A stretch of DNA of 64,000 bases. It comes from an uncultured Kordiimonas sp. Lineage in GTDB: Bacteria > Pseudomonadota > Alphaproteobacteria > Sphingomonadales > Kordiimonadaceae. Below the pieces are notes generated by a model. The model was not told where the DNA came from and did not search any database. It saw nothing but the letters and a program-made list of their open reading frames with translations. Numbering within the stretch: position 1 is the first letter of the stretch; each line of letters begins with the position of its first letter. The stretch spans positions 1,550,001 through 1,614,000 of the forward strand of contig CANNDZ010000001.1 of NCBI GenBank assembly GCA_947503575.1. The letters run 5' to 3'. The position numbers and the translations under genes were made by a program. Below are positions 1-64,000 of the stretch, piece after piece.

Positions 1-3000
1 GATTTTGATGGCAATTATGTCGGCATGTCTGTCGACGGCCCTAGCGGCACGATCATTACTGGTAACACATTTTCCAACAATCTTTTTGAAGGGTTGGGAC
101 TGGGGCCTGGATCGATTGATGAGACGGCGACGATTTCCGGCAACGACTTTACCGGCAATGCCATGCATCTTGGTCTTTATATAGGCGACGATGTTGAGTT
201 CGATGTCAGCGCTAACAGTTTCGGCGGCGTGAATGTAGTTGATATGACGCTTGACGAATTACTGGCTGTTGAGGCCCTGATTGGCCACGGCGTTGACGGC
301 AGCGGTGGGTATTCTGGTTTTGCGCAATTGCGTGACGGCTATGTTTTCCTGAACGACGGCGGCGATGTTGATGCGGGTATTGGTTTTGCGGAAGAGGGCG
401 GTACCGTGCTGCTGGGCGATGGTTCTTACACGCTCACGTCAACGCTGGATATTGGCAAAAGCATTACATTTGCGGGCCAAAGTGAAGGCGGCACCATCAT
501 CGATGGCTCGGGTGTCAGCGGTTATGGCATTCATGTGACCGCTGATGATGTTACTATGAATACCTTCACGCTTTATGGCCCCGCAGTCAACGCCGGCACA
601 AGCTATGGGGTTAAGGTTAATCCGACTGGTGATGTCAGCAGCCGCTTGCTGAACTTCGCCATCAATGATGTCACAATCCGAGGGTCGGGCAGAGCAGAAC
701 TTGATTTAAATGGCGTTACTGGTGCGGTTGTTACGAATGTAACGGCAGATGGTCGTCTGTTGGCTGATGAAAGCCTGGAAACAGCTGGTGCAGGTATTCA
801 AATTACCAACAGCGCCAATGTAACTCTTTCTGGAGTTGAAACACTGGGCAACGCTTGGGGTAGCGCTGCCATCTATCAATCCGACTTTGATAGTGGACAA
901 AGTTTCGACCAGCAGACGACGAACATCAATATTGATGCCAATCAGAACACGTTTAATGAGTCTGGAGGACTATTTTCGCAGGATAGTTCAGATACTTTCG
1001 ATTTTGGCACGCTGAACCTTACCAACTTCTCCCATACCGTCGAAAACCCGGACTTCAGAAGTGATGGGTCGCAATTCGTTTTCTATCGCACCTCAGAGCA
1101 AGACGCGATCGACTTCGCTGTTTCTTTCTCGCCGTCGGACTCAAGTTATATCCGTTTGTGGTCCGGCACATCGGCAGGCAATGACTATACGGTGGGCACG
1201 GGCACAGGCGGTGTGGCGATGAGCATACAAGCCGCGCTTGATCAAGCCATTGATGGCAGCACCGTGTCCGTTCGAGCTGGGAGCTACGCTGAAAACCTCA
1301 GTCTTGCAACGGACGGTGTAACACTCACTGGCAGCAGTGGCGCTAATCTGACTGTTGCTGAAGGCGAAACCGGTATTTCCATCTCTGGCGACGACGTGAC
1401 CGTCTCCGGCCTGTCGATAACAGGACCGTTCAGCGAGAATTTTGTCAATGTTGATTGGGACACCGCGGCCAGCACTTTTGGCATTGTCACATCACCTTCT
1501 GCGCAAGGGTTCTCTATCACCGACAACACTATCACCGACGTGCGGACCGGCATCTCTCTCAGCAGTGGTAGTCAAGGTACCGTCAGTGGCAATGTGATCG
1601 ACAATACAAAAGGTGCTATTCTGGTCCGCACCGATGACGCGACCATCACCGGAAACGCCGAGGCGACGGAAAGCAACGAGTGGGGCATCGTGTTCCTTAC
1701 CGTTAGTGACGGCGCTTATACCACATCGCCAACCGTCAGCGAGGCAACCTACGGCGCCGATATCATGGCGCTTTCAAGTGCAAATGATGGCATGTCAGTC
1801 CTCGACCGACGGTATGGCTCAAACGGATTGTTGGGTATCGCGACCGATGTAGGCAACCGTTCCCATGTTCATACATCGGCTGGATCATCCTTTACAGCGT
1901 CTGATGACTTTGACCTTGGCAATGGCCTTGGCAATGCGCGCCAGCCGCTCGGTTCCATTGCAGACGCATCAGATGCCGCAGTTATAGGTGGCACACTAAT
2001 AGTGGGCAGCGGCGACTACAATGAAGACCTTACCTTCGATGGCCTGCATACCTTCGTATTTGACGGAGCGACCGTTAACGCGGTTATGGCCAACAATGGC
2101 ATTGTGCCCCTGTTGCGAGGCAGTTTGAACGCGGAGAGCTTTAGCTTGCCCGGGGGCTTTGATTTGACTGGGGATTCGTCGCTGGCAGTTAACAGCGCTG
2201 TAACGCTACCTGCATTGTCGTCCGCCTTTGGGCTGTCAATCAGTGCGAGCGCGATCAATCTGTCAGGCACCTATGTCCTTGGTAGTTTTGCTGCAACCGG
2301 TCCGGTTGTGCTGTTGGCAGACACTGAACTAAATACCAGCAACACAGGCGGCAATATTACATTCAATAATGCCATTACAGCGACAACGGCAGCGCAGGAC
2401 GACCTTACGCTTAACGCAGGAACAGGCGATATTGTTCATACTAACATTGGTGCTTCGAACCTTCGCATCGGCGATCTTACGGTGACCGCAAACACATATG
2501 ACGGATCGGCTGGCACCACGTATGTCGTCAATATGGATGCGACAGTAACTGGCGACGCCTCTCTTGGTGACAATTCCCTGAATGCTTCGGGGCGCGCTAG
2601 TGTTGTTGGTGCAAACGTGCGTGGGCGGGTTACAGCCGATGGTGATGTTACGGTGAACGCGACAGCGGGTGCTGTTGAAGCAGCCGTAAGTTCTACGGGC
2701 GGTACCGCCCAGGTTACCGCACAAACAAACGTTACTGGTTCGGTGGAAGCGCCAACGGTGACCGTACAGGCGAACACTGGCGAGGTCTCTGCTCCTGTAA
2801 CAGCAACTACCGGCAATGCGACCGTAAACGCAGGCACAAATGTATCAGGCACGGTCAGGGCGTCCAATGGTTCGGCTGGTGTGACCGCTGGGTCTAGTGT
2901 TACGGGCAGCGTGGAGGCAGCAACAGCAACGGTTGCAGCGACTGCGGGTGAAGTTACAGCACCAGTAACAGCAACTACTGGTAATGCGACCGTGACGGCT

Positions 3001-3975
3001 GGCACCAATGTGTCCGGCGCAGTTTCCGCGACAAACGGAACAGCCGGCGTGACAGCGGGAGAGAATGTTACAGGCGATGTTTCTGCAAGCACCGCGACGG
3101 TACAGGCTACTGGGGGGTCCGTGAATGCGACCGTCAGTGCGACCGGTGGCACAGCTAGCGTTTCCGCAGGCACCAATGTAACGGGAACCGTTTCGGGCAG
3201 TGATGTCACCGTGGCGGCTGGGAACACGGTGCAGGCTACCGTGAATGCCGATAACTCAGCCACTGTCGCCGGAGAGACCGTTGACGTGACTGTAAGCGCC
3301 GAGAGCTTGACGGTTGATGCAGATGTTGGTGCAACAGTTGCAGGTGATGTTGACCCCGAAGATGTAACCGCGACAGGCTCTGCCGACGTCGATGTGAATG
3401 GTGAGACTGTGGAGGCGCCTGAACCCGAGCCGGAACCTGAGCCAGAGCCCGAACCAGAGCCAGAGCCCGAACCAGAGCCGGAACCTGAGCCTGAGCCTGA
3501 GCCAGAGCCCGAACCAGAGCCTGAACCCGAGCCTGAGCCTGAGCCTGAGCCAGAGCCCGAACCAGAGCCTGAACCCGAGCCTGAGCCAGAACCCGAGCCC
3601 GAGCCAGAACCCGAGCCGGAACCTGAGCCTGAGCCAGAACTTGATCCTGCAACGGCGATTGAGGCACCAGATAACGCCAGTGCTATTGCTGACACAGCAC
3701 CGGTGTCGTCAGCTCCTAAAGATGCAGTCTTGCGATCAGATGCTGCGGGTGATGTTTTCTCTGCAGGGTTTTCACTTGGCATATTCCTTGACGAGTTAGC
3801 CCCTGCTGCGGGTCAGGATAGTGGTAAAGACGATAACGGGACCATGAAACGCAAGAGAAGTCCGCTCGCGGAGTTTTTGGCAGGTACATGGAGTTCTTTG
3901 ACTAAAAAAGATGAAGCTCAGCGCCCCGACAACGATCAAAGTCAGGAAGTCGAGGGCCGGGAAAGTGAAAAGTGA
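1..3975 (+). CDS. Giant beta-helix surface/secreted protein, 5'-truncated by window
   Basis: The frame is open from the first base, so the N-terminus lies outside; 1324 residues are visible. Short repeated turns rich in G, N, T, V and D (for example [19 protein letters not shown]) are typical of right-handed parallel beta-helix (PbH1/pectin-lyase-like) proteins and filamentous adhesins. A Val/Thr/Ala-rich tandem repeat follows at about residues 884-1068, then 37 Pro-Glu dipeptides (residues 1140-1213), then a charged tail of about 110 residues. No autotransporter barrel is visible at the C-terminus, and the last residues do not form a PEP-CTERM or LPXTG signal. An extracellular or cell-surface role is inferred from the fold; the export route and ligand are unknown. 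The outer-membrane-like gene at 4098 lies 122 bases downstream on the same strand. Confidence 0.8.
2650..3205 (+). repeat. Tandem 56-58-residue coding repeats in the beta-helix protein
   Basis: Similar units begin at about 2650, 2755, 2929 and 3097. The first is a short unit of 35 codons; the next two are 58 and 56 codons. The core reads [18 protein letters not shown] with conservative changes. Spacing in multiples of three keeps the frame. The repeats probably stack as coils of the beta-solenoid. Confidence 0.7.
3418..3639 (+). repeat. (Pro-Glu)37 dipeptide tract
   Basis: A 222-base stretch encodes 37 uninterrupted Pro-Glu pairs using mixed codons (ccc, cca, ccg, cct with gaa or gag) in blocks that repeat at 12-30 bases, so it probably grew by unequal exchange or slippage. 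A chain of this composition is stiff, extended and acidic, comparable in principle with the Pro-rich spacer of TonB. Here it separates the beta-helix from the C-terminal tail. Confidence 0.95.
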
Positions 3976-4097
3976 CCGGTCAGAATTGCTCTTCTGACAA
4001 TGCTTTTTTCCGGTTCTGCTTGGTCTCAATCGATCCAAATGCGCATTGTCTGGCTTTTGCTCTGTGCTAGAGTATCTTGGGGAGTCGAGATAGGCTT

Positions 4098-5414
4098 ATG
4101 CACAGCGTATGGGCATTAACAGCGGTAATTGCCGGCTCAATTTTAATGGCGATAGGGCTACCGTCGGATCAAGTGGCTGCACAGGGTGTCGCCGAGCGGC
4201 CAATTTATCGGAACTTCAGCGGCCCCCTCGATGGTGTGATTACGAATCTTTACGGTGGCGATGGGATTACTCTGCAGGGAAGTGATGTCTTTAGTCATGC
4301 TGCCCACTTCATCGGCGACTCCCTGGCTCAGTTTAACAAGCTGTCACTAGGCGTGAGAGATTTGACGTTCCCGATTTTAAACCCGCAAGTTGGTGTCCGG
4401 TTTAAATATGACCCCGTGTTGGACGAATTTGTGCCAACTGAGAATTCCCTTAGTGCTTCTGCGTTTGCATTTGATGCGGAAACAGTTGGAAAGGGAGAGT
4501 TGCATCTGGGAATGGCTTTTTCAGTTCGCAAGTTTGATGAGATCGGTGGTGCCCCACTAGACCGCCTTGAAGTTGACCTTATGCACGTTGACTTGGGAGA
4601 CAATGGGTCTGATTTGCCGTGCATAGGTGGGCCACCAGGCGCTTGCTACGCTTTTGAAAGAGACGTTATTCGATTATCGATTGATCTTGAAATAGAGGAA
4701 GAAATGCTGGCACTGACCGGTGCATATGGGCTGACTGATCGCATGGACGTTAGCGTCTTTCTCCCAATTCTGCGTACAACTGTTGGTGCTTTTTCTTCAG
4801 CAACCGTGGTTGAAAATCCAACCCGGGTTTTCTTCCCCGTGGCCGTCCATTCATTTGGTGGTGACTCGGGCAGCGCGATTGATGCTGTTCGTGCACAACG
4901 GACAGGCATTGGAGATACAGTAGTGAGGCTGAATTACGGTGTTATTACGCATAGAGACGATGCCTGGAACGTAAACGCCGGCATTGATGTGCGCATGCCG
5001 ACCGGTCGTGCAAATAACCTTCAGGGCTTACCCGAGATTGGCATTAAACCCAGGATTATTGCTTCTCGGGATGTTGAACTGGGCTTCGGGGTCTTTAGAC
5101 CCCACGTCAATATTGCTTATGGATTCAATTCAGGTGTTCATCGGGAGCAAATTATTGACTACGCCGTTGGAGGTTCATTCATATTTGAATGGTCTTCAAA
5201 TCAGGCTGCGATGGCAATTGGGGCGGATTTTTTGGGTAAGAATGTTGTCACAAGACGCGATGAAATGGGAGATGATCAATTTGATTTAAGTCTGGGCCTT
5301 AGCTACAGCTTCAGGCAGGGTTTGAACGCTTACTATAATGTGCTCTTGCCGTTAAATGAGGCAGGCTTGCGACCCAACGCACAGCATGTGTTTGGCCTTC
5401 AGGTCCGGTTTTGA
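4098..5414 (+). CDS. Outer-membrane beta-barrel-like protein, exported
   Basis: 438 residues from ATG 4098; a TTG at 4077 would add seven residues but lies before the natural signal peptide. The N-terminus (MHSVWALTAVIAGSILMAIG) is a signal peptide with probable cleavage after VAAQG. The rest alternates polar and hydrophobic residues and ends in a strand closing on Phe (HVFGLQVRF), as expected of an outer-membrane barrel. Segments such as LTDRMDVSVFLPILRTTVG and VRMPTGRANNLQGLPEIG recall the phenol-degradation MetA/transporter family of barrels; that family match is tentative. It follows the beta-helix gene and its stop overlaps the next reading frame, suggesting co-transcription with the SBP-kinase pair. 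It could export, anchor or simply accompany the upstream protein. Confidence 0.6.
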   Translation: MHSVWALTAVIAGSILMAIGLPSDQVAAQGVAERPIYRNFSGPLDGVITNLYGGDGITLQGSDVFSHAAHFIGDSLAQFNKLSLGVRDLTFPILNPQVGVRFKYDPVLDEFVPTENSLSASAFAFDAETVGKGELHLGMAFSVRKFDEIGGAPLDRLEVDLMHVDLGDNGSDLPCIGGPPGACYAFERDVIRLSIDLEIEEEMLALTGAYGLTDRMDVSVFLPILRTTVGAFSSATVVENPTRVFFPVAVHSFGGDSGSAIDAVRAQRTGIGDTVVRLNYGVITHRDDAWNVNAGIDVRMPTGRANNLQGLPEIGIKPRIIASRDVELGFGVFRPHVNIAYGFNSGVHREQIIDYAVGGSFIFEWSSNQAAMAIGADFLGKNVVTRRDEMGDDQFDLSLGLSYSFRQGLNAYYNVLLPLNEAGLRPNAQHVFGLQVRF

Positions 5415-5422
5415 GTTTGCCT

Positions 5423-6391
5423 ATGAAGTCTGCCTTACACAGTTTTACTTTTTCTTCAGGTCTCAGGCTGAATCTGGCAAGGCTATTTGCCATAGTCTCA
5501 CGAATAGGTATGCCATTTCTTTTCGTCCTGTCACTACCTGTCCTGGCGGGAGATGTATATGTCGTGGATACAATTGACCGACCTGCCACCCAACAGTTAG
5601 GCGAAGCGTTGAGGCGTGAATGCGCTAGCTGTGGTGCTTTGAAATACAGGCAGATGAATGGCAGTCTGCGCGTGGCAAAGCGGATAGCCGCTGAGTTAGC
5701 GGCTGAAGAGAAAGCAGGTCGTCTGTCATTGGTTGTGACTTTGGGGCGACCTGCGACCCGGGTCATTGCTGAAAAACTTGAACATACCCCGGTGATCTAC
5801 ACATTTGTGGGACAAGAAATAGGGCAATTTGCTAGATCTGCGCTGATCGTAGGCCTACCCACCGATGCTCCTTTGAAAGCGCAGCTAAAATTGCTGAGGA
5901 AGTTGCAGCCCGAGTTCAGAAGTGCCGGGATTGTTGTCGGTGAACGGAACAATCGATTTCAGCAGTCTTCTGAAAGCCCTGACCCGGAACACATAAATAT
6001 ATACAGAATTAAGGATCGGAAAGACATAGCGAGTGCGTTGCGTGAAGCGGTGCACATGAATGATGCCTTGATCCTTATCAGGGATCCGATGGTTGTGAAT
6101 AACGACACAATAAAATTCGTTATGCAACACACCTTGGAAAACGGACGCCATACTATCGCCTATTCTCGGTCACTGGTTGACATGGGACTGGCTGCTGCAC
6201 TGGTGCCCAAGCCCGAAGCTTTTGGGCGTCTGTTGGGAAAATCTATTCAAAACTATATGGATCATGGCGTGTTGGAGGTGGTTCCTGCCGTTGAAGCCGA
6301 CTACCTGGTTCATACAAACGCACGTGTTCTAGAACAGCTGAATAGAATTGGTAGGCCTCTTACAACAGCCAATTTGAGGGTGCAGAAATGA
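5423..6391 (+). CDS. Periplasmic ABC-type substrate-binding protein (PF04392-like)
   Basis: 322 residues from ATG 5423; a TTG at 5411 and an ATG at 5510 are alternatives, the last giving the most compact signal peptide ([14 protein letters not shown]). The body has the layout of the ABC_sub_bind family: an early variable lobe, then [46 protein letters not shown] and a late [12 protein letters not shown] segment. No permease or ATPase gene accompanies it. Instead its TGA overlaps the ATG of a histidine kinase (ATGA), so it is more likely a periplasmic sensor subunit than a transporter part. The ligand cannot be read from the sequence. Confidence 0.7.
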
Positions 6392-8133
6392 GCACTCCAA
6401 AACCAGTTATAAGCGATGACTCTAAGGAGGGGAAGGCATCTGGTAGCAGCCAGAGTACTAGCGGCCCTGCGCCTCGTCTTTCTATGCAACAGCAGGCAGC
6501 GGTATTCCTGATCGTTTTCGTTTTTGCGATAAGTGTTTCATTAAGCTATGTTTTTTATCAGTCGACCAACCGAATGCTAACTGACGAGCTGCAGAGACGC
6601 GCGCAGTCTATTGCCGGCAGCATATCAGATAGCTCAACGTTCGGGGTGATGCTAAGGGACGTGGTTGTCCTGATTGAAGTAATGGCCCCATTTATTGATG
6701 AAGAGGATGTTGCTTATATTACGGTACGCGATATCAGTGGCGAAGAGATTGTCAGTTCGCCGGTCAACTCTGACCCTGGTTCATTGCATGACCTATATAG
6801 GCAGGCCATTGACGTCGGCAACACCGTTAGTTCTTTCTCTCCCATTATTAGTACTGTGCACAGCTCGATTGAATATGAAGGATATCATGTTGCTGTGCCG
6901 GTATGGCGTGACTTTTCGGCCGATCTAGCATCAACAGAGCATGATGAAGTAGACACTTTTGGCGAAGAAAACCAATCTGGTCGCGAGCTGGTTGGTGTGG
7001 TGCAGGTTGGTATGTCGACGGAACGGATCAATGAACAGGCGCAGCTTGTTATGTATCAGTCTGGGTTTGTGGTCATCGCCATTGCTTTTGTCGGCATGAT
7101 GGTTGCCGCTGCTTTGCTGCATCGTTGGCTTGAACCGCTTCAATTGGTCACGGCTCTCGCCCACAAAATTCAAGCCGTTGGGTATGCTGGTGGCCGAGAT
7201 AAGCAAACCAAAAATCTTGATAGTCTTATTTCTAAAGAGATGCGTGGTGTTGAGCGCGGCGATGAAATCGGTCAATTGCATGTGACTTTTATGCGCATGG
7301 TAGAAGAGCTGAGTGCTCATGACAGGCGATTACGAGAGCAAAAGGAACATCTGCAGAAGATGGTTGCTGAACGCACCAATGAACTTTCCATTGCTAAAGA
7401 AGACGCCGAAACAGCGAATAAAGCCAAATCAACCTTTTTAGCCTCCATGAGTCATGAAATACGAACTCCTTTGAATGCAGTTATTGGCTTTACCGAAATG
7501 TTGCAGCAGCAATTGGCGTATACACCGGAACGGGAGGCAGAGTATCTCGACATTATTCACTCCAGCGGACAGCATTTGTTGTCACTGATTAATGATATTC
7601 TTGATCTGTCGAAACTTGAGGCGGAACGTTACACAATTCTGCCCGCCGAGTTTCCAATTAAGAATTGTATCAAGCAAGCCATCGCTTTCAATAATCCGAA
7701 AACCCAGGCCAAACGACTGCTTGTGACTGTCGACTGTCCGGACATATGTGTTGTTCTGGACGAGCGCATGCTCAAACAGATATTCATTAATCTTATTTCG
7801 AACGCCGCCAAATTTACCGAAGATGGTGGCCAGATTGAAATATTGGTGAAAGAAAGAGGCGAAAACCTGATCCTTACTGTAGCAGATAATGGTATTGGAA
7901 TGGAGGCTGGTCAGGTTGAGCAGTGCACTCAGCCGTTTGTGCAAATTAATGATGGGTATCATGCAAACTATCAGGAAGGTACCGGATTGGGCCTGTCACT
8001 CGTAGATCGGTTCGTCGAGTGCATGGGCGGAAAGTTGCACATACTGTCAGAGCGAGGTCAAGGAACAGTTGTACGCATTGTAATCCCGCGAAACATTCAA
8101 GCCGCAGGGGAACGTCCGGCCACCTCTATCTAA
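6388..8133 (+). CDS. Membrane sensor histidine kinase
   Basis: 581 residues. There is a cytoplasmic Ser-rich N-tail, a first membrane segment at about 37-59, a periplasmic sensor region of about 165 residues, a second membrane segment at about 225-247, a HAMP-like linker and coiled coil, then HisKA with the phospho-acceptor in [11 protein letters not shown] (His356). The HATPase_c boxes follow: N ([10 protein letters not shown]), G1 (DNGIGM) and G2 (GTGLGLSLV). There is no receiver or HPt domain, so phosphate should pass to a separate regulator; the convergent gene at 8154-8894 is the obvious candidate. The start overlaps the stop of the binding-protein gene, implying translational coupling and a shared periplasmic signal. 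Confidence 0.93.
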
Positions 8134-8153
8134 AGGTGGCAGTCAAATGGCAA

Positions 8154-8894
8154 TTAGAATCCGTTTTTGGTCGGCTTGGAAGAAACATCCGCACAGAGAG
8201 CATAGCCACCCCCCCAATATGTTTTGATTAGTTTCGGTGATCTTGGGTCGTTTTCCAGTTTTTTCCTCAATCTGGACACCAGGTTGTCAACACTCCGATC
8301 AAATGCTTCCGCAGGTTTCCCCTGGGTCATATCCAACAATTGGTCACGACTTAGGACTTCATGCGGGTGGCGCAACAATATGGTTAGTAGTTTTCGCTCA
8401 CCTTTGCTCAATAAGACTGTCTCCCCGCGCGCGTTTACTAACTCATGTGTTAGTGAATTGAAGGTGCAACCACCGAAGTATACTTTCTCGCCCATTAAGA
8501 CAGACTCTGGCGAAGTATCTGACGTCCGCGCACGTCGCAATACCGCTTTGATGCGTGCGGTGAGTTCCCTCGGGTTAAAAGGTTTGCTGACGTAGTCATC
8601 AGCGCCGATTTCAAGCCCAATAATCCGTTCCGTGTCTTCCGAGCGAGCAGACAGAAATATAACGGGTACTTGGGAGAAACGACGGATTTCCTGGAAAAGT
8701 GTGAAGCCATCTCCATCGGATAGCATAATATCAAGAATCGCAAGGTCTGGTGGTTCCGCGCGAACAGCTGTTAGCGCATCAGATTGACCAACAACGGTCA
8801 CTATTTCAAAACCTTGCATGGTTAAATAGTCCGACAAGGCATCTCTTACAGATGCATTATCTTCAACGATTAGTATCTTTGATTTGGACTGCAC
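8154..8894 (-). CDS. OmpR/PhoB-family response regulator
   Basis: About 247 residues from GTG 8894; a TTG at 8906 is an alternative, and a purine-rich AAGGAGA lies 17-29 bases upstream, so the start is uncertain. The receiver domain carries the acidic pair ED at 11-12, phospho-acceptor Asp55 in LAILDIMLSDG, the switch Ser in FLSARS and Lys in VSKPF. The C-terminal winged helix ends in SRLRKKLENDP and TYWGGGYAL, diagnostic of the OmpR class. It is convergent with the kinase, with 20 bases between the stop codons. Its targets are unknown; the neighbouring surface-protein genes are plausible ones. Confidence 0.9.
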   Translation of the reverse strand: MQSKSKILIVEDNASVRDALSDYLTMQGFEIVTVVGQSDALTAVRAEPPDLAILDIMLSDGDGFTLFQEIRRFSQVPVIFLSARSEDTERIIGLEIGADDYVSKPFNPRELTARIKAVLRRARTSDTSPESVLMGEKVYFGGCTFNSLTHELVNARGETVLLSKGERKLLTILLRHPHEVLSRDQLLDMTQGKPAEAFDRSVDNLVSRLRKKLENDPRSPKLIKTYWGGGYALCADVSSKPTKNGF

Positions 8895-9132
8895 TTGGTT
8901 CCCCAACCGGTTCTTGTACCTTTCTCCTTGGACAAATATCCACGATAAAGTCATTGACGCAGTATGTCGGGGCCGGCTCATTAGCAATAGGCCGATACAA
9001 TTTAATACAAACTGTGACAGTTGCGTGACCATCTGCTGCAGATGAAGGTCTGGCATCGATTGACAGAACTAGTGATTTTCCGAACATGTTAAGTGGTGTG
9101 TCTGAGTCAACGGGAGCGCCATTGGCCTGCAC
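8863..9132 (-). CDS. Candidate small protein overlapping the regulator start
   Basis: An open frame of 89 codons from GTG 9132 (internal ATG possible) runs into the first 32 bases of the response-regulator gene. The residue mix is protein-like (SLVLSIDARPSSAADGHATV, then an IKLYRP stretch), more so than the frame that would extend the regulator upstream. No clear ribosome-binding site precedes it and I recognise no family. It could be a leader peptide coupled to the regulator, a remnant or chance. Confidence 0.3.
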   Translation of the reverse strand: MQANGAPVDSDTPLNMFGKSLVLSIDARPSSAADGHATVTVCIKLYRPIANEPAPTYCVNDFIVDICPRRKVQEPVGEPSAVQIKDTNR

Positions 9133-9245
9133 AAACAGTATCTGTTATACAACTCTATATGCAATCCTATATTCATTTGTTTCAGAAAAAATATATTAAA
9201 AACAATATCTTGAATAAGTTTCATAAGTTTTTTTATGTTTGGTAC

Positions 9246-9284
9246 TTGCACAACAAAATATAGTGTACTACATAACTAATACAC
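9246..9284 (+). promoter_or_regulatory. Promoter and probable YtrA-type operator
   Basis: A TTGCAC at 9246-9251 precedes a 22-base imperfect palindrome at 9263-9284 with half-sites GTGTACTA and TAATACAC (16 of 22 positions symmetric). It lies where a -10 element would be, so a bound repressor would block RNA polymerase. From memory, GntR regulators of the YtrA subfamily bind AGTGTA...TACACT repeats of about this spacing; the downstream gene encodes such a regulator. Autoregulation is the inference. Confidence 0.6.
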
Positions 9285-9587
9285 CGGCACGATAGAACGC
9301 CAGAACAGAAGGCCAAAAGGCTCAGATAAACAGGCGCAGCGAGGACAAGCCGGAAAAGAGGTCAGAAAAAGCGGCCCGAGCACGACAGAGACCAATAAAA
9401 AGAGCCAGCAAACTGGCCACTACAGCGAGGAAGTGAGGGGGTAACGGTACACCAGATGTGCCGCCCCCCCCCGGACCAAAAAAGGCCAAAAGGCCCGAGA
9501 CACGACAGAGATAATAAGGCTCTACAAAAACAAGAGCATCACAATAGAGCATCCACCAAAAGGGTGCCGCCAGCGAGGAGAAAGTAA
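9285..9587 (+). other. T-poor, repeat-bearing leader of the GntR/ABC operon
   Basis: Only 22 T in 300 bases (9291-9590). Direct repeats: AAGGCCAAAAGGC at 9309-9321 and 9482-9494; GGCCCGAG followed by CACGACAGAGA at 9373-9391 and 9492-9511; CAGCGAGGA at 9337, 9423 and 9571. It contains a run of nine C (9464-9472). A 43-codon frame from ATG 9456 ends in TAA abutting ATG 9588, but with so few T, stop codons are rare by composition, so it is not called as a gene. The AT-rich bases 9133-9245 before it look like promoter DNA for both directions. Confidence 0.6.
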
Positions 9588-9722
9588 ATGACAACCCGCA
9601 CTTACCAAACCAACAAACGCACCGTTCGCCGTAGTCGTCGTATTGCGCGTCAAACAGATGTGCTGACCGGGTCTGACCTGCAGCACGGTATTGTGAACAA
9701 CCGCACCAGCTTTGCAGCTTAG
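9588..9722 (+). CDS. Small basic 44-residue ORF leading the YtrA operon
   Basis: ATG 9588 is preceded by GAGGAG at 9575-9580 with a 7-base gap, a strong ribosome-binding site. The 44-residue product is Arg/Thr-rich in its first half (KRTVRRSRRIARQTD) and ends near 9722, 15 bases before the regulator start. Base composition returns to normal here, unlike the leader upstream. No family recognised; it may be a genuine small protein or a leader peptide that sets translation of the regulator. Confidence 0.5.
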   Translation: MTTRTYQTNKRTVRRSRRIARQTDVLTGSDLQHGIVNNRTSFAA

Positions 9723-9737
9723 GCGGAGGGAGGAAGT

Positions 9738-10097
9738 ATGACGCCGGATTGGACGGAAGACCAGCCGATCTACCGGCAACTGAAGGACAAGGTAGTTGCA
9801 GCGATAGTGGAGGGGACCATGCGCGAAGGCGAGGCCCTCCCATCTGTCAGAAATGTCGCTGTGGATTTACAGATAAATCCAATCACTGCCTCAAAAGCCT
9901 ATCAGGAGCTGGTAATGGACGGTTTAGTCGAGAAAAAACGCGGACTGGGAATGTTCGTGGTAGAAGGCGCGCGCTCAAAGCTTGTGGAAGCAGAGCGTGA
10001 TCGCTTCATGAATGAAGAATGGCCGCGGGTGATGGAAACGATCCAGCGGCTTGGTTTGGACGCAGAAACGCTGCTGAAGCGCAGCACTGCAAACTGA
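9738..10097 (+). CDS. GntR-family regulator, YtrA subfamily
   Basis: 119 residues with ATG after GGAGGGAGGAAGT, an excellent ribosome-binding site. The N-terminal winged helix shows the GntR signature (PIYRQLKDKVVAAIVEG, ALPSVRNVAVDLQINPITA, LVEKKRGLGMFV). The C-terminal part is only about 45 residues, the short dimerisation tail of the YtrA subfamily rather than a ligand-binding FadR or UTRA domain. It is followed after 11 bases by an ABC ATPase and then a permease, the usual YtrA arrangement. It probably represses its own operon through the palindrome at 9263-9284; the inducer, often a cell-envelope stress, is not visible. Confidence 0.9.
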   Translation: MTPDWTEDQPIYRQLKDKVVAAIVEGTMREGEALPSVRNVAVDLQINPITASKAYQELVMDGLVEKKRGLGMFVVEGARSKLVEAERDRFMNEEWPRVMETIQRLGLDAETLLKRSTAN

Positions 10098-10108
10098 GGG
10101 GGCCGATC

Positions 10109-10969
10109 ATGACTGAATATGTGATAGAAGCCAACGGCCTCACGAAATCATATGGTGATTTCAAGGCCTTGAAGCCATCCAGTTTCAAAGTGCCACTGGG
10201 TCGCATTCTGGGTGTTATTGGCGCAAATGGTGCCGGAAAAACCACAATGCTGAACGCAGTGCTCGGCCTCATGAGTTATGAGGGCGATTTATCTGTTATG
10301 GGCAACAACCCATCGAAAGAACGCGGCAAACTGATGCAGGATGTCTGCTTCATTGCCGACGTTGCGACCTTGCCTAAATGGATGAAGGTCAGCGAAGTTC
10401 TTGACTATGTTGAGGGCGTGCATCCGCGGTTTGATCGTGCGAGGGCTATGTCTTTCCTTGACCGAACCAATGTGCCACAGGACCGTAAGGTTCGTGCGCT
10501 ATCCAAGGGTATGACAGTTCAGCTTCATCTGGCTGTTGTTATGTCGATTGACGCCAAGCTTCTGGTGCTTGATGAGCCCACGCTGGGTCTAGACATCATC
10601 TTCCGCAAGCAATTTTATGCAAGCCTGCTTGAAGAATACTTCGATGAAAACCGCACAGTGATTGTCACGACGCATCAGGTTGAAGAAATCGAACATATCC
10701 TGTCCGATGTGATGTTCATTAAGGATGGTGAAATCATCCTTGAAGCTGAAATGGATGAGCTGACGCAGCAATTCATTGAAGTGATGGTAACGCCAGGCAT
10801 GGAAGAAGAAGCCCAAAAATTGGGACCGATTTCCAAAGGTGTCACTTTTGGTAAAACGACGTGTATTTATAAAAACATAGACCGCGAAAAGCTGGCCGAA
10901 TTGGGCGAAACACGCCGCCTGGGTCTTGCTGACATATTCGTGGCGACCATGACAGGAGAAGGGCAATGA
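10109..10969 (+). CDS. ABC transporter ATP-binding protein
   Basis: 286 residues from ATG 10109 after GAGGGGGCCGATC; the in-frame extension upstream overlaps the regulator gene and is rejected. Walker A is GANGAGKTT, the signature region reads ALSKGM, Walker B is LLVLDEPTLGLD and the switch His is in VTTHQVEEI. The signature LSKGM in place of LSGGQ is common in YtrB-like ATPases. Its last four bases overlap the start of the permease gene (ATGA). With the permease it should form a homodimeric exporter or membrane-stress pump under the GntR regulator. Confidence 0.92.
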   Translation: MTEYVIEANGLTKSYGDFKALKPSSFKVPLGRILGVIGANGAGKTTMLNAVLGLMSYEGDLSVMGNNPSKERGKLMQDVCFIADVATLPKWMKVSEVLDYVEGVHPRFDRARAMSFLDRTNVPQDRKVRALSKGMTVQLHLAVVMSIDAKLLVLDEPTLGLDIIFRKQFYASLLEEYFDENRTVIVTTHQVEEIEHILSDVMFIKDGEIILEAEMDELTQQFIEVMVTPGMEEEAQKLGPISKGVTFGKTTCIYKNIDREKLAELGETRRLGLADIFVATMTGEGQ

Positions 10970-11907
10970 ATACCTATGTCGCCCTTATAAAAAGAGAATT
11001 TCTTGATGGGCAAAACGGATACCTTCGAGTGCCAGTTATTCTTGCAGCGCTCTCCATTTTCCTGGTGGTTGTGTCCACCATCGGATTCGGCGAAACCATT
11101 GAGTTTGATGGTGTTTTTGATGACTATGAGATTGAAAACCTCGGCGATGCGTTAACGGAAGCTGCGGCTTCCAAAAGAGGCGACGAAGAGTTGCCTGCCG
11201 CTATTACGCTCAGTTACTGGGTAATGGCGGGCATCAGTTGGGTGGCGTTACCGTTTGTCGTCTTCTTCTCGTTGCTGAGTGCGCTGTATGAAGAACGCCG
11301 GGACCGCTCTATCCTGTTTTGGAAGTCAATGCCTGTCGATGACTGGCAGGAAGTGCTGGCCAAGTTTGTGACACCCGTCTTTTTGGCACCGATCATATTT
11401 TTAGCCATTGCCATAGGCTCGCAGATTGTTGTCGCCCTTTTCTTGAGCATTGTTGTGCTCTTTCAGGGAGGGCCTGTTCTCGAACTTTGGCCTTTGGCAT
11501 CCATGATCGGAACATGGATTTACTTCGCAACGCTTTACATGACAATGACCCTGTGGGTGCTGCCAATACTGGCTTGGGTGCTGTTTGTATCGGCCTATGC
11601 CTCTCGGTTACCCATAATGTGGGCTCTGTTGCCGCCAGCAATCATAATGGCAATAGAAGGTATCCTGTTCGAGACAACGACTGTTCTGCGTTGGATCGGT
11701 ATTCAGTTAGGTGGGTGGCAAACATACGCTTACCGCGACTTGAACGCAGATATCGACGGCCCGGCAGATTTCCTGGCATTAGTTTTTGGCGGCCTGCAAT
11801 GGGAAGCGTTGACTTACTCGTTGGGAAGCACGCAATTCTGGATTGGCCTGGTGATCGCCGCCGGGTTTGTGTTCGGAGCGATTGAGCTTCGCAAACGCGC
11901 CACCTAA
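10966..11907 (+). CDS. ABC transporter permease subunit
   Basis: 313 residues with about seven hydrophobic segments: roughly 20-40, 85-108, 125-152, 168-190, 194-210, 215-232 and 285-303. The loop after the first segment is acidic (EFDGVFDDYEIENLGDALTE). The segment YEERRDRSILFWKSMPVDD matches the coupling-helix region of ABC-2-type permeases, where the RDRSILFWKSMPV motif contacts the ATPase. Start overlaps the ATPase stop, so the two are translationally coupled. Substrate unknown. Confidence 0.88.
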   Translation: MNTYVALIKREFLDGQNGYLRVPVILAALSIFLVVVSTIGFGETIEFDGVFDDYEIENLGDALTEAAASKRGDEELPAAITLSYWVMAGISWVALPFVVFFSLLSALYEERRDRSILFWKSMPVDDWQEVLAKFVTPVFLAPIIFLAIAIGSQIVVALFLSIVVLFQGGPVLELWPLASMIGTWIYFATLYMTMTLWVLPILAWVLFVSAYASRLPIMWALLPPAIIMAIEGILFETTTVLRWIGIQLGGWQTYAYRDLNADIDGPADFLALVFGGLQWEALTYSLGSTQFWIGLVIAAGFVFGAIELRKRAT

Positions 11908-11965
11908 TCAAAGAAGGTCGCCGCTATGCACGGCGCCCATACAGCAGGCCTAGCCTGCGACAGCG

Positions 11966-11998
11966 AGGCCACCCTAATAAAACGGGGTGGCCTTTTTT
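11966..11998 (+). terminator. Rho-independent terminator of the YtrA/ABC operon
   Basis: A nine-pair stem (AGGCCACCC with GGGTGGCCT), ten-base loop and six T. A smaller hairpin, GCAGGC-CTA-GCCTGC at 11944-11958, precedes it without a T run. Confidence 0.9.
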
Positions 11999-12059
11999 GC
12001 TTTTAGATACAGGTTATGAGTTGCCCAAACATTCAGTTATGTGACGCTCGTTGAGCCCG

Positions 12060-12476
12060 TCACTTTTCCATCTCGAACGTTTCAAACAGAAACTCGGGGC
12101 TTACAGAACAGCTCACCAAAGTCCAATCCCCGTTGCTTTTTGCCCGTTGCCATTGGTTCGCAGGGGCCAGCAATTGGGGCTGCTCGTTCGCTCCGACGTT
12201 AAGGCCAAGGGTTTGGGCATCAACGCTGCCGTCTTCTGCCCGAATTTCTAGCGTCAGCGGCGCCCCGGCATGCCAGAACCACAGTTCATCACCATCCGTG
12301 CGGTGCCAGCGACTAAAGTCAGGCAATTGAAGAAAATATATCGCTGATGCGCAGGCCCTTGTCTGGCTGCCAGACGTTACTGACACATTGGCGTTGCGAT
12401 AGGTTCTTCGATAAAACCCACCTTCAGGGTGAGGCTCAAGACGAAGTTGGTCTACAATTTCTTCAATTGTTTGCAT
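12060..12476 (-). CDS. Cupin-fold protein, DUF985 (Cupin_5) family
   Basis: 138 residues. PHPEGGFYRRTYR near the N-terminus, AIYFLQLPDFSRWHR, DELWFWHAGAPLTLEI and the late SCSVSPEFLFETFEM are the recognised blocks of the DUF985 cupin family (yeast YML079w-like). The fold is a double-stranded beta-helix; His and Glu residues in the WHR and DELW blocks line the pocket. The biochemical role of the family is unsettled. It is divergent from the methyltransferase gene, with 95 bases between them. Confidence 0.85.
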   Translation of the reverse strand: MQTIEEIVDQLRLEPHPEGGFYRRTYRNANVSVTSGSQTRACASAIYFLQLPDFSRWHRTDGDELWFWHAGAPLTLEIRAEDGSVDAQTLGLNVGANEQPQLLAPANQWQRAKSNGDWTLVSCSVSPEFLFETFEMEK

Positions 12477-12571
12477 TGAATTTTCTCAAAACCTCTGATG
12501 ACTGGAATTCTATCTGAAACTAGGCTATCGAGCCTGCAGGTATCAATATAAAACCCGATTAAGAGTGTCCG

Positions 12572-13210
12572 ATGAAGCTTGAAACAGTCGCAGATCATGT
12601 CGATGGCTTGCCCTATATGCGCATTGCACAGGCGCAAAGGCTTCAAAAAGTCATAAAGACATACAAATGCAGGGACTTGCTTGAGCTTGGCTTTTTCCAT
12701 GGTGTCTCCACCATGTATATGGCCGCGATATTGGATGACAGAAATACGGGCGGAAAGATCACGACCATTGATTTGGAATGGGCGCGCAAAAAAGAACCCA
12801 ATATCATAGAGCTAAGCGAGGAACTAGGCCTCACACAGTATATAGAGCCGCATTTTGAGGCGCGTAGCTACTTGTGGCGTTTGATGAAGTTCATTGAAGA
12901 AGGCCGCACGTTCGATTTCTGCTACCTGGACGGTGGCCATAACTGGGGTGATACCGGATTTGCCTTTTATCTCGTCGATCAATTGCTCGTGGACGGCGGG
13001 TTGATCCTGTTTGACGATTTTAACTGGACAGCAGAGGGCAAGGACTGGGCAACCCAGTGGCCAGTGGAAGAGCAGCAAATCAGCCCTGTGGAGCGAACCT
13101 GGGAGCTGTTGGTGGCCAAACACCCTGCCTACAAACGTTTGTGGGTCAAAGGCAACTGGGCGCTCGCGCGCAAGAAACGCAAGCTGCCACTTTTGCCGTT
13201 TTATTACTAA
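12572..13210 (+). CDS. Class I SAM-dependent methyltransferase-like protein
   Basis: 212 residues. The N-terminal helix is followed by LLELGFFHGVSTMYMA, a variant of motif I (ELGxxxGxST) as in the Methyltransf_24 family. TTIDLEW supplies the acidic residue that usually binds the SAM ribose, and FDFCYLDGGHNWGDTG and GGLILFDDFNW are motifs IV and VI of that family. The substrate is not predictable; relatives act on sugars, cephalosporins or small metabolites. The ribosome-binding site is weak (AAGAG). It is monocistronic as far as can be seen. Confidence 0.78.
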   Translation: MKLETVADHVDGLPYMRIAQAQRLQKVIKTYKCRDLLELGFFHGVSTMYMAAILDDRNTGGKITTIDLEWARKKEPNIIELSEELGLTQYIEPHFEARSYLWRLMKFIEEGRTFDFCYLDGGHNWGDTGFAFYLVDQLLVDGGLILFDDFNWTAEGKDWATQWPVEEQQISPVERTWELLVAKHPAYKRLWVKGNWALARKKRKLPLLPFYY

Positions 13211-13241
13211 TCCGGATCCGCGCTGAAGTGCCGAAACCGTA

Positions 13242-13276
13242 TTGACAATCTCATTTATTTGTATAATTGTACAAAT
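13242..13276 (+). promoter_or_regulatory. arsR promoter with overlapping operator
   Basis: TTGACA at 13242-13247 and TATAAT at 13262-13267 (a short 14-base spacer). A perfect inverted repeat, ATTTGTA-N6-TACAAAT (13257-13276), covers the -10 element and ends on the base before the arsR ATG. Transcription from this -10 would begin at about 13274, giving a nearly leaderless message. Confidence 0.7.
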
Positions 13277-13579
13277 ATGAAAATTGAAGATGTCATCATT
13301 ACTCTCAAAGCATTGTCGCAGGAAACCCGCCTGGAGGTTATGCGTTTGCTTGTGCGACACGGGTCTGAGGGGCTGTCGGCGGGGAGCATTGCTGATAGCT
13401 TGATAGTGAACCAAACAACGTTGTCGCGTCATTTGGCCCAGATGGAAGCTGCTGGCCTTGTCTCGCGTGAGCGGCAAGCGCAGCAGATCATATACCGGGT
13501 CAATTTCTCGATGATGCAGGCTTTGATGGGGTATCTGATGGAAGATTGCTGCGCAGGTGATCAGCGGGCCCGGCCGTAA
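13277..13579 (+). CDS. arsR: ArsR/SmtB-family metalloid-responsive repressor
   Basis: 100 residues from ATG 13277; the upstream TTG at 13259 lies inside the operator and is rejected. The winged helix reads LKALSQETRLEVMRLLVRHG, then LSAGSIADSLIVNQTTLSRHLAQMEAAGLV. The protein has exactly two cysteines, the adjacent pair Cys91-Cys92 in the C-terminal MEDCCAGD, as in the C-terminal-cysteine arsenic repressors (AfArsR type). It lacks the CVC motif of the R773 type. Two thiols without a third fit binding of methylarsenite, which suits the arsI gene 58 bases downstream. It should repress arsR-arsI through the operator abutting its start. Confidence 0.88.
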   Translation: MKIEDVIITLKALSQETRLEVMRLLVRHGSEGLSAGSIADSLIVNQTTLSRHLAQMEAAGLVSRERQAQQIIYRVNFSMMQALMGYLMEDCCAGDQRARP

Positions 13580-13637
13580 GCAGTAAAACAGGTTACAGGT
13601 GGCCCAAAGCGAGGGTGCGCTTAGACAGGAGTAGAAG

Positions 13638-14030
13638 ATGAAAAGGTTACATGTGCATGTTGGCGTCACGAATTTGGTAGAAGCCATCACTTACTATTCT
13701 GCAATGTTTGGCGAAGAACCCGTTAAAACGATGCATGATTACGCCAAGTGGTCGCCTTCTGATCTAGGTGTCAATTTTGCCATTTCGCTTCAGTCTGAGG
13801 GAACCGGCATTGGACATTTGGGTGTTGAAGTGGATGAAGATGACGATCTTGTTCAACTGCGTGGGCGCTTGAAAAACGTTAATGCTCATATGTACGATGA
13901 GGGCGAGGTAAAATGCTGTTATGCGCAGTCTAGGAAAGTCTGGTCTGAAGACCCGGCGGGTGTGCAGTGGGAGCTGTTCAATACGATTGGCGAGAGCGAT
14001 CAACTGGCGCCTGAGCCGGTGAAAAGCTGA
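13638..14030 (+). CDS. arsI: ArsI/CadI-family C-As lyase (VOC dioxygenase)
   Basis: 130 residues, one vicinal-oxygen-chelate module of the expected length. The N-terminal HVHVGVTNLVEAITYYSAMFG, DYAKW, IGHLGVEV, the vicinal cysteines in EVKCCYAQSRKVW (Cys93-Cys94) and DPAGVQWELF match ArsI. Candidate Fe(II) ligands are His5 or His7, His60 and Glu112; the CC pair positions trivalent organoarsenicals for oxygen-dependent cleavage of the C-As bond. Its place directly after an ArsR with a CC pair supports methylarsenite detoxification. The same family is sometimes annotated as cadmium-induced CadI, which has not been separated functionally here. Confidence 0.88.
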   Translation: MKRLHVHVGVTNLVEAITYYSAMFGEEPVKTMHDYAKWSPSDLGVNFAISLQSEGTGIGHLGVEVDEDDDLVQLRGRLKNVNAHMYDEGEVKCCYAQSRKVWSEDPAGVQWELFNTIGESDQLAPEPVKS

Positions 14031-14101
14031 ACGGTCATTTCATCTGGGTTAAGGGTCACCTGTTACCGTACGCGACAGCTCAATAATCGGGGGTAAATAA
14101 T

Positions 14102-14503
14102 ATGCGTGCTGAATGTGCTTGTGGGGCGCTGGTTGTGGAATTGCCGGGTCCAACCGTGTCAGTTGTTGCCTGTCATTGCATCGAATGTCAGAAGCGAACA
14201 GGCTCGCCTTTTGGCGTTGGTGCATATTACCCGACCGAAATACTGCGAATAGTCGGAGAGAGCCGCGCATATGTTCGCAAAACGTCAACGGGTGGAGATT
14301 TCACTTCGCACTTTTGTCCCCATTGTGGGTCCACCGTTTATTGGGTGGCGGGTAAACACCCCGACATGACGGGTGTTGCAGTTGGTAATATTGCCGATTT
14401 GTCTTTTCCCCATCCGATCAGGTCGGTGTGGGAGCAGTCAAAATACAACTGGATAGATATTGGGTGTGCAGCGCAGCATTTTCCGCAATCAACGGTGACA
14501 TGA
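14102..14503 (+). CDS. GFA-family (glutathione-dependent formaldehyde-activating-like) zinc protein
   Basis: 133 residues. The zinc-binding cysteines are arranged as in the GFA/CENP-V fold: CACG (Cys5, Cys7), ACHCIECQKRTGSPFG (Cys24, Cys26, Cys29) and FCPHCGSTVYW (Cys72, Cys75). Members bind zinc; a glutathione-formaldehyde activity is established for only a few, so the exact reaction here is open. It lies 71 bases after arsI on the same strand and could be part of the same unit, but no clear link to arsenic chemistry is visible. It is convergent with rlmB, with two bases between the stop codons. Confidence 0.85.
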   Translation: MRAECACGALVVELPGPTVSVVACHCIECQKRTGSPFGVGAYYPTEILRIVGESRAYVRKTSTGGDFTSHFCPHCGSTVYWVAGKHPDMTGVAVGNIADLSFPHPIRSVWEQSKYNWIDIGCAAQHFPQSTVT

Positions 14504-14505
14504 CG

Positions 14506-15351
14506 TTAATCTGAAAGCTCATATAGCGCTATGGCTGCTGCGTTTGAGACATTCAAGCTTTCGACTACACCTGTCATCGGAATTTTAGCGATGATATCGC
14601 AGTGTTTTCGCACAAGTGGCCTCAAACCCTTGCCTTCTGACCCCATTACTAAAACGATATTGTCTCCTATATCGACCGATTTCAACGCTGTTTGTGTGGT
14701 GCCGTCCAGCCCAACATGCCAATAGCCCATTTCCTTCAGTGTATCGAGTGCCTGCACCAAATTTGAGGCGCGCAACCAGGGTATGACTTCCAGTCCACCT
14801 GCTGATGCACGGGCCAGCGCGCCAGATTCCATCGGGCTGTTGCGATCCTGTGTAATCAGAGCCCGCGCACCAAACGCCGCAGCAGAGCGCAGGCATGCAC
14901 CGACATTTTGGGGGTCCGTTACCTGATCCAGCATCATGATCACGTTTTTCTGGCCTGAAATGGGAGACAAGTCTTCAATCAATGTGCCGGGCAGGGGTCT
15001 CACTTCAAGTAACAGGCCTTGGTGCGGTGCACCCACCGGGATCAATTGTTCCAGGTCTGCTATATCGCGCCTTTGCTCGATGCGCGCTTTTTTGGCAAGC
15101 TTTGGGTCAAGCGCGTCAAGCGCTTTTGTTACACCAAAAAGGCGCACAACATCGCGGTCTGGATTAGCCAGGGCAGCTTCTACAGAGTTCCTGCCATACA
15201 GAAGATAGCTGTCTGGATGCTTAAGTTTTGTTGTTGTGCTGTCAGTTGTTTGCCGTTTCACATATTTCTTTTTGTCAACAGGCGGCCTCTGCGCTGTTTG
15301 TTGGTTTTTGGTATGACTGCCCTTGGGGCCCTTTTTTTGTCGCTTCGTCAT
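14506..15351 (-). CDS. rlmB: 23S rRNA 2'-O-ribose methyltransferase (RlmB, G2251 type)
   Basis: 281 residues: a Lys/Gln-rich N-terminal tail of about 45 residues, the SpoU substrate-binding domain beginning YLLYGRNSVEAALAN, then the SPOUT knot with DQVTDPQNVGACLRSAAAFGA, VLVMGSEGKGLRPLVR and the terminal IPMTGVVESLNVSNAAAIALYE. These three blocks are the TrmH/RlmB motifs 1-3, with the catalytic Arg in the first and the SAM-binding knot in the last two. The basic tail may bind RNA. Transcribed away from the tRNA-Tyr gene. Confidence 0.93.
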   Translation of the reverse strand: MTKRQKKGPKGSHTKNQQTAQRPPVDKKKYVKRQTTDSTTTKLKHPDSYLLYGRNSVEAALANPDRDVVRLFGVTKALDALDPKLAKKARIEQRRDIADLEQLIPVGAPHQGLLLEVRPLPGTLIEDLSPISGQKNVIMMLDQVTDPQNVGACLRSAAAFGARALITQDRNSPMESGALARASAGGLEVIPWLRASNLVQALDTLKEMGYWHVGLDGTTQTALKSVDIGDNIVLVMGSEGKGLRPLVRKHCDIIAKIPMTGVVESLNVSNAAAIALYELSD

Positions 15352-15444
15352 TTTGACCGATGCCTTTCAAATGCCGCACAATAAGCCGAAAAGTCGATGC
15401 CAATGCGAACCCTTAAAAAAGTGCTTAGCGCCTATAAGTTGGTG

Positions 15445-15472
15445 TTGACAAGGTCTAAGATATGGGCATATT
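15445..15472 (+). promoter_or_regulatory. Promoter for tRNA-Tyr/tRNA-Gly/tuf
   Basis: TTGACA at 15445-15450, 16 bases, then CATATT at 15467-15472, about 40 bases before the mature tRNA-Tyr. A consensus -35 is typical of stable-RNA promoters. Confidence 0.6.
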
Positions 15473-15514
15473 GCGCGTCACTGTCGCGCCCAGGGTTTCG
15501 GGCGTGTCTTTCAT

Positions 15515-15600
15515 GGAGGGGTGGCCGAGCGGTTAAAGGCACCAGACTGTAAATCTGGCCTCGTATGAGTACACAGGTTCGAATCCTGTCCCCTCCACCA
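15515..15600 (+). tRNA. tRNA-Tyr (GTA)
   Basis: 86 bases including an encoded CCA. The acceptor stem is GGAGGGG/CCCCTCC and the anticodon GTA lies in CAGACTGTAAATCTG. The long variable arm is that of a class II tRNA, and the T-loop is GGTTCGAATCC. Confidence 0.97.
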
Positions 15601-15669
15601 CTTACTGCTTTCCTGCCACGGCTATAGTCAGGGAAGCCGTTGGCGTTCGAGAGAGCGGTTTGGTTTTGC

Positions 15670-15743
15670 GCGGGTGTAGCTCAATGGTAGAGCAGAAGCC
15701 TTCCAAGCTTACGACGAGGGTTCGATTCCCTTCACCCGCTCCA
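15670..15743 (+). tRNA. tRNA-Gly (TCC)
   Basis: 74 bases including encoded CCA. The acceptor stem is GCGGGTG/CACCCGC with T as discriminator, the anticodon loop is CTTCCAA and the T-loop GGTTCGATTCC. It sits between tRNA-Tyr and tuf, the common alphaproteobacterial order. Confidence 0.97.
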
Positions 15744-15892
15744 ATAAAGCCCTCTCGGGCAAGACATAACGTGGTGGTCCAGGGTGGGCCTCTGCTGGGT
15801 TAACTGAACGTTCGCCTGTGTGATTCTGACCAGTCAGAGCGCCTGATAGTCAGAAACGCCGGGGGCGTATTGCTTGCAAGGAAAGACGGGCA

Positions 15893-17083
15893 ATGGCTAA
15901 AGAGAAGTTTGAGCGTAATAAGCCGCACTGTAATGTTGGCACGATTGGTCACGTTGACCATGGTAAGACAACATTGACGGCGGCGATTACGAAGGTATTG
16001 GCAGAAGTTGGCGGCGGCGAAGCTGTTGATTTTGCGAACATTGACAAGGCCCCTGAGGAGCGTGAGCGTGGTATCACGATTTCGACGGCGCACGTTGAGT
16101 ATGAGACAGAGAACCGTCACTACGCGCACGTTGATTGCCCGGGTCACGCTGACTATGTGAAGAACATGATCACGGGTGCGGCACAGATGGATGGCGGCAT
16201 TCTTGTTGTGAACGCAGCGGACGGCCCGATGCCACAGACCCGTGAGCACATTCTGCTTGCACGTCAGGTTGGTGTTCCAGCGCTTGTTGTGTTCATGAAC
16301 AAGGTTGACCAGGTAGACGACGAAGAGCTTCTGGAACTTGTTGAGATGGAGATCCGTGAGCTTCTGGACGAGTATGAGTTCCCTGGTGACGATATTCCGA
16401 TCATTGCTGGTTCAGCGCTTGCTGCCCTTGAAGGCCGTGACGACACCATCGGTAAAGAGAAGATCCTTGAGCTGATGGCTGCTGTTGATGAATATATCCC
16501 AATGCCAGAGCGTGCGATTGATGGTGCGTTCCTGATGCCTGTTGAGGATGTCTTCTCTATTTCTGGCCGTGGTACGGTTGCGACGGGCCGTGTTGAGCGT
16601 GGTATTGTCAAGGTTGGTGAAGAGATCGAGATTGTTGGTATCAAGGATACCACCAAGACGACGATCACTGGTGTTGAGATGTTCCGCAAGCTTCTGGACG
16701 AAGGTCGTGCAGGGGACAACATTGGTGCGCTGCTGCGTGGTGTTGCCCGTGATGACATTGAGCGTGGTCAGGTTCTGGCGCATGTTGGTTCGATCACACC
16801 GCACACGAAGTTCACAGCAGAGACCTATATCCTGACCAAGGAAGAAGGTGGCCGTCATACGCCGTTCTTTGCGAACTACCGTCCGCAGTTCTATTTCCGT
16901 ACGACGGATGTGACCGGCAACGTTGAACTGCCTTCTGGCACCGAGATGGTTATGCCTGGTGACAATGTGAACCTGACGGTTGAGCTGATTGCGCCGATCG
17001 CCATGGACGAAGGCCTGCGTTTCGCTATCCGCGAAGGTGGCCGTACCGTCGGTGCCGGTGTCGTCGCTAAAATTATCGAATAA
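15893..17083 (+). CDS. tuf: Elongation factor Tu (copy 1)
   Basis: 396 residues, full length. GTPase motifs: G1 [10 protein letters not shown]2 region ERGITIST, G3 DCPGHADY, G4 NKVD, followed by the two beta-barrel domains ending VVAKIIE. It delivers aminoacyl-tRNA to the ribosome. The protein is identical to the copy at 36524, and the DNA reads identical from the ATG through the last sense codon; the stops differ (TAA here, TAG there). It is preceded by two tRNA genes and followed by its own terminator. Confidence 0.99.
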
Positions 17084-17100
17084 TTCCTGTCTGGAATTTG

Positions 17101-17129
17101 AAATGGGTCGGCTTGTCCGACCCATTTTT
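17101..17129 (+). terminator. Rho-independent terminator after tuf copy 1
   Basis: An eleven-pair stem AAATGGGTCGG/CCGACCCATTT with a five-base loop and a T5 run. The A-rich left arm makes it symmetrical. Confidence 0.9.
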
Positions 17130-17255
17130 GCTTGTGCGGTCTGTGGCCTGTGGCAAATAGCTAAGCCCTAAAAGCATAAGGCAAAAAAAAGTACTTGCAT
17201 GCCGGGGTGTTGGCCTGTAAACCGCACCCCTCATGAACATGATTGAACCGGCTTT

Positions 17256-17331
17256 AGGGGCGTAGCTCAGTTGGTAGAGCACCGGTCTCCAAAACCGGGT
17301 GCCGTGGGTTCGAGTCCCTCCGCCCCTGCCA
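17256..17331 (+). tRNA. tRNA-Trp (CCA)
   Basis: 76 bases with encoded CCA. The acceptor stem is AGGGGCG/CGCCCCT, the anticodon is CCA in GGTCTCCAAAACC and the T-loop GGTTCGAGTCC. A TTGCAT at 17195 may be its -35. It lies just before secE, the conserved order. Confidence 0.97.
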
Positions 17332-17439
17332 GGTCGTGTATCATGTGTCGCTTCGGCGACAACAAGAGGTAAAGTTTTGTTTAGCCTGCGGTTTTTAGCT
17401 TTGACCGCGGGCTTGTTGAGCGAATAGAGGACAAAAACT

Positions 17440-17637
17440 ATGGCAAAAACCACCCCAGGTGAATTTACCCGGCAGGTGCGCCAAGAGGGCTCGAAGGTCA
17501 CATGGCCGACACCTCGCGAGGCGGGAATCACCTCTTTGATGGTATTTATCATGGTGGTTATCATGTCAGTTTTTTTCCTGGGCATCGATTTTTTGTTGAA
17601 TGCCGGTGTTCAATCGCTCCTCGGGTTCGGAGAATAA
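17440..17637 (+). CDS. secE: Preprotein translocase subunit SecE
   Basis: 65 residues, the short single-span form. The conserved cytoplasmic amphipathic helix is [20 protein letters not shown] and the membrane span runs from about residue 28 to 52. It clamps SecY in the SecYEG channel. Its stop lies one base before the nusG GTG, so the two are coupled. Confidence 0.97.
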
Positions 17638-17638
17638 C

Positions 17639-18175
17639 GTGAGCAAGTCTCGCTGGTATATTATTCATGCCTATTCAGGCTTCGAGAACAAAGTAGCGGC
17701 TGCTATTGCAGAGCAGGCCGTTCAACAGGGTCTCGATGCGCTGGTCGACGAAGTTATTGTGCCGACGGAAGAGGTCATTGAAGTCCGCAAGGGTAAGAAA
17801 GTGACGTCTGAGAAGAAATTCTTCCCAGGTTACGTTCTGATCAAAATGATTTTGACCGACGATACATATCACCTGGCAAACAGCCATGCCAAAGTGACGG
17901 GCTTTTTGGGCGCGCAAGGCAAGCCAAGCCCAATTTCAGACGCAGAAGCTGCCCGTATCCTTAATCAGGTTGAGGAGGGCGTTGAGCGCCCCCGCCCGAA
18001 TATCGTGTACGAGGTTGGCGAAGAAGTACAGGTTACGGATGGTCCGTTCTCCAGTTTCAATGGAACTGTTGAAGATGTGGATGAAGACCGTGCCCGCTTG
18101 AAAGTGTCAGTATCCATCTTTGGCCGCGCAACGCCGGTCGAGCTGGAATACACGCAGGTTGAGAAAATTACATAA
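17639..18175 (+). CDS. nusG: Transcription termination/antitermination factor NusG
   Basis: 178 residues from GTG 17639 (CGGAGA upstream); a longer in-frame ATG at 17600 overlaps secE and is rejected. The NGN domain starts [15 protein letters not shown] with [10 protein letters not shown]; the KOW domain has [19 protein letters not shown]. It binds the RNA polymerase clamp and links to Rho or ribosomal S10. Confidence 0.97.
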
Positions 18176-18279
18176 CTTTTGGGGCATGTGCCCCGAAAAT
18201 CCGTGCGGGAGGCAAGCCATGAGCCGCACCGCGCACCCTAAGTGGGCATTGCCCGTGTTTGTTTTGAAAGGGAATTGAA

Positions 18280-18708
18280 ATGGCAAAGAAGATTGATGGC
18301 TATCTGAAGCTTCAGGTGCCGGCTGGCCAAGCCAACCCGTCACCGCCTATTGGTCCTGCGCTCGGTCAGCGTGGTGTCAATATTATGGAATTCTGTAAGG
18401 CTTTTAACGCCAAGACGCAGAAAATGGACCCAGGTATGCCTGTGCCCACTATTCTGACGATCTATGCAGACAAGTCTTTTACGTTCATTACCAAGACGCC
18501 GCCGGCAAGCTACTACCTTAAAAAGGCAGCTGGTCTAAAGTCGGGTGGTTCTGAACCTGGTCGTACCGTAGCTGGTTCAGTTACAAAAGCTCAGGTTAAA
18601 GAAATTGCTGAAGCGAAAATGGTAGACCTGAGTGCGAACGATATTGATGCAGCTATGCTGATCATTGAAGGTTCCGCGCGCTCTATGGGTCTGGAAGTGA
18701 AAGGCTAG
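18280..18708 (+). CDS. rplK: 50S ribosomal protein L11
   Basis: 142 residues, full length. It opens [20 protein letters not shown] and contains [36 protein letters not shown] is the rRNA-binding part. It forms the GTPase-associated stalk base with L10. Four bases separate it from rplA. Confidence 0.98.
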
Positions 18709-18712
18709 GCAG

Positions 18713-19411
18713 ATGGCGAAGATTGCAAAACGTATTAAGAAAGCACACGACGGTCTTGATCGCGAAAAGTTCTACACCGTTGCTGACGCTGTTAAAGAAT
18801 TGAAATCACGGTCTAAAGTGAAGTTCGACGAAACGATCGAGGTGTCCATGAACCTGGGCGTTGACCCTCGTCATGCTGACCAGATGGTACGCGGCGTTGT
18901 GTCTTTGCCGCACGGCACAGGCAAAACCTTAAGGGTTGCTGTGTTTGCGCGCGGCCCAAAAGCTGAAGAAGCAACGGCGGCTGGTGCCGACAAAGTTGGT
19001 GCGGAAGACCTGATGGAAGATGTCCAAAAGGGTAACATCGACTTTGACCGTGTGATCGCGACCCCTGACATGATGGGTGTGGTTGGTCGGCTTGGTAAGG
19101 TTCTGGGCCCTAAAGGTCTGATGCCTAACCCGAAACTCGGTACTGTCACAATGGACGTGAAAGCTGCGGTTGAAGCCGCCAAAGCGGGCCAGGTGGAATA
19201 CCGCGTTGAAAAAGCCGGTATTGTTCACGGTGGTGTTGGCAAGGCAAGTTTTGACGAAGGTCAGATCGCTGAAAATGCTGAAGCGTTTATTGGCGCTGTG
19301 ATCAAGGCTAAACCAACAGGTGCCAAAGGTACGTATGTAAAGAAGATAGCATTGTCTTCTACCATGGGCCCTGGTCTTAAGATTGACGTTGCGTCTGTAG
19401 ACGCAGGGTAA
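18713..19411 (+). CDS. rplA: 50S ribosomal protein L1
   Basis: 232 residues. Contains the L1 signature [20 protein letters not shown], then [12 protein letters not shown]. It binds the mobile L1 stalk of 23S rRNA; in many bacteria it also represses the L11 operon at the message, but no matching leader is obvious upstream of rplK. Confidence 0.98.
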
Positions 19412-19764
19412 CACACGAATTTGCGTTGGTTTCGACCGGCGCAGTCATCTTGGCGGATGTTTTGCCAGGGTGGAGTAACTGTCCGAGATTGCAGGTGTTG
19501 CGGCGTGCTTTTCTAGTATTTGACCGTCGCGATTTAAAACAATTGGCTGTCGCGTAGCCATGGCCTGCATGAGATGGGGTAACGGAATTATTGCCTAAAA
19601 GCGTAAGCAACCTGGCGATAGACGCGGTTCCAACGGGAAAGGACGACCCTTTCTTGCGCCCCGGACAGGGGAGTGTATTTGCCGCTTTGTGGTAAATACG
19701 TGGCTCAATTAACGAAAACCTGCGGCCCTATGGCCAATGGTTTTCACTGTCGGAGACGAAAAAA
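19412..19764 (+). ncRNA. Probable L10 leader (r-protein autoregulatory RNA)
   Basis: A 353-base gap between rplA and rplJ with no credible ORF. Near its 3' half lie stem-loops GAAAGG-N5-CCTTTC (19637-19653) and CCCC-N5-GGGG (19659-19671), after GACGCGGTTCCAACGGG. The position and these elements fit the L10 leader, which binds the L10-L12 complex and lowers rplJL expression. A covariance search was not possible here. Confidence 0.6.
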
Positions 19765-20280
19765 GTGGAAAGAGCCGAGAAGCAGGAACTGGTTACGTCC
19801 TTGCACGATGTTTTCTCTGATGCCGCTTCAGTTGTCGTAGTGCACTATGACGGCCTGAGCGTTGCAGAGATTACTGATCTGCGTTCACAGATGCGTGCTG
19901 AGGGTGCTTCCCTCAAAGTGACCAAAAACCGGCTGACTCGTCTTGCGCTTAAAGGCACCGACTACGAAGGCATTTCGGACCTGTTTACCGGTCCGACGGC
20001 AATCGGCTACGCGGAAGACCCCGTGTCTGCAGCCAAAGTCTTGTCAAAATACGCCAAGGGCAACGAAAAACTTCGTGTTCTCGGCGGTGGCATGGGCTCA
20101 TTGGTTCTGGACCAAACGGGTGTCAAAGCACTGGCTGAACTGCCGTCTTTGGACGAACTTCGCGGCAAGCTTGTAGGACTTCTGCAAGCCCCTGCTCAGA
20201 AGCTCGCTTCGGTTACACAGGCTCCTGCGGGTCAACTGGCCCGTGTCTTTGGTGCTTACGGAAGCCAAGACGCAGCTTAA
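19765..20280 (+). CDS. rplJ: 50S ribosomal protein L10
   Basis: 171 residues from GTG 19765 after CGGAGACG. The LRSQMRAEGASLKVTKNRL block binds rRNA; the C-terminal helix KLASVTQAPAGQLARVF is the platform for L7/L12 dimers. It starts directly after the leader RNA. Confidence 0.98.
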   Translation: MERAEKQELVTSLHDVFSDAASVVVVHYDGLSVAEITDLRSQMRAEGASLKVTKNRLTRLALKGTDYEGISDLFTGPTAIGYAEDPVSAAKVLSKYAKGNEKLRVLGGGMGSLVLDQTGVKALAELPSLDELRGKLVGLLQAPAQKLASVTQAPAGQLARVFGAYGSQDAA

Positions 20281-20372
20281 CCTTTTCTCAAGTGGCTATG
20301 GTGGCCGCCTGAGAGCAATGCAAAGTGAATTGTGGATCCCATATTGGGACCGTTCTATTTGGAGTGAAAAAA

Positions 20373-20753
20373 ATGGCTGACCTTGATAAGTTGGTTGAAG
20401 ACCTGTCTGCCCTTACTGTTCTGGAAGCTGCTGAGCTTTCAAAACTTCTCGAAGAGAAATGGGGCGTTTCTGCTGCTGCACCTGTTGCTGTAGCTGCTGC
20501 TGGCGGTGCCGCTGGTGGTGGTGAAGCTGCTGCAGAAGAAAAAGACGAGTTTGACGTTGTTCTGACTGCTGCTGGCGACAAGAAAATCAACGTGATTAAA
20601 GAAGTGCGTGCGATTACTGGCCTGGGCCTCAAAGAAGCCAAGGACATGGTTGAAGGCGCACCTAAAACTGTTAAAGAAGCTGCACCAAAAGCAGAAGCGG
20701 AAGAGCTTAAAGCTAAGCTTGAAGCGGCTGGCGCATCTGTTGAGCTCAAGTAA
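20373..20753 (+). CDS. rplL: 50S ribosomal protein L7/L12
   Basis: 126 residues from ATG 20373 (GGAG nine bases upstream); in-frame codons from 20325 are excluded. It has an N-terminal dimerisation helix, an Ala/Gly/Glu hinge at about 37-55, then the C-terminal factor-binding domain with [20 protein letters not shown]. Recruits translation GTPases. Confidence 0.98.
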
Positions 20754-20776
20754 TTTCTTGAGCCAAACGAACCGTA

Positions 20777-20806
20777 GGTCGGGCGTGGTTTGCACGCCCG
20801 GCCTTT
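20777..20806 (+). terminator. Intercistronic attenuator hairpin between rplL and rpoB
   Basis: An eleven-pair GC-rich stem (GGTCGGGCGTG with CACGCCCGGCC, one G-T pair) with a five-base loop and only TTTC after it. The position matches the partial rplL-rpoB attenuator known in other bacteria, which reduces rpoB relative to rplL. The 172 bases after it show nothing else clear. Confidence 0.45.
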
Positions 20807-20978
20807 CGGCGTCCTTGGGGTAGAGGACAAAAATACACTACCTTATGCCACGCCTCAGGCATGATTTTGAGGCGAAACTGAATTTTCGAAATTCCGGCGC
20901 TGGGCTGGGGTTTCATTGGTTTGCCTAGCTTGCAGATGTATGCAGGCAGGGCCACACATAGAGAGACGAGGGCGAAGT

Positions 20979-25079
<4,101 letters not shown>

Positions 25080-25193
25080 CGACTAAAGACCAGGGCTTTG
25101 CCCAGAACCGGGCGGCGAGCTTGCTTGTCGCCCAGTCTGCCTAACGGCAGGCACTGATTTCAGGATGGCGGTCACCTTAAGGCCGAAGTTTGA

Positions 25194-29423
<4,230 letters not shown>

Positions 29424-29451
29424 GCTCTAGCCGACACAAAAACATTAAAAA

Positions 29452-29479
29452 AGGGTCCGCACATGCGGGCCCTTTTTTT
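29452..29479 (+). terminator. Bidirectional terminator between rpoC and the sulfotransferase gene
   Basis: A nine-pair stem AGGGTCCGC/GCGGGCCCT with an ACAT loop and T7. The left side is preceded by an A run, so it can also end the convergent minus-strand gene, whose stop lies five bases on. Confidence 0.93.
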
Positions 29480-29483
29480 GTAT

Positions 29484-30302
29484 TCACTCGTTGGTGGGAC
29501 TGCTGACACATTGTTCCAGTAAGCGGGCTTCCATCTCAAGGCAGGCAGATTTTATCGCTTGGTTCATTTCAGGGGGTGGGGATTTGCTGATGGACCGGGT
29601 GTGTATTCCCTTGATCATGGCACTTTGATAGTCCAGACCGGCAAATTCAACTAACACTCTGCTTATGTTTTCGGGATTTTGCACAAAGTCTTCGTATCGA
29701 ATAACCAAGGCTCTATCATCTGTGTGGAGTTGCTCATCAAAATAAATCTGATTGCGGCACAACCAAAAGAGGGCTTTACAATCTACAACGCTGCACTCTG
29801 GAAAATATAATTGGTTCAGGATGTCTCGGACATTGGTGCTGATGGTACGGCCACGCCAGTTCTCCTTGGCATGTCCGGCTGCGATTTCATCAACCCACTC
29901 TCTGAAACCAGGCCACCGGACCATGTGCGAGTTAATGACATCCGCGAAATTGCGAGTTGGCCATACCACTTTTGAGTCTTCAAAGCAGGCAAGCAGCTCT
30001 GCGATCCGATCAGCGTCTAATAATGCCTTTGCTACAACAGTCTTGGCGTAGGACGCCTTGTACCGCTTCACTACGACCTCATTGTCTCTGAGTTTATAAT
30101 CGTCAAAGACGCTTGGCTCAGCCTCGTGGAAAACACGCGTCAGTGTATGACGATCCAATGCGTCCATTACCATATTTGTGCCGCTACGTTGAACGCCAGC
30201 AAGCCAAATCATCTGTTTTGAGCGCATCGAATTGTCTAAAAGTTGGGACGGCAGTTTTTTCAGTTGGTGAAAAGACTGCCCAACTCTACCCTTATATGGC
30301 AT
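29484..30302 (-). CDS. Sulfotransferase-family protein
   Basis: 272 residues from ATG 30302, or about 247 from the Met at 30227; neither start has a strong ribosome-binding site. MIWLAGVQRSGTNMVMDAL is the 5'-phosphosulfate-binding loop of PAPS sulfotransferases (xxRSGTN). Further on, VVWPTRNFADVINSHMVRW corresponds to the 3'-phosphate-binding R-x7-S block and ALVIRYEDFVQNPENI to the family's LRYEDL segment. Acceptor unknown: a glycan, lipid or small molecule. It lies between the real rpoC end and a second rpoC-like tail and runs against the transcription of the block, so acquisition by recombination is likely. Confidence 0.82.
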   Translation of the reverse strand: MPYKGRVGQSFHQLKKLPSQLLDNSMRSKQMIWLAGVQRSGTNMVMDALDRHTLTRVFHEAEPSVFDDYKLRDNEVVVKRYKASYAKTVVAKALLDADRIAELLACFEDSKVVWPTRNFADVINSHMVRWPGFREWVDEIAAGHAKENWRGRTISTNVRDILNQLYFPECSVVDCKALFWLCRNQIYFDEQLHTDDRALVIRYEDFVQNPENISRVLVEFAGLDYQSAMIKGIHTRSISKSPPPEMNQAIKSACLEMEARLLEQCVSSPTNE

Positions 30303-30453
30303 ACACAGAAAATCCCGTTGAATTTAGTAGGATAGTGGTAGCATCCAAGATTGAAAAGCATCAATGTTTGAGCGCTGGCGTCCCAGCAAAGAATCGACTT
30401 GGGACAGTATCTTGGTATAGCCATATCATTGTTGTAAACTAATTCCATATATT

Positions 30454-30513
30454 GAGGCAGAATTTGCTGCAGCGACATCAAGTGATGGGGACGGTGAAAA
30501 AGCGGAAGCCTAA
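30454..30513 (+). pseudogene. Vestigial second 3' end of rpoC
   Basis: In frame, the + strand reads EAEFAAATSSDGDGEKAEA then TAA, against [17 protein letters not shown] then TAA at the end of rpoC. Fourteen bases (GCAGAATTTGCTGC) are identical. Each stop is followed by AAAAGGG and a hairpin at almost the same distance (32 and 34 bases), the second hairpin being imperfect. There is no start codon or upstream coding sequence. This is interpreted as the displaced original tail of rpoC. Confidence 0.6.
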
Positions 30514-30570
30514 ACACCCAATTGGCTGACTTGTTGTTTGAAAAGGGCTCACTTTTGTAAGTGCCTATTT

Positions 30571-32238
30571 CTATTTAGCGGGCTTTTTTGTACTTTTTTC
30601 GACCGTTTCCGTCCTTAAATTCAGCTTTGCGTCAAAAAAAGTAACCGTATTAGCCTCGTTAGTTTGGACGCAATGATCATTTTCCCGCAGTTCATTAGCA
30701 GAAATCATGGCCCATTTTGCCATCAGGCATTCAAACTTGAACAAATTATATGTCTTAGTGTTCTCGAAAAAACTATTTTGCTCGCCGTAATACAGAAGGG
30801 GCACTCTCAGGGACTGCATGGCAGGCGGAGTTCTAATATCATGTTTGAGAAATAGTTCGCTGGCTACATCAATAAGGCCATGGTCTGCAACAAACATAAG
30901 TTCCCCATCATAGGGTTCAATGCGCTGAATAACCTCATCCAAAAAATAGTCTGTGTAGCGAACGCTGTCGTCATAGGCTGCTATTGTTGCTTGCTTTTCT
31001 GACGTGAAAGTCGCCGCCGAAAATCGTGCGAAATCGGCTGGATACCTTTCATTAAAAAGAAAGTGAGAGCCTATCATGTGCAGAATCACGAGGGTTTTCT
31101 GGTCAGATGCCTTCTTATCCAGTGTTTGTTGAAGCAACGGCAGTAAAGCTTCGTCCAGTGGGTGGTTCTCACTATCGGTTGCAATAAACTCCTGAATATC
31201 TGCATCCTGTGCAACATGGGAAACCCCAACGCCCCAGTCATCAAAGCGGATCTGGTTTGATAGCCAGTGAACTTGGTAACCTGCAGCTTGTGCGAGCTTT
31301 ACAATAGACAGGCTGAAGTCCACCTTACTGCCCCCTTTTGTTAGCATTGCAGGGATTGCGGTCCAGGTGTTTGCCCCTCCTGCGTAAGCCTGCTCAGCCA
31401 TCTGCAACCTAGTGCCCCGAGCTCTCAGCCTTGGCGTTGTGTCGCGGTGGTAGCCATAGAGGCCAAGGTGATCTGCCCGTAAAGACTCACCAATAACCAG
31501 GACTAAAAGGGACGGAGCCGAGAGTGCCTGGTTCACGTTGGTCCAGTTTTTACCGCTAGTGTTATCAGATGTGACATATAGGATTGCTTTGGCGAGCCCC
31601 GTCAGGCTCTCGCTAATTGGCAGGCGATATCCCATCGAGTCTGCATAATGGAAGACTTTTGCTGTTGAGCGATCGAATCCCAAAGCGCTGTATTTCAACT
31701 CTGCTTTTCTGGAGGCCGCCACGTCTTCAGCGAAATCCCGACTAAGCGTTTGGTCAGATACCAGAGGTGCAAAGGCATGCAGCAGGCCAACTGTCAGAAG
31801 AACTATGCTAATTTGTTTTGGTACTGCCACCTTCGGCAATGAGACCATTCCAACGAATGTCACCACAGATGCGGCTGTTACCATCAGGTTTTCAGTGATG
31901 TAGGAATTTATTTCGTAAGCCGACGCATAGAACACACTCATCCAGACGGCTATAGATAGATGGTCCGCGTAGGTGGTCCGTGTTAGCAAATCGGCAATGA
32001 TGAGCAGGGACAGGAGTGTTCTTATGATACGGCCGTTCGCGGCCATCAAAAGCATACCTGCCAGAAGGCTGGAGTAGCCTATGAAATGTACCAGGCGCTT
32101 CAAGTCAACGCCAAGCTGGTTTTGTGCGGTGGGGCCATAGGCCGCAGCAACGGTTACGAGCATTACCAAGCAAGCGAATGTTGCCATTTGTCCGAAAGAT
32201 AGGCTTTTGCCGTATTGAAGGAATGTCTCTTTCACCAT
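30571..32238 (-). CDS. Phosphoethanolamine-transferase-like membrane sulfatase-fold enzyme
   Basis: 555 residues. The N-terminal part has about five hydrophobic segments (roughly 18-35, 50-66, 73-85, 117-134, 142-160). The periplasmic catalytic domain follows, with metal-binding Glu251 in LVIGESLRADHLGLYGY and the nucleophile region GGANTWTAIPAML, where Thr291 aligns with the active Thr of EptA/MCR enzymes. FVADHGLID supplies late metal ligands. Such enzymes move phosphoethanolamine, or sometimes phosphoglycerol, onto lipid A or glycans; the target here is unknown. Its start overlaps the stop of the GDPD gene by seven bases, so they form a unit. Confidence 0.83.
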   Translation of the reverse strand: MVKETFLQYGKSLSFGQMATFACLVMLVTVAAAYGPTAQNQLGVDLKRLVHFIGYSSLLAGMLLMAANGRIIRTLLSLLIIADLLTRTTYADHLSIAVWMSVFYASAYEINSYITENLMVTAASVVTFVGMVSLPKVAVPKQISIVLLTVGLLHAFAPLVSDQTLSRDFAEDVAASRKAELKYSALGFDRSTAKVFHYADSMGYRLPISESLTGLAKAILYVTSDNTSGKNWTNVNQALSAPSLLVLVIGESLRADHLGLYGYHRDTTPRLRARGTRLQMAEQAYAGGANTWTAIPAMLTKGGSKVDFSLSIVKLAQAAGYQVHWLSNQIRFDDWGVGVSHVAQDADIQEFIATDSENHPLDEALLPLLQQTLDKKASDQKTLVILHMIGSHFLFNERYPADFARFSAATFTSEKQATIAAYDDSVRYTDYFLDEVIQRIEPYDGELMFVADHGLIDVASELFLKHDIRTPPAMQSLRVPLLYYGEQNSFFENTKTYNLFKFECLMAKWAMISANELRENDHCVQTNEANTVTFFDAKLNLRTETVEKSTKKPAK

Positions 32239-33029
32239 CTTTGCCTAAAATAATTTTCGTCTGATAGGATCACTCTAACCCGCGCTTCCCGGGCCAAAGT
32301 TTCAATTCGTGCTACGTCATTCACGGTAAAAACATACACTTCTGATGTTGGCAAAAGCGAAAATAGCCGCTGGTCAAAAGATTGATGTTCCATAGATACG
32401 GCATGCACGCCGTATCGCTGCAGACGATAGCGAATCTTTAACAGTTCATACCAATAGGAGATGGCACTGCCCGACGGATTCAGGCCAATCCAGTAACTGG
32501 TTTGAATGCCAGTCGATGCAAAAGGCGCGAGCGCTTCGGGGTTTTGGGATTCGATCAAAACCTTATTTTTAACATCGGCATCCGTCAGCAATCGACTCAG
32601 AGAGGCTGCTACTGCGGGTATTTGATGAGATGGCAAGTACCGGAGATTCTTAAAATCGAACCAGTAATAAAGGCTGTCCCCAAACTCGGAAACCACATCG
32701 ACCACTGTTAGCAACTGGCCGTTATGACGCTGATACGGTTTATCATGTGAAACAATGAAATCGCTCAAGTCAGCGTCGTAAAATATATCCAGCTCTATGC
32801 CCTTCGCACCTTCGTTCGCCGCAGACCGAAAAGCAGAGATTGAGTTTTCTGGTAGGCTTTTATCCACCCCCAGATATCCCCGGTGGGCCCAAACCTTCTC
32901 CGAACCCCGATAGAAGCGTTTTTGTGCCACTTCCTCGTAATCGCGGGCAATAAAAAAAAGGCCAAGGCCACTTATGAATACGCAGACTAAACCTAGTACT
33001 AAAAGTCGAAACAAAATTACTTTAGTCAT
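32232..33029 (-). CDS. Glycerophosphodiester phosphodiesterase-family protein
   Basis: 265 residues. An N-terminal signal anchor (residues 5-28) precedes the GDPD barrel: WAHRGYLG (His49), LPENSISAF (Glu61), KGIELDI (Glu79, Asp81) and VSHD (His95) are the metal and catalytic residues in the usual order. C-terminal VYVFTVNDVARIETL matches the family VWTVN segment. It hydrolyses glycerophosphodiesters to glycerol-3-phosphate and an alcohol, probably at the outer face of the inner membrane. With the downstream phosphoethanolamine-transferase-like gene it suggests phospholipid head-group turnover. Confidence 0.88.
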   Translation of the reverse strand: MTKVILFRLLVLGLVCVFISGLGLFFIARDYEEVAQKRFYRGSEKVWAHRGYLGVDKSLPENSISAFRSAANEGAKGIELDIFYDADLSDFIVSHDKPYQRHNGQLLTVVDVVSEFGDSLYYWFDFKNLRYLPSHQIPAVAASLSRLLTDADVKNKVLIESQNPEALAPFASTGIQTSYWIGLNPSGSAISYWYELLKIRYRLQRYGVHAVSMEHQSFDQRLFSLLPTSEVYVFTVNDVARIETLAREARVRVILSDENYFRQRW

Positions 33030-33249
33030 TTTCGATCTTCATTAGGGTGGCAGCCTCAAATGTAAAAATTAGGGCATATAGTATGCCTTTGTAGTGCTGA
33101 AACAGTGTGCCAAACCTCCTTTTTGATCAACTCAAAAATAGTCTTCGTATTATAAGGTACTTAGAGCACGGCATCCCCTCAACTCGCGTTACTTGCAAAT
33201 GGGCCCGATGAAGGATGCGGATTTTATGGTTCGTTGGTCAGCTTTTTCA
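33030..33249. other. Intergenic region with no gene, upstream part
   Basis: Divergent gap between the GDPD gene and rpsL (455 bases in all to 33484). An AT-rich part at 33120-33160 (TTGATC, then TATTATAA) could hold a promoter in either direction. No ORF with protein-like composition was seen. Confidence 0.5.
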
Positions 33250-33276
33250 TTGACGTATCGGGCATTTCGGTATAGA
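33250..33276 (+). promoter_or_regulatory. Probable rpsL (str operon) promoter
   Basis: TTGACG at 33250-33255 and TATAGA at 33271-33276 with 15 bases between. It would give a leader of about 200 bases, containing a perfect hairpin TAGGCC-N5-GGCCTA at 33304-33320. A separate promoter is expected because rpoC ends in a terminator and opposing genes intervene. Confidence 0.5.
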
Positions 33277-33484
33277 TAGCGCACCTCGCCAGAGCTCAGG
33301 TGGTAGGCCAAATCGGCCTAGACGCTGGGGTTTGCTGGCTAAGAGTGTAAAATTAGAATCGATCCGGGTAACCTGATTGGAGCCAAAAAGCTGCCGATTG
33401 AGGTTGTTTTTGCTGCATGCAAAACAGGGCATCTGGAATGATGGTGACAGAGAAAAACGGCTGAAAAACCAATAGGGAACAAGA

Positions 33485-33856
33485 ATGCCTACCATTAACC
33501 AACTTGTGCGCAAACCGCGCCAAAACAAGCCAGCGCACAACAAAGTGCCCGCGCTCGAAGCATGCCCGCAAAAGCGCGGCGTGTGCACACGTGTATATAC
33601 AACGACTCCGAAGAAGCCGAACTCAGCGCTGCGTAAAGTTGCTCGTGTCCGTCTTTCAAACGGTTTTGAGGTCACGTCCTACATTCCCGGTGAAGGTCAC
33701 AACCTTCAGGAACACTCTGTTGTTCTGATCCGCGGTGGTCGTGTCAAAGATTTGCCTGGTGTTCGCTACCACACGCTGCGTGGTGTGCTCGATACCCAGG
33801 GTGTTGCAGACCGTCGCAAGAGCCGTTCTAAATACGGCACCAAGCGTCCGAAGTAA
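33485..33856 (+). CDS. rpsL: 30S ribosomal protein S12
   Basis: 123 residues, full length. The decoding loops read [18 protein letters not shown] and [14 protein letters not shown], so the lysines whose change gives streptomycin resistance (E. coli Lys42 and Lys87) are present. First gene of the str unit; rpsG follows after 21 bases. Confidence 0.99.
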
Positions 33857-33874
33857 GATTGAAGAAGGAATTAA

Positions 33875-34348
<474 letters not shown>

Positions 34349-34375
34349 AGAGTTTTAGGGTAAGGAACTGGTTCG

Positions 34376-36457
34376 ATGGCACGTAGAACCCCACTAAGCG
34401 ACTATCGCAACATCGGCATCATGGCTCACATTGATGCGGGTAAAACCACAACGACTGAACGCGTTCTGTATTACACAGGTCGTAGCCATAAAATTGGCGA
34501 AGTTCACGACGGTGGCGCAACGATGGACTGGATGGAGCAAGAGCAAGAGCGCGGTATTACAATTACCTCTGCTGCTACCACTTGTTTCTGGAATGATCAC
34601 CGCATCAACATTATTGATACCCCTGGTCACGTTGACTTCACGATTGAAGTTGAGCGGTCTTTGCGTGTTCTTGATGGTGCTGTTGCTGTTTTCGACTCTG
34701 TAGCCGGTGTTGAACCACAGTCTGAAACTGTATGGCGGCAGGCTGATAAGTACGGTGTTCCGCGTATGTGCTTCGTCAACAAGATGGACCGCATGGGTGC
34801 AAACTTCGAGCGCTGTGTTGACATGATTAAAGAGCGCCTTGGTGCTCGCGCTCTCGTGATCCAGTTGCCGATTGGCGCTGAAAGCGATTATGAAGGTTTG
34901 ATCGACCTTGTTAAGAACAAGGAAGTTCTTTGGAAGGGTGAAGACCTGGGTGCTTCATACGAATATGTCGATATTCGCCCTGAACTTGCAGACGCGGCCG
35001 AGGCTGCGCGCATGGAAATGATCGAAACAGCTGTCGAAGCTGATGAAGAGTTGATGGAAAAGTACCTTGAAGGTGAAGATATCACTGAAGAGGAATTGAA
35101 GTCAGCCATTCGTAAGGGCACCATTGCTGGTGATTTTGTTCCAGTTCTGAATGGTACGGCGTTTAAGAACAAAGGTGTTCAGCCACTTCTGGATGCTGTC
35201 GTTGACTTCATGCCTGCGCCGACAGATGTTGCAGCGATCAACGGTGTTGATGCGCATGACACAGACAAAGAAATTGTTCGTAAATCTGATGATGACGAGC
35301 CGTTTTCTGCGCTGGCGTTTAAAATCATGAACGACCCATTTGTTGGTACGCTAACGTTCTGCCGTATCTATTCTGGTGTTCTGGAAACGGGCACGCAGGT
35401 GATGAACTCTGTTAAGCAGCGGAAAGAAAAAGTTGGCCGCATGCTGGAAATGCATGCCAACAACCGGGAAGACCTGAAGGAAGCCCGTGCTGGTGATATC
35501 ATTGCATTGGCGGGCCTGAAGTCTACAACAACAGGCGACACGCTGTGCGCAAACAACAGCCAGGTTATCCTGGAGCGTATGGAATTCCCGGATCCGGTGA
35601 TTTCGGTTGCGGTGGAGCCAAAAACCAAAGCTGACCAAGAGAAGATGGGTATCGCCCTTAATCGTCTGGCTGCAGAAGACCCGAGCTTCCGCGTGGCAAG
35701 TGACGAGGAAAGCGGCCAGACCGTTATTTCTGGTATGGGCGAACTGCACCTTGATATTCTCGTCGATCGTATGAAGCGTGAGTTCAAAGTTGAGTGTACT
35801 GTTGGTGCGCCTCAGGTTGCTTACCGTGAGAGCTTTGCCAAGGCTGTTGAGGTTGATTACACCCACAAGAAGCAGTCTGGTGGTTCTGGTCAGTTTGGTC
35901 GCGTGAAAATGGTTGTTACACCAGGTGAGCGTGGTTCTGGCTTTGAGTTCATTGATGAAATCAAGGGTGGTAATATCCCGAAAGAGTATATCCCTGGTGT
36001 TGAAAAAGGCATCAAGGACATCGCTGAAAGCGGTGCATTGATCGGCTTCCCGATCATCGATTTCTCTGTACGGTTGGTTGACGGTGCCTACCACGATGTA
36101 GACTCAAGCGTTCTAGCGTTTGAAATCGCGGGTCGTGGTGCAACGCGGCAGGCCGCTGTTGACGCAGGTATTCGGCTCCTTGAGCCAATCATGAAGGTCG
36201 AAGTTGTCACCCCTGAAGATTACATGGGCGACGTTATTGGCGACCTCAACAAACGTCGTGGTCAGATCCAGGGTTCTGAAACCCGCGGTCCGAACACGGT
36301 TATCAATGCAATGGTTCCGCTGGCGAACATGTTTGGTTACGTAAACGAGCTTCGCTCGTTCTCACAAGGCCGGGCGACGTTCTCCATGCAGTTTGACCAT
36401 TATGATGGAGTTCCGCAGGCAGTTGCTGATGAAGTTAAAGCAAAGCTTGCCGGGTAA
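34376..36457 (+). CDS. fusA: Elongation factor G
   Basis: 693 residues, full length. G1 [13 protein letters not shown], switch [14 protein letters not shown]3 [10 protein letters not shown]4 NKMDR, then domains II-V ending [19 protein letters not shown]. Catalyses ribosomal translocation and, with RRF, recycling. The second tuf gene follows after 66 bases. Confidence 0.99.
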
Positions 36458-36523
36458 GTTAAACAACAAAAAAGCGTTATGGACCCCTTGGCAATACAAG
36501 GGCCGATAGAAAGGTAAAATAGG

Positions 36524-37714
36524 ATGGCTAAAGAGAAGTTTGAGCGTAATAAGCCGCACTGTAATGTTGGCACGATTGGTCACGTTGACCATGGTAAGAC
36601 AACATTGACGGCGGCGATTACGAAGGTATTGGCAGAAGTTGGCGGCGGCGAAGCTGTTGATTTTGCGAACATTGACAAGGCCCCTGAGGAGCGTGAGCGT
36701 GGTATCACGATTTCGACGGCGCACGTTGAGTATGAGACAGAGAACCGTCACTACGCGCACGTTGATTGCCCGGGTCACGCTGACTATGTGAAGAACATGA
36801 TCACGGGTGCGGCACAGATGGATGGCGGCATTCTTGTTGTGAACGCAGCGGACGGCCCGATGCCACAGACCCGTGAGCACATTCTGCTTGCACGTCAGGT
36901 TGGTGTTCCAGCGCTTGTTGTGTTCATGAACAAGGTTGACCAGGTAGACGACGAAGAGCTTCTGGAACTTGTTGAGATGGAGATCCGTGAGCTTCTGGAC
37001 GAGTATGAGTTCCCTGGTGACGATATTCCGATCATTGCTGGTTCAGCGCTTGCTGCCCTTGAAGGCCGTGACGACACCATCGGTAAAGAGAAGATCCTTG
37101 AGCTGATGGCTGCTGTTGATGAATATATCCCAATGCCAGAGCGTGCGATTGATGGTGCGTTCCTGATGCCTGTTGAGGATGTCTTCTCTATTTCTGGCCG
37201 TGGTACGGTTGCGACGGGCCGTGTTGAGCGTGGTATTGTCAAGGTTGGTGAAGAGATCGAGATTGTTGGTATCAAGGATACCACCAAGACGACGATCACT
37301 GGTGTTGAGATGTTCCGCAAGCTTCTGGACGAAGGTCGTGCAGGGGACAACATTGGTGCGCTGCTGCGTGGTGTTGCCCGTGATGACATTGAGCGTGGTC
37401 AGGTTCTGGCGCATGTTGGTTCGATCACACCGCACACGAAGTTCACAGCAGAGACCTATATCCTGACCAAGGAAGAAGGTGGCCGTCATACGCCGTTCTT
37501 TGCGAACTACCGTCCGCAGTTCTATTTCCGTACGACGGATGTGACCGGCAACGTTGAACTGCCTTCTGGCACCGAGATGGTTATGCCTGGTGACAATGTG
37601 AACCTGACGGTTGAGCTGATTGCGCCGATCGCCATGGACGAAGGCCTGCGTTTCGCTATCCGCGAAGGTGGCCGTACCGTCGGTGCCGGTGTCGTCGCTA
37701 AAATTATCGAATAG
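36524..37714 (+). CDS. tuf: Elongation factor Tu (copy 2)
   Basis: 396 residues, same protein as the copy at 15893. The DNA identity begins at the ATG and ends at the last sense codon, while the flanks and the stop codon (TAG) differ, as expected where gene conversion is confined to the coding part. It is the str-operon copy, between fusA and rpsJ. Confidence 0.99.
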
Positions 37715-37722
37715 AACAAACA

Positions 37723-37755
37723 GGCGCCGGGGCTTTTGCACTGGCGCCGCTTTTT
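37723..37755 (+). terminator. Terminator-like hairpin between tuf copy 2 and rpsJ
   Basis: GGCGCCGG pairs with CTGGCGCC (one G-T) around a ten-base loop, followed by GCTTTTT. It lies only 15 bases before rpsJ, so it is likely partial termination or attenuation between the str and S10 units. Confidence 0.5.
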
Positions 37756-37769
37756 AAGGTGTAAGATCA

Positions 37770-38084
37770 ATGGAAGCGCAAAATATTCGCATCCGCCTGA
37801 AGGCTTTTGACCACCGTGTGCTTGACCAAGCCACAGGTGAAATCGCCAACACGGCTAAGCGTACGGGCGCTCTGGTTCGCGGTCCAATCCCGATGCCAAC
37901 CAGAATTGAAAAGTTCACCGTGCTGAGAAGCCCGCACGTGAACAAGAAATCCCGCGAGCAGTTCGAAATGCGTACGCACAAGCGCCTGCTCGATATCGTA
38001 GACCCAACACCGCAAACGGTTGATGCTCTGATGAAGCTCGACCTGTCTGCTGGTGTGGACGTCGAAATCAAACTGCAAGGATAA
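37770..38084 (+). CDS. rpsJ: 30S ribosomal protein S10
   Basis: 104 residues. Opens [20 protein letters not shown] and carries [20 protein letters not shown] and RTHKRLLDI. Also the NusE subunit of antitermination complexes, contacting NusG. First gene of the S10 operon. Confidence 0.99.
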
Positions 38085-38089
38085 GACCC

Positions 38090-38860
38090 ATGCGTACAGG
38101 TTTGATTGCAAAAAAACTCGGTATGACCCGTGTCTTCAATGACCGCGGTCACCACGTGCCGGTAACTGTCTTGCAGCTTGATGGCTGTCAGGTTGTTGCT
38201 CAGCGCACGGAAGAAAAAGATGGTTATACGGCGCTCCAGCTTGGTGCCGGTAGCCGCAAGGTAAAGAATGTGTCCAAAGCTCAGCGCGGTCACTTCGCCA
38301 AAGCGGAAGTAGAGCCTAAAGCAAAAATTGCTGAATTCCGTGTTGGTGCAGATGGCATGGTTGACGTGGGTGCAGAACTGACGGCAGACCACTTTGTTGC
38401 AGGCCAGCGTGTTGACGTTGTTGGTACCAGCAAAGGTAAAGGTTTTGCCGGTGCGATGAAGCGTCATAATTTTGGTGGTCTTCGTGCGTCGCATGGTGTG
38501 TCTATCTCTCACCGTTCACATGGTTCTACGGGTCAATGTCAGGACCCAGGCCGTGTGTTCAAAGGTAAGAAGATGGCCGGCCATATGGGGGATGCTCGTA
38601 CAACGGTTCAAAACCTTGAAGTTGTCGAAACTCGCGCCGAAGAGGGCCTGATCCTCGTTAAAGGTGGTTTGCCTGGCTCTAAAGAGGGTTGGGTACTGGT
38701 TTCTGACGCCGTGAAAAAGGCACTCCCTGCGGATGTGCCGATGCCAGCTGCTTTTCGGGCACCTGCAGTCGAAGAAGAAGCGCCCGCTGAAGTAGCAGCC
38801 GCTCCGGAAGCCGATGCAGCACCTGCTGAAGACGCAGCTGCAGAAAAAGGCGAGGAATAA
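38090..38860 (+). CDS. rplC: 50S ribosomal protein L3
   Basis: 256 residues, longer than the usual 205-215 because of an Ala/Glu-rich C-terminal tail (about 225-256, [17 protein letters not shown]). The core has [19 protein letters not shown] and [14 protein letters not shown]. Such tails are seen in other alphaproteobacteria; the tail's role is unknown. Confidence 0.98.
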
Positions 38861-38863
38861 GTC

Positions 38864-39484
38864 ATGAAGACGAATGTCCTTACACTTGACGCCAAGAAAG
38901 CCGGCGACATCGAACTTGATGAGGCGATCTTTGGTGTAGCAGCGCGCGCAGATATTCTGCACCGCGTTGTAAACTGGCAGCTTGCCAAGCGCCGTGCAGG
39001 AACACACGCCGTGAAATTCCGTTCGGATATTTCACGCACGGGTGCTCGTTTCGGTCGCCAAAAAGGTGGCGGTACAGCCCGTCACGGTTCACGCCGCTCC
39101 AACATCTTTATTGGTGGTGGTCGTGCATTTGGTCCGATCCCTCGGGATCATGGCTTTAGCCTGCCGAAGAAAGTTCGCAAACTTGGTCTGAAGAGTGCGC
39201 TCTCTGCCAAGCAAGCTGACGGTAAACTCATTGTTGTTGATACTGCAGACCTAAAAGACGGTAAAACCAAGGAACTTCAGGCTAAGCTTGAGAAACTTGG
39301 TGTTTCAAACGCTCTTTTTGTTGATGGTCCGGAAGTGAACGAAAACTTCCTCCGTGCGGTTCAAAACATCCCAAATGTTGATGTGCTGCCAAGCCAGGGC
39401 GCAAACGTTTACGACATTCTGCGTCGTGACACGCTGATCCTGACCAAAGCCGCTGTCGAGACACTCGGGGAGAGGCTCAAATGA
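38864..39484 (+). CDS. rplD: 50S ribosomal protein L4
   Basis: 206 residues. The exit-tunnel loop is [21 protein letters not shown]-terminal [19 protein letters not shown]. In E. coli L4 also regulates the S10 operon. Its stop overlaps the rplW start (ATGA). Confidence 0.98.
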
Positions 39485-39774
39485 ACAACGTAAAGCATTT
39501 TGACGTTATCAAGAGTCCGGTCATCACCGAAAAGGCGACCCTGGGTTCAGAACATAACCAGGTGACTTTCAAAGTTGCGATTGACGCCACTAAGCCTGAA
39601 ATCAAGGCTGCTGTGGAAGCGCTCTTTGAAGTGAAAGTCACTAAAGTCAACACGCTGCGCCAAGAAGGCAAGATTAAGCGGTTCCGTGGTGTAAAAGGCA
39701 AACGCGCCGAATACAAAAAAGCCATGGTTACCCTTGCTGAAGGTAACAGCATTGATGTGACGACGGGAGTTTAA
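39481..39774 (+). CDS. rplW: 50S ribosomal protein L23
   Basis: 97 residues. [20 protein letters not shown] and [16 protein letters not shown] are the family blocks. It sits at the tunnel exit and docks trigger factor and SRP. Overlaps rplD by four bases. Confidence 0.98.
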
Positions 39775-39777
39775 CCG

Positions 39778-40614
39778 ATGGCATTGAAGCAATATAAACC
39801 GGTTACTCCGTCTCAGCGTGGTTTGGTTCTTGTTGACCGTGATGGTCTGCACAAGGGCAAGCCTGTTAAGGCGCTGACTGAAGGACTAACCAAGTCTGGT
39901 GGACGCAACAACACTGGCCGTATCACTGCACGTCGCATTGGTGGCGGTCACAAGCGTACGTACCGGAAAATAGACTTTAAGCGCACTAAATGGAACATGC
40001 CTGCGACAGTTGAGCGTCTTGAGTATGACCCCAACCGTACGGCGTTTATCGCCCTTATCAAATACGAAGACGGCGAGCTCGCTTACATCTTGGCACCTCA
40101 GCGTTTGGCTCCTGGCGATACTGTTATCGCTGCGGAAAAAGCCGACGTGAAGCCCGGTAATGTTATGCGGCTTTCCAACATGCCTGTTGGCACCATCATC
40201 CACAATGTGGAGATGAAAGCAGGCAAAGGCGGCCAGATCGCCCGTTCAGCAGGTACATACGCCCAGCTGATCGGTCGTGACCGCGGTTACGCACAGCTTC
40301 GCCTGAGCTCAGGTGAAGTACGCGTCGTTCGCGGCGAGTGTGTTGCAACGGTTGGTGCTGTCTCTAACCCTGATAACCAAAACATCAAGCTCGCTAAAGC
40401 GGGTCGGAATCGCTGGTTGGGTAAACGTCCATCTGTTCGTGGTGTTGCCATGAACCCGGTGGATCACCCACATGGTGGTGGTGAAGGTCGGACCTCTGGT
40501 GGTCGTCATCCTGTGACGCCTTGGGGTAAGCCTACTAAAGGTAAGCGCACTCGCTCTAATAAAGCGACAGATAAGCTTATCATCCGGTCGCGCCACGAGC
40601 GCAAGAAACGTTAA
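39778..40614 (+). CDS. rplB: 50S ribosomal protein L2
   Basis: 278 residues. Contains [20 protein letters not shown] near the N-terminus and the signature [20 protein letters not shown] with the conserved His needed for peptidyl-transferase assembly. Confidence 0.99.
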
Positions 40615-40626
40615 GGAGTCCCGAAT

Positions 40627-40908
40627 ATGGCACGCTCTGTATGGAAAGGCCCTTTCGTTGACATGCATCTTCTTAAGAAGGTGGAAGCAGCTCAAGAAAG
40701 TGGCAAAGCAAGTAATGTGATCCAGACCTGGTCCCGCCGGTCTACGATCCTGCCCGACTTTGTAGGTATTACGTTCAACGTCTACAACGGCCAAAAGTTC
40801 ATTCCTGTGTATGTGACCGAAGATATGGTTGGTCACAAGCTGGGTGAGTTTTCCCCAACGCGGACTTACTACGGTCACGCTGCGGATAAGAAAGCGAAGA
40901 GGAAGTAA
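40627..40908 (+). CDS. rpsS: 30S ribosomal protein S19
   Basis: 93 residues. [20 protein letters not shown] at the start and [20 protein letters not shown] at the end, both standard. Two bases separate it from the rplV GTG. Confidence 0.98.
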
Positions 40909-40910
40909 CC

Positions 40911-41291
40911 GTGGGTAAGCAATCTGCAAAACGCCGTTTGGCGGATAACGAAGCCGTTGCGACAGCAACACAGCTTCGTGGCTCGCCCCAGAAACTGAAT
41001 CTGGTCGCAGCCTCAATTCGCGGTATGAAAGTGGAAAAAGCTCTGACAAGCCTGAGCTTCAACCGTCGCCGTACTGCTGTTGATGTTAAATCTGTTCTCG
41101 AAAGCGCAATTGCGAATGCCGAGAATAACCATAACCTTGATGTGGACAGCCTGATTGTTGCTGAAGCCACTGTGGGTAAGGCACTGACCATGAAACGGTT
41201 CCGTGCTCGTGCCCGTGGTCGTGTCGGCAAGATCGTAAAGCCGTTCAGTCGTCTGCGCATTGTTGTGCGTGAAGTAGAGGAGACTGCATAA
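40911..41291 (+). CDS. rplV: 50S ribosomal protein L22
   Basis: 126 residues with a GTG start; GAAGAGGAAG in the end of rpsS serves as ribosome-binding site. Contains [20 protein letters not shown] and the tunnel loop [18 protein letters not shown]. Its stop (TAA) shares a base with the rpsC ATG. Confidence 0.98.
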
Positions 41292-41986
41292 TGGGTCAGA
41301 AAGTAAGCCCAGTAGGTCTGCGCCTTGGTGTTAACCGCACCTGGGACTCGCGCTGGTATGCCGAAGGCGATGATTATGGCAGCCTGTTGCACGAAGACCT
41401 GAAAATTCGCGAGTTCATCGAAAAAGAACTGTCGCAAGCCGGCATTTCAAAAGTCGTGATCGAACGTCCAGCAAAAAAATGTCGTGTAACTATCTATTCT
41501 GCACGTCCTGGTGTGATTATCGGTAAAAAAGGCGCTGACATTGAGAAGCTTCGCCGCAAGGTGGCTGGCCTTACGTCTGCTGAAGTGAGCCTCAACATTG
41601 TTGAAGTTCGCAAGCCTGAGATTGATGCCAAGCTGATTGCTGATGGTATTGCGCAGCAATTAGAGCGCCGTGTTGCGTTCCGCCGTGCGATGAAACGCTC
41701 GGTACAAAGTGCAATGCGCCTTGGTGCAGGTGGTATCCGTGTGAACTGTGCTGGTCGTTTGGGCGGTGCAGAGATTGCCCGGACAGAATGGTACCGCGAA
41801 GGCCGCGTGCCACTTCACACACTGCGCGCCGACATTGACTATGGCACTTCTGAAGCCCTGACTGCTTATGGCATCTCGGGCATCAAGGTGTGGGTCTATA
41901 AAGGCGACATCATGGAACACGATCCAATGGCTCATGAGCGTCGTGCAAACGAAGCCCAAAGCCAAGGTGGTCCATCCCGCCGTTAG
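41291..41986 (+). CDS. rpsC: 30S ribosomal protein S3
   Basis: 231 residues. [20 protein letters not shown] at the start, KH motif [17 protein letters not shown], and the C-terminal domain with [18 protein letters not shown]. Overlaps rplV by one base. Confidence 0.99.
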
Positions 41987-42018
41987 GCTGGATGGGATAG
42001 TCGAAGGAAGCACAGACA

Positions 42019-42429
42019 ATGTTGCAACCGAAACGTACAAAGTTCCGCAAGGCTCATAAGGGTCGTATCCATGGCAATGCCAAGGGCGGAACCGATTTGA
42101 ACTTTGGTCAGTTCGGGTTGAAAGCAACCCAAGCTGGTCGTGTCACCGCTCGTCAAATCGAGGCGGCGCGTCGTGCCATGAACCGTCATATGAAACGGTC
42201 TGGTAAAGTCTGGATCCGGATTTTCCCGGACGTTCCAGTAACGGCGAAGCCTACCGAGGTTCGGATGGGTAAAGGTAAAGGCTCTGTTGATCGTTGGGTG
42301 GCCAAGGTAAAACCTGGTCGCGTCATGTTCGAGATTGACGGTGTCTCTGAAGAAATCGCACGCGGTGCGTTTGAGCGGGCGGCTGCGAAGCTCTCCGTTG
42401 CAAGCCGCATCGTCGAGCGCATGCACTAG
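42019..42429 (+). CDS. rplP: 50S ribosomal protein L16
   Basis: 136 residues. [19 protein letters not shown] and RVGKGKG-type block [21 protein letters not shown]. Binds near the A-site tRNA elbow. Confidence 0.98.
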
Positions 42430-42442
42430 GCGGAGAAGAGCA

Positions 42443-42634
42443 ATGAAGGCAACAGATCTTCGTGCCAAGTCCAAAGACGAGCTCCGCGATGAGCTTGTCA
42501 GCTTGAAGAAAGAGCAGTTTAACCTGCGCTTTCAGGCGGCAAGTGGGCAATTGGAAAATACAGCACGGGTTCGTCAGGTGCGCCGCGATGTAGCGCGTAT
42601 CCAGACGATTCTGTCTGAACAAGCAGAGGCGTAA
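42443..42634 (+). CDS. rpmC: 50S ribosomal protein L29
   Basis: 63 residues from ATG 42443 (CGGAGAAGAG upstream); an in-frame extension into rplP is rejected. Two-helix hairpin with [20 protein letters not shown] and [17 protein letters not shown]. Confidence 0.97.
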
Positions 42635-42644
42635 GGAGAAACTC

Positions 42645-42881
42645 ATGCCAAAGCGTATTCTGCAAGGTGTGGTCGTAAGCGACAAAGGGTCAAATACCGT
42701 TGTTGTGAAAGTAGAACGTCGGATCAAGCATCCATTGCTTGACAAAATTATTCGTCGTTCTAAGAAGTACCACGCTCATGACGAGAGCAACACAATTCAG
42801 GTTGGCGAGACTGTTCGTATTGAAGAGTGTCGTCCTATCTCGAAACTGAAAACTTGGCGCGTAGTTGGTGGTGAGGCCTAG
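42645..42881 (+). CDS. rpsQ: 30S ribosomal protein S17
   Basis: 78 residues. [20 protein letters not shown], then [10 protein letters not shown] and [20 protein letters not shown], the S17 signature. Confidence 0.98.
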
Positions 42882-42933
42882 GCCTTACCTCAGCTTTTGT
42901 GCTGGTTTTAAACTGAAGAAAAGGGTGTAACCC

Positions 42934-43302
42934 ATGATTCAAATGCAAACCAACCTCGATGTGGCCGACAACTCTGGGGCCAAGAGGGTGCAGTGCATTA
43001 AGGTCCTTGGTGGATCTAAACGAAAGACGGCCGGAGTAGGCGACATTATTGTCGTCTCAGTCAAAGAAGCGATCCCACGGGGTCGGGTGAAAAAAGGTGA
43101 CGTGCATCGTGCCGTCATCGTGCGTACAGCAAAAGAAGTTCGTCGCAACGATGGCACCGCCATCCGGTTTGACAACAACGCCGCTGTACTTGTGAACAAA
43201 AACCACGAACCAATTGGTACCCGTATTTTTGGCCCAGTTGTTCGTGAACTGCGTGCGAAGAAGCATATGAAGATCATTTCGCTTGCACCGGAGGTGCTGT
43301 AA
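42934..43302 (+). CDS. rplN: 50S ribosomal protein L14
   Basis: 122 residues. [20 protein letters not shown] and the signature region [19 protein letters not shown]. Its TAA overlaps the rplX ATG by one base. Confidence 0.99.
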
Positions 43303-43616
43303 TGGCCGCTAAATTGAAAAAAGGCGATAAGGTCGTTGTGGTTGCCGGTAAAGACAAGGGCAAGCGCGGCGAAATTCTGTCAGTTCTGCCATCGGAAGGC
43401 CGGGCTGTTGTACAGGGTATTAACCTTGTGAAACGCCACCAGCGTCCAACGCAGACAAGCGCGGGCGGTATCAATACCAAGGAAGCTCCAATCCAGCTCT
43501 CCAATCTTATGATTGAAGACCCGAAAGATGGCGCTCCGACCCGTGTAGGTTTCAAAGTAGAGGACGGCAAAAAAGTTCGTTTTGCCAAGAAGTCCGGAGA
43601 GGTGATCAATGGCTGA
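43302..43616 (+). CDS. rplX: 50S ribosomal protein L24
   Basis: 104 residues. KOW motif [20 protein letters not shown]; assembly initiator of the 50S subunit. Overlaps the rplE start by eight bases. Confidence 0.98.
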
Positions 43617-44166
43617 TAAAACAATGCCACGCCTTCGTACGAAGTATGAAGATTCGGTTCGTGCGTCTCTTCAAGAGAAGTTCGGCTACAAAAACCCAAT
43701 GCAGGTTCCGAAACTGGACAAGATTGTGATCAACATGGGTGTTGGTCGTGACGGTGTTCAGGACAAGAAAAAGGTGACGAAAGCGGCTTCAGAAATTGAA
43801 GCGATTGCTGGTCAGAAACCTGTCATCACGCGGGCACGAAAGTCTATCGCGGGCTTCAAGCTGCGTGAGGGCATGCCAATTGGTGCGAAAGTAACGCTTC
43901 GCTCCGAACGCATGTACGAGTTTCTGGATCGCCTGATTACCATTGCAATGCCCCGTATTCGTGACTTTCAGGGTGTTAACCCAAAGTCTTTTGACGGAAA
44001 CGGCAACTATGCGATGGGCGTTAAGGAACAGCTCATTTTCCCTGAAATCAGCTACGACAACGTAGATCAGGTTCGGGGTATGGACATTATTATCTGCACC
44101 ACGGCTCAGACCGATGATGAAGCACGTGAGCTTCTTCGCGGTTTTGATATGCCGTTCAAAGCGTAG
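43609..44166 (+). CDS. rplE: 50S ribosomal protein L5
   Basis: 185 residues. [20 protein letters not shown] and [20 protein letters not shown] are family blocks. Binds 5S rRNA with L18 and L25. Confidence 0.99.
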
Positions 44167-44180
44167 CAGGAGGGTTTATC

Positions 44181-44486
44181 ATGGCTAAGAAGAGCGCCAT
44201 TCAAAAAAACAAGCGTCGTGAGAAAATCGTCGCCAAGTACGCAACAAAGCGTGCCGAGCTTAAAGCGAAGGTTTACGATAAAAGCTTGTCAGAAGACGAG
44301 CGTTGGCTCGCTGCATTGCAGCTTGCTGCGCTGCCACGTGACGGTGCTTCGACCCGGCTTCGCAATCGTTGTGAAGTGACTGGTCGTCCGCGCGGTTACT
44401 ACCGTAAATTCAAGATGTCTCGTATTGCGTTGCGTGAGCTCGGCTCCGCTGCAAAAGTACCAGGCCTTGTTAAGTCAAGTTGGTAA
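44181..44486 (+). CDS. rpsN: 30S ribosomal protein S14, zinc-free type
   Basis: 101 residues, the long form without the four-cysteine ribbon. [20 protein letters not shown] followed by [20 protein letters not shown] is the S14 signature region. Confidence 0.98.
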
Positions 44487-44498
44487 AGGGGAAAGCTC

Positions 44499-44897
44499 AT
44501 GTCGATGACTGATCCTATCGCAGATATGCTGACCCGTATTCGCAACGGCCTGATGGCAGGAAAAACCGTTGTAACGTCACCAGCATCCAAAACCCGCCAG
44601 CGTATTCTTGATGTGCTACAGCGGGAAGGTTACATCCGCGGCTATTCGCGTATTGACGGTGAGGCTAATAAAGCCGAGCTGACAATCGAACTGAAATACA
44701 TGGAAGGCGAACCTGTTATCCGCACGATTAATCGTGTGTCCAAGCCTGGTCGCCGCGTATACAGTTCAGTGCGTGATTTGCCACGTGTTCACAACGGCCT
44801 GGGAATTTCGATCGTATCCACACCGAAAGGTGTTCTCTCTGACGCGGAAGCGCGGGAGAACAACGTGGGCGGCGAAGTTCTCTGCACCGTATTCTAA
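44499..44897 (+). CDS. rpsH: 30S ribosomal protein S8
   Basis: 132 residues. [18 protein letters not shown] and the C-terminal [20 protein letters not shown] signature. In E. coli S8 represses the spc operon at the message. Confidence 0.98.
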
Positions 44898-44911
44898 GGA
44901 AGGGTAACGAA

Positions 44912-45445
44912 ATGTCCCGTATCGGTAAAAAGCCTGTGGCTATTCCGGCTGGCGTCACCGTTTCCCTAGACGGTAGCGACCTGTCGGTCAAAGGCCCAAA
45001 AGGTGAGCTCGCGATGTCTTTCGTTCCGGAAGTGACAGTCAGTCACGAGAATGATGTCATTAGTGTATCACCTGTTAATGACACAAAGCGTGCTCGCTCC
45101 ATGTGGGGAATGCAGCGCTCTATGGTAAGCAACATCATCGAAGGTGTGACCAGTGGTTTCTCCAAGAAACTCGGTCTGCAAGGTGTTGGTTATCGGGCGC
45201 AGATGAAAGGCTCCGCGCTGAATCTTCAGCTTGGTTTTAGCCATGACATCAATTTCCCTGTGCCTGCAGGCATTAAAATTGAAACGCCTGATCAAACAAC
45301 GATCGTGATTTCCGGCATCGACAAGCAGCTTGTTGGTGAAACGGCAGCCAAGATCCGCGAATACCGCAAACCAGAGCCATACAAAGGCAAGGGTGTTCGG
45401 TATGACGGCGAATACGTCTTCCGCAAAGAAGGCAAGAAGAAGTAG
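44912..45445 (+). CDS. rplF: 50S ribosomal protein L6
   Basis: 177 residues. MSRIGKKPVAIPAGVTVSL at the start and PEPYKGKGVRYDGEYVFRKE at the end, the L6 signature. Confidence 0.98.
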   Translation: MSRIGKKPVAIPAGVTVSLDGSDLSVKGPKGELAMSFVPEVTVSHENDVISVSPVNDTKRARSMWGMQRSMVSNIIEGVTSGFSKKLGLQGVGYRAQMKGSALNLQLGFSHDINFPVPAGIKIETPDQTTIVISGIDKQLVGETAAKIREYRKPEPYKGKGVRYDGEYVFRKEGKKK

Positions 45446-45454
45446 GTGGCACCA

Positions 45455-45814
45455 ATGGCAAGTAGCACAAGTAATTTTGAACGACGCCGCCAGCGTAACC
45501 GCAACCAGCTTAGTAAAGTTGGCAACGGGCGGCCGCGTCTTTCTGTCCACCGGACAAACCAGCATATTTATGCGCAGGTCATTGACGATGTGAAAGGGGC
45601 AACACTTGCTGCGGCCTCAACACTCGACCCTGATCTCAAAAGTGATGCATCATCAGCCAATATCGATGCTGCGTCTAAAGTTGGAAAATTGATTGCCGAG
45701 CGGGCCAAAGCCGCGGGCGTTGAATCAGTCGTATTTGATCGCGGTGGTTTCTTGTACCACGGCCGCGTCAAAGCACTTGCTGAAGCAGCGCGCGAGGGCG
45801 GCCTGAGCTTCTAG
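45455..45814 (+). CDS. rplR: 50S ribosomal protein L18
   Basis: 119 residues from ATG 45455; a GTG at 45446 would add three residues but leaves no room for a ribosome-binding site. [20 protein letters not shown] and [20 protein letters not shown] are standard. Binds 5S rRNA. Confidence 0.97.
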
Positions 45815-45840
45815 GCTTGGTATAAGGAAAAGGATGTCCC

Positions 45841-46425
45841 ATGGCACGCCCAGAACGCAATCGCCAAGAACGCGGTAATCGCGAAGAAAGCGAACTCATT
45901 GAAAAGCTTGTCCACATTAACCGTGTGGCCAAGGTGGTAAAAGGTGGTCGACGGTTTGGTTTTGCAGCCCTTGTGGTTGTTGGTGACCAACGCGGTCGGG
46001 TTGGTTTCGGTAACGGTAAAGCCCGTGAAGTACCAGAAGCAATCCGCAAAGCAACCGAAGCCGCAAAGAAAAACATGATCCGTGTACCGCTGAAAGAAGG
46101 CCGTACGCTACACCATGATATCCGGGGCCGTCACGGCGCGGGTAAAGTGTTGCTGCGCACCGCCGTTGCGGGTACAGGTATCATTGCTGGTGGTCCAATG
46201 CGTGCGGTGTTTGAAGCACTTGGCGTTCAGGACGTTGTGACCAAATCGCAAGGGTCTTCAAACCCTTACAACATGGTTCGCGCAACGTTTGATGCTTTGT
46301 CGCTGCAAAACTCGCCTCGTATGGTTGCAGCGAAGCGCGGTAAGAAAGTAGCTGACATCGTGGCACGTCGCGGCGAAGTTAAAGCTGCTGGCGCCGACGC
46401 TGTTGACGCTGCAGAAGCGGAGTAA
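45841..46425 (+). CDS. rpsE: 30S ribosomal protein S5
   Basis: 194 residues. [20 protein letters not shown] and [20 protein letters not shown], then the C-terminal domain with [15 protein letters not shown]. Ends in a short Ala/Glu-rich tail. Confidence 0.98.
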
Positions 46426-46431
46426 TGACCG

Positions 46432-46620
46432 ATGGCTGCTAAGAAAAAAACAGTGAAAATCACCCAGATCGGTAGCCCTATTCGCCGCCGTGAAGACCAG
46501 CGTCAGACGCTGGTTGGGCTGGGTCTTAACAAAATGCACAAAACGCGTGAGCTTGAAGACACGCCAGCAGTGCGTGGCATGATCAACAAGGTGCACCATC
46601 TCGTGCGCGTTGAAGATTAA
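46432..46620 (+). CDS. rpmD: 50S ribosomal protein L30
   Basis: 62 residues. [20 protein letters not shown] and [20 protein letters not shown] match L30. Confidence 0.97.
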
Positions 46621-46641
46621 GCCGGCGTTTGGAGAATTGTG

Positions 46642-47097
46642 ATGAAACTCAATCAACTGAGCGATAACGCCGGTGCTCGCAAGTCTGCGATGCGTGTTGG
46701 CCGCGGTATCGGTTCTGGCAAGGGTAAAACTGCCGGTTCCGGTCACAAGGGTCAGAAAGCTCGCTCCGGTGTGGCTATCAATGGTTTTGAGGGTGGCCAA
46801 ATGCCACTGTATCAACGCCTTCCTAAGCGTGGTTTCAACAGCCGTAATAAGAAAGAGTACCAGCTTCTGAATATCGGTCGTCTTCAAAAGGCGATTGACG
46901 CTGGTAAACTGGACGCCAAATCCCCAATTACTGTCGATAGCCTCGTGGAAGCGGGTGTTGTTGGCAAGGTTGTGGACGGTGTTCGTCTGCTTGCTAGGGG
47001 TGATCTGAAAGCCAAAGTCGATATCACAGTAACAGGTGCCTCTAAAATGGCAGTTGAAGCTGTTGAGAAGGCTGGCGGTAAAGTCACCGTTGCATAA
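46642..47097 (+). CDS. rplO: 50S ribosomal protein L15
   Basis: 151 residues from ATG 46642, seven bases after GGAG; the GTG at 46639 is too close. [15 protein letters not shown], then [20 protein letters not shown] and the C-terminal L15 block [19 protein letters not shown]-like region. Confidence 0.98.
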
Positions 47098-47142
47098 CAA
47101 AAACCTGAGCCGAGATAACTTTTAGGGCTGGAGACCGCATTT

Positions 47143-48477
47143 ATGGCATCTGCTGCTGAACAACTTGCGTCCAATATCAGTTGGTCTGCCTTTTCAAAGG
47201 CAGACGAGCTGAAAAAGCGAATTCTGTTCGCTCTTGGTGCGCTCGTCATTTTCCGGCTGTGCAGCTATATCCCTATTCCCGGGATTGATGCGGCAGCCGT
47301 TGAACGTATGTTCGCCAATCTGGAAGGAGGATTTGTCGATATCGTCAATACCTTCTCCGGCGGTGCGTTGCAGCGGACGTCGATCATCATGCTGGGTATC
47401 ATGCCCTACATCTCGGCTTCGATTATCATGCAGCTTCTTACCACCATGAATTCCACGCTTGCGCAGTGGAAAAAAGAAGGTGAGCAAGGCCGCAAGAAAA
47501 TCAACCAATATACACGATATGGTACTGTTCTGCTGACGATTGTTCAGGGTTGGGCCATTGCGGCAGGCCTTGAAAGCCAGCCTGGTGTTGTTGTGGACCC
47601 TGGCTTGTTCTTCCGCTTTACGGCGGTGGTGACGCTGTTGGGTGGTACCATGTTCCTGATGTGGCTTGGTGAGCAAATCACCCAACGCGGCATTGGGAAT
47701 GGTATTTCCCTGATTATCTTTGCAGGTATCGTCGCAGAATTGCCAGGCGTATTGGCTCAGGCGTTTGAGCTTAGCCGTACAGGGCAGCTTAACTTCCCGG
47801 TATTGCTGGCTCTTTTGGCAGGCGCTGCGGCTCTGATATGGTTCATTGTTTTCTGTGAGCGTGCACAGCGTCGCGTCGTGATCCAGTACCCGAAGCGTCA
47901 GCAAGGCAACCGGGTTATGCAGGGCGACAAGTCGCATCTGCCACTAAAGCTTAATGTCGCGGGTGTTATTCCACCGATCTTTGCAAGCTCTCTGCTGCTT
48001 ATGCCCCTGACGGTGGCTGGCATGTCGGCGCAGGGCGGGAACGAATTTCTGGGCACCGTAACCGCTATTCTGGCGCCTGGTCAGCCGGTTTACATCGCGC
48101 TTTACATCGGGCTCATTGTTTTCTTCTGCTTTTTCTATACGGCTATTCAGTTTAACCCTGAAGATACCGCAGACAACCTGAAAAAAAACGGTGGCTTTAT
48201 TCCTGGTATTCGCCCCGGTAAGCGCACCGCGGAATATCTGGATTACGTCCTGACACGCCTGACGGTTATCGGGTCTGCGTATTTGTCCGTAGTGTGTGCA
48301 ATCCCTGAATTTATTATCAGCGCCTCTGCGATCCCGTTTTACCTTGGTGGTACGAGTTTGCTAATCGTTGTGAATGTGACCATGGACACCGTGAGCCAGA
48401 TTCATTCACACCTGATGGCGCAGCAATATGAAGGCTTGTTGAAGAAAGCCCGCCTCAAGGGAGGTCGCAACAGATGA
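47143..48477 (+). CDS. secY: Preprotein translocase subunit SecY
   Basis: 444 residues with ten membrane spans. RLCSYIPIPGIDAAAVERMF leads into the plug region, FSGGALQRTSIIMLGIMPYI and GNGISLIIFAGIV are signatures, and cytoplasmic loop 5 has YPKRQQGNRVMQGD. Forms the protein-conducting channel with SecE and SecG. Its end overlaps the adk start. Confidence 0.99.
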   Translation: MASAAEQLASNISWSAFSKADELKKRILFALGALVIFRLCSYIPIPGIDAAAVERMFANLEGGFVDIVNTFSGGALQRTSIIMLGIMPYISASIIMQLLTTMNSTLAQWKKEGEQGRKKINQYTRYGTVLLTIVQGWAIAAGLESQPGVVVDPGLFFRFTAVVTLLGGTMFLMWLGEQITQRGIGNGISLIIFAGIVAELPGVLAQAFELSRTGQLNFPVLLALLAGAAALIWFIVFCERAQRRVVIQYPKRQQGNRVMQGDKSHLPLKLNVAGVIPPIFASSLLLMPLTVAGMSAQGGNEFLGTVTAILAPGQPVYIALYIGLIVFFCFFYTAIQFNPEDTADNLKKNGGFIPGIRPGKRTAEYLDYVLTRLTVIGSAYLSVVCAIPEFIISASAIPFYLGGTSLLIVVNVTMDTVSQIHSHLMAQQYEGLLKKARLKGGRNR

Positions 48478-49121
48478 TAATCATTCTGTTTGGCCCCCCC
48501 GGTGCCGGCAAAGGCACACAGGCACAGCGCCTGGAGAAGAACCATGGTCTGGTTCAGCTTTCGACAGGCGACATGCTGCGTGCCGCTGTTACAGAAAAAA
48601 CGCATTTTGGCCAGAAAGCCCAAGAAAAAATGGCGGCCGGTCAGCTGGTTTCTGACGATATCGTTATCGGGATTATTGCAGATCGCATTAAACAAGATGA
48701 TTGCAAAAACGGCTTTATCCTTGACGGTTTTCCTCGCAATGTGGCTCAGGCAAAAGCCCTTGACCAAATGCTTGAGGAAGAAGGCGTTAAGCTAAACGCT
48801 GTTGTTCAGATAGAAGTCGATGACGAATCCCTTGTGGATCGCATCTCTGGCCGCTATACCTGCGCCACATGCAACGCGGGCTATCATGACACCAACCTGA
48901 AACCACAGGTGGAAGGCGTGTGTGATAACTGCGGTGGCACCGAGTTTAAGCGCCGCGCAGATGACAATGCAGAGACGGTCGCGAAGCGATTAGACGAATA
49001 TTACGCACAGACGGCACCAGTTTTGCCATACTATGCGGAAAAAGGAATTTTGCAGCAGGTTGATGGCATGGCAGCCATTGATACCGTGACTGCACAAATA
49101 AACGCAGTTTTGGCTGCGTAG
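48474..49121 (+). CDS. adk: Adenylate kinase, zinc-lid type
   Basis: 215 residues. P-loop FGPPGAGKGTQAQRLEK, DGFPRN AMP-binding block, and a long lid with CATC and CDNC spaced as a four-cysteine zinc site. Converts AMP + ATP to 2 ADP. Coupled to secY by a four-base overlap. Confidence 0.98.
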   Translation: MIIILFGPPGAGKGTQAQRLEKNHGLVQLSTGDMLRAAVTEKTHFGQKAQEKMAAGQLVSDDIVIGIIADRIKQDDCKNGFILDGFPRNVAQAKALDQMLEEEGVKLNAVVQIEVDDESLVDRISGRYTCATCNAGYHDTNLKPQVEGVCDNCGGTEFKRRADDNAETVAKRLDEYYAQTAPVLPYYAEKGILQQVDGMAAIDTVTAQINAVLAA

Positions 49122-49139
49122 CAAACTGTCACAGGACAG

Positions 49140-49167
49140 TTGACGTACCGGGGTTTATTCATATAAT
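49140..49167 (+). promoter_or_regulatory. Strong promoter for rpsM-rpsK-rpoA-rplQ
   Basis: TTGACG at 49140-49145, 16-base spacer, perfect TATAAT at 49162-49167. CCGGGG (49148) and CCCCGG (49168) form an inverted repeat around the spacer and -10, which could be an operator, or a weak stem ending the adk message. Confidence 0.75.
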
Positions 49168-49236
49168 CCCCGGCTTCAACACGTCTTGCGGCTTAATAGT
49201 ACTTGAACGTGAACATTTTTGATCAGGAGAATGGTC

Positions 49237-49605
49237 GTGGCGCGTATTGCAGGCGTTAACATTCCGACCAACAAGCGAGTGGAAATCGCTCTGACTTATA
49301 TCCACGGTATTGGCCGTACGGCTGCCGCAGATATTTGTGAGAAACTTAATTTTCCACGCGAGCGTCGTGTGGCGGAACTGACGGATGCTGAAGTTATTCA
49401 GATCCGTGAAATGATTGATAGCACTTTTACGGTTGAAGGTGACCTTCGTCGTGAAGTGGCAATGAACATCAAGCGATTGATGGACCTTAAAACCTACCGC
49501 GGTCTACGTCACCGTGCGAAGCTGCCGACCCGTGGTCAGCGGACCAGCACAAACGCACGTACTCGCAAGGGTAAAGCGGTCGCAATCGCAGGTAAGAAAA
49601 AATAA
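49237..49605 (+). CDS. rpsM: 30S ribosomal protein S13
   Basis: 122 residues from GTG 49237, eight bases after AGGAG; earlier in-frame TTG and ATG codons are rejected. [20 protein letters not shown] and [20 protein letters not shown] are the S13 blocks. Confidence 0.98.
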
Positions 49606-49657
49606 TTTTGGGTAAAGCTGTTTAGGGCTCCCCCTTTTTTTATAGGGTCTGATAGAG

Positions 49658-50050
49658 ATGGCTACGAAAGATACAGGGCGCATCAAAAAACGTGAGCGCA
49701 AAAACATCAGTAATGGTGTTGCACACGTTAATGCGTCATTTAACAATACAATGATTACAATTACAGATGTGCAGGGTAACGCAATTTCCTGGTCATCTGC
49801 TGGCATGATGGGTTTTAAAGGGTCGCGCAAATCGACACCGTATGCTGCACAGGTTGCAGCGGAAGATGCGGGTAAGAAGGCGCAAGACCACGGCGTAAAA
49901 TCCCTTGAAGTGGAAGTTAAAGGTCCGGGCGCAGGTCGTGAAAGTGCACTGCGCGCGCTGCAGGCTATTGGGTTTACCATCACGTCTATTCGTGATGTGA
50001 CACCTATTCCACACAATGGTTGCCGTCCTCCCAAACGCCGCCGCGTATAA
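49658..50050 (+). CDS. rpsK: 30S ribosomal protein S11
   Basis: 130 residues. [20 protein letters not shown] and [17 protein letters not shown] at the C-terminus are diagnostic. Confidence 0.99.
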
Positions 50051-50143
50051 ACGCACGGATGTAATTGGCTAAGTATCAGAGTATTGGCGCGAATCCCTTG
50101 GCACTCATTTTTCAGAAGTGTCATGCAACATGAGGGTTACACT

Positions 50144-51160
50144 GTGATCCAGAAAAACTGGCAAGAACTAATTAAACCAAATGGCTTGACGATTGAACCG
50201 GGTGCAGATCCGCTTCGCAAAGCGAAACTGGTTGTTGAACCGCTAGAGCGTGGCTACGGCATGACGCTTGGTAACGGCCTGCGCCGGGTGCTTTTGTCAT
50301 CCCTGCAGGGTGGTGCTGTTACCAGCATTCAGGTTGAGGGCGTACTGCACGAGTTCTCTTCTGTTCCTGGCGTGCGTGAAGACGTGACGGACATGGTCCT
50401 GAACATCAAACAACTGCCTGTGCGGGTGACGTCTGACGGAACCAAGCGGTTGCATCTTACAGCAACGGGCCCTGGCGAAGTGAAGGCAGGTCAAATCAGC
50501 GAAGTTGCTGATGTTGATATCCTGGATAAAGACCTGGTTCTGTGTCACCTCGACGAAGGTGCGACATTGAACATGGAATTGATGGTTGCAAGCGGAAAAG
50601 GCTATGTGCCCGCAGAGCACAACCGCCCGGAAGACGCCCCAATAGGCCTCATCCCTGTGGATGCGCTATACAGTCCGGTCAAGAAAGTGTCCTACAAGGT
50701 GGAAAACACTCGCGAAGGCCAGGTTCTGGATTATGACAAGTTGTCCATGGAAATTGAAACCGATGGTACAGTAACCCCAGAAGATGCAATCGCTTTTGCA
50801 GCGCGCATTTTGCAAGATCAATTGTCTGTTTTCGTAAACTTCGACGAACCAGAAGAAGCTGCGAAGCCAGAAGAAGACGAAGAACCAGCGTTCAACCGTC
50901 AGCTTTTGCGCAAAGTGGACGAACTGGAACTGTCTGTTCGCTCGGCAAACTGCCTCAAGAACGACAACATCGTTTACATCGGCGATCTGGTTCAAAAGAC
51001 CGAAGCCGAAATGCTGCGTACACCAAACTTTGGCCGCAAGTCATTGAATGAGATCAAAGAAGTTCTGACGACCATGGGCTTGCGCCTGGGTATGGAGCTG
51101 CCTGCATGGCCACCTGAGAACATTGAAGAGATGGCTAAGAAGCTCGAGCAGGAATACTAA
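50144..51160 (+). CDS. rpoA: DNA-directed RNA polymerase subunit alpha
   Basis: 338 residues from GTG 50144, seven bases after GAGGG; longer in-frame starts (50084, 50123) exceed the family's usual N-terminus [13 protein letters not shown]-terminal dimerisation domain has [20 protein letters not shown]; an acidic linker ([13 protein letters not shown]) leads to the C-terminal domain with [20 protein letters not shown] and [14 protein letters not shown]. Confidence 0.98.
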
Positions 51161-51300
51161 TACGACACTAGAATTGGAAAGCCCTTCATTTTGGGGCTTT
51201 CCTATCCTTTAAAACCTCCCGCACTGTATGCGGGCCACCTCCCGGTACTAGACCGACATGATAGGGTCCAAGGCCGGATAGGCAATCAGGAGTAAAAACC

Positions 51301-51723
51301 ATGCGTCACAGAAAAGCTGGTCGTAAACTTAATCGTACCGCTTCCCACCGGAAGGCGATGTTCATGAATATGTCTCAGGCTCTTTTGAAGCACGAGCAAA
51401 TTGTAACCACTTTGCCAAAGGCAAAAGACCTGGCACCGATAGTTGAAAAACTGATCTCGCTTGGTAAAAAAGGTGGTTTGGCGAACCGTCGCCTGGCAAT
51501 TGCCCGCCTGCAGAACGAAGACCTTGTTCGCAAAGTCTTTGATGATCTGGCTGAGCGCTACAAAGAGCGTTCTGGTGGTTATACGCGTGTTTTGAAAGCT
51601 GGTTTTCGCAAAGGCGATAACGCACCAATGGCAGTGATTGAATTGGTTGATCGCGACGAAGACGCTAAAGGCCAGGACAGCGGCCCGTCTGCTGATGTGG
51701 ACCTGGACGGCGACGACGAATAG
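51301..51723 (+). CDS. rplQ: 50S ribosomal protein L17
   Basis: 140 residues. [20 protein letters not shown] at the start and [20 protein letters not shown] at the end of the core, then an acidic tail of about 25 residues. The 140-base gap after rpoA contains a nine-pair hairpin GGAAAGCCC/GGGCTTTCC without a clean T run. Last gene of the block. Confidence 0.98.
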
Positions 51724-51745
51724 GTTCTGAACCCCTATCTATTTT

Positions 51746-51775
51746 AAAAAGGCGGCTCATTGAGCCGCCTTTTTT
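51746..51775 (+). terminator. Rho-independent terminator of the alpha operon
   Basis: GGCGGCTC/GAGCCGCC stem with an ATT loop, flanked by A5 on the left and T6 on the right. Confidence 0.95.
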
Positions 51776-51865
51776 AACGCCGCCAGCGCTGGCTGGTTAC
51801 CGCAGAGGGGCGCAGGCAGCATCTTAATACAATGGAAGGTTGGTTTGTCCGTGGGGGCTTTAAGA

Positions 51866-51994
51866 ATGAAATCTTACATCTTCCCGCACGGTTTTGCAGA
51901 TACTGCTCCAGAAACTCCGTATGTGCTTTCCGCATACAGAAAAGGCCGCCTTGCCGGGCGACCTCTTGATAACTCATTTGAGCCAAGTCTTTAA
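51866..51994 (+). CDS. Candidate 42-residue small ORF
   Basis: ATG 51866 to TAA, in the 284-base gap after the rplQ terminator; GTG at 51851 is an alternative start. The product reads protein-like (PHGFADTAPETPYVLSAYRK). The purine stretch GTGGGGG lies about nine bases upstream but is a poor ribosome-binding site. No family recognised. The rest of the gap shows nothing else. Confidence 0.3.
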   Translation: MKSYIFPHGFADTAPETPYVLSAYRKGRLAGRPLDNSFEPSL

Positions 51995-52059
51995 CTGGCA
52001 GGCTATGTCTTGGGCAACACGTCCCCAATGACGTTTCTTTTCGTCGTGCATCTAACCTG

Positions 52060-52620
52060 TTAAGTCTTGGCGCGCATCACGCGGCGTTGCCGGCGGGCGA
52101 CATAAAACAATGCCGGTATCAGGAGAAGAGCGCTGGATGGCTCAGGAACGGTCGCAACTGTGAATGACACCGTATCATTGTCATTGGTTGGTCCTGTAAT
52201 GAAACCCAAATCACCGCCAGTCAATGAAAGTGGTGATGATACCGCGGACACGCTGAGGGTTGCCACATAGGCGCCGGCTGCGTTGATAAAGTCGCCAGCG
52301 CCACCAGATGCTAGCAACAAGCTTGGGCCTGTCAGAATTGTAACAGCGCCACTACTAACCTGTGCGATAAACCATGTGAAAGTAATTTCGCTTACCGTTG
52401 GCGAATCACATAAATTATAGGTGCTAACCGGGAAAGCGCCATCGAATGTGGAGTTGCACGCGGACAAGCCGACATCATCACCCAATGCAAACGGAGCATA
52501 TGTTCCGGCATCCGCCGACAATGAACCAAAAACATTAACAGCACTTGCCTGCATGCTGAGGCCTAAGATCATAGCGCTGATTGCTGAGGTGAGTACCGAC
52601 AAACGGGTCGAGAATTTCAT
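52060..52620 (-). CDS. PEP-CTERM sorting-domain protein
   Basis: 186 residues. Signal peptide MKFSTRLSVLTSAISAMILG with probable cleavage at ASA; a body of about 130 residues rich in S, T, G and A with two cysteines. The C-terminus has VPEPSSALLLIPALFYVARR and further basic residues: the PEP motif, a hydrophobic span and a basic tail that define the exosortase sorting signal. It should be exported, cut by an exosortase (not in this window) and displayed or released with exopolysaccharide. Divergent from the TPR lipoprotein at 52771. Confidence 0.92.
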   Translation of the reverse strand: MKFSTRLSVLTSAISAMILGLSMQASAVNVFGSLSADAGTYAPFALGDDVGLSACNSTFDGAFPVSTYNLCDSPTVSEITFTWFIAQVSSGAVTILTGPSLLLASGGAGDFINAAGAYVATLSVSAVSSPLSLTGGDLGFITGPTNDNDTVSFTVATVPEPSSALLLIPALFYVARRQRRVMRAKT

Positions 52621-52770
52621 GGTTACACTCCATCATCGACCCCTCTTTCTTTTATGACATTTCGGTATCACGGACAACATGTATTTTCCTTTATGTTGCC
52701 AATTCCTTTAACCCACGGTAGATAGCCATGATGCCCAGCCATTTCAGACTCTGAAAATTCTGGTGAGAAT

Positions 52771-54732
52771 GTGAGAAAAAATCAGCATATCAGCCACTTT
52801 CGCCTTTCTGCGATCCCTTTTTTGTTGTCGTGCCTGATTCTGATCGGTTGTAGCGACACGGGCCAAGATACAGACGAGGCTGCGGCACGGGAACTAGCAC
52901 AAAGTACCGACTCGGTAACCCTTCAAACGATGATAGACGGCGGGCAGACTGAAGCTGCTCGCACCATTCTGGAAAATCGGGACAAATACCGTTTTGCCAC
53001 AATGGCGGACTATCTCTTGCTCACCGATATATATTTGGATAGAGGCGATGTGGCCAAAGCAGAAGCTGCCCTGGATGAGGCTATTGCCATGGGCGCGACA
53101 CCTCGGTTTGTTGCCATACAAACCGCAAAAATTGCAATGATGCGGTCTCGGTTTGATGCGGCGGAGTCTGCTCTTGTGTTGGTACCTTTGACAGGAGAGG
53201 AGGGTTTTGAGGCATTGGTCTTGCGGGCGCAGGTTGCCATTGCACAAAATGATTTTGAGCGTGCGCAGAAATATTACGACCTGGCAGCCGACGTTTTACC
53301 CAACGACCACCGTATTGATGCTGCCCAGTCCTTTTTTCAACTGGTTCAGGGTAACACTGACAATGCAATTCGCTACGCCCATGCCGCACTAGAAAAAAAT
53401 CAGCAAGATAACGACCCCTTGCCGTATTATGTGCTTGGCTCTATTGACCGCCTGAAGGGCAATGTTGGGGCTGCGGTTGTTCATCTTGAGCAAGCATTGG
53501 CGGCCCAACCCAATCACATATTGTCAAAACTGGAACTAACGGGGACATCCATTGATTTGGGTAATGTCGACAAGGCGCAGGGAATTCTGGACGATGTTCT
53601 GGCAAAAGATCCGGATAACGAGATTGCCCGGTTTTATATTGCCTATATGCTTGCCAACGAAGGCGAACTGCAACAAGCCAGTGATATTTTGGTGCGGCTC
53701 CGCGCGGCTTTGGATCGTTACTATCCGGCAAAAAGGCTCTATGGCCATATCATGTTCCGACTTGGCTCTTTCGAGACTGCTACTGAATTTTTGGAACAGT
53801 ATATTGAAGCTGTTCCCGAGGATGTGGAAACGCGCTTGTTGCTGACGGAGTCATACCGACGAACCGGAAAGCCAGAAAAAGCGATGGGCCTTTTAGAGGC
53901 TTCGGTTTCCGGGCCGCAGGCTGAAATCGTTGCCAACACTCAAACGGGTTCGCTTAACTTGCAGGAGGGTAATTTCGCGGCAGCACGGGACCAGTATTTG
54001 GCCGCGCTTGAGAAGGCGAATGCTCTGACAGTAACAGATGACGTTCTGGTTGCCTCCCTGAATGCTGCAACCGCAAGCGCTGAATATGCGCTGGGCAATG
54101 GCAATGAGGCTGTACGTTTGTTGTCGGAGGCGATAAGGCTTGATCCTGTTCAGATCTCCTATTTCTCAACGCTCGCCAATATTCAGATGGCCAGTGGTAA
54201 CCTGAAGGGGGCCTTGGCGACACTCGCCGAGATGCAAAAGCATCATGAAAGCTCTCCCGTCTTGGCTAATCTGGAAGGAGCGATTGAGTTTCGCCTTGGT
54301 AACTATGGGCGTGCGATTGCGGCGCTCGACCGTGCTCTGGCGGAAAACGAAGACTACGGGTCGGCTCTTAAGAACAGGGCAGCAGCTTATATTGAGCAGG
54401 GTGAGTTGGAGCTGGCTAAGGCGGATCTGCTAAAGGCATTACCGGGCGCTGAACAAGACGGTCAGTTTTTAGGCATGCTTGGGCGGGTTTATTTGGCAGA
54501 AGACGATTTTGACTCGGCAATACGCTATTATGCTGCTGCGCGCGACCTGGTGCCAAATTCTGCGGTTTTCGCAGCTAATCATGCGCTGGCCCTCGCTGGT
54601 GTGCAACGCTTTGACGCTGCGGTTTTGGCTGCGCAGACCGCTGTTGATTTGTTGCCGCCTGAAGAGCGTGTGATGAGGGCAAGACTGACCGGTTTGTTGA
54701 CCGAATACAAGGCTGTAGCCAAAAGACGATAG
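52771..54732 (+). CDS. prsT: TPR-repeat lipoprotein, PrsT-like (PEP-CTERM system)
   Basis: 653 residues with a GTG start. The signal peptide ends in a lipobox LILIGC, so it is a lipoprotein. The rest is made of about 15 tetratricopeptide-like repeats, for example GDVAKAEAALDEAIAMGA, GNVGAAVVHLEQALAAQPNH and GNYGRAIAALDRALAENEDY. Length, lipobox and TPR array match PrsT, the scaffold found with PEP-CTERM/exosortase export systems. Its divergent neighbour being a PEP-CTERM substrate supports the name; without that it would be only a TPR lipoprotein. Confidence 0.8.
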   Translation: MRKNQHISHFRLSAIPFLLSCLILIGCSDTGQDTDEAAARELAQSTDSVTLQTMIDGGQTEAARTILENRDKYRFATMADYLLLTDIYLDRGDVAKAEAALDEAIAMGATPRFVAIQTAKIAMMRSRFDAAESALVLVPLTGEEGFEALVLRAQVAIAQNDFERAQKYYDLAADVLPNDHRIDAAQSFFQLVQGNTDNAIRYAHAALEKNQQDNDPLPYYVLGSIDRLKGNVGAAVVHLEQALAAQPNHILSKLELTGTSIDLGNVDKAQGILDDVLAKDPDNEIARFYIAYMLANEGELQQASDILVRLRAALDRYYPAKRLYGHIMFRLGSFETATEFLEQYIEAVPEDVETRLLLTESYRRTGKPEKAMGLLEASVSGPQAEIVANTQTGSLNLQEGNFAAARDQYLAALEKANALTVTDDVLVASLNAATASAEYALGNGNEAVRLLSEAIRLDPVQISYFSTLANIQMASGNLKGALATLAEMQKHHESSPVLANLEGAIEFRLGNYGRAIAALDRALAENEDYGSALKNRAAAYIEQGELELAKADLLKALPGAEQDGQFLGMLGRVYLAEDDFDSAIRYYAAARDLVPNSAVFAANHALALAGVQRFDAAVLAAQTAVDLLPPEERVMRARLTGLLTEYKAVAKRR

Positions 54733-54858
54733 GTCAACAGCAGTAGTTTGTATAAGCCTCCGATATCATTACAGTGGCCAGTGTAAAAGCGCGGTGCTGC
54801 CACAAAGGGCACCGCCAAAGCATGGCTACAAGGCGTCTCTTGCGGGTCATGTGGGGCC

Positions 54859-55596
54859 GTGGTACGAAATGGAATGTATGATTTTCGGTCTATACCTGTG
54901 TGCCTTGTTTTTGCGTTTGCGGGTTTTGGTGCGGCTGCCGATGACCCAAAACCTCTGGTTTTGCTGACCGAACAAAACCCGCCCGCCGCCTATCGAGACG
55001 TGGCAACCGGGCGTATCACCGGTGAAGCAGTTGATCTGGTTGAAGGCCTGCTGAAGTCTGCTGATATTTCATATTCTTTATCCATGTTACCCTGGAACCG
55101 CGCTTACAGAAGGGCGCGAACAGAAAAAGATGTATGCATCTTCCCCGCTAATATGACGCCAGAGCGTCGCACTCAATTTGAGTGGGTTAGTCCTATACTG
55201 GAGGGTAGCTGGGTTGTTTTCAAACGCCCAGAAAGCACGATCACTATTTCCGATTTTGCCGAACTTGGTGAGTATACGCTGGTTGGCAAGATGGACAGCA
55301 CAGCTACCACCATTATGGAAAAAGAACTGGGCCATCCTGTTGCGCGTGCGGTTAATGACGTGGCCGCCGCCAAACTACTGTATGGTGGGCGCGTTGACTT
55401 GTGGCTGTCTGGTCGCACCAGCGGAGTTCAAGCCGCTTTGGAAGCTGGCCTTCCGATACCTGAAATTGCCTTTACTTGGAAAGAGTCAGAATTAGGTATT
55501 GCTTGTCATCTTGAAACAGACCCCTCGATCCTTGAGCAATTGCGTCGCGCAAATCGAGAGCGCCTCAAGGCATTGATGTTGAACGAAACGCCCTAA
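54859..55596 (+). CDS. Periplasmic solute-binding protein, family 3-like
   Basis: 245 residues from GTG 54859, or 240 from ATG 54874; neither has a good ribosome-binding site. Signal peptide ending GFGAAAD. The first lobe has NPPAAYRDVATGRITGEAVD, the common entry motif of family 3 binding proteins, and RAYRRARTEKDVCIFPANMT. The second lobe has LVGKMDSTATTIMEKELGHP. No transport genes adjoin it, so it may act alone in sensing. Ligand class is probably amino-acid-like, without more detail possible. Confidence 0.75.
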   Translation: MVRNGMYDFRSIPVCLVFAFAGFGAAADDPKPLVLLTEQNPPAAYRDVATGRITGEAVDLVEGLLKSADISYSLSMLPWNRAYRRARTEKDVCIFPANMTPERRTQFEWVSPILEGSWVVFKRPESTITISDFAELGEYTLVGKMDSTATTIMEKELGHPVARAVNDVAAAKLLYGGRVDLWLSGRTSGVQAALEAGLPIPEIAFTWKESELGIACHLETDPSILEQLRRANRERLKALMLNETP

Positions 55597-55820
55597 CTGG
55601 AGCTGAGCGCCTCACCATATTGTTCTATGACTCTGGGGTCTGTCTTGCCGGGGTCTATGCCACTCGATTGCCGTATTTCATTGTATAGTTGCGCCCCACA
55701 GGTGAATTCTGTCTCTCATTGGCGTCATGTTGTCGTGACAGGGCTTGCACCTGTGGGTGCGCTCCGCCATATAATGCGACAAGAAACAGGCTTATTGGCC
55801 GACAGCACAGGAAATTGGTA
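55597..55820. other. Intergenic region before degP
   Basis: 224 bases with no credible gene; an in-frame extension of degP through part of it has poor, Cys-rich composition. Likely promoter and leader of the protease gene. Confidence 0.5.
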
Positions 55821-57269
55821 ATGGTTCGAGTTCTAAAATACATCGGATGGGTTACGGCAGTATTTGCAGGCGTTACGCTTGCTGCACAGGCGCAAAATGA
55901 TCGTGTGGTACCGCAGTCTGCCAACCAGGTTAAACTGTCATATGCGCCGCTTGTGGCAGACAGCGCCCCGGCTGTAGTGAATATATTCACTCGCAAGGTC
56001 GTACGCTCCCGCCGCTCTGCCATGTTTGACGACCCTTTGTTTAAGCGTTTCTTTGGCGATAAATTCAGCTTTGGCATGCCTGAAGAACGGGTGCGCGGTT
56101 CACTGGGGTCAGGGGTCATTGTGCGCCCGGACGGCATTATCGTCACCAATCACCACGTCATTGAAGGGGCTGATGAAGTCACGGTTGTACTGGCCGACCG
56201 CCGCGAATTTGATGCAGAGATTGTGCTTGCAGATCCGCGTACAGACCTAGCCATTCTGCAAATCGATTCTGGCGAAGAACCGCTCCCGATCCTCAACCTT
56301 GGCGACAGCGACGAAGTCCTGGTGGGCGATATTGTGCTTGCGATCGGCAACCCGTTTGGTATTGGCCAAACTGTAACGGGCGGCATTGTGTCCGCAACCG
56401 CGCGCACGCAGCAGGGTATTTCTGATTTCGGTTTCTTTATCCAAACGGATGCTGCCGTAAACCCTGGCAACTCGGGCGGTGCGCTGATTGGCATTGATGG
56501 TCAGTTGTTGGGCATCAATACCGCAATCTACAGCCGCACAGGCGCTTCCAACGGTATTGGTTTTGCCGTACCTGCCAATATGGTCAAGTCGGTGCTCCGC
56601 GCTGCGCTTAACGAAGGGGAGCTTGTGCGACCCTGGCTGGGTGTGCGCGGCCAATCTGTATCCAGCGACATCGCGGCCGGTCTTGGCCTTGACCGGGCGG
56701 GCGGTGTTCTAGTGGACGATGTATACCCTGGTGGTCCTGCAGAGGCAGCCGGCATCAACCCGGGTGATGTGATTATGGCCGTAGATGGCAAAGAAATTAT
56801 CGATGAGCCGGGGCTAAACTTCCGTATTGCGACCATGCAAGAAGGGGACGAAATTCCCTTGGCTGTTTTGTCTGAAGGCTTCATTCAGGAACGCCGCATT
56901 TCGCTGGCGTTGCCGCCCGAAGACCCACCGCGAAACATCACGAAGCTGGATGGCCGCCATCCGTTCCAGGGTGTGTCGGTTGGCAACATGTCGCCGCGCT
57001 TCAATGAAGAACTGCAGATCAATACGTTCCGGCAAGGTGTTATTGTCCTCGAAGTTGAACGGCGGTCCCCGTCTGCCCGTTATCAGTTCCTTATCCCCGG
57101 CGATGTGCTTATGTCGATCAATGGGACAGAGATTGAATATGTAGCGGACCTGGATACTGCACTTGATGAAAATGCGGACCGTTTTGTGTATCAAATCCAG
57201 CGTCGGGGCAGGGTGCAGGAATGTATTGTTGTGCCTAACCGGTCTTTCCGCTGCACAGTCATCCGGTAA
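55821..57269 (+). CDS. degP: Periplasmic serine protease, DegP/HtrA family
   Basis: 482 residues from ATG 55821 (AGGAA upstream). Signal peptide to about residue 23 (LAAQAQ). Trypsin-like domain with catalytic His112 (TNHHVI), Asp142 (DPRTDLAI) and Ser218 (NPGNSGGAL), then two PDZ domains; the first has RPWLGVRGQSVSSDIAAGLG and GGPAEAAGINPGDVIMAVDG. It degrades or chaperones misfolded envelope proteins. rarA starts four bases downstream, so the two share a transcript. DegQ or MucD would be equally valid family names. Confidence 0.93.
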   Translation: MVRVLKYIGWVTAVFAGVTLAAQAQNDRVVPQSANQVKLSYAPLVADSAPAVVNIFTRKVVRSRRSAMFDDPLFKRFFGDKFSFGMPEERVRGSLGSGVIVRPDGIIVTNHHVIEGADEVTVVLADRREFDAEIVLADPRTDLAILQIDSGEEPLPILNLGDSDEVLVGDIVLAIGNPFGIGQTVTGGIVSATARTQQGISDFGFFIQTDAAVNPGNSGGALIGIDGQLLGINTAIYSRTGASNGIGFAVPANMVKSVLRAALNEGELVRPWLGVRGQSVSSDIAAGLGLDRAGGVLVDDVYPGGPAEAAGINPGDVIMAVDGKEIIDEPGLNFRIATMQEGDEIPLAVLSEGFIQERRISLALPPEDPPRNITKLDGRHPFQGVSVGNMSPRFNEELQINTFRQGVIVLEVERRSPSARYQFLIPGDVLMSINGTEIEYVADLDTALDENADRFVYQIQRRGRVQECIVVPNRSFRCTVIR

Positions 57270-57272
57270 CGC

Positions 57273-58598
57273 ATGAGCGACCTGTTTGCATCGGCGGCGA
57301 ACGATCAGCGAAGCCTCAGGCCTCTCGCGGATCGTTTGCGCCCTGCAACCATTGATGCTGTTGTCGGACAAGACCACCTCCTTGGGCCGGACGGTCCTTT
57401 GAGGCGCATGATTACAAGCGGTAAGCTTTCAAGCCTTATCTTGTGGGGGCCGCCGGGCACCGGAAAAACCACGATTGCGCGCCTGTTGGCAAACCACGCT
57501 GAGCTGGCGTTTGAACAGATATCAGCGATTTTCTCGGGCGTTGCCGACCTTAAAAAGGTGTTTGAAGCCGCAAAAATGCGCCGTATGGATGGTCGCGGTA
57601 CACTGTTGTTTGTCGATGAAATCCATCGTTTCAATCGCTCCCAGCAGGATGGTTTCCTGCCCTATGTCGAAGATGGCACAGTTACATTGGTGGGCGCGAC
57701 GACGGAAAACCCGTCGTTTGAGATCAACAGCGCGCTTTTATCGCGGATGCAGGTCATGGTGCTTAATCGTCATGGTGATGCGGCCTTGGATGAACTGATA
57801 ACCCGGGCAGAAGCGGATGTTGGTAAACGCTTGCCGCTAACGAAAGATGCGCGTTCCAGCCTCAAGGCGATGGCGGACGGTGACGGGCGGTTTCTGTTGA
57901 ACTGTGTTGAAAACCTGTTTGAAACGGCTGGGGACGATAAAATCGATGCTGCGCTTCTCACCAAGTTGCTGCAAAAACGGGTACCCGTTTACGACAAAGA
58001 CCGCGATGGTCACTACAACCTCATCTCGGCGTTGCATAAGTCGCTTCGGGGTTCTGACCCTGATGCGGCGTTATACTGGACGGCACGCATGTTAACGGCG
58101 GGGGAAGATCCGCTGTATGTAATCAGGCGACTGGTTCGGTTTGCGAGTGAGGATATCGGCCTTGCTGACCCAGAAGCCATTCATCAGGCGTTGGCAGCAA
58201 AAGATGTTTACGAGTTTTTGGGTAGCCCAGAGGGCGAACTGCAAATTGCACAAGCCGTTCTGTATCTGGCAACAGCGCCCAAATCAAATGCAGCGTATCG
58301 TGCGAGCAAAGCAGCCAGGCGTGCCGCAACATCGACAGGCAGCCTTATGCCGCCTTCTCATATCCTGAATGCCCCCACCAAACTGATGAAAGATATAGGA
58401 TACGGCAAAGGCTATTCTTATGACCATGACACCGAAGCAGGTGTTTCCGGTCAGAATTATTTCCCGGAAGAAATGGCGCGTCAGCAGTTCTATGAACCCG
58501 TCGAACGCGGGTTTGAACGAGAGGTGCAAAAACGTCTGGCCTATTTTAACAAAATTCGGGCGGGTGCTGATGCTGTACCGGATGATGAACAGGATTGA
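57273..58598 (+). CDS. rarA: Replication-associated recombination ATPase RarA (MgsA)
   Basis: 441 residues. Walker A WGPPGTGKTT near residue 58, Walker B LLFVDEIHRFNRSQQD, sensor 1 VTLVGATTENPSFEI, and the C-terminal tetramerisation region with ASEDIGLADPEA and GYGKGYSYDHD. A clamp-loader-like AAA+ protein acting at stalled forks. Its stop overlaps the next start (TGATG). Confidence 0.95.
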   Translation: MSDLFASAANDQRSLRPLADRLRPATIDAVVGQDHLLGPDGPLRRMITSGKLSSLILWGPPGTGKTTIARLLANHAELAFEQISAIFSGVADLKKVFEAAKMRRMDGRGTLLFVDEIHRFNRSQQDGFLPYVEDGTVTLVGATTENPSFEINSALLSRMQVMVLNRHGDAALDELITRAEADVGKRLPLTKDARSSLKAMADGDGRFLLNCVENLFETAGDDKIDAALLTKLLQKRVPVYDKDRDGHYNLISALHKSLRGSDPDAALYWTARMLTAGEDPLYVIRRLVRFASEDIGLADPEAIHQALAAKDVYEFLGSPEGELQIAQAVLYLATAPKSNAAYRASKAARRAATSTGSLMPPSHILNAPTKLMKDIGYGKGYSYDHDTEAGVSGQNYFPEEMARQQFYEPVERGFEREVQKRLAYFNKIRAGADAVPDDEQD

Positions 58599-59506
58599 TG
58601 GACGGTTTCACTCATTATGTGGGCATTGACTGGACCGGTGCCAAAGGCAAGCGGCACGCCGGATTGAAGGTTGCAATTTGTGCCAATGGCAGCGATGCAC
58701 CAGTTCTTATTGCACCGCCCAGCGGCGCAAAAAACTGGAGCCGGACCGAGTGCGCCAACTGGATTGAAGGGGGTATGGGTTTGCCATCAGGCGCAAGGGC
58801 ACTGATTGGCATTGATGCTGCCTTTGGGTATCCTTTTGACGATCAATCAGGCTATTTGCGCGGCGACAGCCCAGCACAGAATGCACAGCAGTTATGGCAC
58901 GAGATCGCCGCGGTATGCGAAGGAACAGAAGACCTGTTCGGCGGCCCCTTTGTTGACCGTTATGCCCGGCATTATAGATTTCAGCGTTATAACCCTGCGC
59001 ATAAAGCATTCGACACTGTTGTGGACGACAATTATTTTCAACCAGTTCTGAGGCAAGCCGAGAGCTTATGTATCGCCAAAAAATACGGACCCTGTGAGAG
59101 CGTTTTTAACCTTATTGGGGCAAGCCAGGTTGGCAAATCAGCGCTGTCGACGATGAATATGTTGAACAGGATGCACGCAAATCCGGATATCGCAATTTGG
59201 CCGTTTGATGAAACGGAGAAAAAGCCTGTGGTCATGGTAGAAATTTATGCTGCCCTCTTCTCCAAATTGGGCGGTGGTAAAGGCAAGGTAAGGGATACCA
59301 AAGCATTGAGCCAGACTCTTTCAGGTCTTGGGTCTGCGGGGTATGCCAGTGACCTACCACCCGGAAATACGGCGGATGATGTTGCAGATGCCATCATGAC
59401 CGCAGCAGGTTTGCGTTATATTGCGCACAGTTCTGAATACTGGCATCCCGATAGGCTTTCGACTATGGTGCGCCGCACCGAAGGCTGGATCTTCGGCGTC
59501 ATCTAA
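58598..59506 (+). CDS. Conserved hypothetical, RNase-H-like fold suspected
   Basis: 302 residues from ATG 58598, which shares a base with the rarA stop. YVGIDWTGAKGKRHAGLKVA at the N-terminus and ALIGIDAAFGYPF further in place acidic residues as in the RNase-H-like superfamily (DUF429-like proteins); VVMVEIYAALFSKLGG and NTADDVADAIMTAAGLRY follow, the last resembling the final acidic helix of such nucleases. I do not recognise a named family with certainty. Coupling to rarA hints at a DNA-related role, which is inference only. Confidence 0.6.
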   Translation: MDGFTHYVGIDWTGAKGKRHAGLKVAICANGSDAPVLIAPPSGAKNWSRTECANWIEGGMGLPSGARALIGIDAAFGYPFDDQSGYLRGDSPAQNAQQLWHEIAAVCEGTEDLFGGPFVDRYARHYRFQRYNPAHKAFDTVVDDNYFQPVLRQAESLCIAKKYGPCESVFNLIGASQVGKSALSTMNMLNRMHANPDIAIWPFDETEKKPVVMVEIYAALFSKLGGGKGKVRDTKALSQTLSGLGSAGYASDLPPGNTADDVADAIMTAAGLRYIAHSSEYWHPDRLSTMVRRTEGWIFGVI

Positions 59507-59520
59507 CGGGAGCCCTAAAA

Positions 59521-59898
59521 GTGCAGACACTACTCGCGATAGCCCTTGGCGGTGCGCTCGGTGCCGTGTCAAGGCATTTTGTTTCAAGCACCATCATGAA
59601 ACTGTCCGGTGGTGGCTTTCCTTTGGGCACGTTTGCGGTAAACATTCTGGGCAGTTTGTTGATGGGCTTGTTGATAGTTGTGTTTGCACACAAATTTGAG
59701 GCAACGCCAGCCTTGCGTGCGCTGCTGACTGTTGGTTTTTTGGGCAGCTTCACCACGTTTTCTACGTATTCGCTTGAAACAGTTCTGTTGGTGGAACGGG
59801 GCGATATTCAGGGCGCTGTGCTGTATGCCGGTGGTTCGTTAGTTATCGGTGTGCTTGCTTTGGTGGCTGGCATGTGGCTCGGGAGGCTTTTTGCATGA
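59521..59898 (+). CDS. crcB: Fluoride channel CrcB/Fluc
   Basis: 125 residues with a GTG start and four membrane spans. GGALGAVSRHFVS, GTFAVNILGSLLMGLL and GFLGSFTTFSTYSLE are the family blocks; the Asn in the second and the Phe/Thr/Ser residues in the third line the pore. Exports fluoride passively as a dual-topology dimer. No fluoride riboswitch was evident upstream, which is within an operon. Its stop overlaps the next start by four bases. Confidence 0.95.
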   Translation: MQTLLAIALGGALGAVSRHFVSSTIMKLSGGGFPLGTFAVNILGSLLMGLLIVVFAHKFEATPALRALLTVGFLGSFTTFSTYSLETVLLVERGDIQGAVLYAGGSLVIGVLALVAGMWLGRLFA

Positions 59899-60869
59899 GC
59901 GGCGTTCAAAATATTGAAGTGAAGGATGATGATGACGGCGTTCGCATTGACCGTTGGTTCAAGCGTCATTTCCCATCTATTCCGTTTGTGCAGTTACAAA
60001 AAATTATGCGCAAAGGCGAGGTGCGACTGGATGGTAAGCGGGTAAAGGGCAAGGAGCGGGTGTCAGTTGGCCAAACCGTACGCGTGCCCCCGCTGAGCCA
60101 AGCACCAACGGCTGCGCGGCAAAAGGTAACTGGGCCAAGCCTTAGTGATAACGACATCAAAGAGGTCCGCAGTTGGATCATTTATGAAGACGATGCCGTT
60201 ATCGCGCTGAATAAACCAGCGGGCTTGCCAACCCAGGGTGGCACGGGGCAAACCCGGCATGTTGATGGGTTGCTGGATGCGTTGCGCGATAGCGCTGACC
60301 GCCGCCCCAAGCTTGTGCACCGATTGGATAAAGACACATCCGGTGCCTTGTTGCTTGGCCGCACACCAAAGGCCGCAGCGGCCCTTGCCAAGGCTTTCCA
60401 AAGCCGGGATACAGACAAGCGATATTGGGCGCTGGTGGCCGGAACCCCAAAAGAGCGGGACGGGCGCATTAGCGTCAGGATGGACAAGGTGGCCGCAAAA
60501 GGCCATGAGCGTATGGTAGTGTCGGCTGACGGTAAGTTGTCGGTTACTGATTACAGCATGATTGAAAGTGCGGGCCAGATGGCCAGCTGGCTTGCCTTAA
60601 AGCCGCACACCGGCCGCACACATCAGTTGCGGCTACATTGTGCAGAAATGGGCCATCCGATTGTCGGAGACGGCAAGTATGGTGGCCAGGCAGCATTCCT
60701 GACGGGTGCCATTTCCCGCAAGTTGCATTTGCACAGCCGGTTTATAACCTTTCCGCACCCGGATGGCGGTTTGCTAACAATTACGGCCCCGTTGCCGGAG
60801 CATATGATTGCCAGTTTCGACTTTTTGGGTTTCACCGTTGGTGACTATGAAGACCCGGACTTTGAGTAG
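59895..60869 (+). CDS. rluC: RluA-family pseudouridine synthase (RluC-like)
   Basis: 324 residues from ATG 59895 with GGAGG nine bases upstream; the start at 59874 lies within crcB and is rejected. N-terminal S4 domain (DGVRIDRWFKRHFPSIPF), then the catalytic motif HRLDKDTSGALLLGRT with the active Asp, and LKPHTGRTHQLRLHCAEMGH. Modifies uridines of 23S rRNA; RluC rather than RluD from the S4 domain and context. Confidence 0.93.
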   Translation: MSGVQNIEVKDDDDGVRIDRWFKRHFPSIPFVQLQKIMRKGEVRLDGKRVKGKERVSVGQTVRVPPLSQAPTAARQKVTGPSLSDNDIKEVRSWIIYEDDAVIALNKPAGLPTQGGTGQTRHVDGLLDALRDSADRRPKLVHRLDKDTSGALLLGRTPKAAAALAKAFQSRDTDKRYWALVAGTPKERDGRISVRMDKVAAKGHERMVVSADGKLSVTDYSMIESAGQMASWLALKPHTGRTHQLRLHCAEMGHPIVGDGKYGGQAAFLTGAISRKLHLHSRFITFPHPDGGLLTITAPLPEHMIASFDFLGFTVGDYEDPDFE

Positions 60870-60877
60870 GAACCAGA

Positions 60878-61561
60878 ATGGCACCGCATAACAATCTGGT
60901 GGTTTTTGACTGCGATGGCACGCTGGTTGACAGCCAGCATATGATCATTGATGCCATGCACGCGACGTATCAAAAACTGAACATGCCGCTGGAAGCGGAT
61001 GGCCGTGTGCGTGCTATCGTCGGGTTAAGCCTTGTCGAAGCAATGGCCATGTTGCGCCCGGATGATGAACCTGGCTTTCATGAAGAAATGGCAGAAGTTT
61101 ACAAGCGGGAGTTTTATCGGTTGCGGGTGGAGGAGGCAGCAAAGCCAGACCCGCTATACCCCGGCACCCGCGAGGTTTTGCAGACCTTGACCGACGCAGG
61201 GTATCTTTTGGGGGTTGCAACCGGGAATTCGGATCGCGGTTTGGCGCGGGTAATTGAAGAACACAATCTGGAGGGTGTTTTTGTCACCCTGCAAACGGCG
61301 GATGGCCATCCATCCAAGCCGCATCCTTCCATGATCCACACTGCGATCGCGGATGCTGGCGCTGATGCCAGCACAACCCTGATGGTGGGTGACACCAGTT
61401 ATGATATGATGATGGCACGGTCAGCAGGGGCGCACGCCATTGGCGTTACATGGGGATATCACAGTGCCGGCGCGTTAAAGGAAGGTGGGGCGCATCATTT
61501 GCTGGACACTTATGCTGAATTGCCGTCATTAGCTGCACTATTGGGAACCAAAAATGCCTGA
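60878..61561 (+). CDS. HAD-family phosphatase, phosphoglycolate-phosphatase-like
   Basis: 227 residues. Motif I VVFDCDGTLVDSQ with the nucleophile Asp, motif II GVATGNSDRG, motif III Lys in GHPSKPHPSMI and motif IV MVGDTSYDMMMARSAG. The cap domain between motifs I and II is helical (type C1). Often annotated Gph in alphaproteobacteria; the substrate is not fixed by sequence. It overlaps the next gene by eight bases. Confidence 0.88.
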   Translation: MAPHNNLVVFDCDGTLVDSQHMIIDAMHATYQKLNMPLEADGRVRAIVGLSLVEAMAMLRPDDEPGFHEEMAEVYKREFYRLRVEEAAKPDPLYPGTREVLQTLTDAGYLLGVATGNSDRGLARVIEEHNLEGVFVTLQTADGHPSKPHPSMIHTAIADAGADASTTLMVGDTSYDMMMARSAGAHAIGVTWGYHSAGALKEGGAHHLLDTYAELPSLAALLGTKNA

Positions 61562-62066
61562 TTATAGCCAGAAACCTGACCTCGACGAACATGCTGACCA
61601 TACCGTCGAGGTAATGATGCAAAAGCCACGCATTGGGTTTTTGATTGCATCGGCTATTGCTGCCTTGTTGGCGGTTGCTGCTTATGTTTTTGAAGATCAA
61701 ATCGTTGGCGGCGGGCCGGGCAACAGCGGCATTAGCTTTGCCTTTTTGCTGATTTCTCTTGTACTGGCGGCGATATTTTTGTTGCTGTGTTACCGCGTCC
61801 CCAGAATTGGCAATCGCCTACTTGGGTACCATAAACTGAATGCCCAACCCAAAATCACACCAAAATCTGATGTGCAATATTCTGCTGGATTCAAAGCGGA
61901 AACCGGGGTTGAGACCAAACAGTTGAATAGCCGCCGTAAACAGGCGCGCCATTCCAGAAAGAAGCTTGCGGCTGTCACGCGGGAAATGCAGCAGAAAGCT
62001 GCGAGTAAGGACGACGGCGACCTGGGAAACAACAATGTACAGGCAAGCAATCAAAGCGATACCTAG
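61554..62066 (+). CDS. Small two-span membrane protein, unknown
   Basis: 170 residues: an acidic N-tail, membrane spans at about 27-46 and 62-80, then a basic Lys/Arg/Gln-rich cytoplasmic tail (SRRKQARHSRKKLAAVTREM). No family recognised. It lies between the HAD phosphatase and the ATP12 gene in a tightly packed string, overlapping the former and nine bases before the latter. Confidence 0.75.
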   Translation: MPDYSQKPDLDEHADHTVEVMMQKPRIGFLIASAIAALLAVAAYVFEDQIVGGGPGNSGISFAFLLISLVLAAIFLLLCYRVPRIGNRLLGYHKLNAQPKITPKSDVQYSAGFKAETGVETKQLNSRRKQARHSRKKLAAVTREMQQKAASKDDGDLGNNNVQASNQSDT

Positions 62067-62075
62067 GGGGCTGGC

Positions 62076-62771
62076 TTGAAGAAATTCTATAACGAGGTCG
62101 CGGTTGAGCCGCGTGCTGGCGGTTTTGCGGTTACGCTGGATGGCAGGCCCATCAAAACACCCAGCAAAGCGAACCTGATTGCACCCAGTGAGAGACTGGC
62201 GCAGGTCGTAGCAGATGAATGGAGTGCGCAAGGCGACGACGTGGACCCGTCAACTATGCCGATGACGCGGCTGGTGAATACAGCACTGGACCGGGTGGCC
62301 CCTCGTGCAGAGGACGTGGTTGAAGAACTGGTCGCCTATGCCCACACAGACCTGTTGTGTTACCGGGCGTTGGACCAGGACGAGCTGTTGGCGCAGCAGG
62401 ATAACGTGTGGCAACCCTATCTGGAATGGCTGGCAAATACCGTTGGTGTTGAACTTCAAACAACAAACGGCGTGCTGCCGCTGACGCAAAGCGAGGCAGC
62501 GATCACTACTCTTCGGCGGGAGGTTGCCATGATGGATGGTTTTTCACTGACCGCTTTTCATGCCTTTGTGTCAGGTTTTGGCTCGATAGTGCTCGCGTTT
62601 GCCCTGGTGCGAGGTTTTGCCGACTTCGAGGCGTGCTGGGCTGCAAGCCTTCTGGAAGAAACCCACCAGGAAGCTTTATGGGGCCTGGACGGTGAGGTTG
62701 AAGACAAGCGTGCCCGGCTGAAAGCCGAGTTGTTGGCCTCCTTTGATTTATGGCATTTCGCCCGCGCCTAA
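62076..62771 (+). CDS. ATP12-family F1-ATPase assembly chaperone
   Basis: 231 residues with a TTG start after AGGGGCTGG. Contains VTLDGRPIKTPSKANLIAPS, VADEWSAQGDDVDPSTMPMT and DLLCYRALDQDELLAQQDNV, the ATP12 blocks, with the C-terminal helical part ending FDLWHFAR. Binds the F1 alpha subunit before assembly. Confined mainly to alphaproteobacteria and mitochondria, which supports the taxon. Confidence 0.95.
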   Translation: MKKFYNEVAVEPRAGGFAVTLDGRPIKTPSKANLIAPSERLAQVVADEWSAQGDDVDPSTMPMTRLVNTALDRVAPRAEDVVEELVAYAHTDLLCYRALDQDELLAQQDNVWQPYLEWLANTVGVELQTTNGVLPLTQSEAAITTLRREVAMMDGFSLTAFHAFVSGFGSIVLAFALVRGFADFEACWAASLLEETHQEALWGLDGEVEDKRARLKAELLASFDLWHFARA

Positions 62772-62882
62772 AATACTCGAAAACCACCCTAAAGTACTGG
62801 AAAACCGGGCTAACAGCAGATATGTAGGGGCAGGGGTAAAGCGTTGGCTTTTCGCCCCGTGTAATTGGGTTGGGGTTATCAC

Positions 62883-64000
62883 ATGAAGCATATTCTTGAA
62901 AAACTGGAAGACAAGCGTAGCCAGGCGCGTCTTGGTGGCGGTGAAAAACGTATCGAAGCGCAGCATGCGCGCGGCAAACTAACCGCACGCGAACGCATTG
63001 ACCTGCTGCTGGATGATGCCAGTTTTGAAGAATATGACATGTTTGTTGAGCACCGCTGCGCTGACTTTGGCATGGAAGAGCAGAAGTTTGCCGGCGACGG
63101 TGTTGTCACAGGGTCTGGCACCATAAATGGTCGTCTGGTGTATGTTTACAGTCAGGATTTTACTGTTTTTGGCGGATCACTGTCTGAAACACACGCTCAG
63201 AAAATCCTGAAGATCATGGATATGGCCATGAAAGTGGGTGCGCCGGTTATAGGTCTGAACGACAGTGGCGGTGCCCGCATTCAGGAAGGGGTTGCTGCCC
63301 TTGGTGGTTACGCTGACGTGTTCCAGAAAAACGTTCTGGCTTCGGGCGTTGTCCCACAAATATCGATGATCATGGGGCCGTGCGCTGGTGGTGCGGTCTA
63401 CAGCCCGGCAATGACCGATTTTATTTTCATGGTGGAAGACAGCAGCTATATGTTTGTCACCGGTCCTGACGTGGTGAAAACTGTTACAAATGAGGTGGTT
63501 ACTCAGGAAGAACTGGGCGGAGCCAGCACCCACACCACCAAATCAGGCGTTGCCGACAAATCCTTCGCTAATGATGTGGAAGCATTGGCGCAGATGCGTC
63601 GCTTTTTTGACTTTCTACCGCTTAATAACCGGGAAAAAGCCCCGACGCGCCCGACCTTTGACAAAATTGACCGCGTTGAAAACTCGCTTGATACCATCAT
63701 TCCATCTAACCCCAACAAACCATACGATATGCATGAAGTGATCAATAAAATCGTCGATGAAGGCGACTTTTTTGAACTGCAGCCCAAACATGCAGGCAAT
63801 ATCCTGATTGGCCTTGCCCGTATGGATGGTGAAACTGTGGGTATTGTGGCCAACCAGCCCATGGTGTTGGCGGGGTGCCTGGATATTGACAGCAGTAAAA
63901 AAGCCGCCCGGTTTGTGCGTTTTTGCGATTGTTTCAATATTCCAATCATTACGCTCGTGGATGTCCCCGGCTTCTTGCCCGGTACGGCGCAGGAATATGG
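62883..64000 (+). CDS. pccB: Acyl-CoA (propionyl-CoA) carboxylase beta subunit, 3'-truncated
   Basis: The frame is open from ATG 62883 to the window end (372 residues, of an expected 510). The start context is modest. [20 protein letters not shown], then the acyl-CoA-binding oxyanion region [15 protein letters not shown] and [17 protein letters not shown], and the biotin side with [17 protein letters not shown]. Carboxylates propionyl-CoA to methylmalonyl-CoA with a biotinylated alpha subunit that should lie downstream. Before it (62772-62882) is a short imperfect tandem repeat around TACTSGAAAACC. Confidence 0.93.

Follow-up and report, generated by a model that had tools for sequence, protein, structure and literature searches.

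The window, a 64,000-nucleotide stretch of contig CANNDZ010000001.1 of an uncultured Kordiimonas sp., contains an operon in which a short Arg-rich reading frame precedes genes for a GntR-type regulator, an ABC transporter ATPase and a putative permease (Table 1). The regulator shows the features of the YtrA subfamily of GntR proteins (a GntR HTH, a short C-terminal part and an adjacent ATPase), and no subfamily model passed. The promoter was placed by alignment, which predicts a transcription start at about 9281-9283. The operator GTGTACTACATAACTAATACAC was not found at up to 2 mismatches in 336 other genomes of the class. Similar arrangements were detected in relatives by DNA, by YtrA protein (44 loci) and by a profile of the small ORF; the rows nearest the window locus in a YtrA+ATPase tree include uncultured Kordiimonas, and no relative of the locus was present among viral contigs with YtrA. 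The initial annotation placed untranslated RNA or spacer between the promoter/operator and the first gene. The conserved promoter and operator point to a transcribed leader, as it had proposed, but the first cistron is the Arg-rich microprotein gene, which it had overlooked. By eye, the first ten ytrA codons (9738-9767) show almost no DNA differences across many loci, even at synonymous sites.

Table 1. Features of the leader and operon, with positions in the window, and of the sRNA-like gene elsewhere in the same genome.
Feature	Position	Strand	Basis or remark
-35 element TTGCAC	9246..9251	+	17 nt ahead of -10; TTG at the equivalent place relative to the operator in 40/40 loci printed
YtrA-type operator GTGTACTACATAACTAATACAC	9263..9284	+	overlaps -10 box; 0-5 mismatches in 28/28 family loci (<=6 allowed)
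-10 element TACATA	9269..9274	+	inside operator; by alignment; absent from promoter-scan listing
T-depleted structured leader	9285..9587	+	composition and folding
Strongly conserved 5' box CGGCACGATAGAACGCCAGAACAG	9285..9308	+	alignment A1, 20 leaders
sRNA-complementary site 1, CAGCGAGGA	9337..9345	+	antisense match to seed
sRNA-complementary site 2, GCCCGAG + CACGACAG	9374..9388 (9374-9380 + 9381-9388)	+	antisense match to seed
Predicted hairpin A, GCCAG-CAAA-CTGGC	9404..9417	+	fold and per-sequence shuffle test
sRNA-complementary site 3, ACAGCGAGGA	9422..9431	+	antisense match to seed
Predicted central G-C hairpin B	9437..9472	+	fold
Predicted hairpin GGCC-AAAA-GGCC	9484..9495	+	fold, repeat (AAGGCCAAAAGGC; not antisense to sRNA)
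sRNA-complementary site 4, GCCCGAG + CACGACAG	9493..9508 (9493-9499 + 9501-9508)	+	overlaps 3' arm of hairpin 9484..9495
Predicted hairpin GCTCT...AGAGC	9519..9537	+	fold
Predicted hairpin GCATCC...GGGTGC	9549..9567	+	fold
sRNA-complementary site 5, CAGCGAGGA	9571..9579	+	overlaps Shine-Dalgarno region of small ORF (-17 to -9)
44-aa Arg-rich microprotein gene (first cistron)	9588..9722	+	codon-position conservation, profile
ytrA-like GntR regulator, 119 aa	9738..10097	+	PF00392, E 5.1e-12
ABC transporter ATPase	10109..10969	+	PF00005, E 8.1e-20; best NCBIfam PmtA, below cut-off
Putative ABC permease	10966..11907	+	position alone; no Pfam family
sRNA-like gene	C2:639410-639580 (own genome)		conservation, hairpin, T-run

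The region between the operator and the microprotein gene contains 119 A, 79 C, 84 G and 21 T in 303 nt, compared with 24.2% T in the whole window, in agreement with the scarcity noted initially (22 T in 300, against about a quarter elsewhere). We counted T in 915,442 windows of 300 nt on both strands of 464 kb sampled from the 3.6-Mb genome (mean 71.6, sd 10.8), and the lowest window on either strand was that starting at 9281, with 20 T. Since the next lowest cluster had 27 T, all 77 windows with 25 T or fewer were assigned to the leader. Seven other clusters with up to 36 T all lay within frames that run for 298 codons or more between stops on one strand, whereas that of the leader lay outside any such long frame (stop-to-stop 62 and 174 codons). 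A tandem repeat with units of 12/48 nt, lying within a long open frame (window 3417-3644), forms the second lowest cluster of the sample. The depletion begins at the predicted transcription start, ends where the small ORF begins and is conserved across Kordiimonadaceae: in 29 leaders of at least 200 nt, T averaged 9.7%, lower than in the 200 nt ahead of them (33%) or in downstream sequence (21%), dropping at the predicted start and recovering at the start codon. The earlier proposal of strand-biased selection rather than ordinary drift is supported. A coding leader was rejected on account of 1-nt indels relative to a close relative. Avoidance of start codons was rejected as a cause because it was not specific (ATG 68 and GTG 51, against 79 and 41 expected from dinucleotides).

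A transcript of this region had been considered unlikely to fold strongly. This was contradicted by the folding of the plus strand (z = -3.88), since 0 of 100 dinucleotide shuffles were as low (minus strand: z = -1.15, 14 of 100), and all 29 long leaders beat their shuffles (each z below -2, mean -4.07). In these predicted structures about 35% of G and C but 90% of A were unpaired, and 75% of the pairs in leader stems were G-C; the modelled architecture is one of G-C hairpins strung on A-rich strands. Because ACGACAG was misaligned in some rows of the MAFFT alignment A4, model R1 derived from it was limited to 9 pairs and hairpin A was judged sequence by sequence; 17 of 20 leaders were significant against shuffles at p < 0.05, with 10 distinct helices (the segments of L025 were misbounded). 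Openness of the leader motifs was 0.74 and 0.69, against an average of 0.59 in the 29 long leaders. Random in silico swaps of A to U lowered motif access in 29/29 leaders and swaps of A to C in 28/29, from 0.711 in the native sequence to 0.488 and 0.545 respectively, indicating that A-richness matters and that U is the worse substitute. Leaders contained 55 A-R-N runs, compared with 38.7 (sd 5.2) in shuffles, and 5.86 per kb compared with 0.53 in coding sequence; such tracts are suited to Hfq. The view that the leader belongs to no known type still stands, as Rfam gave a sole match in window 8900-12100, located after the permease (E 0.1), and none at E <= 1 in 8 other loci. A CsrA-regulated leader was rejected, with 0 matches to PF02599 in the genome (control matches in 3/14). 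No clear signature of Rho utilisation (C over G, YC-rich) was seen in the leaders (mean C 0.236, G 0.259; YC 0.090 versus 0.100 downstream); the best 78-nt window per leader had a C-G excess of 4 to 17.

The short direct repeats described initially were present, with AAGGCCAAAAGGC and CACGACAGAGA occurring twice and CAGCGAGGA three times. A scan of 45 genomes, including our own, with CGACAGCGAGGA revealed a second conserved intergenic site, the other strand of which reads AUCCUCGCUGUCGUGACUCGGGCCGGGU...CCCGGCC(A/C)UUUUU in our genome and in 6 of the 7 relatives printed; the seventh, L136, was a different site. Eleven rows passed a looser filter, including L132, which is not this gene. The conserved intergenic sequence has a hairpin and a T-run, resembles an sRNA gene and, by eye, follows an apparent pilus-assembly gene. 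Sequence and fold predict an intrinsic terminator at its 3' end (GGCCGGG..CCCGGCC plus T-run), and we infer that the sRNA is expressed. Sub-threshold Rfam matches extended over the full models of SorX (RF02784; 32.8 bits, E 6.7e-5 on L137 and 28.7 bits, E 0.0011 in our genome; gathering score 46.6) and SorY (RF02651; 35.6 bits, E 2.5e-4 on L137 and 32.3 bits, E 0.0016 in our genome; gathering score 111). As both gathering scores were missed, the sRNA was not filed as a SorX or SorY member, and these two appear from sequence to be the nearest relatives found.

Within the sRNA-like gene, a single 26-nt stretch is the antisense counterpart of the repeats CACGACAG and CAGCGAGGA and of GCCCGAG, which also recurs in the leader, so that most of the repeats match this gene, a relation that the initial annotation had missed. 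Each leader site is a portion of GCCCGAGTCACGACAGCGAGGAT, which is complementary to the sRNA seed AUCCUCGCUGUCGUGACUCGGGC; as the 26-nt seed has three A, its complement has three U. The seed was partly paired in the model of the whole sRNA (mean unpaired 0.43; 0.57 when shortened). The leader in the window has seven antisense stretches, grouped as five sites. Across the leader and first 40 nt of the ORF in 40 loci (11,853 nt), we counted 163 stretches of at least 7 nt antisense to the seed, compared with a mean of 16.5 and a maximum of 26 in 50 dinucleotide shuffles; the loci share ancestry, and per-locus counts are not independent. Control readings of the seed on the same sequences gave 1 match (sense), 15 (complement alone) and 47 (reversed), the last of which indicates that composition alone yields some matches. 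Coding sequence of ytrA and the ABC genes contained 26 antisense stretches in 73,842 nt.

An antisense stretch lay within -35 to +25 of the start codon in 31 of the 40 loci, the other nine having none of 7 nt or more there, and the last site overlapped the Shine-Dalgarno region in 20 of the 29 long leaders. At least four stretches were present in 25/29 long leaders. Outgroups with short leaders had zero to three, several on or beside the start codon; in the outgroup loci L063, L064, L068 and L074 the nearest stretch was inside the first codons, and L061 had no antisense stretch of 7 nt or more at all. ACGACAG-type motifs numbered 59 in the leaders. A putative compensatory pair was seen in one case (1/5 f2 loci), in which the sRNA of G042 reads GACTCAGG and leader L067 reads CTGAGTCACGACAGCG.

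Related motifs occurred outside the leaders. At G000:C1:806118 and C3:42398 (L075, L081), ACAGCGAGGA is found shortly upstream of an ATG, making these candidate further sRNA targets. The presumed operon terminator (window 11957-12000) is preceded by GCGACAGCGAGG, part of an sRNA site, and GACAGCGAGG is also present in L034 and L036. A GACAG motif follows the permease in 13 of 42 loci examined, in some cases not before an ORF; it precedes an ORF downstream of the permease in L064, L067, L068, L069, L072 and L074, which makes this later cistron a further possible partner of the sRNA. By eye, the translations of ORFs after the permease share an LPVxLLRHA-like stretch in several loci.

When eight sequences of the small ORF were compared in pairs over their first 27 codons, differences fell mainly on third codon positions (96/97/324) and were mostly synonymous (254 codons versus 134 that were not). 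A profile of the ORF matched 48 of 59 genomes at E <= 0.1, 35 of these at E <= 1e-4, and the top match in each genome was at ytrA. In a class-wide search of 336 genomes it gave, besides its own, 1 match (E 2.4e-5), at a locus where genes resembling those for MutS and GlnD, and no ytrA, were recognised by eye. The microprotein had no Pfam, NCBIfam or PHROG family match and none in a PDB search. Kinship with L34 or with DUF1127, the family of CcaF1, was rejected, as neither Pfam matched at E <= 10 in 34 members. The N-terminal half is predicted to be helical (residues 1-20, pLDDT 87-95; overall mean 77), and the protein carries an RRxRRxAR core. In an Eilatimonas locus (L060, 2594-2948) the Arg-rich ORF is duplicated in tandem. 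L050, L051 and L054 lack it and have, by eye, a similar 18-codon ORF (like MPNVPAWIAAPFLERKPR) overlapping the ytrA start. The idea that the microprotein is a dedicated cargo of the exporter is disfavoured, since nine loci retain ytrA and the ATPase but lack the microprotein.

The sRNA gene was found by DNA match in 43 of 59 relatives: in families f1 (29/29), f2 (6/6), f6 (5/6) and f7 (2/2), in 0/11 genomes of f3, f4 and f5, and in 1/5 of f8, where the terminator part alone matched. At E <= 1e-4, the small ORF was detected in f1 (27/29), f2 (5/6), f6 (1/6) and f7 (2/2), and in none of f3, f4, f5 and f8. Four further f6 genomes, paired with loci by contig and match coordinates, carry diverged ORFs at loci found through YtrA (L062, L063, L066 and L068, with L062 and L063 doubtful). 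Eight of the nine loci mentioned above are devoid of the ORF and the ninth (L073) has a degenerate one; their leaders contained 0 antisense stretches. The sRNA was found in 0/9 of these genomes, which are MAGs and may be incomplete, whether blastn was used or a 20-nt pattern of the seed allowing up to 3 mismatches; the looser pattern also matched 2/6 f5 genomes (2-3 mismatches), and a reversed control matched 5/46 genomes. In the YtrA+ATPase tree (44/45 rows; L031 left out as incomplete, L066 partial), the nine formed one group (support 99/91) nested among long-leader loci. Their records are labelled Robiginitomaculum, a genus of Maricaulales. Either these genomes lost the ORF, the sites and the sRNA jointly or, as the Maricaulales label allows, the operon was transferred into an sRNA-less lineage and its leader decayed; under either scenario the leader is linked to the sRNA. 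Sites and sRNA were thus present together in 29/29 genomes and absent together in the nine. The exceptions were L066, with a site and no sRNA found in its genome (its pattern match was its own leader), and G009 (76% complete), G033 and G047, with the sRNA and no clear small ORF.

The T-depleted region is likely to be the 5' untranslated leader of the microprotein-ytrA-ABC operon, with an array of sites for one trans-encoded SorX/SorY-like sRNA, and may also be a sponge. Judged from complementarity, pairing of the sRNA with the leader is very probable; for a sponge role our confidence falls a little short of even. A plain target, in which the sRNA controls the microprotein via reiterated sites without titration, shares the pairing claim, so that the two overlap, and we regard it as a serious if lesser possibility. 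The stretches near start codons and the small number in short-leader outgroups are what it would predict, but the four or more stretches of most long leaders exceed the need of an initiation block. It is unlikely that the microprotein instead binds ACGACAG/AGCGAGGA motifs of its own leader: its RRxRRxAR core and predicted helix would suit such autoregulation, as would the joint absence of motif and ORF, but the antisense relation of both motifs and GCCCGAG to a single sRNA seed, and the absence of the sRNA from the nine site-less genomes, would be left unexplained.

Composition could also have been selected for its own sake, giving a leader poor in U, which RNase E would be unable to cleave, and a start site that is kept open. 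RNase E sites follow the rule RNWUU, and these occur at 0.26 per 100 nt in leaders versus 1.43 downstream (none in 15/29); the start-codon region is predicted to be open as well (unpaired 0.855). We find this reading quite improbable, because it accounts neither for the exact conserved motifs nor for their match to the sRNA. Model R1 weakly finds the strand opposite the sRNA gene (E 0.404, own genome), as expected if that strand were another copy of a cis module and no sRNA were made; given the terminator hairpin and T-run on the sRNA strand, and the resemblance of that strand to SorX/SorY, this is very improbable. Against the sRNA-site array itself stands the main repeat AAGGCCAAAAGGC, which is not antisense to the sRNA, forms GGCC-AAAA-GGC hairpins and is left unexplained by pairing.

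A leader made up of such sites would probably serve as a regulatory switch or as a sponge, and would not be a product of random drift. With the last site lying across part of the Shine-Dalgarno region, pairing there should block the translation start of the microprotein. Not all of the upstream sites can influence initiation, and they would thus also titrate the sRNA, as a sponge made on YtrA release, or steepen the response. U would be scarce because the sites complement an A-poor seed and because A-rich linkers and G-C hairpins keep the sites unpaired; the linkers and hairpins would also offer A-R-N tracts for Hfq. A more speculative version, which we consider rather doubtful, is a purpose-built, nearly U-free sponge with about five antisense copies on G-C hairpin spacers, in which YtrA release frees the sRNA regulon and the microprotein assists or reports pairing.

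In sponges of the chbBC-ChiX type, part of an mRNA is complementary to the seed of an sRNA, as here; in contrast to them, this leader has several sites in a 5' leader, a uniform U-poor design and a position beside a likely regulated gene. Leaders of the rpoS type are long and structured, with A-rich Hfq tracts; ours resembles them in length, structure and A-R-N tracts, and differs in its reiterated sites for one sRNA and its start region, predicted to be open. The sRNA shares with Rhodobacter sphaeroides SorX/SorY a hairpin, a CUC..CUGU..G stretch and a GGCCG-type terminator with T-run, but its seed differs, its scores are sub-gathering, and its gene is intergenic rather than in the 3' UTR of an ompR gene. 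According to one report (PMC9438474), SorX depends on Hfq, is cut by RNase E from a precursor of 116 nt to a length of 75 nt, and represses potA, a transporter mRNA, at the level of translation. In the CcaF1-CcsR1-4 system of R. sphaeroides, as described in PMC8625941, a small RNA-binding protein is encoded beside reiterated RNA elements; a small-protein gene likewise adjoins such elements here, but the sRNAs follow the gene in that system, and in ours the repeats precede it and form the target side. The pairing of a GntR regulator with an ABC exporter recalls YtrA operons and PmtR-Pmt, in which the regulator controls the exporter (PMC5080381), although NCBIfam scores here were 62 versus a cut-off of 200 and 148 versus 350 bits. 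Among the matches listed in the literature on Kordiimonas and Kordiimonadales regulation, and on SorX/SorY with Kordiimonas or Iodidimonas, the leader-sRNA pair was undescribed.

An odd base composition thereby becomes a testable sRNA-mRNA pair in the Kordiimonas group, and a microprotein family lacking a Pfam, NCBIfam or PHROG model is added. The pair would connect a repressor-controlled ABC operon with a stress-type sRNA. Our results suggest that extreme U-scarcity in an untranslated region may flag an array of sRNA sites, a signature for which other genomes can be scanned.
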